Part shown: positions 1-64,000 of the stretch, piece after piece | How positions within the stretch are numbered: the first letter of the stretch is position 1 | Layout of the letters: each line of letters begins with the position of its first letter | Source: Parietichytrium sp. I65-24A | Lineage: Eukaryota; Sar; Bigyra; Thraustochytrida; Thraustochytriidae | Assembly: GCA_012862575.1 (NCBI GenBank) | Contig: BLSF01000031.1 | Span: 124,001 to 188,000, forward strand | Direction: 5' to 3' | DNA: 64,000 bases | The notes under the pieces: generated by a model | What the model saw: the letters and a program-made list of their open reading frames with translations, nothing else | Told to the model about the DNA's origin: nothing | Database searches by the model: none | Made by a program: the position numbers and the translations under genes

Positions 1-79
1 AGCATGTGAGTGGCTGCTTCCGTCTCCCTCTCACTTTTCTCCTTCTCCAGGTATCTCCAGGTGTAAAATCGAACGATGA

Positions 80-557
80 GATGAGAGGAGAATTACAATT
101 TCGAAGAATGAGTGGAAGTTGTTTCATTCGCCTCTGTACATACTCCTGGGAGGAGTGAAGCGTGCCCAACCGTCCCTTTGGCTAGGCTTGTATCTAGCTG
201 AGGCTTACCAGAAGAAGAGGTTGTGGATGTGAACAGTGAAATCTGTGCATCATTTGCCTTTGCTGTTACCGTTTCTCGTAGACAGCAACATAGAATTTCG
301 GAGTGGAGCACTTTGGAAAGAAAGCTATTTGACATTATCGACAAGGAGACTTGAGGCCAGAAGGAGGACAAGTGCGAGTTCGTTTCATAACTCCGGTACG
401 GAGGACTCCTTCGTGTTATGCAGGATCTCAAAAAGCGAGGCAAGCATTTGCTCGAAGACGCGTGGATACTTTTGATTTGCTGTACGTTCTGCGCTTGAAC
501 GTGCAGGATTTGCGGGATGCAAAACATCAAGCAGAAATGACCCGGATCTTTCAGTAA
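80..557 (+). CDS. 3' end of an unrecognised gene, apparently frameshifted
   Basis: Three stretches in different frames read like protein and join plausibly. The first is about 83-221 in frame 2 and contains NEWKLFHSPLYILLGG and LGLYLAEAYQKKRLW. The second starts after a good acceptor (pyrimidine-rich ...gtttctcgtag, ending at 281) and reads QQHRISEWSTLERKLFDIID to a stop at 352. The third, frame 0 from about 333 to the TAA at 555-557, contains GGQVRVRFITPV and RVDTFDLLYVLRLNVQDLRD. Segments 1 and 2 join in phase if a weak GTGAAC donor is used at about 222. No intron fits between segments 2 and 3, so a one-base deletion near 349 (real or a sequencing error) is the simplest reading. I do not recognise the family. 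The gene could also be a recent pseudogene or a chance alignment of open frames. Confidence 0.35.
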
Positions 558-2064
558 ATCAAGATTGAAGGACGTTTGCTTGCTGTAAGCTGTAACTGAG
601 CTCTCGATTACGCTAGGTCTGGTCCAAAGCCAACACTCAGTGTGCTTTTACCCGTCAGATGCAAGCTCGAAATTCGTCCACGGACCTCCTGCACGCGGTC
701 TTCGCTCCTTCTTCTTCCCCACATCTTCGCGTTAACGCATCTTCTGTGGAGAGCAGGAGCCCTGTATCCTATCAACATTTACTGTATCCGCCTTGCTACT
801 TCCCTGCGCTCACCAGCCATTGCTAGGGGCACATGCATAGCCATAATCCATAGCCTCGCGGTAGGAGGCGCCCTTCTCCGGCAAAGGTCGAAAGGGGTAC
901 AANCCGTGTCTCATCCATTCACTTTTCGCGAATCCATTTAGGGCGAGAAAAAGACTATCTTTGGGGCCTATAGTTTCGGGTGGATCCTGGCGGGGACTGC
1001 TAGCGATTCTGCGGTTGGGGATGGTTGGGGAGAATTATTGGAAAGGATTTTCGCTTGGATGAATTTGGATGGCTGTCCGAGTCTCAACTCCCAGCCTGTG
1101 AGGGGCGGTAGCGAATCCATCGAATTCACTTCATTCAGTCTTTTACCTTTCAAAATTGGTGAATGAAGTTTGCGCTCGCCCAGGTTATGAGGCGGATGAG
1201 TCGACAGAGAGGGAGAGAGAGAGAGAGAGGGAGGAGATTGGTTACTTTTAATAGTTTTTTTTAGGAGAAAAGTCCCATATGCATACTGAGCAGAAGGAAA
1301 TGGGAGAAGGAAGATCAGTGGGGCACTTTTTTTTCACCTGTGCTCGATGAATTGATTGAGAGATTTATTGACTGAGTGAGTGAGTGAGTGAGTGAAGCGG
1401 ATCGAAGGCAGAGAGGAGGAGCGTCTCCCTGCACCTACTCATCACTCCCGCAGTCTCCTATTTTCTCTCTCTCTCTCTCTCTCTCTTTTGTTCTCGTTTT
1501 CTGGGAGGACCGAAAAAATTAAACAGAAAGACTATCTTTTCTATTTTTCCTTCTTCCTCCGAGTCTTCCCTCACTGCCTCTCAATCAGGATTCCAAAGAA
1601 TGACTTGCAAGTTTTGAGCATTGAATGCTTTTACACTGAACGATCGGTTGCCTGCCAATCACTCTCGCTCCAATTCTTCTGTTTTAAGATTATCTGTTTG
1701 TTTGTTTCTTTCTTTCCTTCTTTCCTCCTCTTCTTCCCCCCTCACAGCACCCGCCGCCCTCTCATTCTCTTCTGTGCTCCACCCTCCTCCCGCCTCCCGC
1801 CAACTCCTATCCAGAGTTATCCGATGCCTATGCCAACCTGTCGGGGCCGTAGCCCTCTCCCAGTCCCCGCTAGGCGCCAGATTCTGGGGGCGCATCCAGT
1901 GGTCGGGAGCGGCGTGTAGGGGTGACTAAGCGGGTGGTAGGGGGAGCGGGGGGTGCTAGGCGCGATTGGGGGAAACGGTAGGGGCGGTGGGCGTGGCGTA
2001 GCGGGAGCGGCAGTCGCGCAACTCGGAGGAGCAGTAGGTAGAGAGATTCGAAGCAGCAAGCAAG
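558..2064. other. Intergenic region and EF-1alpha leader/promoter region
   Basis: No convincing gene. It holds an ambiguous base (N) at 903, a purine run (GA)n at about 1202-1231, a (TGAG)n run at about 1373-1395, a (CT)n run at about 1464-1486, and a long pyrimidine-rich stretch at about 1680-1800. These low-complexity tracts lie just upstream of a highly expressed gene, so they may be part of its promoter or untranslated leader. Open frames here are low-complexity and not protein-like. Confidence 0.6.
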
Positions 2065-3369
2065 ATGGGCAAGGCAAAGGAGCATGTGAACTTGGTGGTG
2101 ATCGGACACGTCGATGCAGGCAAGTCCACCACCACCGGGCATTTGATCTACAAGTGCGGAGGTATCGACAAGCGTACCATCGAGAAGTTCGAGAAGGAGG
2201 CTGCTGAGCTCGGCAAGGGATCCTTCAAGTACGCATGGGTGCTCGACAAACTGAAGGCCGAGCGCGAGCGCGGTATCACCATCGACATCGCTCTGTGGAA
2301 GTTCGAGTCGCCAAAGTTCGACTTCACCGTGATTGATGCTCCTGGACATCGTGACTTTATCAAGAACATGATTACCGGAACCTCCCAGGCTGATGTGGCT
2401 ATCCTCGTCGTCGACTCCTCCACTGGTGGATTCGAGGCTGGTATCGCCAAGGATGGACAGACCCGTGAGCATGCTCTTCTCGCATTCACCCTCGGAATCC
2501 AGCAGATCATTGTCGCTGTCAACAAGATGGATGACAAGTCCACCAACTACAGCGAGGCTCGCTTCAACGAGATCGTGACTGAGGTGTCTGGCTTCCTCGG
2601 CAAGGTCGGCTTCAAGCCAAAGAAGATCACCTTCGTGCCAATCTCCGGATGGTCTGGTGACAACATGATTGACAAATCCCCAAACATGCCATGGTACAAG
2701 GGACCATACCTCCTTGAGGCTCTTGACCAGATCAAGCCACCAAAGCGCCCAAGTGACAAGCCACTCCGTCTTCCACTCCAGGATGTGTACAAGATCGGAG
2801 GTATCGGAACGGTCCCTGTCGGACGTGTTGAGACCGGTATCATCAAGCCAGGTATGACCGCATACTTTGCACCAACCGGTGTCTCCACTGAGGTCAAGTC
2901 CGTCGAGATGCACCACGAGTCCGTCCCAGAGGCTGTCCCTGGAGACAACGTTGGCTTCAACGTCAAGAACGTTTCCGTCAAGGACATCCGCCGTGGAAAC
3001 GTTTGCGGTGATGCCAAGAACGACCCACCACGTGGCGCTGAGACCTTCGAGGCTCAGGTTATCATCATGGGACACCCTGGTGAGATCCGCGCTGGATATG
3101 CTCCAGTTCTTGATTGCCACACTGCTCACATTGCATGCAAGTTCAACGTTCTCAAGAACAAGATGGATCGCCGCTCTGGTAAGATCCTCGAGGAGAACCC
3201 AAAGGCTCTCAAGTCTGGAGACTCCGGAATGGTTGACATGGTTCCATCCAAGAGGATGTGCGTTGAGTCCTTCACTGAGTACCCACCTCTCGGTCGTTTC
3301 GCTGTCCGTGACATGCGCGTGACCGTGGCTGTCGGTGTCATCAAGGCTGTTACCAAGGGAGACAAGTAA
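2065..3369 (+). CDS. EEF1A: Translation elongation factor 1-alpha
   Basis: GTPase that delivers aminoacyl-tRNA to the ribosomal A site in the cytosol. The protein is 434 aa in a single uninterrupted exon. It starts [19 protein letters not shown], with the P-loop GHVDAGKS near residues 14-21, switch [10 protein letters not shown] near 91-98 and the guanine-specificity motif NKMD near 153-156. Domains 2 and 3 follow and the protein ends KAVTKGDK. It is slightly shorter than many eukaryotic copies (about 445-460 aa), mainly at the C-terminus. Proline codons are almost all CCA or CCT and glycine codons mostly GGA or GGT, a stronger bias than in neighbouring genes and typical of very high expression. 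Long antisense open frames over this gene are consequences of that codon bias. Identity is secure. Confidence 0.98.
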
Positions 3370-3619
3370 ATTGATTACGACATTTCTTTTAAAAAAGTAA
3401 AATGTTAGTCTGCCTGCCTCTTTATCATATTTTCTTTTTCCTTTTGTTTTGCTCTCTCTGGCTCAGAAAATCTTTTCTGCGAGTTTGATTTGGTTTTGGT
3501 TGTGGCTCAAGTGAGTTTGGACTGCCTTTTTTATGCTGTGTTTTGATCTCACTGTGAGTGATGAGTTTTTTTGCAAGGAGTGAGAGATGGAAATTTTACA
3601 TTCTTCCAAGAGTTATCGA

Positions 3620-5444
3620 CTAATTATAGAAATCATCTTGATCTTGATCTTGATCTTGACCAGATCCCGAACCCGAACCTGAGTTTGTTGAGCCTCCCTG
3701 TTGCCGATCGGCTCTCGCCTGAATTGCTCGCAGAAAGGCGCCAATGCCGTCGCCACGCTGAAGCTCTGCTGCGCCGTCCATGGGATCGAGGCCAAAGTTG
3801 GACATTACTGTATTGAAGTTGTCGGACTGCAGGGCTTGCGAAAGAGCGTGCATCGCCTGGCGCACCTGGGGGCTGCTTATTGCATGGTGAAGCTCCTCGT
3901 CGCTTTGTTGCTCCTCGGGAAGGAACTGAATAAGCGCATCGCGGACTTCGGTATCGGCAAGTAGCTGCTGCATGGCCCCAGAGTCGTACACCTTATCCAG
4001 TCCGGGGGTTGGCCGGGCTTGTTGCATCATATTTTGCATATCCTGGAGAGCGCGCTGTGAAAGTGAGTAGTTCAGCATCGAGTGTCGTCAGTGAGCAAAG
4101 AAACAGAGCCTTTAGCCTTCTTCCATCCATCCGTTCATCAAAAGAGGCAGAGACTTACCTGCACATGCTCCGGGGTCAATCCTTGCAGCGAAGCTTGTGG
4201 AGCAGCACCAGATGCTGCGGGAACAGCCGAGGGGGCTTCAGCAGCTTCTGTCATTTCTAAACATACCACGTTGCACAAGGGGAAAATGTCAGCCAAGCCA
4301 ACTCAAGATAATGTTGGACCCCTCCCCCCTTCCTCTCTTTGTGATCAACTGGGTCAAAACTCAAGCGACAATCACAAATCGACAAGAGGGAGCCAAGATC
4401 AAAGAAAGGAAGTGGAGAAAGATCAGTTATAGAGGTCGTCATCGTTGTTACCTTCGTCATTGTCCGAATTATCCCTATTTCCAGAACCACTGTTGCCGCG
4501 CTTGGATTCGTCCTCCTCTTTGCTCTCTCTAGAAGACGATTGCCCCGAGGAAGAGTTGCTGTTTGAAGTGGATGATGATGAGCCTTCGCCTTTAATTATT
4601 ATTCCCCAGGAAGCCGTTTGAATGAAGGGTGTGTTAGTGATTCAAGCTGACCGACACGAAAGTCAAGTACAAGCGTATTCAACTTACCGCCGCTGTTTCC
4701 GCTCCTGGAAGATTGGCCACCTTGAGGAAGGTTCTCTTGCAAAAGGCTCTGAAGGTTCTCCATCTGAAGGCCTTGGGCACCTGCGCCGCCTTGAAACTGT
4801 GAAAGGAACTGTATGAGAGAGCTCTGGTCGGCATCGCCCAGCCCGCCCATGCCGCCTGCCGATGGAGGTGGCGGGTTTGTCATGTACTCATTCAGTTTTC
4901 TACAGTTTTCCGCATCCACGGCTTTGTCCCCTTCCTGCATCCAGAAGAAGAATCTCCGGGACGAATTCTTGAACTGGAGCAAGTATACGCGGTCCTCATC
5001 CTTCCCAGTCTCGACCTTGGAAAACTCCTGGTTGTCTGGGAACACCAGCAAGTCCTCCACAACCTGTTCGGACGGCCTCAATCTCCAAAGTATGTGCACC
5101 GTGCCATCCGCATCCTACAAGCCACCGATCATCACACCCAACAATCCATTCGTCAGTACTCGGCTCAAATTCTGACACGCATGGTCCAAACCAAACTTCT
5201 CAATCAAAAAACTGTCGCCAACATGCATAGTGGCAACAACATTGCGTGGAAACCACAAACAAGGCGCTCTGTTGCGACTCGCATCGATTATCGATTATTG
5301 ATCCTCGCAAATCAAGATAACCTAACTCACCCTTGCCAGAACCAATTTCCCCTTCCTTGGGTCAGCCTCAATCTTGAACTTCTTGTTCCCTTGCGGCGAG
5401 GCATTCATCATGCCTGCCTTGAACGCCAAAATTTCATCCGCCAT
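3620..5444 (-). CDS. RPN13: Proteasomal ubiquitin receptor Rpn13/ADRM1
   Basis: Ubiquitin receptor of the 19S proteasome cap that also recruits the deubiquitinase UCH37. Five exons splice in frame to 403 aa (human about 407): 5331-5444, 4688-5114, 4452-4589, 4159-4256 and 3620-4054. All four donors fit GTAAGT, GTGAGT or GTAACA. The N-terminal Pru domain (about residues 1-115) starts MADEILAFKAGMMN and carries KGKLVLARDADGTVHILWRLR across the first junction, then FPDNQEFSKV and RRFFFWMQE. A Gly/Ser/acidic linker follows. The C-terminal DEUBAD domain includes LIQFLPEEQQSDEEL, VRQAMHALSQAL and NFGLDP. The protein ends in a short repeat of Gln-Asp pairs encoded by a GATCAA-type repeat at about 3640-3665. 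The start has a clean upstream context with a (CT/GA)n tract at 5509-5538. Confidence 0.95.
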
Positions 5445-5505
5445 TTTCCCTCCTTTCCCTTTCCCTTTCCCGCTGCGCGTACCCTCCGCGTACCCTTCCT
5501 GTTCT

Positions 5506-5540
<35 letters not shown>

Positions 5541-6263
5541 CGTTTGCTTGCTTGCTTGTCTCAGTGTGCGCTCCACCGGGGCCTTAAGGAGTTTATATTG
5601 TAATCGCTAGTGATGTGCTGTGGGTAAAGCTGCGACTTGCGGGGTCCGCGCGCGATGCTCTCTCACTACAGGTTTGCAAGAGTTTGCCGGTTTCTCTTTC
5701 TCTCTCTCTCACTGTGTCAATCTATCAATCTGTGTTTATCTCTACTGCTACGGTTTAGGCTGAGCGTGGTTATGCGCCCTGTTACTGGATCGAAAGATCA
5801 TAGCGCCCGAGGAATGTGGGAGAAGTTCGAGAATTAGCGTTATGGATAGATAACTGCTACTGCCTGAACGGTGGCCCAGGGATCAATGGCTGTTCGCTAG
5901 TGTTGTTGGTATTTGTGGAGAAGGAAAATGGGGGTAAGGCTCCACGGGAGTGCTATGCGTAAGGAGTAGTTACTCCTAATAGGTTCCTCGGGTTCGTTCT
6001 CGTGGGAAGAATATTCTCTTGAACGTGAACAAAGAGAACTCTAATTCGTTCCGCAAGAGTTGGTGGTGATTTGATTCCGAATTCTGACGGGAATTATGCG
6101 AGAGCGAGAATTGGCGATGCGAAATATGGCAAAGTGTCTTGGTCAATTTTAAATCAACAATTGTAATCCAGAATCAGAAACTTGTAGCATTGAAACAACT
6201 TGTTCGGGGTTGATGCACGAAAGAGAGAGAGAGAGAGAGAGAGCTAGCAGGTTTGGGTACTAG
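5445..6263. other. Intergenic region between two minus-strand genes
   Basis: Holds the upstream region of RPN13, including a (CT)n microsatellite at about 5509-5538 and a shorter one at about 5695-5710. A (GA)n run at about 6220-6243 lies just past the stop codon of the HECT gene. No protein-like open frame or RNA gene was seen. Confidence 0.6.
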
Positions 6264-9200
6264 CTAGGTGAGTTCGAACCCAGACCCAGAGCGAATGGAG
6301 ATGAGCAGCTTCTCCTTCATGACCTTGGCAGAAGAGTAGGTGGGAAGTTTGAGCGTATTGAAGCAGGTCGACGCAGCGACCAGCTTTTCTTCGTCCGAAC
6401 CAATCGGGACTCGAGTGATGCAAAATGGAGGCTGCAGAGAACTAAATCCAAGAAGAGGGGGGCGCTCGCATGATGTCACAAACTTGAGTAAGAGTGCCTT
6501 GTCCGCATCGCTGAGCTCGCCAACAACTTTCCAAAACTTGGCGACGGTGCGGTCGAGCGCAAAATACCCGTTTGCGTACTTGGTATGCTTCTTAAGATCC
6601 TGCAGGTCAAAGCCAACGTTGGAGCCGGAGATTAGTGTTTGCAGCTCTGGTTGGGTGAACATACGAATCCACTCAGGATTGATGATCTGAAAGAATCCAC
6701 GAAGAAAGGCTTTGCATTGCGCGCTTCCGCGCCTGTTGAGGTGGTAGTTGGCGACGAGATTGACGTACCTAAACTTGTTATGAGCGTTTACCTCCACGGA
6801 GCTCCCTCCGGGGATTAGCTCCACTTGTCTGGTTTGACCAAACTGATCTTCCGTCACTTCGAATGTGAGGCAAAGATCACGAATATCGCCGTCGAATGAC
6901 TTCAAAAAGAGAAGATTTTTATACAGTGCGGCGTCCAAGCTCGGCAGGTCGCCGATAAAGCTAACTTGCCCAAGAAACTTGGAAAGAAAGAACCGGGCGA
7001 AGCGAGGCTGGATGACTATTTCCTCGTACATAGCCTTGCCCACGATGGAGCCCAGAAATTCAAAAAGCCTGAGGTGTTCCGCTCCGTGAACAACCTCGCT
7101 TTGAGGGTTAGGATAGAGAAGATGATCGTTGGTTACATTGAACAACCCGTACTGCTGATCAAATGCAACCGCAGAGAGCGTTGTCCAGAACTCCTTGAAG
7201 AGCCCCCCCGCATCAATACCGCTCTCCTCCTTTCCAGCAGCATTGACGAAGACCACGTACAATCTGCGCTTTAGGTCAGAGCCAAGTCCTGCGAGGTGCT
7301 GGAAGCCGTCTTCAAAGATAGAGGTGCGTCTCACTTGGAACCGGATGGCGCGCGAGTCCTGCGGTTGATGCACTGCACGGTCGTTTGCAATGCGCTGTTG
7401 AAATACACGCACACGCTCCGCAAATGGGATTCCGTAAGGCATCTCACGCAGTAGACGCGCTTTGCTGTGTTCAGAAAAAGACGAGTCCATACCGTTTTTG
7501 AAGTTGAGCTCGGGAACAAGCCATTCCTTGGTCAGGCAAATTGGCCGCCGCGACTGCCGCTCATACAAGGTATTCATTAGGAGAGTCGCTCTGGACGTCA
7601 GGTATCCGCACATGCCCATATCCGCAGGCAAAGATTGCCCAGGCGCTGCGGTTTTAGAGATCGTTTTGAACAGCTGGCCTTTCAACAGCACAATCACCCT
7701 CTCAACTTGTGTCAGGTGTAGTGGCTGGTGCTTTTCATAAAACTCCTCATCATCAGTGATCACGAGAGTGTGCTGCATGACACAGCAGAACAAGCCCAGC
7801 AAAGCGACATACCCCTCCTCGATTTCTGCAAAGGATACACCACTGTGCTGCTTACCCCCGGCGGTGCTGGAGTCGTAGATAAACCAAAGCCATTCGCAAA
7901 GTCGAGGGCACGAGAAAGCCACCGAGTTTAAGACGCCAAGACTCATAGGATTCTGCGCATTTGGTGGCCAAAGACTAAAAAATATACTAAAGACTCTGGC
8001 GCCGTGTCTCGCAGCTATGCTGTCAAAGGTCTTTGCAGCCTTCTTGCCAGTCGCGCCGAATCCCTTTTGGCTGCTCGACTCAGTGGTGATTTGAGGGCCA
8101 GACGAATCTTTTTCTGAGCCTCCGCCCCCGTGCGCTAACTGCCGGGACGTCTCAGTCATGTTCCGCAGCAGGGACGATGATGGTCTCCCAGTCGCCGCGG
8201 ACGTCGAAGCCCCGCCTCTTCGACCGCCGAGCATGCGCGACCAGCTACTTGTTTGCCACGCATCCTTCATTCGATCCACGAGTGTTTTTGACGACGGTGC
8301 TTTAAGGCTTGGCTCAGTTGCAGACTTGTCTCCCAAAACTGCGGCCTTTTTCTGCCAGGCTTCGTCGTCTTTTGATCTCCGCTCGGCAAGAGAAGCCTCG
8401 TCTACCTCGAAGCACATTGTGACTAGCCGTCTGCAAAAGTTGAGATCTCGCAAGTGCTCAAGCTGCGCGGACAGTGGTTCAGGCATTGCCATGCAAACAT
8501 CTCTGTCGACCCACACAACCGTCATTTTCGCAGAAAAAGTCTTTTCGGGCACCTGTAGCAACAAGTTGCCAAGCTTTGCCATGACCTCGTTGGGTCGGAG
8601 TCGCTTCCAAGTCTCCTCGCTCTTGATCGCAAGCTTGAGCAGTGAAAGAAGGTTTCCTAAAGCCCAGACCTGCCAAGGAACTCGAAGTAAAGAGTCCCGC
8701 ACCTTGGTCAACTCTTGAATGCCCACATTCCCACTAAAGGCTAGAAAGGCTGCGAGTCCGTGTGGTTCGGACACAATGGACTCCAGGCCGCTTGCTTGGA
8801 CTCTGTATGGTAGCATGGGGACGGCGAGGATCTTAGACACCTCGGCCCCAGCATCAATCCGCGACGCGTATTCGCCCTGTTCATGCGACGGATGCCCAGC
8901 CCAAGAGAGAACCACCTGTAGCATAAGCGTGCAGCGCGTTTTCATCTCCTCATTACATTCAAAGTCTTCGGCAGGAAGTCTGTATTGGGCCATTGCGCGG
9001 GAGAAGTCATCCGCGAGAGTGCCCCCTGCTCCACTTGCACTGCTTTCCGCGAAGAGATGCACGGCCCAGCACTGTGTTTGTTCGTCTGCTTTGGAGAGTA
9101 GCAAGCTGAGCAACTCCAGCGCCATCTCCGCGCAAGGGTATTTGATTGTATTCGACGAAAAGGCCAATGTCCTTGCTGTCAAACAGAATCTGCGCATCCG

Positions 9201-9626
9201 GAGCCGGTTGGATGAGTCTACTGAAAATTGGCCCACGTCCTCACTTTTTAGAGCTGCAGCCGCTCTTTCAAACAGATACCTCCAATCCTCGAGGTCTGCG
9301 GCAGTGCTGCTCTGGCCCTTGCCAGACTCTCCAGCAGCATTCGCGAGCCTCAAGAGCTCTTGCATTGCAGACGACGGGAGGACCAGCGCGCGGCCGTATG
9401 TGGAGCTGAGCAGGCGCTCGACTTTACGCACATCTTCCAATCGCGCCGAGAGATCTTTGCGGGCCGCATCTCTCGCAAGCTTCCTGGCGCGCCAGCCTCT
9501 CACTATGCGCTGCAGACTTACCACAGCCGAAGACCGTTCGCGCAACTGCTGCCGCTGCTCACGCTCCTCTCGGGCGCGGATGGCGGCCGAAGGCTTGCTT
9601 TTATTACCATGCGCCGCATCCCACAT
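6264..9626 (-). CDS. HECT-type E3 ubiquitin ligase, UBE3B-like
   Basis: Accepts ubiquitin on a HECT cysteine and transfers it to substrates. The protein is 1120 aa without introns. The first ATG in frame is at 9626; the frame extends 8 codons further to a GTG but has no earlier ATG. An IQ-like helix (SLQRIVRGWRARKLARDA, about residues 37-54) near the N-terminus matches the UBE3B/UBE3C layout. A long helical middle follows, with a low-complexity Ser/Gly patch near 470-540. The HECT domain fills roughly the last 360 residues (RRTSIFEDGF, EESGIDAGGLFKEF, GKAMYEEIV, PEWIRMFTQPELQ). The catalytic Cys is residue 1088 in STCFNTLKLP (codon 6363-6365) and the protein ends GFELT, close to the family's GFELS. 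The C-terminal segment resembles UBE3B more than UBE3C, judged from memory. Confidence 0.93.
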   Translation of the reverse strand: MWDAAHGNKSKPSAAIRAREEREQRQQLRERSSAVVSLQRIVRGWRARKLARDAARKDLSARLEDVRKVERLLSSTYGRALVLPSSAMQELLRLANAAGESGKGQSSTAADLEDWRYLFERAAAALKSEDVGQFSVDSSNRLRMRRFCLTARTLAFSSNTIKYPCAEMALELLSLLLSKADEQTQCWAVHLFAESSASGAGGTLADDFSRAMAQYRLPAEDFECNEEMKTRCTLMLQVVLSWAGHPSHEQGEYASRIDAGAEVSKILAVPMLPYRVQASGLESIVSEPHGLAAFLAFSGNVGIQELTKVRDSLLRVPWQVWALGNLLSLLKLAIKSEETWKRLRPNEVMAKLGNLLLQVPEKTFSAKMTVVWVDRDVCMAMPEPLSAQLEHLRDLNFCRRLVTMCFEVDEASLAERRSKDDEAWQKKAAVLGDKSATEPSLKAPSSKTLVDRMKDAWQTSSWSRMLGGRRGGASTSAATGRPSSSLLRNMTETSRQLAHGGGGSEKDSSGPQITTESSSQKGFGATGKKAAKTFDSIAARHGARVFSIFFSLWPPNAQNPMSLGVLNSVAFSCPRLCEWLWFIYDSSTAGGKQHSGVSFAEIEEGYVALLGLFCCVMQHTLVITDDEEFYEKHQPLHLTQVERVIVLLKGQLFKTISKTAAPGQSLPADMGMCGYLTSRATLLMNTLYERQSRRPICLTKEWLVPELNFKNGMDSSFSEHSKARLLREMPYGIPFAERVRVFQQRIANDRAVHQPQDSRAIRFQVRRTSIFEDGFQHLAGLGSDLKRRLYVVFVNAAGKEESGIDAGGLFKEFWTTLSAVAFDQQYGLFNVTNDHLLYPNPQSEVVHGAEHLRLFEFLGSIVGKAMYEEIVIQPRFARFFLSKFLGQVSFIGDLPSLDAALYKNLLFLKSFDGDIRDLCLTFEVTEDQFGQTRQVELIPGGSSVEVNAHNKFRYVNLVANYHLNRRGSAQCKAFLRGFFQIINPEWIRMFTQPELQTLISGSNVGFDLQDLKKHTKYANGYFALDRTVAKFWKVVGELSDADKALLLKFVTSCERPPLLGFSSLQPPFCITRVPIGSDEEKLVAASTCFNTLKLPTYSSAKVMKEKLLISIRSGSGFELT

Positions 9627-10727
9627 GGCGCCAGCGACACATACACACACACAAACACAACCAGCCAGCTCGTGTGTCTCCGCGACCTTGATGAAACGTC
9701 TGACTCCCTAATCAATCAATCAATCAATCACTCAATCGATCAATGAATCAATCAAATGCCAACGAATGATTTCAAATAAACCGCAGTCGGTCCACAGCTG
9801 ACCGGTCTTGCAAAGACGGCTATATCAACTCGCCTCAGTCAATCAATCGATCACTCAATCAATCAATCAATCGATCGAATGCCAACGAATGATTTCAAAT
9901 AAACCGCAGTCGGTCCACAGCTGACCGGCCTTGCAAAGACGGCTATATCAACTCGCCTCAGTCAATCGACCGATTTCGAGCTCCTCCTATTCCCGAACGC
10001 CAGCAATTCACTCCCAGACTCAAACAACCCAGACAACCCAGACCAAGAGCCACCAGCAGGTCTGCCAAATCAATCAGAGAGAGTTCCGGCACCAAATGAG
10101 CCAATAATGAGCCAATCAACCAAACCAAACGAGCCCAAAAGCGCCAAGAAATTGGCGGCTGCAGCTCTTGCTGAGTGCGGAACGCACGCTGTCAAAAACG
10201 ATCTACCCGGAGCTTGTCGGCCTTGTCGGCCTTGTCGGCCGGCCTGTGGATCTTCCGGATCTCTTTAAAAAGGTGCCCGTGCACCCCGCCGTTTTCCCCT
10301 CACACGCGCGGCTCACAAGTTTGTGAGTGATTGGAACGTCTTTCCGTGTTTCCGTGTTTCCGCAGTGGAAGGTCTTTCCATATTTTGACTTGCATTTTCC
10401 GTTCCGCGTTTTTTCCCCTTCTCCTACTACCCTACTATATCCTACATACAGCTAGCTAAGCTAGCGAGAGCGTTGGTTCTTAGTAATCGAATGATAGGAT
10501 ACTTACCACTCTTTGCGCTATGGTCCGCCCTAAGGACGGAGTACCACCTCGCGGAGAGAGAGAGGAAACTTCTTCTCCTGTACTATGCTGGGGTAGCTAC
10601 TGCTAGAGCGAAGACCTTTTGCGAGGAGGCGGAGTGTCCGCGGAGTGCGTCGGGGAAATAGGGCAGAGGTAGAAACTCCGATAGAGGGGAGTGTGTGTCG
10701 GGTGTACCCGGCGTATGTGGGTTGGAG
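9627..10727. other. Divergent intergenic region with tandem duplication
   Basis: Shared upstream region of the HECT gene (-) and Asterix (+). It holds an (AATC)n-rich stretch, a 123-bp tandem duplication (listed separately), a triple 10-bp repeat CCTTGTCGGC at about 10215-10243, and two TTTCCGTGTT copies near 10343-10362. No coding signal before 10728. Confidence 0.6.
9755..9966. repeat. 123-bp tandem duplication
   Basis: The block 9755-9843, beginning AATGCCAACGAATGATTTCA and including GCAGTCGGTCCACAGCTGAC, recurs at 9878-9966 with a period of 123 bp. The only clear difference over 89 bp is one T/C change (ACCGGTCTTG against ACCGGCCTTG). Between the copies lies variable (AATC)n sequence. 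The near identity implies a recent duplication, probably by slippage between the flanking AATC arrays. Confidence 0.85.
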
Positions 10728-11193
10728 ATGGGAAGCGAAGGAGATGATCCGAGAGACGGGAAATCTGTGCGCGCGTGGGAAGATATCCGGAGAGATATGG
10801 ACCAACTCGCTCCGGATTACATGTCTCTGCTGTCGCTCATGCTCGGTCTGTTGGCGTATCTCTTAGAGGTGAGTTTATCGTTTCGGCTATGGCTATGACT
10901 CTCCAGACCTGTTGTTGGTGGAGCGGGTTCTGATTGAACAAAGAATGAAGCTGATGGGAATGTGCTTTTGAATGCTCGATATGATGTGATGCGATGGTTT
11001 GATGGTTTGATAATTTGATGGGCGTGTGGTTCTCGAGTAGGTGCGGCTGCTGGCGTGGGTGAGCGTATTTTGCTTTGCGAGCTCGCTGGCGAATTTGAGC
11101 TATTCCACGGTGGACGTGAATCAGATTACGTGCACGGTGGTGTGCGTCTCGCTTGGGTTGGTGGTGAACTATTCGTCGCAGCTGTTTTGTTGA
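10728..11193 (+). CDS. Asterix/WDR83OS, PAT-complex subunit
   Basis: Small ER membrane protein that, with CCDC47, forms the PAT complex assisting insertion of multi-pass membrane proteins. Two exons, 10728-10868 (ending in GAG before GTGAGT) and 11041-11193, join in phase 0 to give 97 aa (human about 106). The family's core is visible: LAPDYMSLLSLMLGLLAYLLE in exon 1 corresponds to the conserved PDYMNLLGM segment. Exon 2 starts VRLLAWVSVFCFASSLANLS and continues with a second hydrophobic stretch, CTVVCVSLGLVVNYSSQLF. The usual proline-rich C-terminal tail is missing and the protein ends at Cys. The intron is 172 nt and ends TCGAGTAG. The second exon is too short to stand out as an open frame, so the gene is easily missed. 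Confidence 0.85.
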
Positions 11194-11607
11194 GCGTTCT
11201 GATGGAGCAAGCAGCTGGCCGCTCTGTGGTGTCGCAGAGGCAGCTCGAGCCCCGGAATCGTCACACAGCAAATGGAGGCCGCGATTGCGGCGCAATGACC
11301 CTGAGGAGTCAGATACACGCGTACTGACTTACCCGGGCTTTAAAATAGCGAGTCCTCCCGAGGACCACCATGTTCGCAGTCCCGCGATTATTCTGGAGAC
11401 GTTTCCCGACATTTTAGTCCCGTTGCTCATGAGAGCGCGATTGACCTTAACACGTTTCATTTCAGCATCGCATGGAGAAAAAGAAATAGGTGTTGACTGT
11501 CCAAGCATGCGCCAAGAACAAGACTTGCATCGCCAGGATTCTATTTAACCGAGCCTGTTCCAAAACAGCGACCCTCTTCACACGTCAGATTTGCTCTCGG
11601 ATAATTT

Positions 11608-11649
11608 AGATCGCGCGTTCCGTTCAACAGATCGCGCGTTCCGTTCAAC
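11608..11649. repeat. Perfect 21-bp tandem repeat (2 copies)
   Basis: AGATCGCGCGTTCCGTTCAA plus C occurs at 11608-11628 and again, unchanged, at 11629-11649. Confidence 0.9.
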
Positions 11650-11980
11650 ATTCCACCCCTAGAAGTTGAATTTCCCCTTGAAGACAAACGTCCTTTTTCT
11701 TTACACGGACACCGTTCGAATATCTTCATTGTCATCATCGGGTCTTTATGGAAACGCTCCGGTGTCATATTTGTCCGGCAATGGACCCGACATGATGATC
11801 CCGATGATCTTGTTGACGGTGACAATGGCTATGATGAACCATAGAGGTATTATGCCGGCGGAACTATCGCCAAACCCGGCCGGCAATGACGATCTGTGTT
11901 CACTTTGATCATCCACAACCGACTTGGTAGCAGCACGACGAGTGAGGATCTACTCCTCTGGCTATTTTCCTGCCAGTGGA

Positions 11981-12025
11981 GTCGAACGACAGCGAGCAGC
12001 TGTAACCCCTGCCATAGTGGGGTGT
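11981..12025. repeat. Dispersed repeat, copy 1
   Basis: The block CGAACGACAGCGAGCAGCTG, then TAACCCCTGCCATAGTGGGGTGT, is matched at 30910-30962 by CGAACGACAGTGAGCAGCTG, then TAATAGCTGCAACACCTGCCGTAGTGGGGTGT. The copies share both ends and differ by an internal insertion of about 8 bp plus a few substitutions. This suggests two relics of one mobile or duplicated element. Confidence 0.65.
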
Positions 12026-13060
12026 TTTCCCGCCACGAGTATTCATATGTGTTCATGCGCATGCAGAGAATAGCTACTAGTAGCATAGAGTTTAGAAAGA
12101 TGTTCTGAAAGGTCGAGTTGTGCTACAAACCATTGATCTTACCCCTTGTCATTCCGGCAGCGCAACTAGCGCAACGACAGGGTTATGAACATCGAGTCAG
12201 TATGGCGGTACTGCTTCTGTACGCAATTCATTACCGAATATCATAATGAAATGAGTCGATACATTCTCGACATGCAGGGTGTGCGTGAAATACGTGAAAT
12301 GGCATCCTATGCGGCGGTAATAGTCACGTGCTAGAAGTTTCCGCCTTCTTGGCTTTGTTTTCAGTAGGTCAGAACTAGCGGGCAGTAAGTGGAGATCTGG
12401 GTCGCCACTGGCACCAGTGAATCAGGGCAAGATAACTGCACACTTGCGCATTGTGGCGCGAGTAGCACGAGTTGGGAAACTCACTTGGATGAGTGAAATT
12501 TTATGGATTACACTGTTTCACTGTCAATCAAAAGTGCGCAAACTGCAGCATGGGTGGCATGGACGGAGTGACAAAAGTGAAGACCAGCAACAACTGCGTT
12601 GCCGCCGTTCTCTTTGTAAACTCTTCCTCTTCTTCTCGATCAAACAGATCAAACAAATCGATCAAACGAGTCAATCAAACGATCAGCAGCGCGAAGAAGC
12701 GAGTTTCCGGATTGAGTTTCTTTCCTGGAACGTGCCGTGTTGCCCATGAACTAGTACGGTATGGTACTGACCCTGAGTACGGCTCTTTCAGCGCCGTGGT
12801 GAGTTGCTGGCGACGATTTGTTCAAGAAAATACGGCTGACCCATAGGCTCACGAATAGGGATGATCGCAACCTTACGCAAAGTCAGGACTGTACTTGTCA
12901 GAGCCGCATGCCTCATTGACAGACTGACCCTATTGGTAGAGCCTCAAAAGCAGCGTTTGCAAAAGGAGAGGCAAACCCCAAACTTGTTTGACTGTGACTC
13001 ATTATTTTCAACTTTGCGAACGCAAGCCAGCGCAGGGTGCAAGGCCTTTGCCGTTAAAAG

Positions 13061-13270
13061 ATGGAGAACGAACTTGTCACCTCCATAGCAGTTGCAGTCG
13101 TCGTCTTCATTTCTTTGACGGCATTCCTCTTTTATCGCCAGCGCAGTCGCGAAGCAGAGACTGCCGAGACTCCTGGTGTAGTGCCAGTTCAGGTTGTCAA
13201 TCCTGCATTTGACGCAGGCCACAAACCAGAGGACCAGGAGGCGCAGGCTGTGATGCACGCGAAAGTTTGA
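13061..13270 (+). CDS. Small single-pass membrane protein, unknown
   Basis: A 69-aa open frame starting with ATG at 13061. It begins MENELVTSIAVAVVVFISLT; residues about 7-24 form one hydrophobic membrane segment, followed by a positive patch (FYRQRSREAE) and a polar, Pro/Glu-rich tail (PEDQEAQAVMHAKV). The charge pattern predicts a short N-terminus outside the cytosol and a cytosolic tail. I recognise no family. It is placed between Asterix and the 3' end of cytidine deaminase. The composition is protein-like compared with surrounding frames, but an open frame this short could arise by chance. Confidence 0.5.
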   Translation: MENELVTSIAVAVVVFISLTAFLFYRQRSREAETAETPGVVPVQVVNPAFDAGHKPEDQEAQAVMHAKV

Positions 13271-13670
13271 GCTCTGTTGTTGCGGAGCTCGAGCCGATGG
13301 TGTAGACGACCTGCCGAGAAATTTTGACAAACATGTTTCCGCGACTTCGCAGACAGCTCACCGCGGGTGGGTGACCAAATGCAGTGACTTACTGCGAGCT
13401 GGAGATTTCGCGAAGGTCCCGATTTTGAACCAAGAGGACACGCGCGAAACAATGAGAACACTGACTTTGTATTATCATCGGAACTGAATATTAAAATCCG
13501 AATCATTTTTCATAACGCACAATTATACATGTTTGATCTCTTCTTTTTAAAAAACAGTAAGATTGCATGAACTCGACACGCCGAATTGAAAAATCGTATC
13601 GAATCACAGAGCACTTATTGCACTTGCTCTGCGTTGCACGTCTTCCGAGTCACAGCGTAATTTACCGTCG
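13271..13670. other. Convergent intergenic region
   Basis: About 400 bp between the 3' ends of the small membrane-protein gene and cytidine deaminase. AT-rich, with TTTTTAAAAAA near 13544; probably 3' untranslated sequence for both. Nothing else seen. Confidence 0.5.
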
Positions 13671-14624
13671 CTATTCTTGGGAGCAGCGCACCTCGACGAA
13701 TTCAGAATTTGGCATAAAGTCTTCAACAAAACCCTGAACTGTCCTCTTGTGATTAATCCTGAGGTCGCCGTCGCCTTGCATCAGAACGACCTGCTTGACA
13801 TTCTCCTTGATATCTTCAAAGAGCTCCAACTTGCTAATCTTCTCCAAGTGCGCCTTCATGCCCTCCACATCAATGTCTTGGAAGCGCATCCCAAGCTTGT
13901 TGATAGCGTACGCGATGAGGCAGCTTTGAAAGGGCGGAACTCCCGGATTGTAGGCTACGGACTCAAGCGAGCTGCCGGTGACCACGGCGCCGTCCCCAAG
14001 AATAAACGCGCAAGCGGATTTGCAGCCACTGTAGCTGGCATTGGACTTGACCCATGCCGGCAAAAGGCCGCTCACAGGGGACTGCAGAAGAAGGTCTCCC
14101 GTTACCTTGGAAGCAGGGAGGTCCGACTCGGAGACGGCCTTGGACGAAGGCAAGTTTGTCTCGTCCAAGAGGTCGGCCTTGACAGGGACGGACAGGAGGT
14201 CGTTCTCCAGGTCAAACTGCTCGACAGTCTGAGACTCCTTGTTCTTCAAAAACACTTTAAGGCCGCGCGACGAGGACACCTCGGCAAGCATTTGGCGACA
14301 GTGCCCGCATGGAGACGCAGTAACACCGACCGCAACGAAGGATTTCTCGCCAAAGTTTGCGATCGCATTCGCAATGCAAAAGTGCTCGGCATGGATAGTC
14401 TGCTGCAGCGGCTGGTAAGGCAGCTCGATATTCACTCCAGCATACAGCGTGCCGCTCTCGCCAAGAGCGACTGCGCCGACATGGAAACCAGACAGTGTCG
14501 GCACGGCGCACTTTGCAACCAGCTCGGCAAGCTCCACGAGCTTCTCGCCGAGCCCTGCCCCCGACACGTTCACATCAAGGCTCGCCTTGCTGCTCACGCC
14601 CACTTGCTCCCCTGCTTGCTCCAT
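13671..14624 (-). CDS. CDA: Cytidine deaminase, two-domain dimeric type
   Basis: Zinc hydrolase converting cytidine and deoxycytidine to the uridine forms in pyrimidine salvage. It is 317 aa from the ATG at 14624 (MEQAGEQVGVSSKASLD). The frame is open 44 codons further to 14756, but that extension is Arg/Trp/Lys-rich and unlike the family. The N-terminal catalytic domain shows FHVGAVAL, GVNIELP, the HAE motif (His78, Glu80) and PCGHCRQ (Cys106, Cys109), so all zinc ligands and the proton shuttle Glu are present. A second, degenerate deaminase-like domain (LLPAWVKSNASYSG... SCLIAYAINKLG) lacks the zinc motifs. This is the layout of Escherichia coli Cdd and plant CDA, not the short tetrameric animal form. 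Confidence 0.95.
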   Translation of the reverse strand: MEQAGEQVGVSSKASLDVNVSGAGLGEKLVELAELVAKCAVPTLSGFHVGAVALGESGTLYAGVNIELPYQPLQQTIHAEHFCIANAIANFGEKSFVAVGVTASPCGHCRQMLAEVSSSRGLKVFLKNKESQTVEQFDLENDLLSVPVKADLLDETNLPSSKAVSESDLPASKVTGDLLLQSPVSGLLPAWVKSNASYSGCKSACAFILGDGAVVTGSSLESVAYNPGVPPFQSCLIAYAINKLGMRFQDIDVEGMKAHLEKISKLELFEDIKENVKQVVLMQGDGDLRINHKRTVQGFVEDFMPNSEFVEVRCSQE

Positions 14625-15381
14625 TTTCTTCCGCTTCCTCGAGGTCTCCTTTTTGTGACTGTATACTCTCTCCGTGCACGACCACCAAGCTGTCCTGGCT
14701 TCGGCCGAGAAGATAAATGTGCGTGTACTCAGTACTGTTAGGACAAAGTAATTCACGGCGCTGGGTCGGCTCGGCTGATTGATGGAGAGTTTGTTTCTTC
14801 GTTTGTTTGTTTGTTTGTTTGTTTGTTTGTATGTTGGCTGGTTCAGTTGTTCACAGTCGATGGATCAATCAATCAGTCAATCAGTCAATCGAAAGCTTTT
14901 CGTTTCGTGTTGGGTTATGTTGGGTTGTTGATTGATTGAGACGCTCGTTCGTCCTGTGAATTGTCTTACTTTCCCTGTCCTTTACCTTCTGCGGCGAAGT
15001 GTAGGTTGGTTCATACAAGTCGAAACCACCACCCGCTGGCTAGCTAGTCGGTAGTAGCTGCTGGCGTAAAAGAGAGCACGAGGTCTCCCTCCCCCGTGCA
15101 TGAATAACCCTGTGCTATGATGCTATGGCAGGTTGCAAGTAGGCAGGTTACCTATTTTGCATCGTGCAAATGAGGTCAAATTAGGTCAAACAAGATTTGG
15201 CTGTTTTCGAGAATGGTTGGTGTTCGCCCACGGCGAAAGCGCGATTTGCATGCCGGAATTGGGGCAGCGTGCAGATACTTGCCTCTTGCCAGTCGAATGA
15301 AAGATTGGGGATTGAAGGAGACCGTTAGATTTTAATTATGCAATACCAATGAGATAAGACGGTTAAAAGGAGATGCTGGTA
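14625..15381. other. Intergenic region
   Basis: Contains a (GTTT)n tract at about 14793-14829 and a short (AATC)n stretch at about 14866-14890 upstream of cytidine deaminase. The remainder lies past the chorismate synthase stop. No gene seen. Confidence 0.6.
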
Positions 15382-16869
15382 TCAGTTTGAAGCCTCCTCC
15401 AGCTTTCTGCGCTTTGCTTCACGCTCTGCGACTGCCATTGCGCTGGCAGTAGGGTCCGCCTCGTAGATTGACGCATACGAAGGAATCGTGCACGAACCAA
15501 TGGAATCGACACGCACGCGCTGCAAGAGCGCGGCGTCGATGAGGGTAAGCGCAGCCATTGCCTCGATCAAAGGCGGGGTCCGGGGAAGCACGCAAGGATC
15601 GTGGCGGCCCTTCGCTTCGAGAACCGTTGGGTTTCCGTCAAAATCGTAGGTATCCTGTGCTTTGCCAATCGTGGACACTGGTTTAACTGCGACCCGGAAC
15701 AGCAACTCCGCTCCGGAAGAGATTCCCCCCAAAGTACCACCAGCGTTGTTGGTTTTTGGCTTAAGGATTCGGTCTTTGTGGTCATCGTCGGCGGCCATGA
15801 ATGGATCGTTGTGTTCTGAGCCTTTCATTTTTGTTCCTTCAAAGCCAGTTCCGATTTCAAAGCCTTTCGTGGCGGGCAGACTCAACATGGCGTGGGCCAA
15901 CATAGCTTCCAGCTTGTCAAAGCACGGCTCCCCGAGCCCAGTCGGCACGTTGGAGACCACACAACCGACCGTTCCTCCAATGGAGTCCTCTTCGGACTTC
16001 ACCACTCGAATGAGGGACGCCATCTTGCATGCTGTAGGAGCGTGCGGGCAGCGAAGGTACACCACTTCGTCAGTCATGTACGAAGCCATATCAGCCTTTG
16101 AAAAGTTCAACTCGATTCCATTCCGGTCATATACCTTATCTCTTCCGCAAATGTATGAGGGCGCAGATTCCGCGTCGGGGGCAGACGATACAAACGCTTC
16201 CTCGTCCTCAGCGTCGAGCTTAAGCTGCTCTGTTTTCCTGATCTTGGCGTCTGGGATGTCAGCTTCCTCAAGTTTCTTCCATCCAGATGCTGGGTTCCTC
16301 AACACGGTCAGCTTGCTCTCCACATCGACCTCGTGGCGGGTCCAATGCCTGCCCGTCGGGTGATGCATCGCAGAGTCTGGAATCTTAATGTGGCCAATGG
16401 ATGTGACGAAAGACACGATCTCGGTCTTGTAAGTATCTCGGAGCCACTTTTCTGCGACTGCTCCGGCAGCTACGCGGCCGATAGTTTCTCTCGCAGACGA
16501 ACGGCCTCCACCAGAGGTGGCGCGAATTCCATACTTGAGCTGGTACACCAAATCAGCGTGCCCTGGCCGTGGTACTTTGCTCATCTCCTTGTAGTCTCCG
16601 GGCCTCACGTTGAGATTGTCCACGGTCAGCGCGATGGGTGTTCCGAGCGTCCAGCCATTCTCAGTCCCGCTGCGAATGGTCACAAGATCTGCCTCGTCCC
16701 GAGGAGTGGTCAAATTGCTTTGCCCTGGTCGCCTGCGTGTCAGCTGTGGCTGAATATCCTCTTCTTTCAGCATCATCTTGGGCGGGCAGCCGTCAATGAC
16801 ACATCCTACCGACAGACAGTGCGACTCGCCAAACGTCGTAACGCGGAACAGGCGTCCAAAAGTGCTCAT
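15382..16869 (-). CDS. AROC: Chorismate synthase with a large internal insertion
   Basis: Last step of the shikimate pathway: 5-enolpyruvylshikimate-3-phosphate to chorismate, needing reduced flavin. The ATG at 16869 gives MSTFGRLFRVTTFGESH, matching the family start; the frame is open 66 codons upstream without similarity. The protein is 495 aa against about 360-440 usually. Signatures are GESHCLSVGCVIDGCPP (14-30), RPGHADLVY near 101-109, GGRSSARETIGRVAAGA (121-137) and the C-terminal GRHDPCVLPRTPPLIEA. The extra length lies between the first half and DSIGGTVGC (295-303): residues about 163-270 are acidic and Lys-rich and roughly double the usual spacing. No intron. The tail EREAKRRKLEE is basic. 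Function looks intact; the role of the insertion is unknown. Confidence 0.95.
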   Translation of the reverse strand: MSTFGRLFRVTTFGESHCLSVGCVIDGCPPKMMLKEEDIQPQLTRRRPGQSNLTTPRDEADLVTIRSGTENGWTLGTPIALTVDNLNVRPGDYKEMSKVPRPGHADLVYQLKYGIRATSGGGRSSARETIGRVAAGAVAEKWLRDTYKTEIVSFVTSIGHIKIPDSAMHHPTGRHWTRHEVDVESKLTVLRNPASGWKKLEEADIPDAKIRKTEQLKLDAEDEEAFVSSAPDAESAPSYICGRDKVYDRNGIELNFSKADMASYMTDEVVYLRCPHAPTACKMASLIRVVKSEEDSIGGTVGCVVSNVPTGLGEPCFDKLEAMLAHAMLSLPATKGFEIGTGFEGTKMKGSEHNDPFMAADDDHKDRILKPKTNNAGGTLGGISSGAELLFRVAVKPVSTIGKAQDTYDFDGNPTVLEAKGRHDPCVLPRTPPLIEAMAALTLIDAALLQRVRVDSIGSCTIPSYASIYEADPTASAMAVAEREAKRRKLEEASN

Positions 16870-17840
16870 CTTGCCCTCCTCGCTGCGTAGACCAAGACTC
16901 CGTTTGCCGCTCAAAACCTCCCAACTCTCTCGTCCGTCCACGGTCAAACTCTCGCCGTTACTCACCGCCTCTTCCAAGTCACAACGCAACGCAACGCAAC
17001 ACAACACACACCGACCTTTCCAGCACAACGCCGATACGCCTGTAAGGTTTTCACGACACAAAGACACCTTCCGTCTCTGTCTTTTGCACTTTTGCCTATC
17101 TTGCTGTTGGCATTGTCGGCCTTCGTTGACTTCGTTGAATTCTCTGTTCGCCTCGTCCGTAAGACTCTGCGACTGCGGTGCCCACGCTACGGGAGCGGTC
17201 TAGGCGCACGTAAGACGAGCAGGCGACGGTCTGTAGGCTGGTTCTATGCGTCTGTGTCTGTCTGTCTGTCGTTGCGAAAGTGCGTGGGTCCTAGCGTTTC
17301 TGGTGTCTGGCGGAGCGTGGTGACAGGTAAAATGTGTGCTCGAGTAGTAGTTCGAGTTCGAGTCGCAGTGGAAGGCGATGTGAGTGATGTGCGCTGGGAT
17401 TCCGGGAAGCTTTCAGAAACGGCGAGGTGCTGCCCTGCGGTTGATAGTCCACGATTACTTTCAGTGAAACCTTTCTCGCTTTCATGGACATAGATTGACC
17501 ATTGAATGTGAAACATCGGATGTAATATCAAAAGTCGATCTCGGAGGTCGACTGCATGGCGTGCTACTAACCGTGAGCATTACAGGAGGGCTTTGCTATT
17601 TTGAAGAATGGCGATGGCTCGATCGCCTCTTGACCCAGCGCCTTCCTCGTTCGTGGTGATCGCAGCTCAGTCAAGCCTCACTTGGCGCTTCTGGCGACCA
17701 GATTTCTTCGCCACAGCTGACCGAGATGGGATGGATGGCTCAAAGGCAATCAATACGTCCGGTGCCTGTATGACGTAATAAAACGACTTGACCTTGCCAA
17801 GGTGAACAGAGTTCGAGTTGGGTGCAGCCACACAGTCGGA
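16870..17840. other. Intergenic region
   Basis: Nothing convincing. A 133-codon open frame at 17092-17493 (+) is Arg/Val/Ser-rich without recognisable features. The (CAACG)n-like stretch at about 16980-17005 is low complexity. Confidence 0.5.
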
Positions 17841-19088
17841 TCATTTCCATGGCTCGAGACCAAGGTGGGGCTCTAGCATCTCGAAATGGTTGATAAAAGC
17901 ACGGAGAAGTGCACGGAATGTCATGCTCTTCTCCTTCGGGGAGTTTGTTAATTGTGAGATATAGACCTGAATGCGTCGCATCACATGAACGGGCGGCCGT
18001 ACGGTCGCCAGTGGCCGCCCACTTCGTCTAATGATGGTGGAGATCCACTCGTCGATCTCGTCCGCAGAGAGCAAGGTGTCGAGCATAAACTGTCTAGTTT
18101 GGGATGGGCTCTTCGGATCCACAAAACTAGAGCTCTTGGTGAACTCCAAAAAGAAATCCCCGAATATCATCCATATCACAAAACTGCGAGCCACAAAGCC
18201 GATCTCTGTCTTGCTCACCTCTTTGCTGGAAACCGCGTACTCGTTTCTTGCGCTTGCGCCGCTAATTTCTTCGTCCGGGCCGATTGCACTGTCCTCCGGG
18301 ACTTGCTCGTCCGTAGTCAGCGCCTGCACCTCGTAGGTTTCCGAACTGAGAGTAGACCACACCACATCAACCAAGCTGGTCGCAAAGTCGTCACAGTACA
18401 AGCTTAGAATCTGTGCAAAGTCAAACTTGGTCACGAAGCGCTTCGGATCGAGGTGCTTGATCGAGTTCCAAATGACACGCACAAAACAAAGTCTGTTCCA
18501 CGCAGTGGCGTACAAAAACGCAAAGTCCGAGCCAATAATATGCTCGCCGCGGGCAACCAGCTCAAAGTATATGTGCAGAAAAAGCAGCGGATCTTTCTGC
18601 TCGCGCAGCGCTGCGATGGAAAACTCCATCTGCTTCATGCTCCCCCGGCCCAGCGTATCCACACGTAGCACACGAGCTTCTTGCTGCTCGGAACCCTGCG
18701 CTTCCTGTGCCGCCCAGGCAGCGGTTGCCTGACGTGGCTTGCCTTTTCCATTTGACTTTGCCGTGGACGGCCGGATTCTCCCAACTTGTTTGGAAGTTGG
18801 TTTGTTTCCAGAAGCTGCCGAAGCAAGTTTCGTTTTGTCAACGCCTTCTTTTCCCGTTTCGCCGGACTTCCTATTCGCGCTTGCTCCCGATCTAGACTTG
18901 TCGCCAACTGCGTCTTCTTGCGAGTCCGATGCGTGTGCCACGAAGCGAGAGATGGCGTCCGCGAAGTACACTTCGAGGCCCGATTCGTTGAGAAAGGACT
19001 CAGGTGACGACTGCAGGCTCTCCGCACCTCCGAAACTAAGGTCCTCGTAGCTGTTGACCATAAAGTACAGGTCCTCGGCTGGGTCCAT
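17841..19088 (-). CDS. Hypothetical protein, unrecognised family (415 aa)
   Basis: Single exon from the ATG at 19088 (MDPAEDLYFMVNSYEDLSFG); the open frame runs 27 codons further to 19169 but that part is not protein-like. The N-terminal third includes a Lys/Ser/Gly-rich disordered region (about residues 80-150). From about 165 on it is ordered and helical: QMEFSIAALREQKDPLLFL, LYATAWNRLCFVRVIWNSI, KFDFAQILSLYCDDFATSLV, FVIWMIFGDFFLEF and ALLRAFINHFEMLEPHLG. Hydrophobic patches are amphipathic rather than membrane-spanning. There is no catalytic motif I can name. It lies 362 bp from acetyl-CoA acetyltransferase on the same strand. Composition and length argue strongly that it is real; function unknown. 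Confidence 0.85.
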   Translation of the reverse strand: MDPAEDLYFMVNSYEDLSFGGAESLQSSPESFLNESGLEVYFADAISRFVAHASDSQEDAVGDKSRSGASANRKSGETGKEGVDKTKLASAASGNKPTSKQVGRIRPSTAKSNGKGKPRQATAAWAAQEAQGSEQQEARVLRVDTLGRGSMKQMEFSIAALREQKDPLLFLHIYFELVARGEHIIGSDFAFLYATAWNRLCFVRVIWNSIKHLDPKRFVTKFDFAQILSLYCDDFATSLVDVVWSTLSSETYEVQALTTDEQVPEDSAIGPDEEISGASARNEYAVSSKEVSKTEIGFVARSFVIWMIFGDFFLEFTKSSSFVDPKSPSQTRQFMLDTLLSADEIDEWISTIIRRSGRPLATVRPPVHVMRRIQVYISQLTNSPKEKSMTFRALLRAFINHFEMLEPHLGLEPWK

Positions 19089-19450
19089 CCTGCACGTCGC
19101 GGGATGACTGATTATACGTCCGCGTGCTGAGGCCCCCGGCGCTTTTTTGGTTGTTGGGACGACCGGCACCGGTACTCAGTACCGATACCTCATTTAGCGG
19201 TGGTCGAGGACTGAGCACTCGTACTGACTATCAGTGCCGATGCTAGCTAGAGTGACTTCCTGATGGCTACACCTTTCTTGGCTCTGGGAGAGTATGTTTG
19301 CACATGGTCAACTAGAAGGCGAACGGAACGGGTGACTGGGTGACTCACATTGCAAAACAAGAAGAAAAAGGAGGTAAAGGGAGTATAAAGACGATGGAAA
19401 ACACAAATAGAGTATCTACTGACGAGTATTTTCTTCCGGTATCAGAAATT
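19089..19450. other. Short intergenic region
   Basis: Contains the GTAC-cored palindrome CCGGTACTCAGTACCG near 19169-19185, just upstream of the unknown 415-aa gene, and further such sequence near 19218-19230. No gene. Confidence 0.6.
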
Positions 19451-20692
19451 TTAAAGTTTTGCCTGCGGTTTGCACAAACTCACGACCATGGCAGATGCAC
19501 CACCGCCTCCATTGCAAATGCCGAGCAGTCCAGTCTTTTTGCCCTCCTGTTCAAGGGCTGAGAGCATCGTGCAAATGATCCGCGCCCCGGAGCACCCAAT
19601 TGGGTGACCCATGGAAATGGCACCGCCATAAATATTGACTTTTTCGTGCTCTATTCCCAGCAACTTCATGTTGGCAAGCGGCACTACTGCAAAAGCCTCG
19701 TTGATCTCGACGAGATCAACATCTCCCACCTCGCGCTGCGCTCTCTGCAAAGCAGTCTTCATAGCGACAGCAGGAATCAGCGGAAAGTCCTCCGGTTCGG
19801 TGGCTGCATCAGCCCAGCTCTCAATTAACGCAACAATGGGAAGCCCGTTGGCCTCAGCATACGCGCGGTCAGCAAGCACGACACAAGCGGCCCCATCGCT
19901 GATGACCGAGCTGTTTCCGGCTGTGACAGAGTTGGCATTCTCCGACCCCTGAAAGCCTTTTGCAGAGTGCGCTGGCAACTTGAATGCTGCTGGGAGACGA
20001 CTGAGCGTCTCGCCCGTGACAGGGCGAAGTCCAATTTCCTCATCCGCTTCAACCACAACTTGGCCCTTTCTGGTCTGGATCTTTACGGGGGTAATCTCAC
20101 GAGCGAATTTGCGTTGCTTTTGTGCGGCCTCCGCACGCTGATACGAGGAAAGAGAAAAGTGATCCTGCTCTTTCCGGGAGATTCCCCGCTTGGCTGCGCT
20201 CAGCGCCGCAAAGTTTCCCATTGCATCTTTGCTGTACGCATCTTGTAGGCCGTCGGTTTGCAGTCCGTCGACAAGTGTGCTAGGCCCGAACTTGTGGCCA
20301 AACCGAGTGTCAGTGCTGTAGAAAGGGGCCCTTGACATGTTCTCAAAGCCGCCGCACACCACTATGTTGGCCTGGTTGGCAACAATTGCCTGCGCTCCGA
20401 TCATGCACGCCTTCATTCCCGATGCACACATTTTATTTACAGTCGTGCACGGACACGTTTTCGGTATGCCCGCCTTGATCGCGGCCTGCCTGGCAGGCGC
20501 TTGGCCAAGGCCAGCGGAAACCACGTTCCCCATGTACACCTCATCGACCGCTTCCGGTGCGACCTTGGCCCGTTCCAGAGCAGCGCGAATGGCCTGCGCG
20601 CCGAGTTCGGTCGCTGGCACCGAGGCGAACTTGCCCCCGAACGAGCACATGGGCGTGCGGGCATAGCCCACCACCACAACTTGGCGCCCCAT
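19451..20692 (-). CDS. Acetyl-CoA C-acetyltransferase (thiolase II) with PTS1
   Basis: Condenses two acetyl-CoA to acetoacetyl-CoA, or cleaves the reverse, feeding sterol synthesis or finishing fatty-acid oxidation. It is 413 aa from the ATG at 20692 (MGRQVVVVGYARTPMCSFGG). Catalytic residues are in place: Cys89 (NKMCASGMKA), His363 (GHPIGCSGAR) and Cys393 (CNGGGGASA), plus NEAFA. The last residues are KPQAKL, and AKL fits the peroxisomal PTS1 consensus, so a peroxisomal location is plausible. The frame stays open to an earlier ATG at 20773, giving a 27-residue Leu/Gly-rich extension encoded by a CCAAGAGTT repeat. That extension looks repeat-derived rather than a targeting signal, but cannot be excluded. 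No intron. Confidence 0.95.
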   Translation of the reverse strand: MGRQVVVVGYARTPMCSFGGKFASVPATELGAQAIRAALERAKVAPEAVDEVYMGNVVSAGLGQAPARQAAIKAGIPKTCPCTTVNKMCASGMKACMIGAQAIVANQANIVVCGGFENMSRAPFYSTDTRFGHKFGPSTLVDGLQTDGLQDAYSKDAMGNFAALSAAKRGISRKEQDHFSLSSYQRAEAAQKQRKFAREITPVKIQTRKGQVVVEADEEIGLRPVTGETLSRLPAAFKLPAHSAKGFQGSENANSVTAGNSSVISDGAACVVLADRAYAEANGLPIVALIESWADAATEPEDFPLIPAVAMKTALQRAQREVGDVDLVEINEAFAVVPLANMKLLGIEHEKVNIYGGAISMGHPIGCSGARIICTMLSALEQEGKKTGLLGICNGGGGASAMVVSLCKPQAKL

Positions 20693-23600
20693 TTTCGCTT
20701 CCAAGCCCAGACCCAAAGAGTCCAAGAGTTCCAAGAGTCCAAGAGTTCCAAGAGCTCCAAGAGGCCAAGCCACTAGTCAAGTACGCCAAGGACGCTGCGC
20801 GGCCACGTGTTCTTGGCGAACAGAGGGGTCTTTGCGAACCAACCCATTGTCCGCCCCTTTTGCTGTCGTTCCAAACCCACTCTTTCACTCACTCACTGTC
20901 AGGTCGATCTATCTATCTATCTATCTATCTATCTTTTCTTTGGTCTTTCACCTTACTCGACTTTTAATTCTGTTCTAACCTTGCTGTAAACTCTTTAAAG
21001 AAGAGTCCCGGGCGGTTGGATCACTGCAAAGGCGATCTTTGCAGGTCAAAGATATTCAAAGATGCTGTGTCCAGCCCAGAACGGACGCTCGGCTCATTTG
21101 ACTGAAAATGACAACGTGTTAACGTGTTTCGGATTACTTTCCTACTGACGACGAGTATCTATGTGATGAGAAGGAGAAAGAAGATAAGAAGATGGCTGTC
21201 TGTCTATGATGCACGAGGATGACGCATTGGTTGGCGAGCAAGGATCAGCTGGCACAGTGTTCGCCAATGCACGAAGACCAGCGGCATCCGCCACCTACGC
21301 GACTGGCCGTATGCCATGTAACTTGTCTCTAGCCCGCCCAGCCTCGCTCTGCGTCTCAAAATGTTTTCGTGGGAGGTCTCGCTCCAAGTTCATCCTCACA
21401 GTACTCACAGTCCACTTTTCTTCTGAGATGTGAAAATTACGCTATCCCAAAATCGAGTACGCTGAAGATCAGGATGGTGATCGTTGCAAACAAACTTCGT
21501 TGGCGAGAGATCTTGCATTCTAGTAGATTTAGCAAACGCGCCAAGTGTCACAAGCGGTTGCATTCAGATTCAGAATTCAGAAAATCCAGTGCCTTAGCCT
21601 TTGCTAACCTGTTTTAGGACCTACAAAGCCTTGCCCACCTAATAGAACCACTATATAGAGCGCTATGCACTTTCGAAACGCTAGTCACTCGAATCTTCAG
21701 GGTATTAAGCATATAAGTATGAGTATTACGCCGTTATGCACGATATCATTTCGGGTCCTAGTCCGCTGTGTGCTGCGCTTACCCTTAGGAAGCGGCAGTA
21801 TGTAGTCCAGTACGAAAGCTTATTCAGCGCCTGTGAACCCGTAAGGAAAAGAAGAAGTCGTATCAGATGCTATTTGAGTGCTACTAGACAAAGAGCGGAA
21901 CGAGGGGATTTGCCCAGGTTGATTGCGCGAAGAAAAAGGGCTCTGGGGACTCCTACAAATGTCTCTAGCCCCTGGCTATGTTGATTTACTCGAGAGCTGA
22001 CTACGAAGTCCTAGTAACACTCGGGAGAAGGGCAGCACACTAGTGAGATTCTTTCTTGTATCTTCTTGAGGACAGAATTGACTGTTATTATTCGGGACAG
22101 TTAGTTGGCGCAGGGAGGGATTGCTTCTGCTACTTTTGCTACTTCGCCTTTGCTCGTGAGGAAACAGTTTCGTGGTGGTAGGGGCGCGGGGTACACAGTA
22201 CCGTAGTACTCGTCCGGACTGTGACACTATAAAGGTGAAGCTTGTAAGCTATTCAGTTGCCGCAGCCAAATCATCCGCGCATTTTCCAAACAAACATCGG
22301 AACTTTGTCTTGGCACAACTTAAACTTCGCATCACTCATCACTGGATGGACTTATCCATCTATCTACCCAGGGTGCTGCACGACGACGACGATGGAGCAC
22401 TCCGGAACGGCGGGTGGATGGATCCATCTGGCATATTTTGATAGTAGCCTATTGGCCTTCACCTTCTTCCTTCCGATGACCCGCCGTGGTGGCTTGCAAA
22501 AGCCTTCTGAGATGGAGGAAAACGTGGCGTTGTGTTGGCCAGAGTCTTTGAGCCTTGAAATTGGCGTTCTTGTGGATGTAACATCGAGCCCGACTGGAGT
22601 CGCAGCATAACAACGAGGTGAACTGGATACTCAGTACGCTATGCCATGCAGATGGCGGTCTGATGCTGATGCTGATGCGTCAGTCCAGCCTGTCCGGTGG
22701 CTCCTGTCACTTCAAGTTCAAGCTGCCAGAGCGTCTCATCAATCAATAGATCAAGTGATTGAGCTCTACGTTTGACATTTGATTGAAGAAAGTATATTTT
22801 AAAATCGACCTCAAATCTCTAGCCGTGCTTGTGTCGCTTTTGCAATTTTCAGCACACATTTCTGAGTTCCGAATGCCATCACACAACGGGCGATGAAGAC
22901 GATATATCGACCACGGAAACAGAAAGGCAAGGGACGAAGCGCAGAAGCAGGGACCATGCCGACTACGTCGTAAACTTGCCTCGCACCAATTCTTACTGCC
23001 CCTTCAGCACCTGTGCTCTTTGCGCATTCAACCTGGAAAAAACTTATTGAAAATTTAACCAGTACTGAGTACCGTTCCTGAGTACCATGGCACCGGCACT
23101 GTACAGTGTTGCATCCGAGGCTCGGCAATGTGAGTTCAAATACTCCACAACTGCGGTACTGGCAAGTGAGTGTTGGTGGTACCACTGCTGTGTTCATCTG
23201 TGTTCGAAAAGAATCAACACAAACTGGTCTCGATCACTTGCCGTTCTTCTTTCAGTGACTTCCATCGTACTTTTGTTTCACTTCACACTGTTTCATCCGC
23301 CATGGATGTATGTGTGGAACCGCCTCCCAGCCTTCCCAGGCCTCCCAGCCTTCCCAGCCTTCCCAGCCTTCCCAGCCTTGCCAACGTCAAAACGTCAGCG
23401 TGCAGAACAGGACAGAATAGCCACCAAAATTCAAAATTCAGAATTCAGGATTTAGAATTCAGAATCCCCTCGCGCCAACTCCTTCCGCTCCTTCCCACTT
23501 CCCTTTCTCCTTTTCTTCCTTCGTGTCCTTCTCTCCTTCCTGCCTTTCTTCTTTCTTTCCTTCCATCAATCGCTCCATCAACACAACCAAGGCAACTAAG

Positions 23601-24402
23601 ACGACCAAGACGCTAGATAGCTCACGAGGGTGCTCGTACGAGGTACCGCTCTGGAACAGACCGTGACAGACAGACCAGACCGTCAGTCAACACAGTCAAC
23701 ACAGTCAACAGTCAAATAAACCATGTTCACTGACAGTCAGAACATTGTCATGTGATAAACTTATCATGTGATGTCATGTGTTGGTGTTGTCTGTCTGTGA
23801 TAAGTTAGCCCATCAATCACTCCCTCACTCTCTCTCAAGCAGAAGAAAAGAAGAAAGACACATGTCTGTCTATGCTGTCTATGTGTCAAGGTGAATTAGC
23901 AGTTGCAGAGGAGGAGGAAGAGGAGGAGAAGGAGGTGGAAGGCCAGGTCGAGAGGCTACTAGCGTAGCCGACTGAGTGGCCTAGCTACCAGGCGCCTATG
24001 GAACTCGGGAGGCACAGAACGCAAATGCGGGCAAGAGGCAAGCAAGAGTTGGCGTGAGAGTTGGTTGTGTGGGACCGCAAAACTGACTTGACGACTGCCT
24101 GCGCTCGTCGATCCTGGCCGAGTTGCAAAAGCCCTGGGCAGGTGTACAAGTGGAGGACTGGTCGCGTGGACGAGGCGGTTTTGGGGTCGTGTTAGTTGTG
24201 CTAGTCGTGCGATGCTTGTCTGACCTTCGAAAAGAGTGAACGCTGCAATACTTGGGCGCGTCCAGATTCAAGAGAATTATATATTATCGAGCAGAGTTCA
24301 AATACTCTAGCGGCGACACCTCTTGGGCCATCCCCATTCTCGACGGGACTTTCCTCAGAGTAGCAGGTTTGAGAACTTGGGGTGGTATAGGAGCAGTGGG
24401 AA
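20693..24402. other. 3.7-kb gene-poor intergenic region
   Basis: Holds repeats but no gene I can defend. There is a CCAAGAGTT repeat at about 20713-20762, a (TCTA)n tract at about 20906-20934, a GTAC-rich motif near 22630 and 23060-23090, a CCTTCCCAG minisatellite at about 23322-23378, and an AGAATTCAG-rich patch at about 23435-23468. CAGTCAACA repeats lie near 23690-23715 and TGTCATGTGATAAAC repeats near 23746-23775. Open frames such as 22257-22610 (+), 23087-23455 (+) and 22811-23197 (-) are low-complexity or lack upstream exons. A strong acceptor-like run (TTTTTTCCAG, minus strand, near 23040) precedes the last one, so an exon there is not excluded. Confidence 0.5.
23322..23378. repeat. 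CCTTCCCAG minisatellite
   Basis: Five or six imperfect tandem copies of a 9-bp unit CCTTCCCAG, some altered to CCTCCCAG. Confidence 0.8.
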
Positions 24403-26004
24403 ATGGCTTCCGAGGATGACCTCTTTGAGAGCCTTTTTGGGCTAGGGGGCTCCGCATTCGAGACAGACTCGGCTGGAAGCAGCCCCCATGTAACTCCAAT
24501 GCCCCGCGGGAAGGCCGACGAAGAAGAGATGGCCGCGGAGGAGGACGCCGAAGACCTCGAGGACGACGACGACGACGATGATGACGATGATGAAGATGAT
24601 GATGACGAGGGGAAGAATTGGGCTGATGGAGAGCGGCCGACGAAGAAGAAAAAGGTTGCGATGGCTTACAAACTGGCTCGAGAGCGACGCAAGAAGGAGA
24701 TAGACGTCCTGCGACTTGAAAACCAAAAGCTTCTGGATGAACGCGCTGAGTTTATTGAGAAAATCCAAACGCTTGAAGACACTGTGAAAAGCGAGCTGGG
24801 CAAAGCCACGCTTGATGACATGTACGAAAACGAGCTCTTGAAAGAACAAATCATGCTTCACGCCAAATTTCTGACTTCCTTTGAGTCTATGGTGAAGAGC
24901 ACGCCTTCAGAGCGGACAGCCAAAATTAAAATTTACAAGGAAGGCGCCGACCAGGCGACTGATATTTTCCTCGGCATAGTCGCTGATAGCCAAGGGGGAG
25001 AATGGCGCAAAGCTACGCTTCCGCCGCTTCTGGCCGTAAACAAGTTTATGAAAATGGATATTTGGTTCCGATTCACGGACAATTTATTCGAGCCTGGAGA
25101 GGCTGCTAAAGCAAAAACGTCGTCTTCCAACGGCAGAGCGCGGAAGAAGAGCAAGGCGGGCAGCGGCAGCATCGAGGAGCAGTTTCGCAAAAGGCGTCTG
25201 CAAATGCGCTTTGATATTTCGTTCATGTCGTTAAAGAAGCCCCAGATCATCGATGGCATACGCAAACTTCTGATGGATCAACGCGAGAAGCTCCAGCTCT
25301 GGGGCATTCCGGACGACCAAGTTGAGATCAAGCCTCTTGAGGAGGACCTGAACTTAGAAAACACTATGCTGCTCTACTTAAGGAAGCACTTTCCGCCCCC
25401 GAAGAAAGATCGAGACGTCGTGTTCCTCTTCGATCAACATTCACGAAAGATGACCCGCTCTACGCTCGCACCCCCTAAATCAGCTCAGAACGAAAAAAAG
25501 ATGAAATCGGCGCCAGTCGTCACGTCGGCAGTCAGTACCGAAGAACCCCTCGAGGACGGCCACAAGAGAAAGCGCGGCCGCCCGGTGGGCTCCAAAGGGA
25601 AAAAGGACAAGACGTGGGCTTTTGGAGAGGTGGAGGTGGAAGTGCTGACCCGCACCTCCACGACGCTCTTGGCAGGGGCCCGGCAGTCCCAGGATGCAAT
25701 TCGCATCAGTTCGCCTGTCATGCACAATGCGCTGGTGTTTGAGGAGGAAGAGTATCTGGACTGTGATGACTCGGAGGAACCCGAGAGCCGTTCCGTGGCA
25801 AGGGCCGTCATAGTAGCAAGTATCCCGCAGGAGTATTCCGAACAGCAAGAAGAGGAAGACTGGAACCGAATTCTTCGTCCAGACGGTGCAATAAACCCTC
25901 GATTTGCGTTTCACCTCGGCCAACTTTTGCGCAACGTTGCCGCAAAGTATGCCGCCAAAGCTGCTCAGAGTGCTAGCGCGGCAAGCGCTCCGAGCGACCA
26001 GTAA
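24403..26004 (+). CDS. bZIP-like nuclear protein with AT-hook
   Basis: A 533-aa single-exon protein, start MASEDDLFESLFGLGG. After an acidic run of Asp/Glu (about 46-69) comes KKKKVAMAYKLARERRKKEI (81-100), directly followed by DVLRLENQKLLDERAEFIEKI with Leu or Ile at roughly heptad spacing. This is the order of a basic region plus leucine zipper, but the basic region lacks the classic Asn-x-x-Ala-Ala-x-x-Ser/Cys-Arg signature. Residues about 140-345 form a conserved-looking globular part (KIKIYKEGADQATDIFLGIV, QIIDGIRKLLMDQREKLQLW). An AT-hook core RGRP (391-394) sits in KRKRGRPVGSKGKK. I infer a chromatin or transcription role; the family was not identified. Confidence 0.8.
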   Translation: MASEDDLFESLFGLGGSAFETDSAGSSPHVTPMPRGKADEEEMAAEEDAEDLEDDDDDDDDDDEDDDDEGKNWADGERPTKKKKVAMAYKLARERRKKEIDVLRLENQKLLDERAEFIEKIQTLEDTVKSELGKATLDDMYENELLKEQIMLHAKFLTSFESMVKSTPSERTAKIKIYKEGADQATDIFLGIVADSQGGEWRKATLPPLLAVNKFMKMDIWFRFTDNLFEPGEAAKAKTSSSNGRARKKSKAGSGSIEEQFRKRRLQMRFDISFMSLKKPQIIDGIRKLLMDQREKLQLWGIPDDQVEIKPLEEDLNLENTMLLYLRKHFPPPKKDRDVVFLFDQHSRKMTRSTLAPPKSAQNEKKMKSAPVVTSAVSTEEPLEDGHKRKRGRPVGSKGKKDKTWAFGEVEVEVLTRTSTTLLAGARQSQDAIRISSPVMHNALVFEEEEYLDCDDSEEPESRSVARAVIVASIPQEYSEQQEEEDWNRILRPDGAINPRFAFHLGQLLRNVAAKYAAKAAQSASAASAPSDQ

Positions 26005-26207
26005 AATATGACGAAAAACATGCAAAATTTCCCTTTTGACACTCGCGATGTTTGTGGCTCAACAGCTTGTGATTGGAGAACCTTTAGACTTTTAAAAGTT
26101 GAGGAACTTTAGAACAAAAAAGGAAATAAATAATAATTCATTGTGTCCACGTCGTTTTCTTCCTGTGCGAGGACGCACAGATCGACATAAAGCACGAATT
26201 TGGCAAG

Positions 26208-27344
26208 CTAGATTTTGGAGAGCTTGGAGAAGGTCGGTACGCTTCCGTGTGTCTCCGCGGCCATGAGATGGTCCTTAAGCGATTTCGGCACAAATGGGGT
26301 TAGCTCTCCACGGAGGTTTGCCGAGAGCATCATTCTGACTTGGTTGCTACTCAGACCTTTTCCGAAGAGATAGCTGAGTTTAGTGGCGACTGCTTCCAGG
26401 GTCATATCCTCGCCGGAGACACAGCCAATCTCTGCTAGCTTGCGTCCCACTGCGTAAGCGTGTAACTGGACATGGCCGGTCGGGCATTGTGACACGACCA
26501 CCACAAGCTTTCCAGCACTCACCAGATCCTTCAGCGATTGTACCAGCGAAGCCTTCCTGCTCGGAGCGTTGCCGGTCCCGTACAGCTCAATGACCAGCGC
26601 TTTGAGCGTGGACACGTCTTTAAGAATTTGAAATATGTGATCGTCAAAGCCAGGAATTAGGCGCATGCACACGATGCCACGGTCCATGACTTGATGCGTG
26701 CGGAATGGTTTCTTCGGTGGAGGGCGGTGCAAAGCATCATTGTATTTGATTGAAACTCCAACAGAAGCTAGAGGTGGGTGATTCGGCGTATGAAACGCGT
26801 CCAATGCTCCTGTGCTAATCTTCTTGGTGCGGTTTCCGCGCATAAGTTTATCATGGAAAAAAATGCATACCTCCGGGATGCACGAGTTTCCTGCAATGTA
26901 CACAGATATGAGCAAGTTTCTTCGAGCATCGCTGTATCCTTTGGCCAGCGGGATCATTGATCCAGTCAAGATGACGGGTTTGGCAAGGTTTTCAAGCATA
27001 AACGATAGCGCGCTCGATGTGTACGCGAGAGTGTCGGTTCCTTGCAGCACCACGAATCCGTCATACAAAAAGTAGTTCTTCTCGATATCCTTGGCAATCT
27101 TCACCCAGTCGGAGGAGTCCATGTCCGAGCTGTCGACAAGCTCGTCGTACTCCACGATGTCCACGTGCGGCATGTCGCTCTCCTCCAGTTCTGGCATGTT
27201 GCGCAAGACGTTGGTCAGGTACCCCGGTTTCGGCACCAACGACCCGTGCTCATCCTCGAGCATCCCCATCGTCCCCCCCACATAGAGGATGAGGACTTTG
27301 TTCCCCTCGGCCGCCATGCCAGCGACTGCAGAGTCGTTGACCAT
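26208..27344 (-). CDS. L-asparaginase, cytosolic type I
   Basis: Hydrolyses asparagine to aspartate and ammonia. From the ATG at 27344 the protein is 378 aa (MVNDSAVAGMAAEGNK); an alternative start is the ATG at 27317. The frame is open 39 codons upstream, but that sequence is Arg/Gln/Ser-rich. Catalytic motifs of the bacterial-type asparaginase family are present: YVGGTMGM with Thr25, and QGTDTLAYTSSAL with Thr103 and Asp104. ILTGSMIP and a distal Lys (MRGNRTKKIS) also fit the type I enzyme. There is no signal peptide, so cytosolic action is likely. No introns. It ends VPTFSKLSKI, 203 bp from the convergent bZIP-like gene. Confidence 0.95.
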   Translation of the reverse strand: MVNDSAVAGMAAEGNKVLILYVGGTMGMLEDEHGSLVPKPGYLTNVLRNMPELEESDMPHVDIVEYDELVDSSDMDSSDWVKIAKDIEKNYFLYDGFVVLQGTDTLAYTSSALSFMLENLAKPVILTGSMIPLAKGYSDARRNLLISVYIAGNSCIPEVCIFFHDKLMRGNRTKKISTGALDAFHTPNHPPLASVGVSIKYNDALHRPPPKKPFRTHQVMDRGIVCMRLIPGFDDHIFQILKDVSTLKALVIELYGTGNAPSRKASLVQSLKDLVSAGKLVVVVSQCPTGHVQLHAYAVGRKLAEIGCVSGEDMTLEAVATKLSYLFGKGLSSNQVRMMLSANLRGELTPFVPKSLKDHLMAAETHGSVPTFSKLSKI

Positions 27345-29137
27345 CTTGGCCGACACTGACAGCGAAGACGAAGGGTCTCTCCACACCACTGCTTTCCCTT
27401 GGTGTCCGCTCTTTCTTCCGCGTCTCTGTCTTTGGCTTCCGTTTGTCAGTTTCTGTGGCACTAGAGCAGCTGCAGCTCTGCCGTTGGCACTATGAGTTGC
27501 GCTTCTGCGAGTCAGTCGGCGCAGATAGGAAGAAAGCGAGGAAAGGAACGAAAGGAGTGAGAGGAGTGAAAGGAGACAGCAGCAGATGATAGACTATGAT
27601 AGCTCACGGGAGACAGGCAGTGAGTGCGACGAACGGGAGGGAGGTGGTTGAGGGGCTAGATGGTAGATGGTAGATGGGCAGATGGATAGAAGGATGATGC
27701 GCGTGTCGTCCACTGGGTCTCTGTGGATCTCACGGATCTCACGTCCGTCTCAGACTCAGGCTCGCAAGCACCAAAACGCACACTGACACTGACTCGACTG
27801 ACTGAGTCTCTCCTCTCAAAGAACTCAGATCAGAGATGAACAGAGGCAAATGCAAAGGTAAAGGAATAGAAAGACAAAGACAACACCCCACCTTCCGATA
27901 GGGTTTGTTTAAGCTCTCACTTCGTGGCTTCACTTTTAAAGACAAAGGGCAGCGGAGAGCGGAGAGCGAGAGAAAATGCCGGTAAATTAGTCAGAGTTGT
28001 CAGTCGCTTGTGAGACCTCGGAGTTACAGGTCTTGAGAGGAGTAAGTTGCTGCGAAGTGCCGGTAAGAAGATCCCCAACTTGGACTTGGAGATGTGCGGC
28101 AACGAATGAATGAATGCATGCATGAATTGCATGTTACTCGAATGAATGAATGCATGCATGAATTGCATGTTACTCGAATGAATGAATGCATGCATGAATT
28201 GCATGTTACTCGAATGAATGAATGCATGAATGAATGAAAGAAAGCATGTGCATGCTGCACGAAGCGAAACGAAACGACAACGACTGGTTATCCTGGATCC
28301 TCACGAGACATTGGTTTCGAACTAGGAATCTGAAAAAATTGAGTTTTCTGAATTCTGAATTTTGCATTTTTCTCATCCACATCATCCACATCCTCTCATC
28401 GCTCCCACGGCTCCCACAGTCGCACCAGTACCAGTAAGAGAGATACTTACACCCATTTTTTCCAAAATCCAGTTGTGCTATGTTGTGCTACTGGTACCGG
28501 TACCGGTACTTTACCAAAAAGTGAAGGCCAGAATCAGGTTTAGTAGGTACTAGTACCACTGCAAGGTATTCCTCCGCTTTGCCGCAACCAGCCATTGCTC
28601 TAGAGGACCACATTTCCGCATCCCTGGAAATCTTGGAGTTCAAGTTCCTGGACTCGAGCGCTTCTCTGTCGACTTGAAGCAATTCGGAGGCTATCGGAGA
28701 CCTCGTCCAGTTCGTCCGTCGTTTTGTGCTTTCATTGGACTACCGGTACCTTGAACTGGGAAGAGTTGACATTTTTCATATAGCCGCACTCACAGCGACT
28801 GTAAGCACCGGTAACCTCGGGGCAAAGTCTTCTTTGATCGCGAGCAAATTGAATTCCGCATGTTCATGATCAGCGAACTGCTCCTTGCCAAGAAAACATC
28901 ACTTACACGGTTGTCTGAATTCTGATGTTGTCTGTGTTGTCTGTCGAAGGAGTGTCTGTCCTTGGATGTCCTTGGTCACTCTTTGCCAGACACTTTCCAT
29001 TTGTACTCGATCTTGCGAGTAAATAGCTTGCGATATAGCTCGCGGCACTGCTTGCGGGGTTCGACGACGTGGACTGGTTGACTCTTCCAGTCACCTCAAT
29101 TGGAGTTTGGAGGCGCTTGTTTCGCTTGTGGCCCGGG
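27345..29137. other. Divergent intergenic region with minisatellite
   Basis: Lies between asparaginase (-) and the UPF0324 gene (+). Contains GGAACGAAAGGAGTGAGAGG-type purine repeats near 27540-27580, a GTAGATG repeat near 27655-27685, a 36-bp minisatellite at 28103-28210, TTCTGAATTCTGAATTTTGC at about 28347-28366, and a GTAC-rich palindrome at 28489-28510. No gene recognised. Confidence 0.55.
28103..28210. repeat. 36-bp minisatellite, 3 perfect copies
   Basis: The unit CGAATGAATGAATGCATGCA, then TGAATTGCATGTTACT, occurs at 28103-28138, 28139-28174 and 28175-28210. A degenerate fourth partial copy follows at about 28211-28240. Each unit contains the palindrome ATGCATGCAT. Confidence 0.9.
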
Positions 29138-30448
29138 ATGTTGGCGTCTAGTTTCAGGACGGCGCGGCTGAGCACCGCTTTCGGATTGCGCGCCCGCTCA
29201 GCCGCAAGCTTGGACCGCCATGGGCTAAGATGGCTCGCAACGTCTTCATCAGACGAAAAGAAAAAGGAAGAACAACCTCCCATGAAGAATAAAGAGCCTG
29301 AAGCGGGCGTTTTCCAAAAGGCTGCAGAGTTGGCACCTGGACTTGCGTTGTCTGCAGTGGTTATGCAGTGCGGGTTTGCGTCGGCAGAAGTCATGGGGCA
29401 AGGTCTACTCTCGTTGCAAGGCATCAGCGGCGCTGCGTCACCGATATCCGGGATCCCTGTTTCCATTCTCCTCGGCCTTGCCATCAATAACACGATGTCG
29501 CTTCCAAAATTTCTGGAGCCGGGCATCAAATTTGCAACGAAACCGGTCCTGCAGGCTGGGATCATTTGCGTTGGTGCCAAGCTTAGTGCGTTGGACCTTG
29601 TGTCGACGGGACTCATCGGGCTGCCAGTGGTCGCTGCCTCGATTGGGGTCGGCATGACCTTCATTCCTTGGTTCGGCAATAAGATGGGGCTTCCGCACAA
29701 GATGAGCTCTCTCATCGCAGCCGGTACGTCCATCTGCGGGGTGACTGCGATTTCTGCATTGGCTCCGGCGATCAAGGCTTCTCAGCGGGATACTGGGTTC
29801 GCCATCGCAAACGTAGTTGCTTTCGGGACATTGGGAATGCTGGTGTACCCGTACTTGGCGCATGCAATCATCCCTACGAGCCATCAAGTGGGCATGTTTC
29901 TGGGCTGTGCAGTGCACGACACTAGTCAAGTCATTGGAACCGCTCTGACCTATTCGGCTGTGTATGGCGATGAACAAGTTCTCAAAGTTGCTACTGTTAC
30001 GAAACTGACAAGAAACCTCTTTCTGGCTGGAGTCATTCCCGGTCTCACCTTCCTCTCCATACGAAAGGAAGGCGGTGCAGATGCTGCCTCCCAGACTAGT
30101 GCGATGCCCACATTCGCTGATGTGAAAAAGTACTTTCCTGGTTTTGTAGCAGGCTTTGTCGGAATGTCTGCACTTCGATCTGCGGGCGACATCACCTTGG
30201 CTTCGAATGGCGCTGCTTTTGGCATGCTTGACGCTAGTGCGTGGTCAACTCTGACTAGTTTTATTGGGAACGACCTTGGCTCGCATTTGTTTCTCGGTTC
30301 CGCAATGGCCGCTGTAGGCATGAGCACCAGCGTTGGAGCGCTTCGCGGAGTAGGGTATAAACCATTTCTCGTGGGTCTTGCAGGGGCTGGGGCAGTAGGG
30401 CTAACCGGCTTCACGACGTCCATGGTTGTTGGGCACCTGCTGCTTTAA
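29138..30448 (+). CDS. UPF0324/YeiH-type membrane protein with mitochondrial-type leader
   Basis: A 436-aa polytopic membrane protein of the YeiH/UPF0324 family (putative sulfate-exporter-like), mainly known from bacteria. The open frame begins at a GTG (29069); the first ATG is at 29138. Residues 1-38 (MLASSFRTARLSTAFGLRAR, then SAASLDRHGLRWLATSSS) contain Arg, Ser and Ala, one Asp, no Glu, and an Arg near the end: a typical mitochondrial presequence. A polar Lys/Glu linker precedes about ten hydrophobic helices. Family-like motifs include LGLAINN, LQAGIICVGAKLS, AAGTSICGVTAISALAPAI and CAVHDTSQVIGTALTYS. The substrate is unproven for the family. There are no introns. It is probably an old bacterial acquisition targeted to the inner mitochondrial membrane (inference). 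Confidence 0.88.
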   Translation: MLASSFRTARLSTAFGLRARSAASLDRHGLRWLATSSSDEKKKEEQPPMKNKEPEAGVFQKAAELAPGLALSAVVMQCGFASAEVMGQGLLSLQGISGAASPISGIPVSILLGLAINNTMSLPKFLEPGIKFATKPVLQAGIICVGAKLSALDLVSTGLIGLPVVAASIGVGMTFIPWFGNKMGLPHKMSSLIAAGTSICGVTAISALAPAIKASQRDTGFAIANVVAFGTLGMLVYPYLAHAIIPTSHQVGMFLGCAVHDTSQVIGTALTYSAVYGDEQVLKVATVTKLTRNLFLAGVIPGLTFLSIRKEGGADAASQTSAMPTFADVKKYFPGFVAGFVGMSALRSAGDITLASNGAAFGMLDASAWSTLTSFIGNDLGSHLFLGSAMAAVGMSTSVGALRGVGYKPFLVGLAGAGAVGLTGFTTSMVVGHLLL

Positions 30449-30909
30449 GTTGCCTGAGTACCTGTCATCTTTCCTGTGTTCCGCGATGTTCCGCGTCGGC
30501 CGAAACATCTCTAATTAACGGTTGATCAAAAGTGTCGTCGATGCTTGGCTGATCGGGGTCTGTCCAAATCTTTTGATCTTGTGTATGCTGCCTGTTTTAT
30601 CGCATCAAGTTTTTTCCTTTTCAATTTTATGATCATGATATTTCTCTATTACCCGCTCGTCGTTTGTGTTCACTGTTCAGTGAATGTTGAATGCAAAACA
30701 AAAGTCTACGCACATCATTGCTCCCCAGTCCCAACGTGCTAAAACGGGTACTGACTGTTGTCACTCCGAGTACTGAGATGCTGAGTACTGGTATGTACTG
30801 GTTGACTGGTGGGCTCGCAACTGGGACAGCGGAACTCATTGCGCTGGACCAGACATAGATTACATAGATTACATAGATTAATCATGATTAATCAGCGGAG
30901 GTAGCGGAG

Positions 30910-30962
30910 GCGAACGACAGTGAGCAGCTGTAATAGCTGCAACACCTGCCGTAGTGGGGTGT
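30910..30962. repeat. Dispersed repeat, copy 2
   Basis: Second copy of the element at 11981-12025, in the same orientation, carrying an extra TAGCTGCAA segment in its middle. Confidence 0.65.
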
Positions 30963-31229
30963 AGATTAATTGGCTAATAGGCTAATTACTGTACCGAAAT
31001 CGCGAGCTGGAGAGCTGGAGAGTAGAGCGAACGAACAAAATGAACCCTGCAAACCTTATCCCTACCGCTATATACTACTACACTACCGGTCGAAGGAAGC
31101 CAGGGAAGCGGGCCTTGTTCGCCCACAAACGAGATACTGAAAAAATCGAAAGAAAGAACGAGTAAAAAGGACAAAAATTCGAGAAAAAAAGGCACAAGAA
31201 AAGCCACCGAATAGGCCCTGTTAGATATA

Positions 31230-31298
31230 GGAGGAGAGAGAGAGAGAGAGAGAGGAACACCGAGGGGAGAAGGCGAGAGAAGAAGAGGCGAGCAGAGG

Positions 31299-31340
<42 letters not shown>

Positions 31341-31380
31341 AGAGAGGAGAGAGCAGAGAGAGGGAAAGTGAGTTTCCTCN

Positions 31381-31479
<99 letters not shown>

Positions 31480-31520
31480 AGAGAGGAGAGAGCAGAGAGA
31501 GGGAAAGTGAGTTTCCTCAA
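31230..31520. repeat. (GA)n microsatellite with duplicated flank around an N
   Basis: About 290 bp of GA-rich sequence. The segment AGAGGAGAGAGCAGAGAGAG, then GGAAAGTGAGTTTCCTC, appears just before the N at 31380 and again at about 31482-31518 after a pure (GA)n run of roughly 100 bp. The identical flank on both sides of an ambiguous base points to an assembly artefact. Confidence 0.8.
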
Positions 31521-31623
31521 GTCGCTCTCCAGCCGGCTGCTCGGTAGGTCCAAGCGCGACGCTGCCAGGAGTAAGAAGGAGGCGCCAGCAGTGTCTGCAG
31601 AGAGCCGCCAGAAAGGGGCAACC

Positions 31624-32934
31624 ATGTCCAGCCACGCCAGAGTCTACGCTGACGTCAACGTGCACCGCCCGAGGGAGTACTGGGACTACGAGAACTTGCA
31701 GGTGACCTGGGGCTCGCAGGTAAGTTGGAAAAAGTGTCAAGTGTTTCTGTGTGAACATGGAACATGGAATATGGAACATGCGCGTAGTGATGTCGGAGTC
31801 GGATTGGCGCACGCGTGGGGGCTGACGGGTTGGCGCGTTTTGTGCGTGTTTATTGGGGGCTCAGGATGACTACGAAGTGGTGCGGAAGATCGGCCGGGGT
31901 AAATATTCAGAGGTTTTCGATGGGTACAATGTGAAGAGCAAGCAGCGATGCGTGGTCAAGATTCTCAAGCCTGTGAAGAAAAAGAAGATTAGTAAGTCCG
32001 CCGTGCCATGTGGTGTCGGTCGTTATGGCCTGCGAGGCTTTTGGCTTAGATCGCTTTGTTTATTGACGCTGGTGTTCTTTTTTTTTTTTTTTTTTGCCGT
32101 TTCATTTTTTCTCGCTTCGTTTGAGCAGAGAGGGAGATCAAGATCCTTCAGAACTTGTGTGGAGGGCCAAACATAGTCAAGCTTCTAGACGTTGTGCGCG
32201 ACCCGCAGAGCAAGACGCCCAGCTTGATCTTTGAGTACGTTGACAACGTGGACTTCAAGGTTCTGTACCCGACCCTGTCAGACTTTGATATTCGCTACTA
32301 CATGTACGAAATTTTGCGCGCTCTGGACTACTGCCATTCGCAAGGCATCATGCACCGTGATGTCAAGCCACACAACGTAATGATCGATCACAAAAATCGA
32401 AAGCTGCGCTTGATTGACTGGGGACTCGCCGAGTTCTATCATCCTGGCAGAGAGTACAACGTTCGCGTCGCGAGTAGGTATTTCAAGGGACCAGAACTTC
32501 TCGTGGACCTTCAGGATTATGACTACAGCCTGGACATGTGGTCGCTTGGATGTATGCTTGCTGGCATGCTTTTCCGAAAGGAGCCTTTCTTCCACGGCCA
32601 TGACAACTACGACCAGCTGGTGAAGATCGCTAAGGTGCTCGGCACCGATGAGCTGCTCGCATACCTGGACAAGTATGATCTCGAGCTGGATCCTCACTTT
32701 GACGGCATCTTGGGAAGACATTCCCGCAAGCCTTGGTCAAAGTTTGTGAACGCTGAGAACCAGCATCTTATTACACCAGAAGCCCTTGATTTCCTCGGCA
32801 AACTCCTCCGCTATGACCACCAGGAGCGCCTCACTGCCCAAGAGGCTATGCAACACCCTTACTTTGGGCCACTTGGTTACCCACCTCCGGGGACCGCAAC
32901 CGAGACTGCTCAAAACCAGGCGAGCACATCTTGA
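31624..32934 (+). CDS. CSNK2A: Casein kinase 2 catalytic subunit alpha
   Basis: Constitutively active acidophilic Ser/Thr kinase. Three exons, 31624-31719, 31865-31991 and 32129-32934, splice in frame to 342 aa. Donors are GTAAGT in both introns; the second intron contains a 17-T run before its acceptor. The N-terminus [21 protein letters not shown] is the CK2 segment that holds the activation loop active. Then come the glycine loop GRGKYSEVF (42-50), the basic cluster [11 protein letters not shown] formed across junction 2, the catalytic loop [10 protein letters not shown] and [10 protein letters not shown], where DWG replaces DFG as is diagnostic for CK2. GLGGMLAG-type and kinase C-lobe motifs follow. 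The protein ends with a short tail, [11 protein letters not shown]. Identity is secure. Confidence 0.97.
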
Positions 32935-33249
32935 TTCTATGGTAATGTTTTTGCAATGCCTGCCGTGCGCCAGACTTTACTCTCTATCTTTTTCTGTGCG
33001 CTTTTCGCCAGGGGCGATACGTCCTCATGATTGGCGGAATTTACTACCTTAATTGATTTTTCCGCTCTTTTCTTCTCCACCTCTTACATTTGCAATCAAA
33101 GAACGGTGCCCCAGCCTGCTCGCCAGCTGAGGGAGGTTTCTGAGTTCCCAAACGTTCTAATTATCGGAAGTCATTTGTAAAGTGAGACTTGGCGCCAACA
33201 AGGTCGCGCAAATATTTCCGATTTCAAATTTTAAGGATGAGAGATAGTT
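32935..33249. other. Convergent 3' intergenic region
   Basis: Between the CK2alpha and class III ADH stop codons; probably 3' untranslated sequence of both. Nothing else recognised. Confidence 0.6.
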
Positions 33250-35862
<2,613 letters not shown>

Positions 35863-36985
35863 TTAGTTCTTTCCCTTCATCTTAAGCTCCTTCTCCTCAA
35901 TGATAGAGAGCTTGACTCCCTGGTTCCTTGGAAGAGTGACCTCGACCTTCTCTGAGGTGCCGATGACGAAAGCAGCGCTGAGGCGGGTTGCGAAAGTGTT
36001 TCCTTTAGCATCCTTGACTGTGATCATCTCAAATGCACCTGGATGTGGCTCTCTGTGCTGGAGGACACCAACACGTCCTCTGTTGTGACCGCTGGTAATC
36101 ATTACGGTCTGGCCGAGCTCGAACTTGAGGATCTCGACGATCTTGCCAGTCTCAAGGTCGATCTTGATGGTATCGTTAGCCTTGACAAGTGGGTCTGGGT
36201 ACCTGATGGTGCGGCCATCGTGGGTGGTGAGCTGTGGCACCTTGTTTGGTGCAACGTACACCTTGTTGACCTTGCAGAGCTTGAACTTTGCCATCTGCTT
36301 CTCGATTGGGATGAGCTGGAAGCGTCCCTTGGTGTCGTACAGAAGGCGGAAGTTCTCGCCGGTCTTCTCAATGCTGATCACATCCATGAGGCCAGCTGGG
36401 AAGCGTGGGTCGGTGCGAACCTTGCCGTCAACCTTCACGAGCTTGCGCATGGTGATGGAGAGAACCTCGGTTCCGTTCAATGCATACTTGAGGCGGTTAC
36501 GGAGGATGAGGATCAGAGGAAGGCACTCACGGAGCTTGTGAGGTCCAGCAGATGGACGAGGAGCCCAAATGCCTCCGAGTTTGTCCAACATCCAGTGTTT
36601 TGGGGCATTGAGCCTCTTCAAATGCTTCTTTGGTCCGCGAGCCTGTTTCGAGCAACGCCATCACGCATGTAAACAAGGGATCAAAGAGACAACAAGTCAG
36701 TATATTAAGAGATCACGCAAAAGCCCCTCAGGTCGAAAACCCCCCTCCCAATGACAGGCGCCGCAGTTGCCGCGAATACTCCCGCAAAGCGCGTATCGCA
36801 CAGATGCATCGCAAGAGTATCTACACAGCTCACACGTCCCGTCACTCCCATTTCGGTCATCTGCATCACCGCTCATGACCCGAACCTTGCCCTCCCCGGC
36901 GCGCTCGGCCCGATGAACGACGACAGCAATACTCCCCTCTCTCCTCGCGCAGCCGAACCCGCGCAAACCATTCGCAACGTACCAT
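35863..36985 (-). CDS. RPS4: 40S ribosomal protein S4
   Basis: Small-subunit ribosomal protein. The long exon 35863-36642 begins GCT CGC GGA, encoding [20 protein letters not shown], without its Met. It is preceded by an acceptor (CGAAACAG). The start codon is supplied by a separate exon: ATG at 36983-36985 followed by GTACGT, a 340-nt intron away. The join gives 260 aa, the family length (about 263). Features are the S4 RNA-binding region ([16 protein letters not shown]), then [19 protein letters not shown] and the KOW-like [18 protein letters not shown]. The protein ends [10 protein letters not shown]. Proline codons are nearly all CCA, the same bias as EF-1alpha. An in-frame ATG at 36621 would delete the conserved first eight residues, so the split start is preferred. 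Confidence 0.95.
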
Positions 36986-37898
36986 CTTGCACTACTCTTT
37001 GCGACTCTCGCAACGCTCTACCTCTCTCTCCTTGAGATCTGTGCCGCACCACTCAACCAACACAGACAAACAACTCCGCTTGCTGATGAAAGGATGAAAG
37101 GATGATAGGATGAAAGGATGAAAGGATGAAAGGAGGGAAGCAGGCCACTCTACTGCGCTAGCACACGCTATCCCCCGTTCTACGCGCGTGTGGAGATCCC
37201 CTAGCCCTACCTACACCAGCGACGCCACCCACTCACATAAGGCACAACCACCAACCAAACTCCTGTGTGGCGACTGCGCCGACACCACAGCGTCCTTCGA
37301 GGGGGCGGCTTCAGGACTTGAAGCACAGCCGAGAAACCCTAGCCCTGATGGGTGGCTGGGAACGGGAGAAGGTTCGTTCGCACTGCTAGGTAATTGACTA
37401 TATTAATCTGTCTTAGAGTTTACGTGGATGGGTTGTGGTGTGCACGGCGAACTCGATTTCATTCGTGAGGAATTTTTTTCCATCATTTCTCGTCTTTTTC
37501 CTCTCTTTTTCCCTCAATTTTCCCCGTCTAACCAGAGCGTAGCACAGAGTAGTTTGATCAACACTCAGTCATCTCTCTACTGAGAGTACTGAGAGTACTG
37601 AGAGCATCTCGGTTCCTCGCATCTTTGCCCCAATGATCTTCCATCGGCATCAACGATGGAGCACACGTTGCGGAGAGGGACCGCATGATCAGGAAATCGC
37701 AATGGAGTCAGAGAAACAGATCGCTGAGGAAGCCCGAGAGCGGCAGTGCAGAAGAAGAAAGAGGGCAAAAGCGCAAGTTTCCCCGAGGTTTTCAAATGTG
37801 GGAAGAAATGGAACGTAAATCTCGATGAATTCTCAATTTGGCTCGATTGGGGAACATCATTATAAAAACGTTTGGCTGCACCCTTCCAAGAAGCTCTA
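36986..37898. other. Intergenic region
   Basis: Contains a GGATGAAA tandem repeat at about 37084-37137 and GAGTACTGA repeats at 37575-37604. A pyrimidine-rich stretch at 37485-37530 is unremarkable. No protein-like open frame. Confidence 0.55.
37084..37137. repeat. GGATGAAA tandem repeat
   Basis: Five or six copies of a 10-bp unit GGATGAAAGG-type, with one GGATGATAGG variant. Confidence 0.75.
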
Positions 37899-38324
37899 TC
37901 ACGGTCGTTTAGTTTCAACTTTCATGCTCTCAAAGTTCGCTGGCGCCGAAGTGTGCTCATGCACGATGGTCCATCTGCCATCCTTGTTCTCCGCCACCCA
38001 CGTAAGTCTGTTCGTCATGCTGTGCAGCACCTTTGCGTCCTCGTCGACGCCAGCATACGTCAAGTAGGCATGCACAAGAACTGCATCTGGTCCTAGGCTC
38101 CTCTCACCGACGTCGGCCCACGTCACCTTGACATTGGTCTTGTCCCCCACGGAGCCAAACCACTCCTTGGCCATTCCTTGCCACGCCTCTCGGCCATCGT
38201 AGCACCACGGAAGCCAGGTGTCAAACACAAACACATCGTGGTCATACAGGCTGGCGAATGCTGCAGCATCCTTTGCCAGCACAGCGGCGGCGTATGCGCT
38301 CAGCAGCTCCTGTGCGACGGTCAT
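37899..38324 (-). CDS. NTF2-like/SnoaL-type small protein
   Basis: A 141-aa protein from the ATG at 38324 (MTVAQELLSAYAAAVLAKDA); an in-frame ATG at 38348 would add eight residues. The pattern fits the NTF2-like alpha+beta cone fold: an N-terminal helix with KDAAAFASLYDHDVFVFDTW, then YDGREAWQGMAKEWFGSV, then beta strands ending DGRWTIVHEHTSAP. Members include SnoaL-like and DUF4440-type proteins, some enzymatic and some ligand-binding. The specific substrate cannot be told. No targeting signal; probably cytosolic. No intron. An isolated gene between RPS4 and the PH-filamin gene. Confidence 0.85.
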   Translation of the reverse strand: MTVAQELLSAYAAAVLAKDAAAFASLYDHDVFVFDTWLPWCYDGREAWQGMAKEWFGSVGDKTNVKVTWADVGERSLGPDAVLVHAYLTYAGVDEDAKVLHSMTNRLTWVAENKDGRWTIVHEHTSAPANFESMKVETKRP

Positions 38325-39234
38325 TTCAACTCCTGTCACGCCTGTCACCCTTGGGCTCGACTTGGACTAGGCGGCTCACGGCTCTTCGCACCGATCTTCG
38401 CGCCGCTCTTCCCACAGACACCCGCTCCACGCGCGGCTCGACTTCCTTTTCGCACTGTCCTCCTGGCGCCTTCGCTTCCCTCGCCTCTTGCAACACTGTC
38501 AGCTGCGACTTGAAACACTTGCCACGACAAGTTGAACTGACAGATACTGACAGTGAGGTTTGAACAGAAATAATTACTTCAGATTCAGAACACAGAACAG
38601 GTGGGCTCACTTAGACACTGCACTATACATCGCTACGTTGGACGGCGGTGCACACCAAAAAAGAACCGGAGGTTCCACTATGATTCTCTAATAGTGTACG
38701 TACTCACTCTCAGTACCGGTTCCATGACACCCAAGACACCCAAGTATTGCCGAGGTTCAAATGATTCCTTGAGCGTCAACGGGACTAAACTTATCTCCAG
38801 AAACGACTCGAGATGTCGTCGGCTGCAAACGCGAAATAGCTTTGTTGGAATGGACTCGGAACAAACGTTTGGAACATATCTTCTCAAAGCATACATAACT
38901 CACTCCCTCTTTGGGTGTGTGTGTGTGTCCGAACTGTTATTCAAGCGCCAAGGCGAGTTTCCTCGCCCCATCTGCGTGCGCTGCCGCTCGCGCTGGCCGG
39001 GCTGGCAAGTTGCAACGTGCACTGTGGTAAGTTTGGAGGTTTTTAAATTAACAGTAAATTGTTGCGAAGGCGACTTGCGAATTGTGGCCATTCTGTGCTC
39101 TAGTTTTCGGTGCCATAGATTGGGGAGAGAGATGCGGGGTGGAGAAGAGGCTGGGAACTACAAAGTGAGCTGCGGCGAATTGACGGTGTAGATTGATTTA
39201 TGATGTTCTGTCGACAGGCAGTCGATTTGCAGCA
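38325..39234. other. Intergenic region with one doubtful open frame
   Basis: Contains a GTG-initiated open frame of 196 codons (38601-39191, +), Cys/Arg-rich with no recognisable motif; I do not call it. AGATTCAGAACACAGAACAG near 38581 and CTCAGTACCGGTTCC near 38709 belong to the dispersed motif families described in the findings. Confidence 0.5.
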
Positions 39235-41601
39235 TCACGGACGTAAAGCCGCCATGAGCGCAGCCAAGGTATCTGCAACCGTTTCGCACAGCTCCGCCCG
39301 GTGAGGAAGGTCGCTTTTTGCCAGAGAGAGCTCGAGGGCTCGGAGCTTCAATATTTGGGCTTTCCCAGCACTTGGGAGAGCTTGAACGCGCTGCGCGTCT
39401 TGGGGTTCCCAGTTGGCCAAAATCCTCTTCCAGTCTGCCACGGGCTGCAAGCCTCCACGAATCTCAATACGGGCAACCTCCCTCAAAGGAAGCAAGGTTT
39501 GCTCGAGCCGCGCGAATTTAAAGTCAAGGGACTCGCGCCAGTTCGAGCCTTCATGCTGATCCGCTCGCAAAGCAGGGTGCAATGTCGGCCGGTGAGCCGA
39601 GTATGGCTCCTCTTGGAAAACTGCACGTGCCACAGCCAACGCCAACTCTCGCTCTCGAAGGATACTGGCGCTCGCCACAGCGTCGCGGGCCAGGGCCTCT
39701 GGTTTCCTGCGGAATGATATTGGCGAAGCACGAATATGACTTCCATCAAGAGTGATCGACAGCTCTAGTTTGTCCAGCTGCAGGGTGGAAAACCTCACTA
39801 TGCAAGTCTGCAGCCTCGGGTTTAAGATCGCCAACACCTTCCCTGGCCCATCCAGCGCGACTTGGAATGCAGTGTGCCATTTGCGTTCCGAGCTGCACGA
39901 GTTCAAAAACTGATCGCGACGGGTAATGTGAACCTCGTATTCCCCTGGTGCCACTTGCTCCGGTAGGCTCGCAGTACAGTGCGGTGCACTAACCTTGCCA
40001 GCGCCAACGCGCAAGCGATAAGGGCTTCCAAAAATATCCGCACCAAAATACTTGACGTGAAGCCGGTATCGACCGACTCGTTGACAATCCAGGGCAACCA
40101 CGTAAGCGGTGTCCGGCCAACCCATTCGCTTGGACACAGACCCGAGATGCCTGAGCTTTTGCTTGTTAGTTTGCTCACCGTCTTCTGTGTTGTCAATGTC
40201 AGACATTGATACTCGCTTCAAGATGCGCCCGTGATGAATCATATCTAAATGCACTTTAGAGAGGTCGAACACGTTGCCGCATTCCTCCCTTATCAGCTGA
40301 ATACTCAGGTGTCTTCGTAATGTTTCTAAGCTCTCCTCAGGTTCCAAGAGCGAGAACAAAAACAGCTCCAGGCTCTTACTGTCAGCCTTCGCCTTTCCTT
40401 TTAACAGAGATGGACTCCAGAGAATGTGCGCCAGAGCCCTGGCCTGTGTAGTGGAGGCATTTACGGATTTCGCGTCCTCGGCGTAATACGGACGGAGAGC
40501 GTTCTGAACGCAAAGACGAGCCAGATTTGGCAAACTGAAATCCCACTCCTTTTCGCCGAGCGTATAAACCCGCTTAGCATTCACCGACTCTAACATCTCA
40601 AGCCCCCACAAGTAGGTCTCCTCATCGTGTTGGCCACAGAGCTGAATGTTGCAAACCATAAATTCGTCTCCAACAAAAGTGTGCACGTCGCTATCGCTGC
40701 CGGAAGACCCATCTTTGGGAGTCCTGACCAGCCTTCCGCAAAAAGAAAGCTGTAATCGGTCGGCCCCATCTCTGGTTTTACGGAAATGTCGAAACGACGG
40801 AACGGGGCTTGGCAATATATCCCACCCAAACAGCGGCGCGTCGTCTCCGCAAAAAGCAAATTCCACAAGTCTGCCGCTCGACAACACACAAAACGTCTCG
40901 CGCCATTTTTCTGAAATACCTTGTGCATGTACAAAGAGGTAACCACAAGTTCGCCTTCCCTGATTACGTGGAGCCTGTAGATATACGTCGTTGCTCTTTT
41001 TTTTGAACTGGACACTTGGAGCGCTTTTAAGTTGCGTGGGCGGCTGTGGCGGGAGAGGCTGCTCCTCAGTGATCCTCAGGGTGGAGGCGGAGGTAGAAGC
41101 CCCCCCACTTGCACTCTCCTTCTCTTCCTCCTTGGGCTTCTCGAAATCAAGGTTGGAGTCAACGAATGAAGGGGGCTCTGAGAGATTGCCTGCGACCTTC
41201 AGACTTGCGACCCAGCTTGCTAAGTCATCCTTGTTCGCTGCTCGGAACGAAGCAACCTTTTGATCAGTGTCGAATACAATGTTGAACTCACAACCAACAG
41301 GACTTGTACGACTAGCGGTTAGAATCTGAGTTTGAGGCTCAAGCGGGATTTGGAAGAGCAGGACTCTCGCGCCAGGCCCCCCAGCCTTATAGACGCAAAG
41401 CCTTTTAGCCCGCTGATCAATGACGCAGTTGCATTTGCTCCACACCTACAGTGTCCCGTGACGGTTTCACAACGTCTGTCAGGGAAGAACAAGCCAGTCG
41501 TCGCAGCTCACATATCGAGTGGAGGTACTTACCTGTTTGGAAGGACCCGCAGTGGACGATGTCTGCAGGAGATCAAGCGCCCCAGAGTCTCTCAGGAACA
41601 T
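39235..41601 (-). CDS. PH-PH-filamin-repeat protein
   Basis: Two exons, 41533-41601 and 39235-41445, join in phase 0 (CAG before GTAAGT; acceptor CACTGTAG) to give 759 aa starting MFLRDSGALDLLQTSSTAGP. Residues about 1-106 resemble a PH domain (RAKRLCVYKAGG, FNIVFDTDQKVASFRAANKD, LASWVASL). After a Glu/Ser/Pro-rich linker a second PH-like domain spans about 191-312 (CGYLFVHAQGISEKWRETFC, then the closing helix LWGLEMLES). Two filamin-type immunoglobulin repeats follow, at about 470-505 (VGRYRLHVKYFGADIFGSPY) and about 515-602 (ending GSHIRASPISF). The C-terminus is helical. A membrane/phosphoinositide adaptor role is inferred. I do not recognise this exact architecture. Confidence 0.85.
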
Positions 41602-42099
41602 CTCGCCCTGGCGAGTGGTCTGTTCTCTGCGCCGCCCGTCGCGTCTCGCACTTGCCGCACACCACACAGCCCAGAGCACTTCTAGCAGATAGCTATCGAC
41701 AATGTGTAAGCAAACTGCAATGAATTGCACAAGCTAGAGCTAGCTTAGAGCACCGCGAGTGCGAGTGAGTTGAGATTGTGTTTTGTTGGAAGCGGAATCG
41801 AGGTACTCGAGTACTCAGTAACATGTTCCTCATCTCATCAGAATAGTCGCAATCTACAACGCTGCTTTCTATAATGCTTTCTTTTACGACAAGCGGAATT
41901 CGAAAAAGAGCGGGTATGACGAGACGAGAATATTGTTTTGCTTAGCTCCATTCTAAAAAAGAAAAGCGAAAAAAGTACTTGACAAAACTCATTCGGGTGA
42001 ATCGTTCAGGAATCGTGATTCCCACTTCAAATGCGAAGAAACGACCACAGTGACACTGCACATACGCTACAGGAAAGTCTTCGAACACGACTTTCAATC
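41602..42099. other. Intergenic region between two minus-strand genes
   Basis: Upstream of the PH-filamin gene, with the GTAC palindrome GGTACTCGAGTACTCAGTAA at 41801-41820. The rest is past the Rex-AAA stop. No gene. Confidence 0.6.
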
Positions 42100-44109
42100 T
42101 CAGCAATATAAACTTAAATAAGGTGGAGGAGCGGGCTTTGCTCGCTGAGGTGCGAGACACGGAGACTCGTGCCCAAACCGCGCCGAAAACTGTGTGTAAA
42201 GCAAGGCAATCTCTTTCGAAATACTTGCCTTGATATGTGAGACAGACTTTTCCAGATCCACTTCGACGCACTGATCTTTGCGACACCCAATCGCATCCTT
42301 AACAATGAGAACTAAATCACAGGCGGAGTACCCTTCCGTGCTCCTGACAAGACGACTCAAGATCTTTTCAGAAGGAAGATCCAACGAACGATGCGCGAGC
42401 GCTTGATTAAAGATCTCTCTACGAGCTGCGGCGTCGGGCAGCGCAACCAAAATCCTTCTTTCAAAGTGCCTCAACACAGAGACATCAATTTCCCACGGAA
42501 GATTCGTTGAGCCAATGACGAGGATATTCGATGGCAACTGATCCATCTGGCTCTGAAAACTCAGCTTTAAACGGTCAATTTTGCACAAAATATCCACAGC
42601 ATCGATGTAAATCACCGTCGGCCGCGAGTCTTGGGCAGCCGTTGATTGCGCTAATTTAAAAAGCGACTCGATGTGCTCGGTCTCCCGAAGTTCTCCTGAC
42701 GACACAGAAATAAACCCTATCGAGTTGAGTTGTTCATGCATTATCACATTTGCAACAGATGACTTTCCGCTGCCAGGAGGACCAAACAAGAGCACCCCAG
42801 AGAACGCAAAGCAGCCTTTTGAGTCAATCCGCAGGCACTGGCGTAGAGTCGCCAGGGCCTCGTCGAGGCCTACCAACTTTTTTCCCCTAGAAAGATGGGA
42901 GGAGCGAACAAGCCAGCGAGACATGTCTGCCTGGCCGCAAGCAGTTTCAGACTTGAGGGGAGGTGCAGAAGCTGGACGATCAACAACCGCCTCGTTCTGC
43001 GCCCTAGGCAGAGGCGGAGTCGGTGCACGACCAAGACCTTGCCACCTTAGGTATTCCTCTTCTACCTCCGAGCCAACCGACGATGTCGCCAAAAGCTTTC
43101 GGGATGTACGCTCTTCCTGCAGTTGCCTTGCCATAAAAGGGTCCGGACTGCATAATACTGTTGGATTGAGCATCTTGTGAATCGTAGATTCTGCTTTGTT
43201 CACCTGTACTTTAGAGATCGACCCGCAATCTGAATGCACAATGAACGGAGATAGGTCTTTGAATTTCTCTTGTTGCAAGAAAAAGAAGAAAGAGTGCTGT
43301 GGCTCGTCGCCGACTCTTTTCTTGTTTTCCGCGGCTTCGCATGAGGCGACATCAGCCTGTTTTCCAGTCGCACTCTCCACCATGTGCAATTGGCCGGATA
43401 AGGTCATGTCTGCAACCAACCCTTCTAAGGGATCCGAGTTCCAAGACAGAACGTCCAGAGGGCCAAAAAGCGAGCTTGCGCTCTCCCTTGATTCAGCAGT
43501 GTCCTTGAGCATCTCCGATCCAGTTCCATTTGACAGATTGTCCAAAATCTTGTCTATCTCCTGCACAGAGTTACTCAGTCTTGACTCTCGCAAATTTTCC
43601 CCGAAGCGGAATTTGGAAGGGTCCATTCCCGAGAGCAATAATGATGTAATAAACGAAGGTTCCACAGACAACCGCGCAAAATGTTGCGCAGGATCTATTC
43701 GCTCACACACAACGGCGCGCGGCACCCTGATGTTCACTGGAGCGTAATTCAAAATCAACCGGATTCCTGCCTCAACAAGCTGGTCTGCCGCTTTTTGCGC
43801 AGCCGGAGGAGGGACTGCTATGATTGCTCGGTACACGCCGTTTTGTTGAACCCTTTGGTTAAGCACTTCTGTGCTTTCCACAACGATGCCATGTAGCTGA
43901 AGACCAACCTTGGATGGATCTGAATCAAATACGCCTACCACACGCAAGCCGTGCTGAGAAAAGCTCGGGAGGCTTATTAGACTCTGACCTAGCCTCCCCG
44001 CCCCCATGATAACAACATCAAGCGATGACTTTCTCCACAAATGGCTGTGGCCCGCCGACGCCGCAGCCGTTGTCTTCTGTTGAAGCCACAGACTCCGCAG
44101 GTACTCCAT
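42100..44109 (-). CDS. Rex-type NAD(H)-sensing domain fused to an AAA+ ATPase
   Basis: One uninterrupted 669-aa frame from the ATG at 44109. Residues about 30-150 match the Rossmann domain of the bacterial redox repressor Rex: DVVIMGAGRLGQSL with the dinucleotide loop GAGRLG (36-41), VVGVFDSDPSKVG (57-69), IAVPPPAAQKAADQLVEAGI (97-116) and ILNYAPVNIRVP. The DNA-binding winged helix of Rex is absent. After a linker of about 250 residues, an AAA+ module starts near 410 (KLVGLDEALATL): Walker A GPPGSGKSS (443-451), Walker B region IYIDAVD (500-506), sensor 1 GSTN (Asn535), and Arg551/Arg552 (HFERR) as arginine fingers. GYSACDL (593-599) resembles the VPS4/katanin-type C-domain. Ala504 replaces the catalytic Walker B Glu, so hydrolysis may be lost. 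I infer an NADH-responsive ATP-binding switch. The N-terminus is mildly basic. Confidence 0.9.
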   Translation of the reverse strand: MEYLRSLWLQQKTTAAASAGHSHLWRKSSLDVVIMGAGRLGQSLISLPSFSQHGLRVVGVFDSDPSKVGLQLHGIVVESTEVLNQRVQQNGVYRAIIAVPPPAAQKAADQLVEAGIRLILNYAPVNIRVPRAVVCERIDPAQHFARLSVEPSFITSLLLSGMDPSKFRFGENLRESRLSNSVQEIDKILDNLSNGTGSEMLKDTAESRESASSLFGPLDVLSWNSDPLEGLVADMTLSGQLHMVESATGKQADVASCEAAENKKRVGDEPQHSFFFFLQQEKFKDLSPFIVHSDCGSISKVQVNKAESTIHKMLNPTVLCSPDPFMARQLQEERTSRKLLATSSVGSEVEEEYLRWQGLGRAPTPPLPRAQNEAVVDRPASAPPLKSETACGQADMSRWLVRSSHLSRGKKLVGLDEALATLRQCLRIDSKGCFAFSGVLLFGPPGSGKSSVANVIMHEQLNSIGFISVSSGELRETEHIESLFKLAQSTAAQDSRPTVIYIDAVDILCKIDRLKLSFQSQMDQLPSNILVIGSTNLPWEIDVSVLRHFERRILVALPDAAARREIFNQALAHRSLDLPSEKILSRLVRSTEGYSACDLVLIVKDAIGCRKDQCVEVDLEKSVSHIKASISKEIALLYTQFSARFGHESPCLAPQRAKPAPPPYLSLYC

Positions 44110-44915
44110 CCTGCACCCTAGAAGAACGAGTTTCGTGGGAGCGACTGTGTAACTTAGACCTCAGGCTCAGATATGCACAAATTCTGCAAAGTATCGACCA
44201 GTGATTGGTGATTAGGCAGCTGTGACATTTATCACACAGCTGGCCTGCCTCCACACTACCGTGGGCGCTTTTCGCCAGCCTCTGGTTCGGACCCCAAACC
44301 GCCCGCTTCGGCAGCGAGAGGAAGAGAGAGCCCTTCTTCTTTAAAAACTCCGAGGCAGCGAAAGAGAGAAGACCTTCAGTATGGGATCAGGATTCGGCAG
44401 ACTCCAGCCGCCACGGGACCACGGGACCACGGGGCCGCAAGACTACGAGGGCGCGCAACGCGCAACGCTCACAAACACAAACACAGACTGCAGTAGACTG
44501 CAGTGGGTGTCAATGAGTGTCAATGGGCTCGGGTCGGTTGCTGGGATATCGTTCCGATTGAGGGCGGTTCGAAGGTGGGCTTGCAGTGCAAATAACAGTC
44601 CTCTCCACGGCGCAGCGTCTAGTGCGAGCGAACGAGCGAGCCAAGATGAGTGCGAGAGAATGAAAAATGTCGAGTGCGCTGCTCCCTCCCCTATTCGTAT
44701 CGCTATCTCGCTATCTCGCTATTCCGCTATCTCGCTATCCCGCTATCTCTTTGGTCGCTCTCTTCAGTCTGTTCGATCGCCTGCTTGTCTTCCTTCCCCT
44801 CAGAGTGCCTCTCTCCTTTCTTCTTTCCTCTTCCCTCTTTTCTCTTTTCTCTTTTGGGTCGTTTCGCAGTGTCTCCTCAGGCTCCTCACAGTCGGCCTTT
44901 CTCTCACTCCTCTGA

Positions 44916-44946
<31 letters not shown>

Positions 44947-46334
44947 CCTTCCCCTTCCTTTCCTTCGTCTGTCGCGCGCCTTATTGTTTATCATATCCCA
45001 CACTACCTCCGGTGAGGTCGCTACTTGCCCTACGGCCTACTGTATTCGTCCGTGTTCAGTGGGTAGCTCTGGCACTGATGTCAAAGACCTTCCAGCTTTT
45101 GAGGAGGCTGAAAGAGAGCTTTCAGAGCTAGAAACTAGAAACTACAAAATTCTCAGCGAATGAAACAGGGTGAAACAGACAGATCAACAGATGAACACAT
45201 TGCATGCTGGCCATCGCATCTCAACGCGAGGTTTTACCACAAACCGGTACAGTGGTAGAATATGGTAGAATGGTAGAACGTCAAAAATGTCCCCTGCCTT
45301 TGGCATTGCTATCACACACCACTGTTTCCGCTAGCCTTTTCCTGGACAACCTGGTATACTCGGCCACTCGTAGGAAATTTATACCAGCACCAATAGCGAG
45401 TACATTTCTTCGCCAAAAAATAAACGTTAGCCCAACTTGGTAGAAAGTTACCATAGATTTGGATAGCGATGTTTTTTACTATAGCTTGCTTGTATGCGGC
45501 TATCGGGTTTCGGACTAGTAGAGTCAACGATGGCTACAACTTAGTGTGATTTTAATTAAATCCTATTCTGATGTGGGAGACACCTAGTAGGAGATGCGGA
45601 CGGAGAGGTACAGTTAGCGACAATCATAGATCTAAATAAGAATGAGAGCACACTACGCAACATAGCTAATTTCTAGATGGCTTCATACTTGGGGTACGGA
45701 GCAAGTATTCGCACCAGTAGCATTGGGGTCTGGTATCTAGCTCTTAACACGGCAACGCAAAAAGGTGCTTTATACCCCGTTTGAGCAACATAACGATAAC
45801 GTCTAATCGATTTGCTAAAGGTTGCAACGGTCATCAGAATTCAGACTTGAGAAAACAGAAAACAGAATCCCCAGTCTGTGTGAGGTCTGAGAGGTCTGAG
45901 TGAGGAATACCAGTACGGCTGTAAGGCTGTAAGGCTGTACGACAGGCATCAGCTATCATCAGGTGAACAGGTTGAACAGGTGGATGGGTGCTTAGCGAAT
46001 TGGTGCGATACGCAACTTGTGCACTGCACTGGCACCGTCCCGCGTGAGCCAAGTCGAGCGTGGAGCGTCGAGCGGAGTGGAGTCGAGAGCGTTCCAGTGC
46101 GGTCGATCCTCGCGGCGTTTGTAACACCTCTCAGAGCTCTCAAAGGAAGCACCGCATACTAAGCGGCCGAGCTCGTGATTGTCACGGCCACGGAAGCCAG
46201 ACGACAAGCAACACGTCGTTTACAGGAGCGTGTTTCCATCACCAATCGCGCGAGGCTATCGATCGTCATCTTCGAAACTGTCCGAGAGCCCCGGCGGACG
46301 GGCAAGCAAAAGCAGCAGTGCTTCATTGTTAAAA
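44110..46334. other. Divergent intergenic region
   Basis: Between Rex-AAA (-) and IFT80 (+). Holds a CTATCTCG tandem repeat at about 44697-44750, (CT)n-rich stretches at about 44920-44950, and GGTAGAATGGTAGAA repeats near 45253-45277. It also holds a GCTGTAAG repeat near 45919-45940 and an AGAATTCAG-type motif at 45837-45850. Long open frames at 44381-45163 are low-complexity products of the repeats. No gene called. Confidence 0.55.
44697..44750. repeat. CTATCTCG tandem repeat
   Basis: About six copies of an 8-bp unit CGCTATCT, with CGCTATCC and CGCTATTC variants, just upstream of further CT-rich sequence. Confidence 0.75.
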
Positions 46335-48686
46335 ATGCTCAAGCTCAGCTGCAAGGTTTCAAGCAGGCAGCATGTGGAGATGGCCACGGCTTGCGACTGG
46401 CTGCCTGCCGTGCAGCAGCTGTTGTCTTGCTCCGACGACAAGACCATTAAGAGGCTAGACGCCGACGAAATGGCATTTGAACAGGTTTGTGCCTTGGAGG
46501 GGTACCCTACCGACATGAAGAGTTGTCCGTCTTTAAACGAAAAGCAGCCCTCCGATGTTGTGGCCGTCACGTGCTCCGATGGCTCCTTCGTGATCCTTCA
46601 GGCGAGCACTGGTCGAGAGGAGAAAAGGGTACAAGCATACACCGCCGGCGCAGCTATCTCTGTGGCTTGGAGCCTTGACGGAGCCGCTTTGGCTACTGGA
46701 GGCGAGGACGGTGTGGTGAAAATTTGGTCACGAGCCGGAATGTTGCGAAATACAGTCGCAACAATGCGCTACCCGGTTTACTGCGTGTGCTGGGGAAGAG
46801 ACGACGCGCTGCTCTTTTCGAGCGGCAGGCAACTCACGATCGAGCAAAAACAGCAGAAACAGATTCAGTGGAAGGCGCACGACGGCACCATCCTCGCGGT
46901 GTCATGGAATCCAGTGAACAACCTGATCGTCTCCGGAGGAGAGGATTGCAAATACCGCATTTGGGACGCTTATGGCCGGCAGCTGTTTGTGAGCTCCCCG
47001 TTGGAGCATGTCGTCACCTGCCTATCGTGGGCTGCGAGCGGGAACTGCTTTGCCGTCGGCGCTTTCAACACTCTGAAGGTGTGTGACAAAACCGGCTGGA
47101 CCTTGTGCCGAGAAGATTTAGACCATAGTGGATCCCTCCTTGGCGTAAACTGGAGCCTGGACGGCACCATGATCGGGGCCTCTTGTGCAAATGGTTCGGT
47201 CATCGTTGCAGAGGTATCGAACAAGAGTCTGGAGTGGAAACATTTCAAGGCGGTCATGCTCGACTCAAAACAGGTGGAGGTCCACAACAGTCTGGAGGAC
47301 CAAACAGAGGTCTTGGTGTTCCGCGACCGAATTGTGGACATGTCTTTGGAGTTCGGCTATTTATTGGTACACACCTCGACTCCACAAGTGCACGTGTACA
47401 GCGTGACCGATCTGCAGTCTCCGACACTTGTGGACGTTCCCCCGTGCCAGTCATCTGTGCTTACTCAGAGCGCCAAGTACTTTTTGGCAGCATGGACAAT
47501 TTTCTCCTACGAAGGAAGACGCGTCACCACTTCACAGTGTCTCAGCGGGATCAACACCAACTTATTGGACCGAAACAGCACCACCATGAACGTCAATTAT
47601 ATGGCGGCCTTAGAAACCTCAAGAGATGCGATCCGGCTCGTGGACATTGCAAAGTCAAAACCAATTGCGGTGATCAAGCACAAACTTTTAATTTCGCAGA
47701 TTGCTATGGGCGAATCAGATATCCTTGCCTTCCTTGATGCCAATGGCGACCTATTTGTGCAGTGCACCGGGAAAAAGACGTTCAAGTTGCCTTGCACAAT
47801 GGTCGAGAGCATTCGCTTCAACGAGACTGGAGCTCTGGTCGCCACTTGCGACGGTGGGAACAAATTAGTGGTCTTCTTTTACCCCGAGATTGTCTGGGTA
47901 GACCCGGATCTTTTAGACGATACAAGCACGCACATCGACACCCCTCAGCTTGCTTCCAAACAACCTACCGTGAGCTCGTTTACTGAGCACATGGTGACGC
48001 TGCGCGAGCACAGCGGAGCTCTAATAACCGTCAGCATTTCCAGATATCCTGCTGTTCTTCATGAGCTCGTGCGCCAACGCAAGTGGGAAGACGCAATCAG
48101 ACTCTGTAGGTTTGTCAACCAGCGATTTCTCTGGGCAATTCTTGCTGGCAGAGCTTTGGACAAGTGCCACCTGGATTCCGCAGAAATCGGGCTTGCTTCC
48201 CTGCAGAACGTGGCAAAGCTCAACTACATCCTCTATATTAAGGACATTTCAAATGAAAAGGCCAAGATGGCAGAATTGGCCCTATACAAGCGAGACCTCA
48301 AGGCTGCAGAAACCATCCTTCTTCAGAGTAACCCCCCGCTGCTCTATCGCGCCGTTAAAATGAACATGAGGATGCACAGATGGTCTCGCGCTGCAGAAAT
48401 TGCGAAAAATCAGAAACAACTCGTACGCATGGTGGAGCTCTATGAGAAGCAATGGAAAGCGCAGCAAGTCTTGTCGGACTCGGAACTGAAAGAGCTGAAG
48501 AGTATTAAACAAAAATTTAGCGATAAACCTGCGGACGAAGAAGAAGAGGAGGAGGAGCAGGAAGAAGACGCTGGCGGTGAGGACCCACAAAGGGCCAATC
48601 AAAACTCGGCAGGTGGCCAGGACGAAGATGATGAGGCGGACGCGGATGAGGCCGAAGGCAAGGGCGGCGAAGAGTCGAAATTCTGA
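46335..48686 (+). CDS. IFT80: Intraflagellar transport protein IFT80
   Basis: IFT-B complex subunit needed to build cilia and flagella. It is 783 aa (human 777) from the first ATG at 46335 (MLKLSCKVSSRQHVEMATAC); the frame is open upstream from a TTG but has no earlier ATG. Two WD40 propellers: the first shows SCSDDKTIKRL, LATGGEDGVVKIWSRAGMLR, QWKAHDGTILAVSWNPVN, SGGEDCKYRIWDAYGR and CDKTGW. The second includes SIRFNETGALVATCDG and FYPEIVWVDPDLL. The helical C-terminal part includes ISRYPAVLHELV, RKWEDAIRLCRFV and LYKRDLKAAETILLQ, all close to animal IFT80. An acidic tail (about the last 60 residues, Glu/Asp/Gly-rich) replaces the usual basic tail. No introns. It shows that the organism makes flagellated cells. 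Confidence 0.97.
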   Translation: MLKLSCKVSSRQHVEMATACDWLPAVQQLLSCSDDKTIKRLDADEMAFEQVCALEGYPTDMKSCPSLNEKQPSDVVAVTCSDGSFVILQASTGREEKRVQAYTAGAAISVAWSLDGAALATGGEDGVVKIWSRAGMLRNTVATMRYPVYCVCWGRDDALLFSSGRQLTIEQKQQKQIQWKAHDGTILAVSWNPVNNLIVSGGEDCKYRIWDAYGRQLFVSSPLEHVVTCLSWAASGNCFAVGAFNTLKVCDKTGWTLCREDLDHSGSLLGVNWSLDGTMIGASCANGSVIVAEVSNKSLEWKHFKAVMLDSKQVEVHNSLEDQTEVLVFRDRIVDMSLEFGYLLVHTSTPQVHVYSVTDLQSPTLVDVPPCQSSVLTQSAKYFLAAWTIFSYEGRRVTTSQCLSGINTNLLDRNSTTMNVNYMAALETSRDAIRLVDIAKSKPIAVIKHKLLISQIAMGESDILAFLDANGDLFVQCTGKKTFKLPCTMVESIRFNETGALVATCDGGNKLVVFFYPEIVWVDPDLLDDTSTHIDTPQLASKQPTVSSFTEHMVTLREHSGALITVSISRYPAVLHELVRQRKWEDAIRLCRFVNQRFLWAILAGRALDKCHLDSAEIGLASLQNVAKLNYILYIKDISNEKAKMAELALYKRDLKAAETILLQSNPPLLYRAVKMNMRMHRWSRAAEIAKNQKQLVRMVELYEKQWKAQQVLSDSELKELKSIKQKFSDKPADEEEEEEEQEEDAGGEDPQRANQNSAGGQDEDDEADADEAEGKGGEESKF

Positions 48687-49166
48687 AACTACAAGACTGA
48701 TGAAATCCTGCATGCCTATACAATCGTATCTCACAAACATCACAAACCAAAGTTTTTCCTTGAGACCAAAGCCTATTTTCGGGTTCTCTTTCGTCTCACG
48801 GTACTGTGAGTACTGCATGTAGTTGGTGGCTAAACTATAGAAATTTCTTAGGATTTTAATTAATTTAGTGGTTGTAGCACGTGGGTTGTAATACAATTAG
48901 TCTCCGTTGATTGTACCCTACTTCCGCACCTAGCAATACCCAGCACCACGCTAAGGCAGGCAGCCAAGTTGCAGCGACGGATTCGTCTCATGAAAATCGG
49001 TGTACAAACATGTACACAAACCCATCGCGAGTACGCAGATTAATACACTACTCGCAGAGCGACTGCGCAGAGAGCGAGCGCTAGTGAGCTCAGGCCGGGG
49101 AGAAGCGCTCGTTTAGAAGCGGGCTTCAGGTGATAGAGTGAGTAGCGAATCCCCAAAACAGCCAAT
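48687..49166. other. Intergenic region
   Basis: Between two plus-strand genes. Contains GGTACTGTGAGTACTGCATG near 48799-48818. Presumably the IFT80 3' end and the purine-fusion promoter. No gene. Confidence 0.6.
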
Positions 49167-51437
49167 ATGGTTGTGGTGAACTACGCCATTTTTAGTGTGG
49201 TCCTGCCTGGCGAAGGCCTCGAACTGGCGAAGCTCGGAGAAGAGCTGGTGAAGTCCGAAGTGAAGATCCTGACCACCACGAGGTTCTCGCACGAGGTTCT
49301 CAGCAACGCCAGCGTCAGGCACGAGCACGTCTTGAAGGTGGAAGGCAGAGTGCTAGGGCTGTTGCAGGATGCGAATTTGGTGGTGGCAACCATGACTCCT
49401 GTTGAATTGCTCGGCCAGGCAGCTCTGCAGAAGCAGTCCGAAACTGAGGAACAAGCAGTTTTCGCCCTTATTCGAGCTGCAGCACTCAATTCCAGTCAGA
49501 CTGCTGTTTTGACTGACCCTTCCCAGTATCCACTTGCCTACAAAGGATTTCAGGCTATGTCTGCCAAGACACGCATTGAGCTTGCCCATCAAGCGTTGCG
49601 ATACCTGACTGCTTTTGACACTGTAGCGTGTCTCTCAGTTCGCCGTGCTTCCGTCACTGAGAAGAGCAAAATTGTTGTCATCGGAGATGGGCTCGCAGAG
49701 CATGCTTTGGCTCTGCAGCTCTCCTCCTGCGAGAATGTGGGGCATGTTTTTGTTGTACCAGGAAATGACAGCATCAAGGGTGCGCGGATCAGCGCGCATT
49801 CAGACATCTCCAAGGAATCTCTTTTCCAGCTGTCTAAGGCAGAGCGACCTGACTTTGCTGTAGCCTGTCAGATGTCCCCGTCTACCGAAGAAATTGCTGC
49901 CTCCTTTTCAAAGGTCGGCATACCTGTCATCGGCTCCGCTCCAGCAAGCCAAAACCTCCAGGATAGACCAGAGTTCAGGCATGCGTTTTTGAAAAAGAAT
50001 GGCGTCCCAACTCTGAATTTCGAAGAGCTCGGTGGTGGAGTCGAGCAGGCACGAAAGACACTGGAACGTTGCTCGTATCCAATCCTTGTGTCACAGTCAC
50101 AGGGACATGGTTCCACGTTGATCAAAGATATAACAAGTGCGGAAAGATGGTGTGCAGAGGTATTTCGCAACGATAAAAATGCTTTGATTTGTGTTCAAGA
50201 CGGCTTAGTCGGGGAGGAGCTGACGTTACTGTGCATGTCTGATGGCTCGGACGCCGCTATCCTTGGTGGCGTGGAGCTTTTGGAGAATAACAATGGCCTT
50301 GAAAGCGGCCCCAATGTACCAGCTGTCGCCTTGTCATCTTCGATACTCACGCAACGGCTCGCTACACTACTGAAAGGCAAAGTAGTGCAGCCCGTGGTCA
50401 CTGCAGCGCAGCATGACGGCATGCCAATTAGAGGTTTTTTTGAGATGAGGGTAGCTCTGAATCCTAATGGGCCGCAGGTCACAAGCATTAGCTTGGGCAT
50501 GTCTGGTCTCACAGCTTGTGCAGTACTGCCCACATTCTCGACGGACTGCGATGTGATTCTCAGACTTTGCTCTGCGAGTGCACTTGCTTGTTGCACTCCC
50601 AAAGTTTCCGCTCGTTACGGCGCTTGTTGCCAGTTATCCCCTTTGAAAGATGAAGCCGAAGGTCATGATTCGCTCACCAACACCTTTCCTGGAGTGCGCT
50701 TGTGTACTGACATGCGAAGCAATACAAAGATTCTCTACGGAGCATCTGTCGCTGAATCTGTGGAAGGTGCACTTGCACAACTGTCTCGACTGATGAAGCA
50801 CGATGGAGAGGCCACTGGTTCCCTCGAGACACGTGTTCGCAAGCCTCTTCGAATCGCGGTCCTTGGATCGACTAGAGGGACCGATCTACAGTACATCATC
50901 GATGCCATTGAGGAAGGATGGTTCAGGGCAAAAATTGAGGTTGTTATAAGTAACAAGCGAGACGCTTTTATCGTCACTCGAGCAGCGAACCACGGCATTC
51001 CCACTGTTGTCCATACCATGAAAGGTTGCAAGACGAGGACAGAATTTGATGCTCAAGTGACTGAAACCTTGAAGAGCCACCAGATCGACTTGGTTCTTCT
51101 TATTGGCTACATGCGAATTTTGTCGGATGAGTTCGTGGACGAGTGGTATGGCAAGGTTTTGAACGTCCACCCATCACTCCTGCCAGAATTTGCAGGAGGT
51201 ATGGATTTGAATGTCCATCAGGCGGTCATCGACGCAGGAAGGGCGGAGACGGGCTGCACAATCCACTTGGTCACCAAGGAGGTGGACGGCGGGCCTATCA
51301 TCGTGCAGAAACGATGCCAAGTCCTCTCTACAGATAACTCTGATACCCTGAAAGATCGCGTGCAAGCATTGGAAGGTCCAGGCTTTGTTGAAGCCATGCT
51401 CAAATTTGTGCGAGCTGGCAAGTCATTCGATGCTTGA
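49167..51437 (+). CDS. Purine-biosynthesis fusion: PurH(N)-like, PurD-like, PurN
   Basis: A 756-aa single-exon protein with three recognisable parts. Residues 1-165 resemble the IMP-cyclohydrolase half of PurH (YAIFSVV, KILTTTRFSHEVL, LIRAAALNSSQTAVLTDPSQ, RIELAHQALRYLTAFDT) but lack its STGGT-type and lysine motifs. Residues about 168-490 follow glycinamide ribonucleotide synthetase PurD: GDGLAEHAL (GNGGREHA in the family), VFVVPGN, GIPVIGSAPASQNLQDRPEF. Its ATP-grasp motifs are eroded, for example SQSQGHGSTLI where ADGLAAGKGV is expected, and no EFNxRFGDPE. Residues 561-750 are an intact glycinamide ribonucleotide formyltransferase: GSTRGTDLQYI, NVHPSLLPEF (Asn666, His668) and DGGP (Asp707). 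Formyltransferase activity is likely; the first two domains look like pseudoenzymes. Confidence 0.9.
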   Translation: MVVVNYAIFSVVLPGEGLELAKLGEELVKSEVKILTTTRFSHEVLSNASVRHEHVLKVEGRVLGLLQDANLVVATMTPVELLGQAALQKQSETEEQAVFALIRAAALNSSQTAVLTDPSQYPLAYKGFQAMSAKTRIELAHQALRYLTAFDTVACLSVRRASVTEKSKIVVIGDGLAEHALALQLSSCENVGHVFVVPGNDSIKGARISAHSDISKESLFQLSKAERPDFAVACQMSPSTEEIAASFSKVGIPVIGSAPASQNLQDRPEFRHAFLKKNGVPTLNFEELGGGVEQARKTLERCSYPILVSQSQGHGSTLIKDITSAERWCAEVFRNDKNALICVQDGLVGEELTLLCMSDGSDAAILGGVELLENNNGLESGPNVPAVALSSSILTQRLATLLKGKVVQPVVTAAQHDGMPIRGFFEMRVALNPNGPQVTSISLGMSGLTACAVLPTFSTDCDVILRLCSASALACCTPKVSARYGACCQLSPLKDEAEGHDSLTNTFPGVRLCTDMRSNTKILYGASVAESVEGALAQLSRLMKHDGEATGSLETRVRKPLRIAVLGSTRGTDLQYIIDAIEEGWFRAKIEVVISNKRDAFIVTRAANHGIPTVVHTMKGCKTRTEFDAQVTETLKSHQIDLVLLIGYMRILSDEFVDEWYGKVLNVHPSLLPEFAGGMDLNVHQAVIDAGRAETGCTIHLVTKEVDGGPIIVQKRCQVLSTDNSDTLKDRVQALEGPGFVEAMLKFVRAGKSFDA

Positions 51438-52251
51438 CCCGAGCAATCTCTTGTCAGTTCGACGAGACTTTTCAAGGTCCATGAGTCTTGAGCCTAATCT
51501 GAGTGTTTTAAGTAGGCTATGAGAATCGGTTAGGACAATGTCTAGCGCTCCACAACGCTGATCCATAATCTCTTTTTTGTTTTGTTTTTTTGGCTCAGAA
51601 AAAATTGACTCAACCAAACACCGTATTCACAGTCAGTACCTGTCGTGTTTGATGACGAGGCGTCGCTTCTTGAGTGCACCCCACCAATTTGACAGCAACC
51701 CACAACGTGCTAATCGTCTCCCTTCTAATGCATTCATTCTTCCTGGCTAGGAACGGGTTTCTCGACCAACATGACAAGCGTATGGACAGCATGCATAGGC
51801 ATTACCGTAGTCCATTTCGCCGTAACGGACCCCGTGCTTGGACGATTGATCGCAAATTCTCCCAACTCCTCCAAGCCACCTCCCCCAATGCTTGCAAATT
51901 AATTGACTGTGAGTCCATTTTACAATGAAATAAAAACGATGCTGACCCTCCCGCACCAGGGAATTAACAGTGAGTTGCATCATCAGCAAAGCACCTCTTT
52001 GTGCCGTTGAAGACGCGGATATTTGCGAAATTTGGTGAAGCAGAAGCTAGATATATCGACGGCATATTCCTCGAAACACTGTTGGAACAAGATTTGGAGG
52101 CTCAAGACGTCAACGTAGGGTTGTGGATGGATCACAAGAGAGGCGGCTTGTCAACAAAAGCTCTCTGACAGTCGAGTGGGCGCTGTTTGGATTCTGCAAG
52201 CAGTGCCCAAACGCTTGCAGCTTGCTGGAGTTGTGCACGGCAATCTTTACC
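51438..52251. other. Intergenic region
   Basis: Between two plus-strand genes; holds a T-rich run near 51570-51590. Open frames on the minus strand (51747-51989) have no support. A GTG-led frame upstream of the carotenoid-oxygenase ATG is not credited as coding. Confidence 0.55.
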
Positions 52252-53985
52252 ATGATGAAGCTCCAAACCATCCTCTTTGGTGTAGCTCTTGGAACCCCTT
52301 GCACCAAAGCGCTGCAACTCAATCTCGAGGAGGTGTCTGCGAGTGGTATTGTGGAGCATGGTTGCGTTCCGGCATGGTTGAACGGGACGCTGCTCACTAA
52401 TGGCCCATCGGTCCACAATTTCACGGCATATGGAGACCTTGGCGAGACCTCGCATTACTTTGACGGCCTCGGTGGGATTTCCGCGCTGCGATTTGAGGAC
52501 GGTCGCGTCACGTTTGAGTCGAAAATCACCGAAAGCAAAACCTTTCAAAAACTGACACGCGAGAAGCGCTACGATAGCGTGACATTTGGCCCAGTTCTCA
52601 AAAGAAGCTGGGCCAGCAAGCTGTCGAAGCTTCTGCAAGGACAGTGGTTATTTGACAATGCAAACATAAATATCTGGCCACTGTTTGGCGGCAACGCATT
52701 GACTGCATCTGACAGTGCATACCACCAAGTTGTTGACCGCACCAGTCTAGAAACTGTGGCTCAGCACTCACACGACGAACTCGGTCCATTTGGTGCTGCC
52801 CACGCAGCTATAGACCAATGTAAGTTCCACATAAATCAACTCGGCAAATTTGTTGGCCACACTCGTTTGAACAGGGCATGACGCGGATACTAACTGCGGC
52901 GTTGAAAAAAAAATTGCGCAGACACTGGAGAAATGTTTAATTACGCCGGGCCTCTGCAACTTTCTTTTGACTTTGAAAACTTGTATCCGATTGCAGAATA
53001 TGCTTTGACTCGTGACGAAGCTAGAAATGGCGATGACGGCCAGACTTTCATCAACAGGACGATATTGTCAAAGGTTTGGGCGCCTTTCCCGTGGATTAGT
53101 CACAGCATAGGCTTGACGGAAAACTACGTAATCCACCGAGTGTTGAGCGAGCGGCTTTCTCCAAAACTTTTTGCGGACTTCTTATCAGACCATCTAGTAT
53201 TGAGCAAAAGAAGCCCGGTCAAGATGTTTGTGTTGGATCGGAGATCTCACCAACTTCACGAAGCCACTTGTAACCAGGCGTTCAGCAGTTTTCATATCAT
53301 CAACTCGTTCGAAACAGGTGATGGTTCGATTGTGGTGGACTCTGTGAGTTCAAACTCTGGACTGCTGAACGACCGAACTCGGGATGTGTTCAGCCGCGGC
53401 TACAAACCGGCGCATGCTCGACAGAATGGTGCTGTAGAGGACGCCGAGAACATTGAGTACTTGTATAAGAGGTGCACGATTACTCTGAATGGTCGAACAA
53501 ACCGAGACAACTTCATGTTGAGGCAAGGTCTTCAGGAGACATCATCACAAGTGAATGCTTGCGAGTGTCAAGACCTTCTCGCATTCCCATTTGAACTTCC
53601 TGTCATCAATCCGCTTTTCAAAGGCAAGGTGCATAAGTTCGTCTGGGGCGCGGCTGGGGTCGGCAAAACGCTTTGGACAAACGGCGTTGTTAAACTGCGC
53701 CTGATCTCTGGAAAAGCTGTGGTAGAGCACGTCTGGAATGCTCCAGACGGGTTTATTTCTGGAGAACCGCGTTTCCTCCCGGGCAAGTCAAAGAAGGAAG
53801 AGGACGATGGCTTCATCGCAGTATTAGTGTTGGATGACGTTGGCGATAGCGCTGCACGGTTGTATCTTCTCAGCGCTGCAACACTCGCCGAGGAAGCAGT
53901 TGTCAGGCTCCCGATTGATATGCCCTTGCAAACCCACGGCGTGTTTATGGACAATCTTAACCCAGACATACTGTTCTGGAATTGA
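52252..53985 (+). CDS. Carotenoid cleavage oxygenase (RPE65/BCO/CCD family)
   Basis: Fe(II) enzyme cleaving carotenoid or related polyene double bonds. Two exons, 52252-52819 and 52922-53985, join across a 102-nt intron (GTAAGT donor; TACTAAC branch-like sequence at about 52888; acceptor GCGCAG) to 543 aa. The first ATG follows a GTG-led open frame. The N-terminus MMKLQTILFGVALGTPCTKA is hydrophobic and could be a signal peptide. Motifs: YFDGLGGISALRF, then the four iron-binding His: His184 (AAHAAID), His250 (WISHSIGLTENYV), His314 (SSFHIINSFE) and His528 (THGVFMD). The Asp-Gln-Tyr-Thr-Gly-Glu bridging the splice matches the DxxTGE segment after the first His. The substrate cannot be told; the sequence is divergent from plant CCDs. 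Confidence 0.92.
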
Positions 53986-54411
53986 CAGCTTTTGGCTTGG
54001 AACATTTTCGCTCGTGTGATGGCGATTGAATTGCGAACACGTTGAACAGCTTGCATGTATCCTCGCGCAGCAGTCCAGTACCTCTTAACAATTTTAGCAA
54101 TTGAAAGCTTTTCCAAGCAAGTCTGACTCTTCTTGGTGTAGTGTATTTTATGGGAACAGCTTTTAATTCTAAGTACTCAGAGAAGTTGACATCGTATTAC
54201 ATATTCATTTACGAAAAGTGATCACGCAAGCCGGAGCATGAGACAGTGGCGCATTTGATCTTCTAGTAAAAGTAACCGCTACGTTGGCCAAGATTTGAAC
54301 TACCGGGAGCGTGTTCAAGCCCAAAAGACTCTCATCATCCATTGAATCCGTCTCAAATGGCACAGTGTTGGGAGCTGCGCCTCCTTCCAACTTTATAGGA
54401 ATGTTCGATGT
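53986..54411. other. Convergent 3' intergenic region
   Basis: Between the stop codons of the carotenoid oxygenase and the reductase-family gene. AT-rich; likely 3' untranslated sequence. No gene. Confidence 0.6.
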
Positions 54412-55389
54412 TTAAATCTCAGTTTCGACTTTTGCTGTAGAGGTCATACTTGGTTCTGACCCCAAGAGGCCCTTCTTTTTGTACCACAAATAAGTAGACA
54501 CAGATCGACTGCCAAGGTAGGACGTGACTCCAAAAGCAGTGACGAAGTGAGCCACCGTCGCTCCAAATATTCCCCAACCAACAAACATGACAATGTCGAA
54601 AGTGTAGTGTGGCGTGGTCATGCAGTTTGAGAATGGGAATCCAATTTCTCGAGGAGTGAAGTACTTCTTCTCCATGGAATCCGTTTGCTTCAAACGGACC
54701 CTTCGAAGCAAATAATGGCAGTAGAAGTTTCCAAGAAAACCAATGACATAAAGCACCCAGCATATAATATTTTTGGTGAGAGTGTCCTCGACTGAGTAAC
54801 CCACGACCCTGAAAAACAAGAGTGGCAAATCGGAATCGTTAGCAAGTTCCTCTCCATTCATACTAAACAAAAATCGTCCAGGGGCGGCGACTTACTGATT
54901 GGAAAAGAAAAGAGTGCTCAAGCCAAGCGCAGTGTACCCATAGGTTATAAGAATCGTGGTAAGGAGTGGAATCTTCCCGGAAAAGATGTGAAGAAAGAGA
55001 ACCTCCAAGCATCTCTTCCCGAAACTCGCACACCAGCCAATCATCAAGATGATGGAGTACCATTTGGACGGCGCGATCTCGCCATACTCGTCCATATTGA
55101 CCTTCGAGTAATAAGCGAACAGGCCAAGGTATGATATCAGCGGAACAAAGTATAAGATGAAGAATCCAATTCGAGGACGAATTCGAAGTGTAAACAATTT
55201 TGCAAGCACTCCAAGCCGCTTCGTTTCATCCTCATGAGCAAACTTGCTGTAGGGAATGTGGATGCATGAAACCTCACTGAGGATAAAGACTAAATAAGCG
55301 ACTGCAAGGTGAAGCAGCACCGCCAACGTGGCGCCCTCCAGCGGGATCTCCACGTAAAGCCCCCCATCAGAAATGTAGGTGTCGTTCAT
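54412..55389 (-). CDS. Steroid 5-alpha-reductase-family membrane protein
   Basis: Two exons, 54896-55389 and 54412-54808, join in frame (donor GTAAGT, acceptor TTTTTCAG) to 296 aa from the ATG at 55389 (MNDTYISDGGLYVEIPLEG). The open frame continues to a GTG but no earlier ATG. About six or seven hydrophobic helices alternate with short loops. The C-terminal third has the family pattern GNFYCHYLLRRVR, then YFTPREIGFPFSNCMTTPHY, then FDIVMFVGWGIFG. This corresponds to the NADPH-binding part of 3-oxo-5-alpha-steroid 4-dehydrogenases and related enoyl reductases such as TECR. Family members reduce C=C bonds in sterol, polyprenol or fatty-acyl substrates in the ER. The specific substrate is not assignable. 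The cytosolic tail is Lys/Ser-rich. Confidence 0.85.
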
Positions 55390-56777
55390 CTCTCCCTCCA
55401 AAGATGCCTTCACACTTTACGTTCGGGCCTGCGCGACTCTTCCCGCACCTTTGGTACGGCTCTGGTGATCGGTACTCAAAGTCAGGCCCCTTCTGCAACC
55501 TCTGCTGCTCGCGAAGTGGGTCTGCTGATGTCTGGGAAAGACAGGAGCAGGCACTGGCCAAAGAACAGGGAATGTGGGAAATGAGACTGGCTGTGAGGAA
55601 ACTTCGGTGTTGGGCGGTCTCTTTTTAAGAGCGCAAGTAGGATGCCGTGTGACGAGAGTGTGTACTAGCACTACAACACAGGATAGTAGCTATCTAGCTA
55701 GAGACTGACGTATGGCTTGCACTCGTGCTTGTATATTCTTCTAGGGCAGACTTTTCAAGGTAAGCTAAGTTGGAAAAAAAATGTACCAAACCTCTCAAAT
55801 CAGGTGCAGCTGGGTGGATGCTGGTGTGCAAGGCAATAAGACGTATAGAACATATTAGAACATTTACTTAAGGCCATCACGGCTTCCCAATGTTTGCTAC
55901 CAATCAATATTTGTGCGTGCCCAGGAATCGCGGCTGTCTAAACTGTCTAAACTCTCGCTGGCCTCCGCCCATCATATCGCGAATGAAATTCAGAAAAGTG
56001 CGTCCGGACTGTCCAGAATGGCGAATGGCCACTAACTTACTGATGTGCGTTTACCGTTGCCGCCCAGCAATTCCATCAGTGATTGCCGTCGGTTTCTTTG
56101 TTCTCTGCAGAACACCAGCGCCGTGAGTGCGTGCCATTTTCGAACAAGTAGTACTTAGTACCGGTACTAACTTCGATTATTCTTATTCAGTACCTCGTAC
56201 TCGTCCTACTAAAGCTTAATGGGCTATTGTGCTTATGATTAACCGTAGAACCTTCAAAGGTGTGTACGTTCAAATTGGATTAATTATTCCTGAATGAGTT
56301 GCAACTTACTGTCAGCCAAGTGGATGTGCACCATGTTTTACAATGTATAAGTACTGTACACGTACATGCACGTGCTGCAATGCCAACATCTTGACGGGCA
56401 AAGAGCAGGCCATTGTTCCCGTGCTGTCGAGAGTTGGCAGCGAGTCCGCAGGTGAAGTGTGAAACCGCTGCACCAAAATTGCCATAATCACTGCAGCTCG
56501 CGGCAATGCCATTATTTGCCCAACTCAACAAAAATAACAAATACTCGAAAAGAGAGAGGAAAAATTGAAAAGTGAACTTCTGAACAATCGACGGTCTTCT
56601 GTGAGTAAGCAGTAAAACATCATTCTTGATTGGTTCTTAGAAGAAGAGAATGCATCAGCAAAAGATCACAATCTCTCATGTTGTTGTGAAGCTCCGAAAT
56701 TATCTGCTTCAAGGTTCATCACTTCCTAAAGGTAGTCCCTAATTCGCTGCAAGATGTTCTTCTTTCTCGTGATTTAT

Positions 56778-56801
56778 CCTGAACCTGAACCTGAACCTGA
56801 A
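56778..56801. repeat. CCTGAA hexamer repeat
   Basis: Four perfect copies of CCTGAA in tandem. Confidence 0.8.
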
Positions 56802-56870
56802 CACAAATCAAATATTTTCAAACTTTAGTCAGGAGAAAAAGGAGGACCGAAGGAATGGGAAAGGTCGTCA

Positions 56871-56906
56871 CTTCGCAAATCACTTTGCAAATCACTTTGC
56901 AAATGA
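56871..56906. repeat. 12-bp tandem repeat
   Basis: Three near-perfect copies of CGCAAATCACTT / TGCAAATCACTT / TGCAAATGACTC. Confidence 0.75.
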
Positions 56907-57206
56907 CTCCTCACACTCCTCACACCCTTCATTCACAGTCAATACACAAGGTCTATCGATACCTGGTACTTTCGATCCCTTGTGCTGTTTGGCTCCAAAC
57001 ACTAATTCGAGGCCACGGCCGTCAAGAATGTTCTTCTTGTTCCAAACTCCTGCCCTAAACGATTACCTATTCGGAACAGTCTAGCTCTACTAGCACCAGA
57101 GCTCACAATGCTAGCTAGGCATTGGATGAAGGAAGCACAGCGAGGTTAGCGAGGTAGTGAGTGTTGTGAGACTTACTTGCCCAGTGGGAGAAGGAAGCAA
57201 CGTACT

Positions 57207-57233
57207 CGGGCGATCTCGGGCGATCTCGGGCGT
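57207..57233. repeat. GGGCGATCTC tandem repeat
   Basis: Two and a half copies of a 10-bp unit, CTCGGGCGAT. Confidence 0.7.
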
Positions 57234-57535
57234 TCAGCACTGACCTGGAGTACTGAGTACCCTCACCAGCAAAGGGGAGGAGTACGCAATAGCGTTGAGG
57301 AGCAATTTGTTCTGTACCTGTCATACATCACTCACCGCAGATTCTATAGCTGCCAGGCGCACGTGAGACGCTCAAGGGCGTCTTGCGAATCCACGGGGTG
57401 ACTGACACTCCTTGGTCCATATCGACGCCTCAAAGCTAAGCTTACTGGACGACAGGAGCCACTACACTTCAAGTTTGCTATCGCGTTATTGGAGATCTTG
57501 TAATTTGCTGAATCTGTTCCAAGCGCGCCTGCATC

Positions 57536-58718
57536 ATGCAGCACCCTGGAGAGCCAACCACTTTTAGGGACCCCAATGAGGATGAAAACTTTGCTGATCA
57601 CAATAGCCAAGTGACTGGCCCGGGGCTCCTTTCACTAGGCCACCTGGCCGAAAAGAGTTCGAGAGCAAGGGACGCTGTATCGTTTTTCCTCGCTGCTGCG
57701 CAAAAACTGTACGAAAACAGCCCAGAAACAGAATTTAAACAGTTGGATCGGATAATCTTCACAAAATGGTAAGTCTGGCTTGCGCGGAAGAGCGGTGGCA
57801 GCGCATCGAGAGGCACTAATGCCAAACTTGAAAAGCTTGAAACAGGTTGTAAACCAGCTACGCAACACCGTTCGCTCGCTTCTAGCACAGGAAGATGCGC
57901 AACAATCCCCACACCGTGTACAGCTCTTGGAAATCTATTACAAGGAAAAGGTTGACGAGCTGGTCCGGACCTGTATGAAAGTCGTCGAGGCGAGCCAAGA
58001 TACTCTCCTGCCCATGGCGTCGAGCGCCGAAAGCAGGATCTTCTACAACAAAGTTGCAGCCGACCACCTTCGCTATGTGTGCGAGGTCCCACTTCGGGAC
58101 CCGTCCATCGCCGAGGCAACGGAGAGGGAAAAGCTGGTAGAACTTGCCGAAACATTCTATCTTTCAGCTTTTGAGGAAGCCCAAAGCGACCTCGCTCCAA
58201 CAAGTCCGCTGAGGCTCAGCCTCATCTTAAACTGGGCTATTTTCTACCGCGAGATTAAGCTTGATCAAGAAAAGGCCTTGGAAATTGCGCGGAATGGATA
58301 CGATGATGCTGCTGTGGAACTTGGGGCAGACTTCGCTGAATCGAATCCTCCAACCTTGTCCTCGTCCGTCTCCACGAACTCTCACGCCTCTCCCACTCCG
58401 CCTAGTATCTTAGGGAGCCCTGTAAACGCTATCCCTTCAACCAGTCCATCTTCCTTTGCGACTACAAAAGAGAGACCCGACGGACCACTTACTGCAGCAG
58501 CTGGGCCTTTAATTCAAAATGTAGCAAAAACATCAGAGCATGGCGAACACCCAACCGGCGCCAGGCAACCGGCTGGCAACACTCAAACGTCAAAGTCTGC
58601 AGAAGATGCTACCTCTGACGGCGACGCATTGAATGCAAAAGAAAATGAAGCTGGGCAAGTGTTGAAAATTATTGGAAATTCACTAAAACGCTGGACCGAA
58701 GAGATGTTGTCAAATTAA
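57536..58718 (+). CDS. Divergent 14-3-3 protein with a disordered insertion
   Basis: Phosphopeptide-binding adaptor family. Two exons, 57536-57768 and 57836-58718, join across a 67-nt intron (GTAAGT; CACTAATGC branch-like) to give 371 aa. The acceptor at 57835 is the only one that keeps phase without a stop; typical members are about 245-260 aa. Binding-pocket residues appear conserved despite low overall similarity: Lys80 and Arg87 (LKQVVNQLRNTV, cf. Lys49/Arg56 of human zeta) and Arg157-Tyr158 (ADHLRYVCEV, cf. Arg127-Tyr128). The helix PLRLSLILNWAIFYREI is the classic signature region, and the final helix is VLKIIGNSLKRWTEEM. Between the last two helices lies a Ser/Thr/Pro-rich insertion of about 100 residues (about 245-350). 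The N-terminal 30 residues are an extra polar extension. The protein is 14-3-3-like but distant. Confidence 0.85.
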
Positions 58719-58738
58719 TACACTCGCTCCAAACTGCC

Positions 58739-59539
58739 TCACTTGGCGGTCCCATCTTCCTCTTCTTCTTCGTCATCGTCATCGTCCTCCTCGTCGTCTT
58801 CGTCTTCATCGTCGTCATCATCATCGTCATCATCATCATCCTCCATGTCGCCAGCCTCACGCCAACTCTGCTCGACAATGTCTCGCACCCTTCGGTCGTA
58901 CTCTCGCTTGTTTGACTGAAATAATCCCGCTGCCTCGGAATTTGCAGGAGAATTTGGATTTGGGTCACACAATAATGACTGTATGCTTGTCAGGATTGCG
59001 GAAATGTCGTAAATCGGACTCCACTGATTTTGGAGGATGTCGAGGCAGACTAACAAAACAAAGAGTGCGAAATTAGTGACCGGTGCAACTCAAACGAGGT
59101 TCTTCTCCGCATGAAAACTTACTTCCTCCGTCCGCGTACACGTTTGGATGAAACATTTTGGTTACAAAGCGAACCTTCGGGGGTTTGTTCGGATATTCCT
59201 CGGTGAACTCAAGAACCACTAGAGCACAGCGCCGTGTCCAGACATCGTCAGCGACAATCCAATTCACGAACTCGTCCGACGAAGTTCAAAACTCACACTG
59301 AAATGTTCCGCCTTCCCATGGGGTATCCTCAGGCCCAAATATCACAGCTTGCCAGACCACTGGAATGCCAAAGCAAATCAGCAAAAAACAAAACACACAG
59401 CATTTACTTTTCGTCGAAGGTGAAGAAATTCCAACTTACTGATATTGTTTTCCAAAGGCGCTCCGGAGATACCTGAAGGCGGGTCGCTTTGCAGGCGACG
59501 AAAGTCGCGCATCAATCTTCGGCGAGCAGCAGTAGACAT
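58739..59539 (-). CDS. RAD6: Ubiquitin-conjugating enzyme E2, RAD6/UBE2A type
   Basis: E2 for histone H2B ubiquitination and DNA-damage tolerance in yeast and animals. Four exons, 59440-59539, 59297-59359, 59123-59218 and 58739-59049, join exactly to 189 aa; donors are GTAAGT or GTGAGT. It starts [20 protein letters not shown], with [20 protein letters not shown] built across junction 1 and [23 protein letters not shown] precedes the active-site Cys88 ([12 protein letters not shown]), the same number as yeast Rad6. [18 protein letters not shown] follows. The C-terminal tail is a long Asp/Glu run (about 35 residues), as in yeast Rad6 but longer, encoded by a GAT/GAC repeat. The stop is 20 bp from the convergent 14-3-3 stop. 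Confidence 0.96.
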
Positions 59540-61233
59540 TTTTCCTGTCGTAAAAAAGTGTCACGGTAGAGTAAAGCAGCAACCAACCACGCGCGTCCGG
59601 CACTACTTCTCCCGTTCAAAAAAACGCCTGGCGCAATAGCAAAGCGAATGACCTCCCCTCAACACACCCTCGCCACCCTCGGGGAAAGGCCTCTCCTGCG
59701 CAGGAATCCTGTGCGGGCCACCAGGCTCACAAATCTGGACCCAGTTACGACTGGAGAAAAAAAAGCACCTCTACACTTCACCCACAGCAGTGCAACTCAA
59801 GCGCGCTCTCAAAGTGACGACTGCGGCGGCAAGTCCCTTTGACTCTCTCGCGGGGTCTCTGCGCGTTGACCACGTAAAACTCCAAACCTGACTTTCACTC
59901 CCAATTGTGGCCTCCTCCTTCAGAAAGTGCTTGTTTTGTGAAATTCTCAATTTTGACTCTCTAGGCTTTTCGCTATCAACACAACGAGGAACAATGAACT
60001 TCTCTCAGCGAACAACTCAGATTCCTTTTAGTTCCTTGCTTAAACTTCTGTAAGAAGTCTTCATCGTACATGGCCAGCTTATGTCGGTGGGTTTAAGCGA
60101 TTACGTTTGAATAATTTTGTTGATAGGCTTGTGCAAGAATTGAATTGGGAACAAGAGCTGTTTTCTCATAAACATATTTAGTTTGTTCAAGAGAAAATAA
60201 CATCACTACGTCATAATGCTCGAGCACCAGTTCCAGACCAGACTTGGCGAGTATGCGTAAGGGAATAGGCCGGTACTAGTACAACGAAATGTCCAAATGG
60301 AATTAAGAATTATTGGCTACCAAGAGCAGTTAGACTTTTGTTTTATTGGCTACACGTGCTTTGCAATCACCTAGCATTCTCAATTCCGAAAGCATCAGAG
60401 GGTCCGCCCATTGTCGAAACCAATTTGGGGCTCATCTCCACTCGCAACTCAACGAATAAAGAGAAGTAATCGTCTCTCTTTTAAGTTTAACTGGAAAGCG
60501 TTCGCTTTAAAAAAAATTCTGTTCTTTTAGAATAAAGGAACACAAAAGTTACAGAATCAGTAAGCGAAGATCTCCGCACTCCTCGATTGATCGAAAGGAA
60601 AATGCGAACCCGCACATCACGATGCTGTTTGTTGCTAATCTGCTGCCCTCTCTTTGAAAAAGCTAGCTGAAGCTCCATTCCAGCTCAGTTCAGTGATGAG
60701 CTTTTCTTTGAATATAAAACTCGCTGTGGATTGATGATGGATCCCTGAGATTGTGAGTCAAGATGAGTCGATTACATTCATGGTAGTCGCACTCGGAAAT
60801 TATTGGTGGCACTGGTGGTGGTGGGGTAACCTGGTTAAGTTGTGAAGAATGAAATGAACCAGTTCGGAAAGGGGACTCTCGTCCTTATTCTTTTTAGAAA
60901 TTTACACTGACTTCAGATGAGATAATCAGCGTGCCGACTGGCACTATATGCCACGTTGCACGGATGCCGCACCATTTTATTCAGTTCCATACAGTCGTTT
61001 TTCTTCTCTTTCGACATGAGTGTGACCAGCTTTTCATCCCAAATGAGTTCGCTTAGGAAGATCAAAACGTGTCTTGACGACTACCGCGTGAACCGGAGGA
61101 GTGAGTGAATGAATAATTGGAATGAATAATTGTTAATTTGAGAAAATGAAGAGAACAACTAGTTCCACTTTCCTTTCTGTGGAGATAGGTGATGATGCGA
61201 GTGCATTGCTATTGGGGCTTTAGGGCACGGAAA
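59540..61233. other. Intergenic region, AT-rich
   Basis: Between two minus-strand genes. From about 59940 it is markedly AT-rich with stops in all frames. Short open frames (59648-59842, 60487-60678) are unsupported. TGGAATGAATAATTG-type direct repeats lie at about 61108-61132. Nothing else seen. Confidence 0.55.
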
Positions 61234-63999
61234 TTAGTGTACTCCCTTCTTCTTTTTGCGGTTTTTCTTTGCCATGACGAATCCAGCAGCATCAGCTCCG
61301 TCGTCGGTTTCACCTTTCTTCCCATTCTTCCTTTGAATAAACTCACTCGCAAAGGCTGAAACCTGAGGGGTGGAACCGAGATAGTCTCGCAGATACTCAC
61401 GGATATCTGAAGCATCTTCAAGAGTAAAGCAAAACTCAATAAGAGTCATAGTTGCCCCAAGCTTTTGAACCTGGCTTTCGCACCATTTTCTCATATCCCC
61501 ACTCATCTGCTTTCCCCCAAAATTATCATCTCCGTCAGCAGAGGGAGAGTCTGCAGAGCCCTGTGGAGCAACTGGAGCGTCCGACATCGAACTGGAGCTC
61601 AAGTGCGAGTAAAGGGGACGCCCTTGACTGTGCGAAGCATCAAATCCTTTCTGGCCCTTCGTGACCCAGCCTTTTTGGTCCATCTGCGCTGCCATCGCTG
61701 GAGTCGGTGCATCTTCTTGCCACTGAGAAGGCAAATCCTGAGCACCACCGGCAGCCTTTCCAGCCCAGCCACCGCCCGGAGGACGGCTTGGCATCTGAGC
61801 CGCAACAGTTTGTTGCTGGGCTCGCAAACGGCGGGCTTCTTCTTCCTGAATCTGTTTCAAAGATTTGGCACTTGAAGAGTTCTGAGAAGCAGCGCCCCAG
61901 GCAGGCTTCTCTGGGTTCTTAGAGCTGGCCTGCTGCTGCTGTTGCTTTTTAGAAGAACCTCCCACTCCGAGCAAAGCGCGCAAGTCAACGCTCATTTCAC
62001 TCAAAGAAGCTCCTGCTGCATTTACAGGAAGGGAGTCTGCACCGTTCTCTGCACTTGACGGGATTGCCGAAGGAGTAGACGGGGCATTGGCAGCAGACGT
62101 CGCATGAGAAGGTGGAATGTGGCTTTGCCCCCCTGCAGCGGTTGGTGAAGGCAGGGCAACGGGTGGAGATGAGGATCCGTGGGGAGACATCCTTGAGGCA
62201 GTAGCGCCAGCAGCTAGGGCAATGCGCGAAGCCATAGATGATCCGCCAGTACCAGCTGGTACTGGCGGTCGCTGATGCTTTTGTGCCTCTCGCTCCTCCA
62301 TTTCTTGGATCTCCTTCAAGCTCAGTTTGCTATTAGATGGCGCAGTCGTAGACACGCCTCCCCACGCAGGCTTCTCTTCGGCCTTCTGACGCTCCGCTTC
62401 GGCACGCGCTTCTTCCTCCTCTTGTGCACGAGCTTGGGCCTCCTCAAGAAGACGCCGTTCTTCCTCGGCCTTCTGTTTGCGTCGAGCTTCCTCCTCGGCA
62501 ATCAATGCACGGCGCTTTTTCTCGGCTTCCAACGAGGCTTGTCGACGCTCCTCTTCCTCAAGCATTCTGAGGTGCTCCTCTTCTTTCGCGCGTCGCTCCG
62601 CTTCTTCTTGCTGTTGCTTCAGGCGTGCCTCCTCGATCTGTTGTTGTTTCCTGCGTTCCTGCTCCAACTCGAGCTGCATAAGTCGCTCCTGTTCCAACTG
62701 CCGTTGCCGCTCCTGTTCAAAGAGCAGTTGTCTATGTTTTGCTTCCTCCTCCTCTTTGCGTGCTCGCTCATCGGCACGCTCACGGTCGCCCAACCCCGAC
62801 ACCAACGAGTCATACGACTTGGAAATTTCAATGCCATGCTGGCCGAGAGGATTGTCGCCCCCCTGTCCCAGCATGGGGTTCATCATCTGTGGTAGGTAAT
62901 ATGATTGGTTTGGCAGGACATTCTGTTGCTGCTGCTGCTGTTGCAACAGCATGTTGCGGTGAGCCAGGAGCATTTGCTGCTCGCGCTCCGCTTCCAAAGA
63001 GAAAGCCTTACGTGGATCCGGAAATCTCTGACCGAGTGGAATGAACGGCTCGTTAGTGCCCCTTCGTACCAACAACTCAACGTTGAAATATCCGTAATCC
63101 AACCATTCTTTCATTTCTTCCGATTTGAATGGCCCCTGCACATTACCGTGCGGATCTTGGTAAAACCACTCGTCTTGCAATGGCATTGACATACGGGCTG
63201 GCGCGTTGTGCATGTGGGGCATGTGCTGCATCGGAGGCCCCTGCATCAGTGGCGACGGTTGCTGAATTCCCATTTGCTGAGAGGCCTGTTGCGGTTGCTG
63301 GGGTCCGGACGCAGGAGGTACTATCCAGCCATGTGAGTGCTGTGAAGGCCGCCCCTGCGCTTGCTGCGAGGGAGTGGACGAGTCCCACGGACTGGATCCA
63401 GCTCCAGAACCCCACGCGCCACCGCCAGCATTTTCCAAAACACCATTTGATGGCTCTTGTACAAAATCCTGGCCTTCCGATGGGCCAGTCAGAGTACTGT
63501 CGAGCGCTTCTTCAGGGGCGATCACATCTTCTTCAGGTGGCTGGTCCAGCCCCGCTTCCAACGGAGCATTCAATATGTCATCCTCCTCTAAGGCCACGGT
63601 TCCCTCCTGGCCGCCGCCCACCAAGCCAAGGAGTTTAATGGAAGACTGGTCTTCCGAGTCGGTAACATCAAGTCCGCTCTGAATCTTTCGGCGAGCTTCC
63701 TCCATTTCCTGATGGAAACGCTCCGCTGCTTCCGCCATAGAGTCCAAGCCGAGGCCGCCAGGATCAAGAGCAGCATCCGAGAATGTACCATGGTCGTCGT
63801 GAAGCTCCTCGAAAGATCTGTCCCCTGAGTAGCCCCCGAACGCGCTTGCGCCCCGGCGCCAACGACTCGAGTCGTTGTTATCCCGAGAAGGATCCCCCGA
63901 GGAACCTTGCTGCTGTTGTTGATTCCTACCGAAGATGGGCGCGTTTGAACGGCCAAGCTTGTCCCATCGACTGGAACCATTTTCGCGAGCATCTCTCCG
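61234..63999 (-). CDS. GYF-domain protein, GIGYF/PERQ-like, 5' end beyond window
   Basis: At least 921 residues in one open frame from the window edge to the TAA at 61234-61236; no start codon is needed inside the window. The visible N-terminal part carries SSRWDKLGR and SSRWRRGASAFGGYSGDRSF, which resemble the Trp/Arg/Gly motifs of GIGYF proteins. The GYF domain (about 63030-63175) reads DEWFYQDPHGNVQGPFKSEE, then MKEWLDYGYFNVELLVRR, with the proline-peptide-binding WFYxDPxGxxQGPF pattern intact. A Gln run and a long charged coiled coil (Glu/Arg/Gln/Ala repeats) follow, with EKPAWGG and EKPAWGAA motifs. A C-terminal helical module contains WCESQVQKLGATMTLIEFCF and DIREYLRDYLGS, and the tail is basic (KKNRKKKKGVH). 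GIGYF proteins act in translational repression with 4EHP (established in animals). Confidence 0.92.
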   Translation of the reverse strand, partial: RRDARENGSSRWDKLGRSNAPIFGRNQQQQQGSSGDPSRDNNDSSRWRRGASAFGGYSGDRSFEELHDDHGTFSDAALDPGGLGLDSMAEAAERFHQEMEEARRKIQSGLDVTDSEDQSSIKLLGLVGGGQEGTVALEEDDILNAPLEAGLDQPPEEDVIAPEEALDSTLTGPSEGQDFVQEPSNGVLENAGGGAWGSGAGSSPWDSSTPSQQAQGRPSQHSHGWIVPPASGPQQPQQASQQMGIQQPSPLMQGPPMQHMPHMHNAPARMSMPLQDEWFYQDPHGNVQGPFKSEEMKEWLDYGYFNVELLVRRGTNEPFIPLGQRFPDPRKAFSLEAEREQQMLLAHRNMLLQQQQQQQNVLPNQSYYLPQMMNPMLGQGGDNPLGQHGIEISKSYDSLVSGLGDRERADERARKEEEEAKHRQLLFEQERQRQLEQERLMQLELEQERRKQQQIEEARLKQQQEEAERRAKEEEHLRMLEEEERRQASLEAEKKRRALIAEEEARRKQKAEEERRLLEEAQARAQEEEEARAEAERQKAEEKPAWGGVSTTAPSNSKLSLKEIQEMEEREAQKHQRPPVPAGTGGSSMASRIALAAGATASRMSPHGSSSPPVALPSPTAAGGQSHIPPSHATSAANAPSTPSAIPSSAENGADSLPVNAAGASLSEMSVDLRALLGVGGSSKKQQQQQASSKNPEKPAWGAASQNSSSAKSLKQIQEEEARRLRAQQQTVAAQMPSRPPGGGWAGKAAGGAQDLPSQWQEDAPTPAMAAQMDQKGWVTKGQKGFDASHSQGRPLYSHLSSSSMSDAPVAPQGSADSPSADGDDNFGGKQMSGDMRKWCESQVQKLGATMTLIEFCFTLEDASDIREYLRDYLGSTPQVSAFASEFIQRKNGKKGETDDGADAAGFVMAKKNRKKKKGVH

Positions 64000-64000
64000 A

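Follow-up and report, generated by a model that had tools for sequence, protein, structure and literature searches.

What would a protein do that joins a Rex-type NAD(H)-binding fold to an AAA domain in a eukaryote? The question is raised by one uninterrupted reading frame of 669 amino acids in the window, by which we mean the whole 64,000-nucleotide stretch of DNA analysed here. The frame is read on the minus strand from 44109 to 42100 and holds 669 codons without a stop, whereas the plus strand of the same stretch has many stops. A preliminary description had reported this frame with no strand; it is present as described and lies on the minus strand. Its main parts are as follows:

42100..44109, minus strand: 669-aa frame with Rex-type Rossmann domain, linker and AAA domain (frame, codon score)
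43666..44028, minus strand: Rex-type NAD(H)-binding Rossmann domain, residues 28-148 (matches to NF003995, PF02629 and Rex structures in the PDB)
42898..43614, minus strand: linker, residues 166-404, without a family match and with a disorder-leaning composition (Pfam, composition)
42190..42897, minus strand: AAA domain of the VPS4/katanin/spastin group, residues 405-640 (PF00004; tree with the genome's own VPS4 pair)

The gene is located 166 kb from the start of a 518,625-bp contig, in a genome of 42.5 Mb and 172 contigs. A profile scan gave family matches for nine of ten window frames, and the neighbours identified in this way include PH/filamin, IFT80, GARS/formyltransferase, ribosomal protein S4e (RPS4e), RPE65, 14-3-3 and GYF. 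We consider the window to be eukaryotic sequence because of these family matches; a eukaryotic 18S fragment is also present in the genome. At the end of contig C16 (L021, 1-1668), an 18S rRNA 3' end lies directly behind sequence that by eye resembles a retrotransposon polyprotein gene. In the window, the RPE65-like carotenoid oxygenase (52123-53985, plus strand) is matched by two frames in profile order, suggesting a short intron between them. A 260-aa frame between the fusion gene and IFT80 (44381-45163, plus strand) is of low complexity by eye and is probably no gene.

Two genes, or exons of different genes, might have been read as one frame through a gene-model or assembly artefact. We scanned the frame for the donor words GTRAGT, GTRAGG and GTRAGA and found none anywhere in it. 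Three donor-like words do occur: GTGTGT at 43710 and GTGAGC at 43706 both lie within the Rex domain, and GCAAGT at 42228 is close to the C-terminal end. The first two count in favour of an artefact, and none of the three falls in the linker. For the donor words scanned, the preliminary statement that no stop or splice signal separates the halves agrees with the result. Codon log-odds were trained on nine other window frames, and six frames were compared per segment. The true frame scored best for each segment of residues 29-350 (the Rex domain and linker residues 151-350) and for residues 405-640 (AAA). It did not score best for the short stretches 1-28, 351-400 and 641-669, which could be taken as a sign of joined pieces. 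GC3 in the linker is 0.46-0.58, similar to the 0.49 and 0.53 of the two domains, and other window frames have 0.53-0.63. The open run of 669 codons with no GTRAGT donor, the in-frame coding signal across linker residues 151-350 and the position of the gene 166 kb inside a 519-kb contig all speak against an artefact, which we consider very improbable. The Rex-AAA fusion is real in sequence.

Profile searches placed the N-terminal domain with Rex. The NCBIfam Rex model NF003995 matched residues 28-148 (E 1.5e-34, 119.4 bits), a score under its 126-bit cut-off, with the first 81 profile positions unmatched; the other Rex models listed were likewise all under their cut-offs. Pfam CoA_binding (PF02629) matched residues 31-125 above its curated cut-off (E 1.9e-17). 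These matches bear out the Rex-like Rossmann domain that had been proposed at residues 30-150. In a search of PDB chains, Rex structures came top (E 2.1e-22), followed by dihydrodipicolinate reductase (3.7e-4) and succinyl-CoA ligases (3e-3). Other CoA_binding (PF02629) and Rossmann proteins therefore share the Pfam family with the fusion domain, but Rex structures score far better against it. The identification as Rex is far beyond chance. The genome contains two PF02629 matches, the fusion gene and one on contig C67, which we take to be succinyl-CoA ligase alpha.

The domain aligns without gaps to the bacterial Rex profile over 123 positions (residues 27-149). Among 70 bacterial Rex sequences, 26 columns are conserved in 80% or more, and the fusion keeps 21 of these columns, including G36, G38, G41, D62 and A104 (each in 70 of 70) as well as N121 and D139, the counterpart of Asp188 in T. 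aquaticus Rex. The lost columns are G25, A43 (to S), Y47 (to L), F122 (to Y) and L144 (to F). S43 replaces an Ala found in 68 of the 70, and L118 stands where bacterial Rex mostly has Gly or Ala. Three sites belong to the pocket and the switch:

43987..44004, minus strand: GAGRLG dinucleotide-binding loop, residues 36-41 (G36, G38 and G41 identical in 70/70 bacterial Rex)
43924..43926, minus strand: Asp62, end of the second beta-strand (Asp in 70/70 bacterial Rex)
43969..43971, minus strand: Leu47 at the place of the T. aquaticus Rex switch residue Tyr98 (Tyr in 59/70 bacterial Rex, Leu in 0/70)

Asp62 stands at the position of the NAD-type acid. According to the accounts of T. aquaticus Rex, NAD+ is told from NADH by Ala94, Tyr98, Asp188 and the main chain of Phe189, together with Arg16 of the winged helix (PMC6125430, PMC8063818), and Asp188 is described as central to redox sensing (PMC6125430). 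Our alignments map Ala94 to S43, Tyr98 to L47, Asp188 to D139 and Phe189 to P140; the contacts of Phe189 are described there as main-chain ones. Of the switch pair Tyr98 and Asp188, the Asp is kept and the Tyr lost. As read from these aligned residues, the dinucleotide pocket is kept and the redox switch is only partly kept.

No winged helix was found, in line with the earlier claim. The frame starts 27 residues before the Rex domain, while all 74 bacterial relatives have at least 79 residues, counted stop to stop, before the matched start, as expected for a winged helix. A profile built from the N-termini of bacterial Rex was run against 107 six-frame pieces of the upstream region 44110-46600, and nothing rose above noise (best E 0.83). 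A search of the genome for the winged helix itself (PF06971, Put_DNA-bind_N) gave no candidate at E≤10, although a domain split by an intron could be missed by it; in a control, the same search found matches in 9 of 14 named genomes. The peptide MEYLRSL was considered as a remnant of Rex helix 1 and rejected: MAFFT does align it with that helix, but shuffled versions matched its score in 179 of 1000 cases. SoNar, built from the NADH domain of T. aquaticus Rex without the DNA-binding domain, is described as still reading the NADH/NAD+ ratio, with Kd values of 0.2 uM for NADH and 5.0 uM for NAD+ (PMC6747460), so the missing winged helix is in itself compatible with sensing. At the other end of the domain, the profile match reaches residue 149, and the C-terminal helix departs from Rex at P140, V149 and P151; for this reason, dimerisation by helix swapping may be lost too.

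Set beside Rex repressors (T. aquaticus 1XCB/3IKT, 5ZZ5; NF003995), the fusion shares the gapless Rossmann alignment, the GxGxxG loop, Asp62, Asp139 and the 21 of 26 conserved positions. It differs in that no winged helix was found, Tyr98 and Ala94 are replaced, Pro stands at Phe189, a linker and an AAA domain are attached, and the host is a eukaryote. SoNar and related sensors made from T. aquaticus Rex offer another parallel, as they also carry a Rex NADH domain without the DNA-binding domain in a fusion protein (PMC6747460), but SoNar is man-made with a fluorescent-protein partner, whereas the fusion gene is natural with an AAA partner.

Relatives of the Rex domain were collected from genome contigs (10 loci), plasmid records (11 records, three of them fetched) and groups of genomes. 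By group, a match at E≤0.001 was found in 49 of 149, 74 of 81, 9 of 10 and 2 of 58 genomes; the weakest of these matches are in long proteins that are probably not Rex. The loci fetched were the best matches of each search. They comprised 76 Rex loci, two of which (L050 and L085) failed the cut, leaving 74 loci and 70 distinct sequences. Planctomycetota (45%) and the phylum of a Cohnella genome (44%) were among the best matches. None of the 74 bacterial relatives can carry an AAA domain behind the Rossmann domain, since at most 179 residues follow the matched start. No end branch of the Rex tree is longer than that of the fusion, at 3.17 where the median is 0.56. The fork that groups the fusion with six other rows is supported at 81, and the fusion belongs to no starred set. 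We dropped the naming of a donor on account of this branch, the fork support and the missing star. No eukaryotic Rex-AAA fusion was found among the titles and abstract openings of the open-access papers retrieved.

The AAA module, previously put at residues 410-640, was recovered by PF00004 at residues 439-555, above the curated cut-off (E 1.3e-17). CDC48 and AFG2 rank first by whole-chain score because two domains are summed there. Over a single stretch (residues 494-610) the order among the matches listed, 60 of 141, was VPS4B (64 bits), spastin (57) and katanin (51), and the higher-scoring of two CDC48 domains reached 36 bits. The nearest paralogs in the genome are two neighbouring VPS4 genes, L002 and L003, of which L002 matches VPS4B with E 2e-109. 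These two genes lie at C36:157768-160111 on the minus strand, and each has an AAA domain and, by eye, an MIT domain and a beta domain. In the AAA tree, the fusion stands beside this VPS4 pair (91/70), within a group of six paralogs from the genome (92/97); neither fork is starred, the fusion's branch is flagged as long, and a further paralog (L008) was left out of the alignment and the tree.

We mapped the AAA residues by alignment onto yeast Vps4 numbering. Of the 53 columns invariant in the six paralogs, 31 are kept in the fusion and 22 are lost, and the losses include Glu to A504, Arg to H548 and pore-loop positions:

42760..42783, minus strand: Walker A GPPGSGKS, residues 443-450, kept (alignment)
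42502..42504, minus strand: Asn536, sensor 1, kept, Vps4 N277 (alignment)
42598..42600, minus strand: Ala504 where Vps4 has the catalytic glutamate of Walker B, E233 (Glu in 6/6 aligned paralogs of the genome)
42466..42468, minus strand: His548 in place of the arginine finger R289 of Vps4, with Arg547 (R288) kept (Arg in 6/6 aligned paralogs of the genome)
42687..42688, minus strand: five residues of pore loop 1 missing between residues 474 and 475, Vps4 203-207 of 203-210 (alignment)
42582..42583, minus strand: gap after residue 509 and before 510, where nine Vps4 residues (239-247) have no counterpart, among them eight out of nine pore loop 2 positions (alignment)

The Walker A motif corresponds to Vps4 G173-S180, with T177 appearing as S447, and the D-E pair of the AAA Walker B reads D503-A504. 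Both pore-loop losses remove complete codons and leave the frame open. Pore loops 1 and 2 of Vps4 are given as residues 203-210 and 240-248 (PMC5413351). For yeast Vps4, R289A is reported to leave 7% of the ATPase activity and nearly to abolish hexamer assembly, and E233Q is the form solved with ATP bound (PMC5520056). The earlier view that both halves keep strong motifs consequently needs qualification: in the AAA half it holds for Walker A and sensor 1, but Walker B has lost its glutamate, one of the two arginine fingers is gone and so is most of each pore loop. Because the Walker B glutamate, R289 and most of the pore loops are lost, hydrolysis-driven work by the AAA domain alone is unlikely. 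Judging from the aligned residues, ATP binding by this domain is plausible, and it is very unlikely that the domain pulls proteins. In some AAA proteins, the ring is said to work although part of it lacks the glutamate or the finger. As R289, which supports assembly in Vps4, is lost, a ring made of the fusion protein alone is disfavoured.

In comparison with VPS4/SKD1 (5UIE, 6BMF, 2ZAM) and the genome's VPS4 pair, the fusion shares the AAA core, Walker A, sensor 1, GYS..D and the C-terminal helix pattern. It differs from them in the Walker B glutamate, in R289 (His), in most of the pore loops and in its N-terminal Rex domain. It also lacks an MIT match (none in the fusion at E≤1 with Pfam) and a beta domain (no insert at its place in the alignments).

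These residues bear directly on the idea, put forward in the preliminary description, of an ATPase gated by redox state, in which the Rex domain would read the NADH/NAD+ state and switch an ATP-hydrolysing AAA motor. Both domains do share one frame, the AAA half retains Walker A and sensor 1, the Rex half retains D139 (Asp188), and Rex without its DNA-binding part is described as able to sense the ratio (PMC6747460). However, the Walker B glutamate is an Ala, R289 is a His, most of both pore loops are gone, and the Rex switch residues Tyr98 and Ala94 are lost. We consider the gated motor very improbable. The alternative offered alongside it, an ATP-dependent scaffold, fits better, given the lost catalytic and pore-loop residues.

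Between the two domains lies a linker of about 240 residues, most of it with no Pfam match at E≤1; weak DUF815 and AAA_16 matches begin at residues 401 and 411. The shares of disorder- and order-promoting residues are 0.56 and 0.30 in the linker, 0.52 and 0.40 in the Rex domain and 0.49 and 0.39 in the AAA domain.

Our preferred reading, with a probability of about 0.5, is that the gene encodes a two-nucleotide receptor or scaffold, in which an NAD(H)-binding domain would sit on an ATP-binding, non-hydrolysing AAA domain, and not a redox-driven motor. This is the most economical reading because both halves keep their pockets and have lost the output machinery of their parent families, which for Rex is the DNA-binding part and part of the switch, and for VPS4 the catalytic and gripping parts. 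The N-terminal Rex-derived Rossmann fold would bind NAD(H), possibly as a dimer like Rex, and the C-terminal VPS4-type AAA domain would bind ATP through Walker A and sensor 1 and pull no substrates. A flexible linker would couple the two domains. Binding of NAD(H) and ATP could then set the assembly state of the protein itself or its docking onto a partner, for which one of the active AAA rings of the genome is the obvious candidate. We infer nucleotide binding, dimerisation, the loss of hydrolysis and the coupling of the domains from sequence. Counting against the two-nucleotide receptor or scaffold are the loss of Tyr98 and Ala94 from the Rex half and its diverged C-terminal helix positions, together with the loss of R289 where self-assembly is concerned and the AAA rings said to work with incomplete subunits.

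A rival reading takes the Rex domain for a structural or protein-binding module that has lost nucleotide binding, and the AAA domain for an ATP-independent adaptor. The switch residues and the C-terminal helix positions have diverged, L118 and S43 are unlike bacterial Rex, and the end branch in the Rex tree is the longest, all of which suits such a module. Yet the fusion retains the dinucleotide loop and Asp62 as well as Walker A and sensor 1, and we regard this possibility as unlikely. Functional positions have been lost in both halves, which could also point to a chance chimera on its way to loss, outside selection. The genome holds no second full copy of the fusion, and scans for viral relatives of the whole protein or of the Rex domain, made with a few short patterns that find close kin only, returned none; the missing second copy and the absence of kin in one viral-contig scan, again close kin only, would fit a chimera. 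Against this stand the 669 codons without a stop, the whole-codon deletions, the in-frame coding signal over most of the frame and a linker GC3 near that of the domains, so that a chance origin appears rather improbable to us.

A bolder idea starts from the two-nucleotide receptor or scaffold and sees in it an NAD(H)-dependent regulator. It would dock through its disarmed VPS4-like domain on active AAA rings, VPS4 above all, and so tie ESCRT membrane remodelling to the pyridine-nucleotide state. We hold this docking regulator to be improbable. If it were true, a eukaryote would have taken a bacterial redox sensor out of transcription and wired it to a protein machine. In the accounts consulted, Rex appears as a bacterial DNA-binding redox repressor or as part of man-made sensors. 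A eukaryotic Rex nucleotide domain stripped of its DNA-binding part and linked to an AAA domain that lacks motor parts would be a case of a metabolic sensor shifted from control at the gene to control at the protein level. The fusion is also a clean test object, with two separable nucleotide pockets in one protein. Should it prove to be a chance chimera, it would be a good example of why a motif-level label such as "NADH-gated ATPase" needs a residue-by-residue check.

Two minor observations concern the end of the frame and the genome at large. The C-terminus of the frame (window 42100-42150, minus strand) reads ...KPAPPPYLSLYC and includes PPPY, a motif of the WW-domain-binding type; its occurrence may be chance. 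On contig C66 (8562-22499), the genome has an open frame of 5583 amino acids that resembles a large polyketide synthase gene, and four stretches of it match positions 176-516 of the PfaA profile, below the cut-off of that profile.
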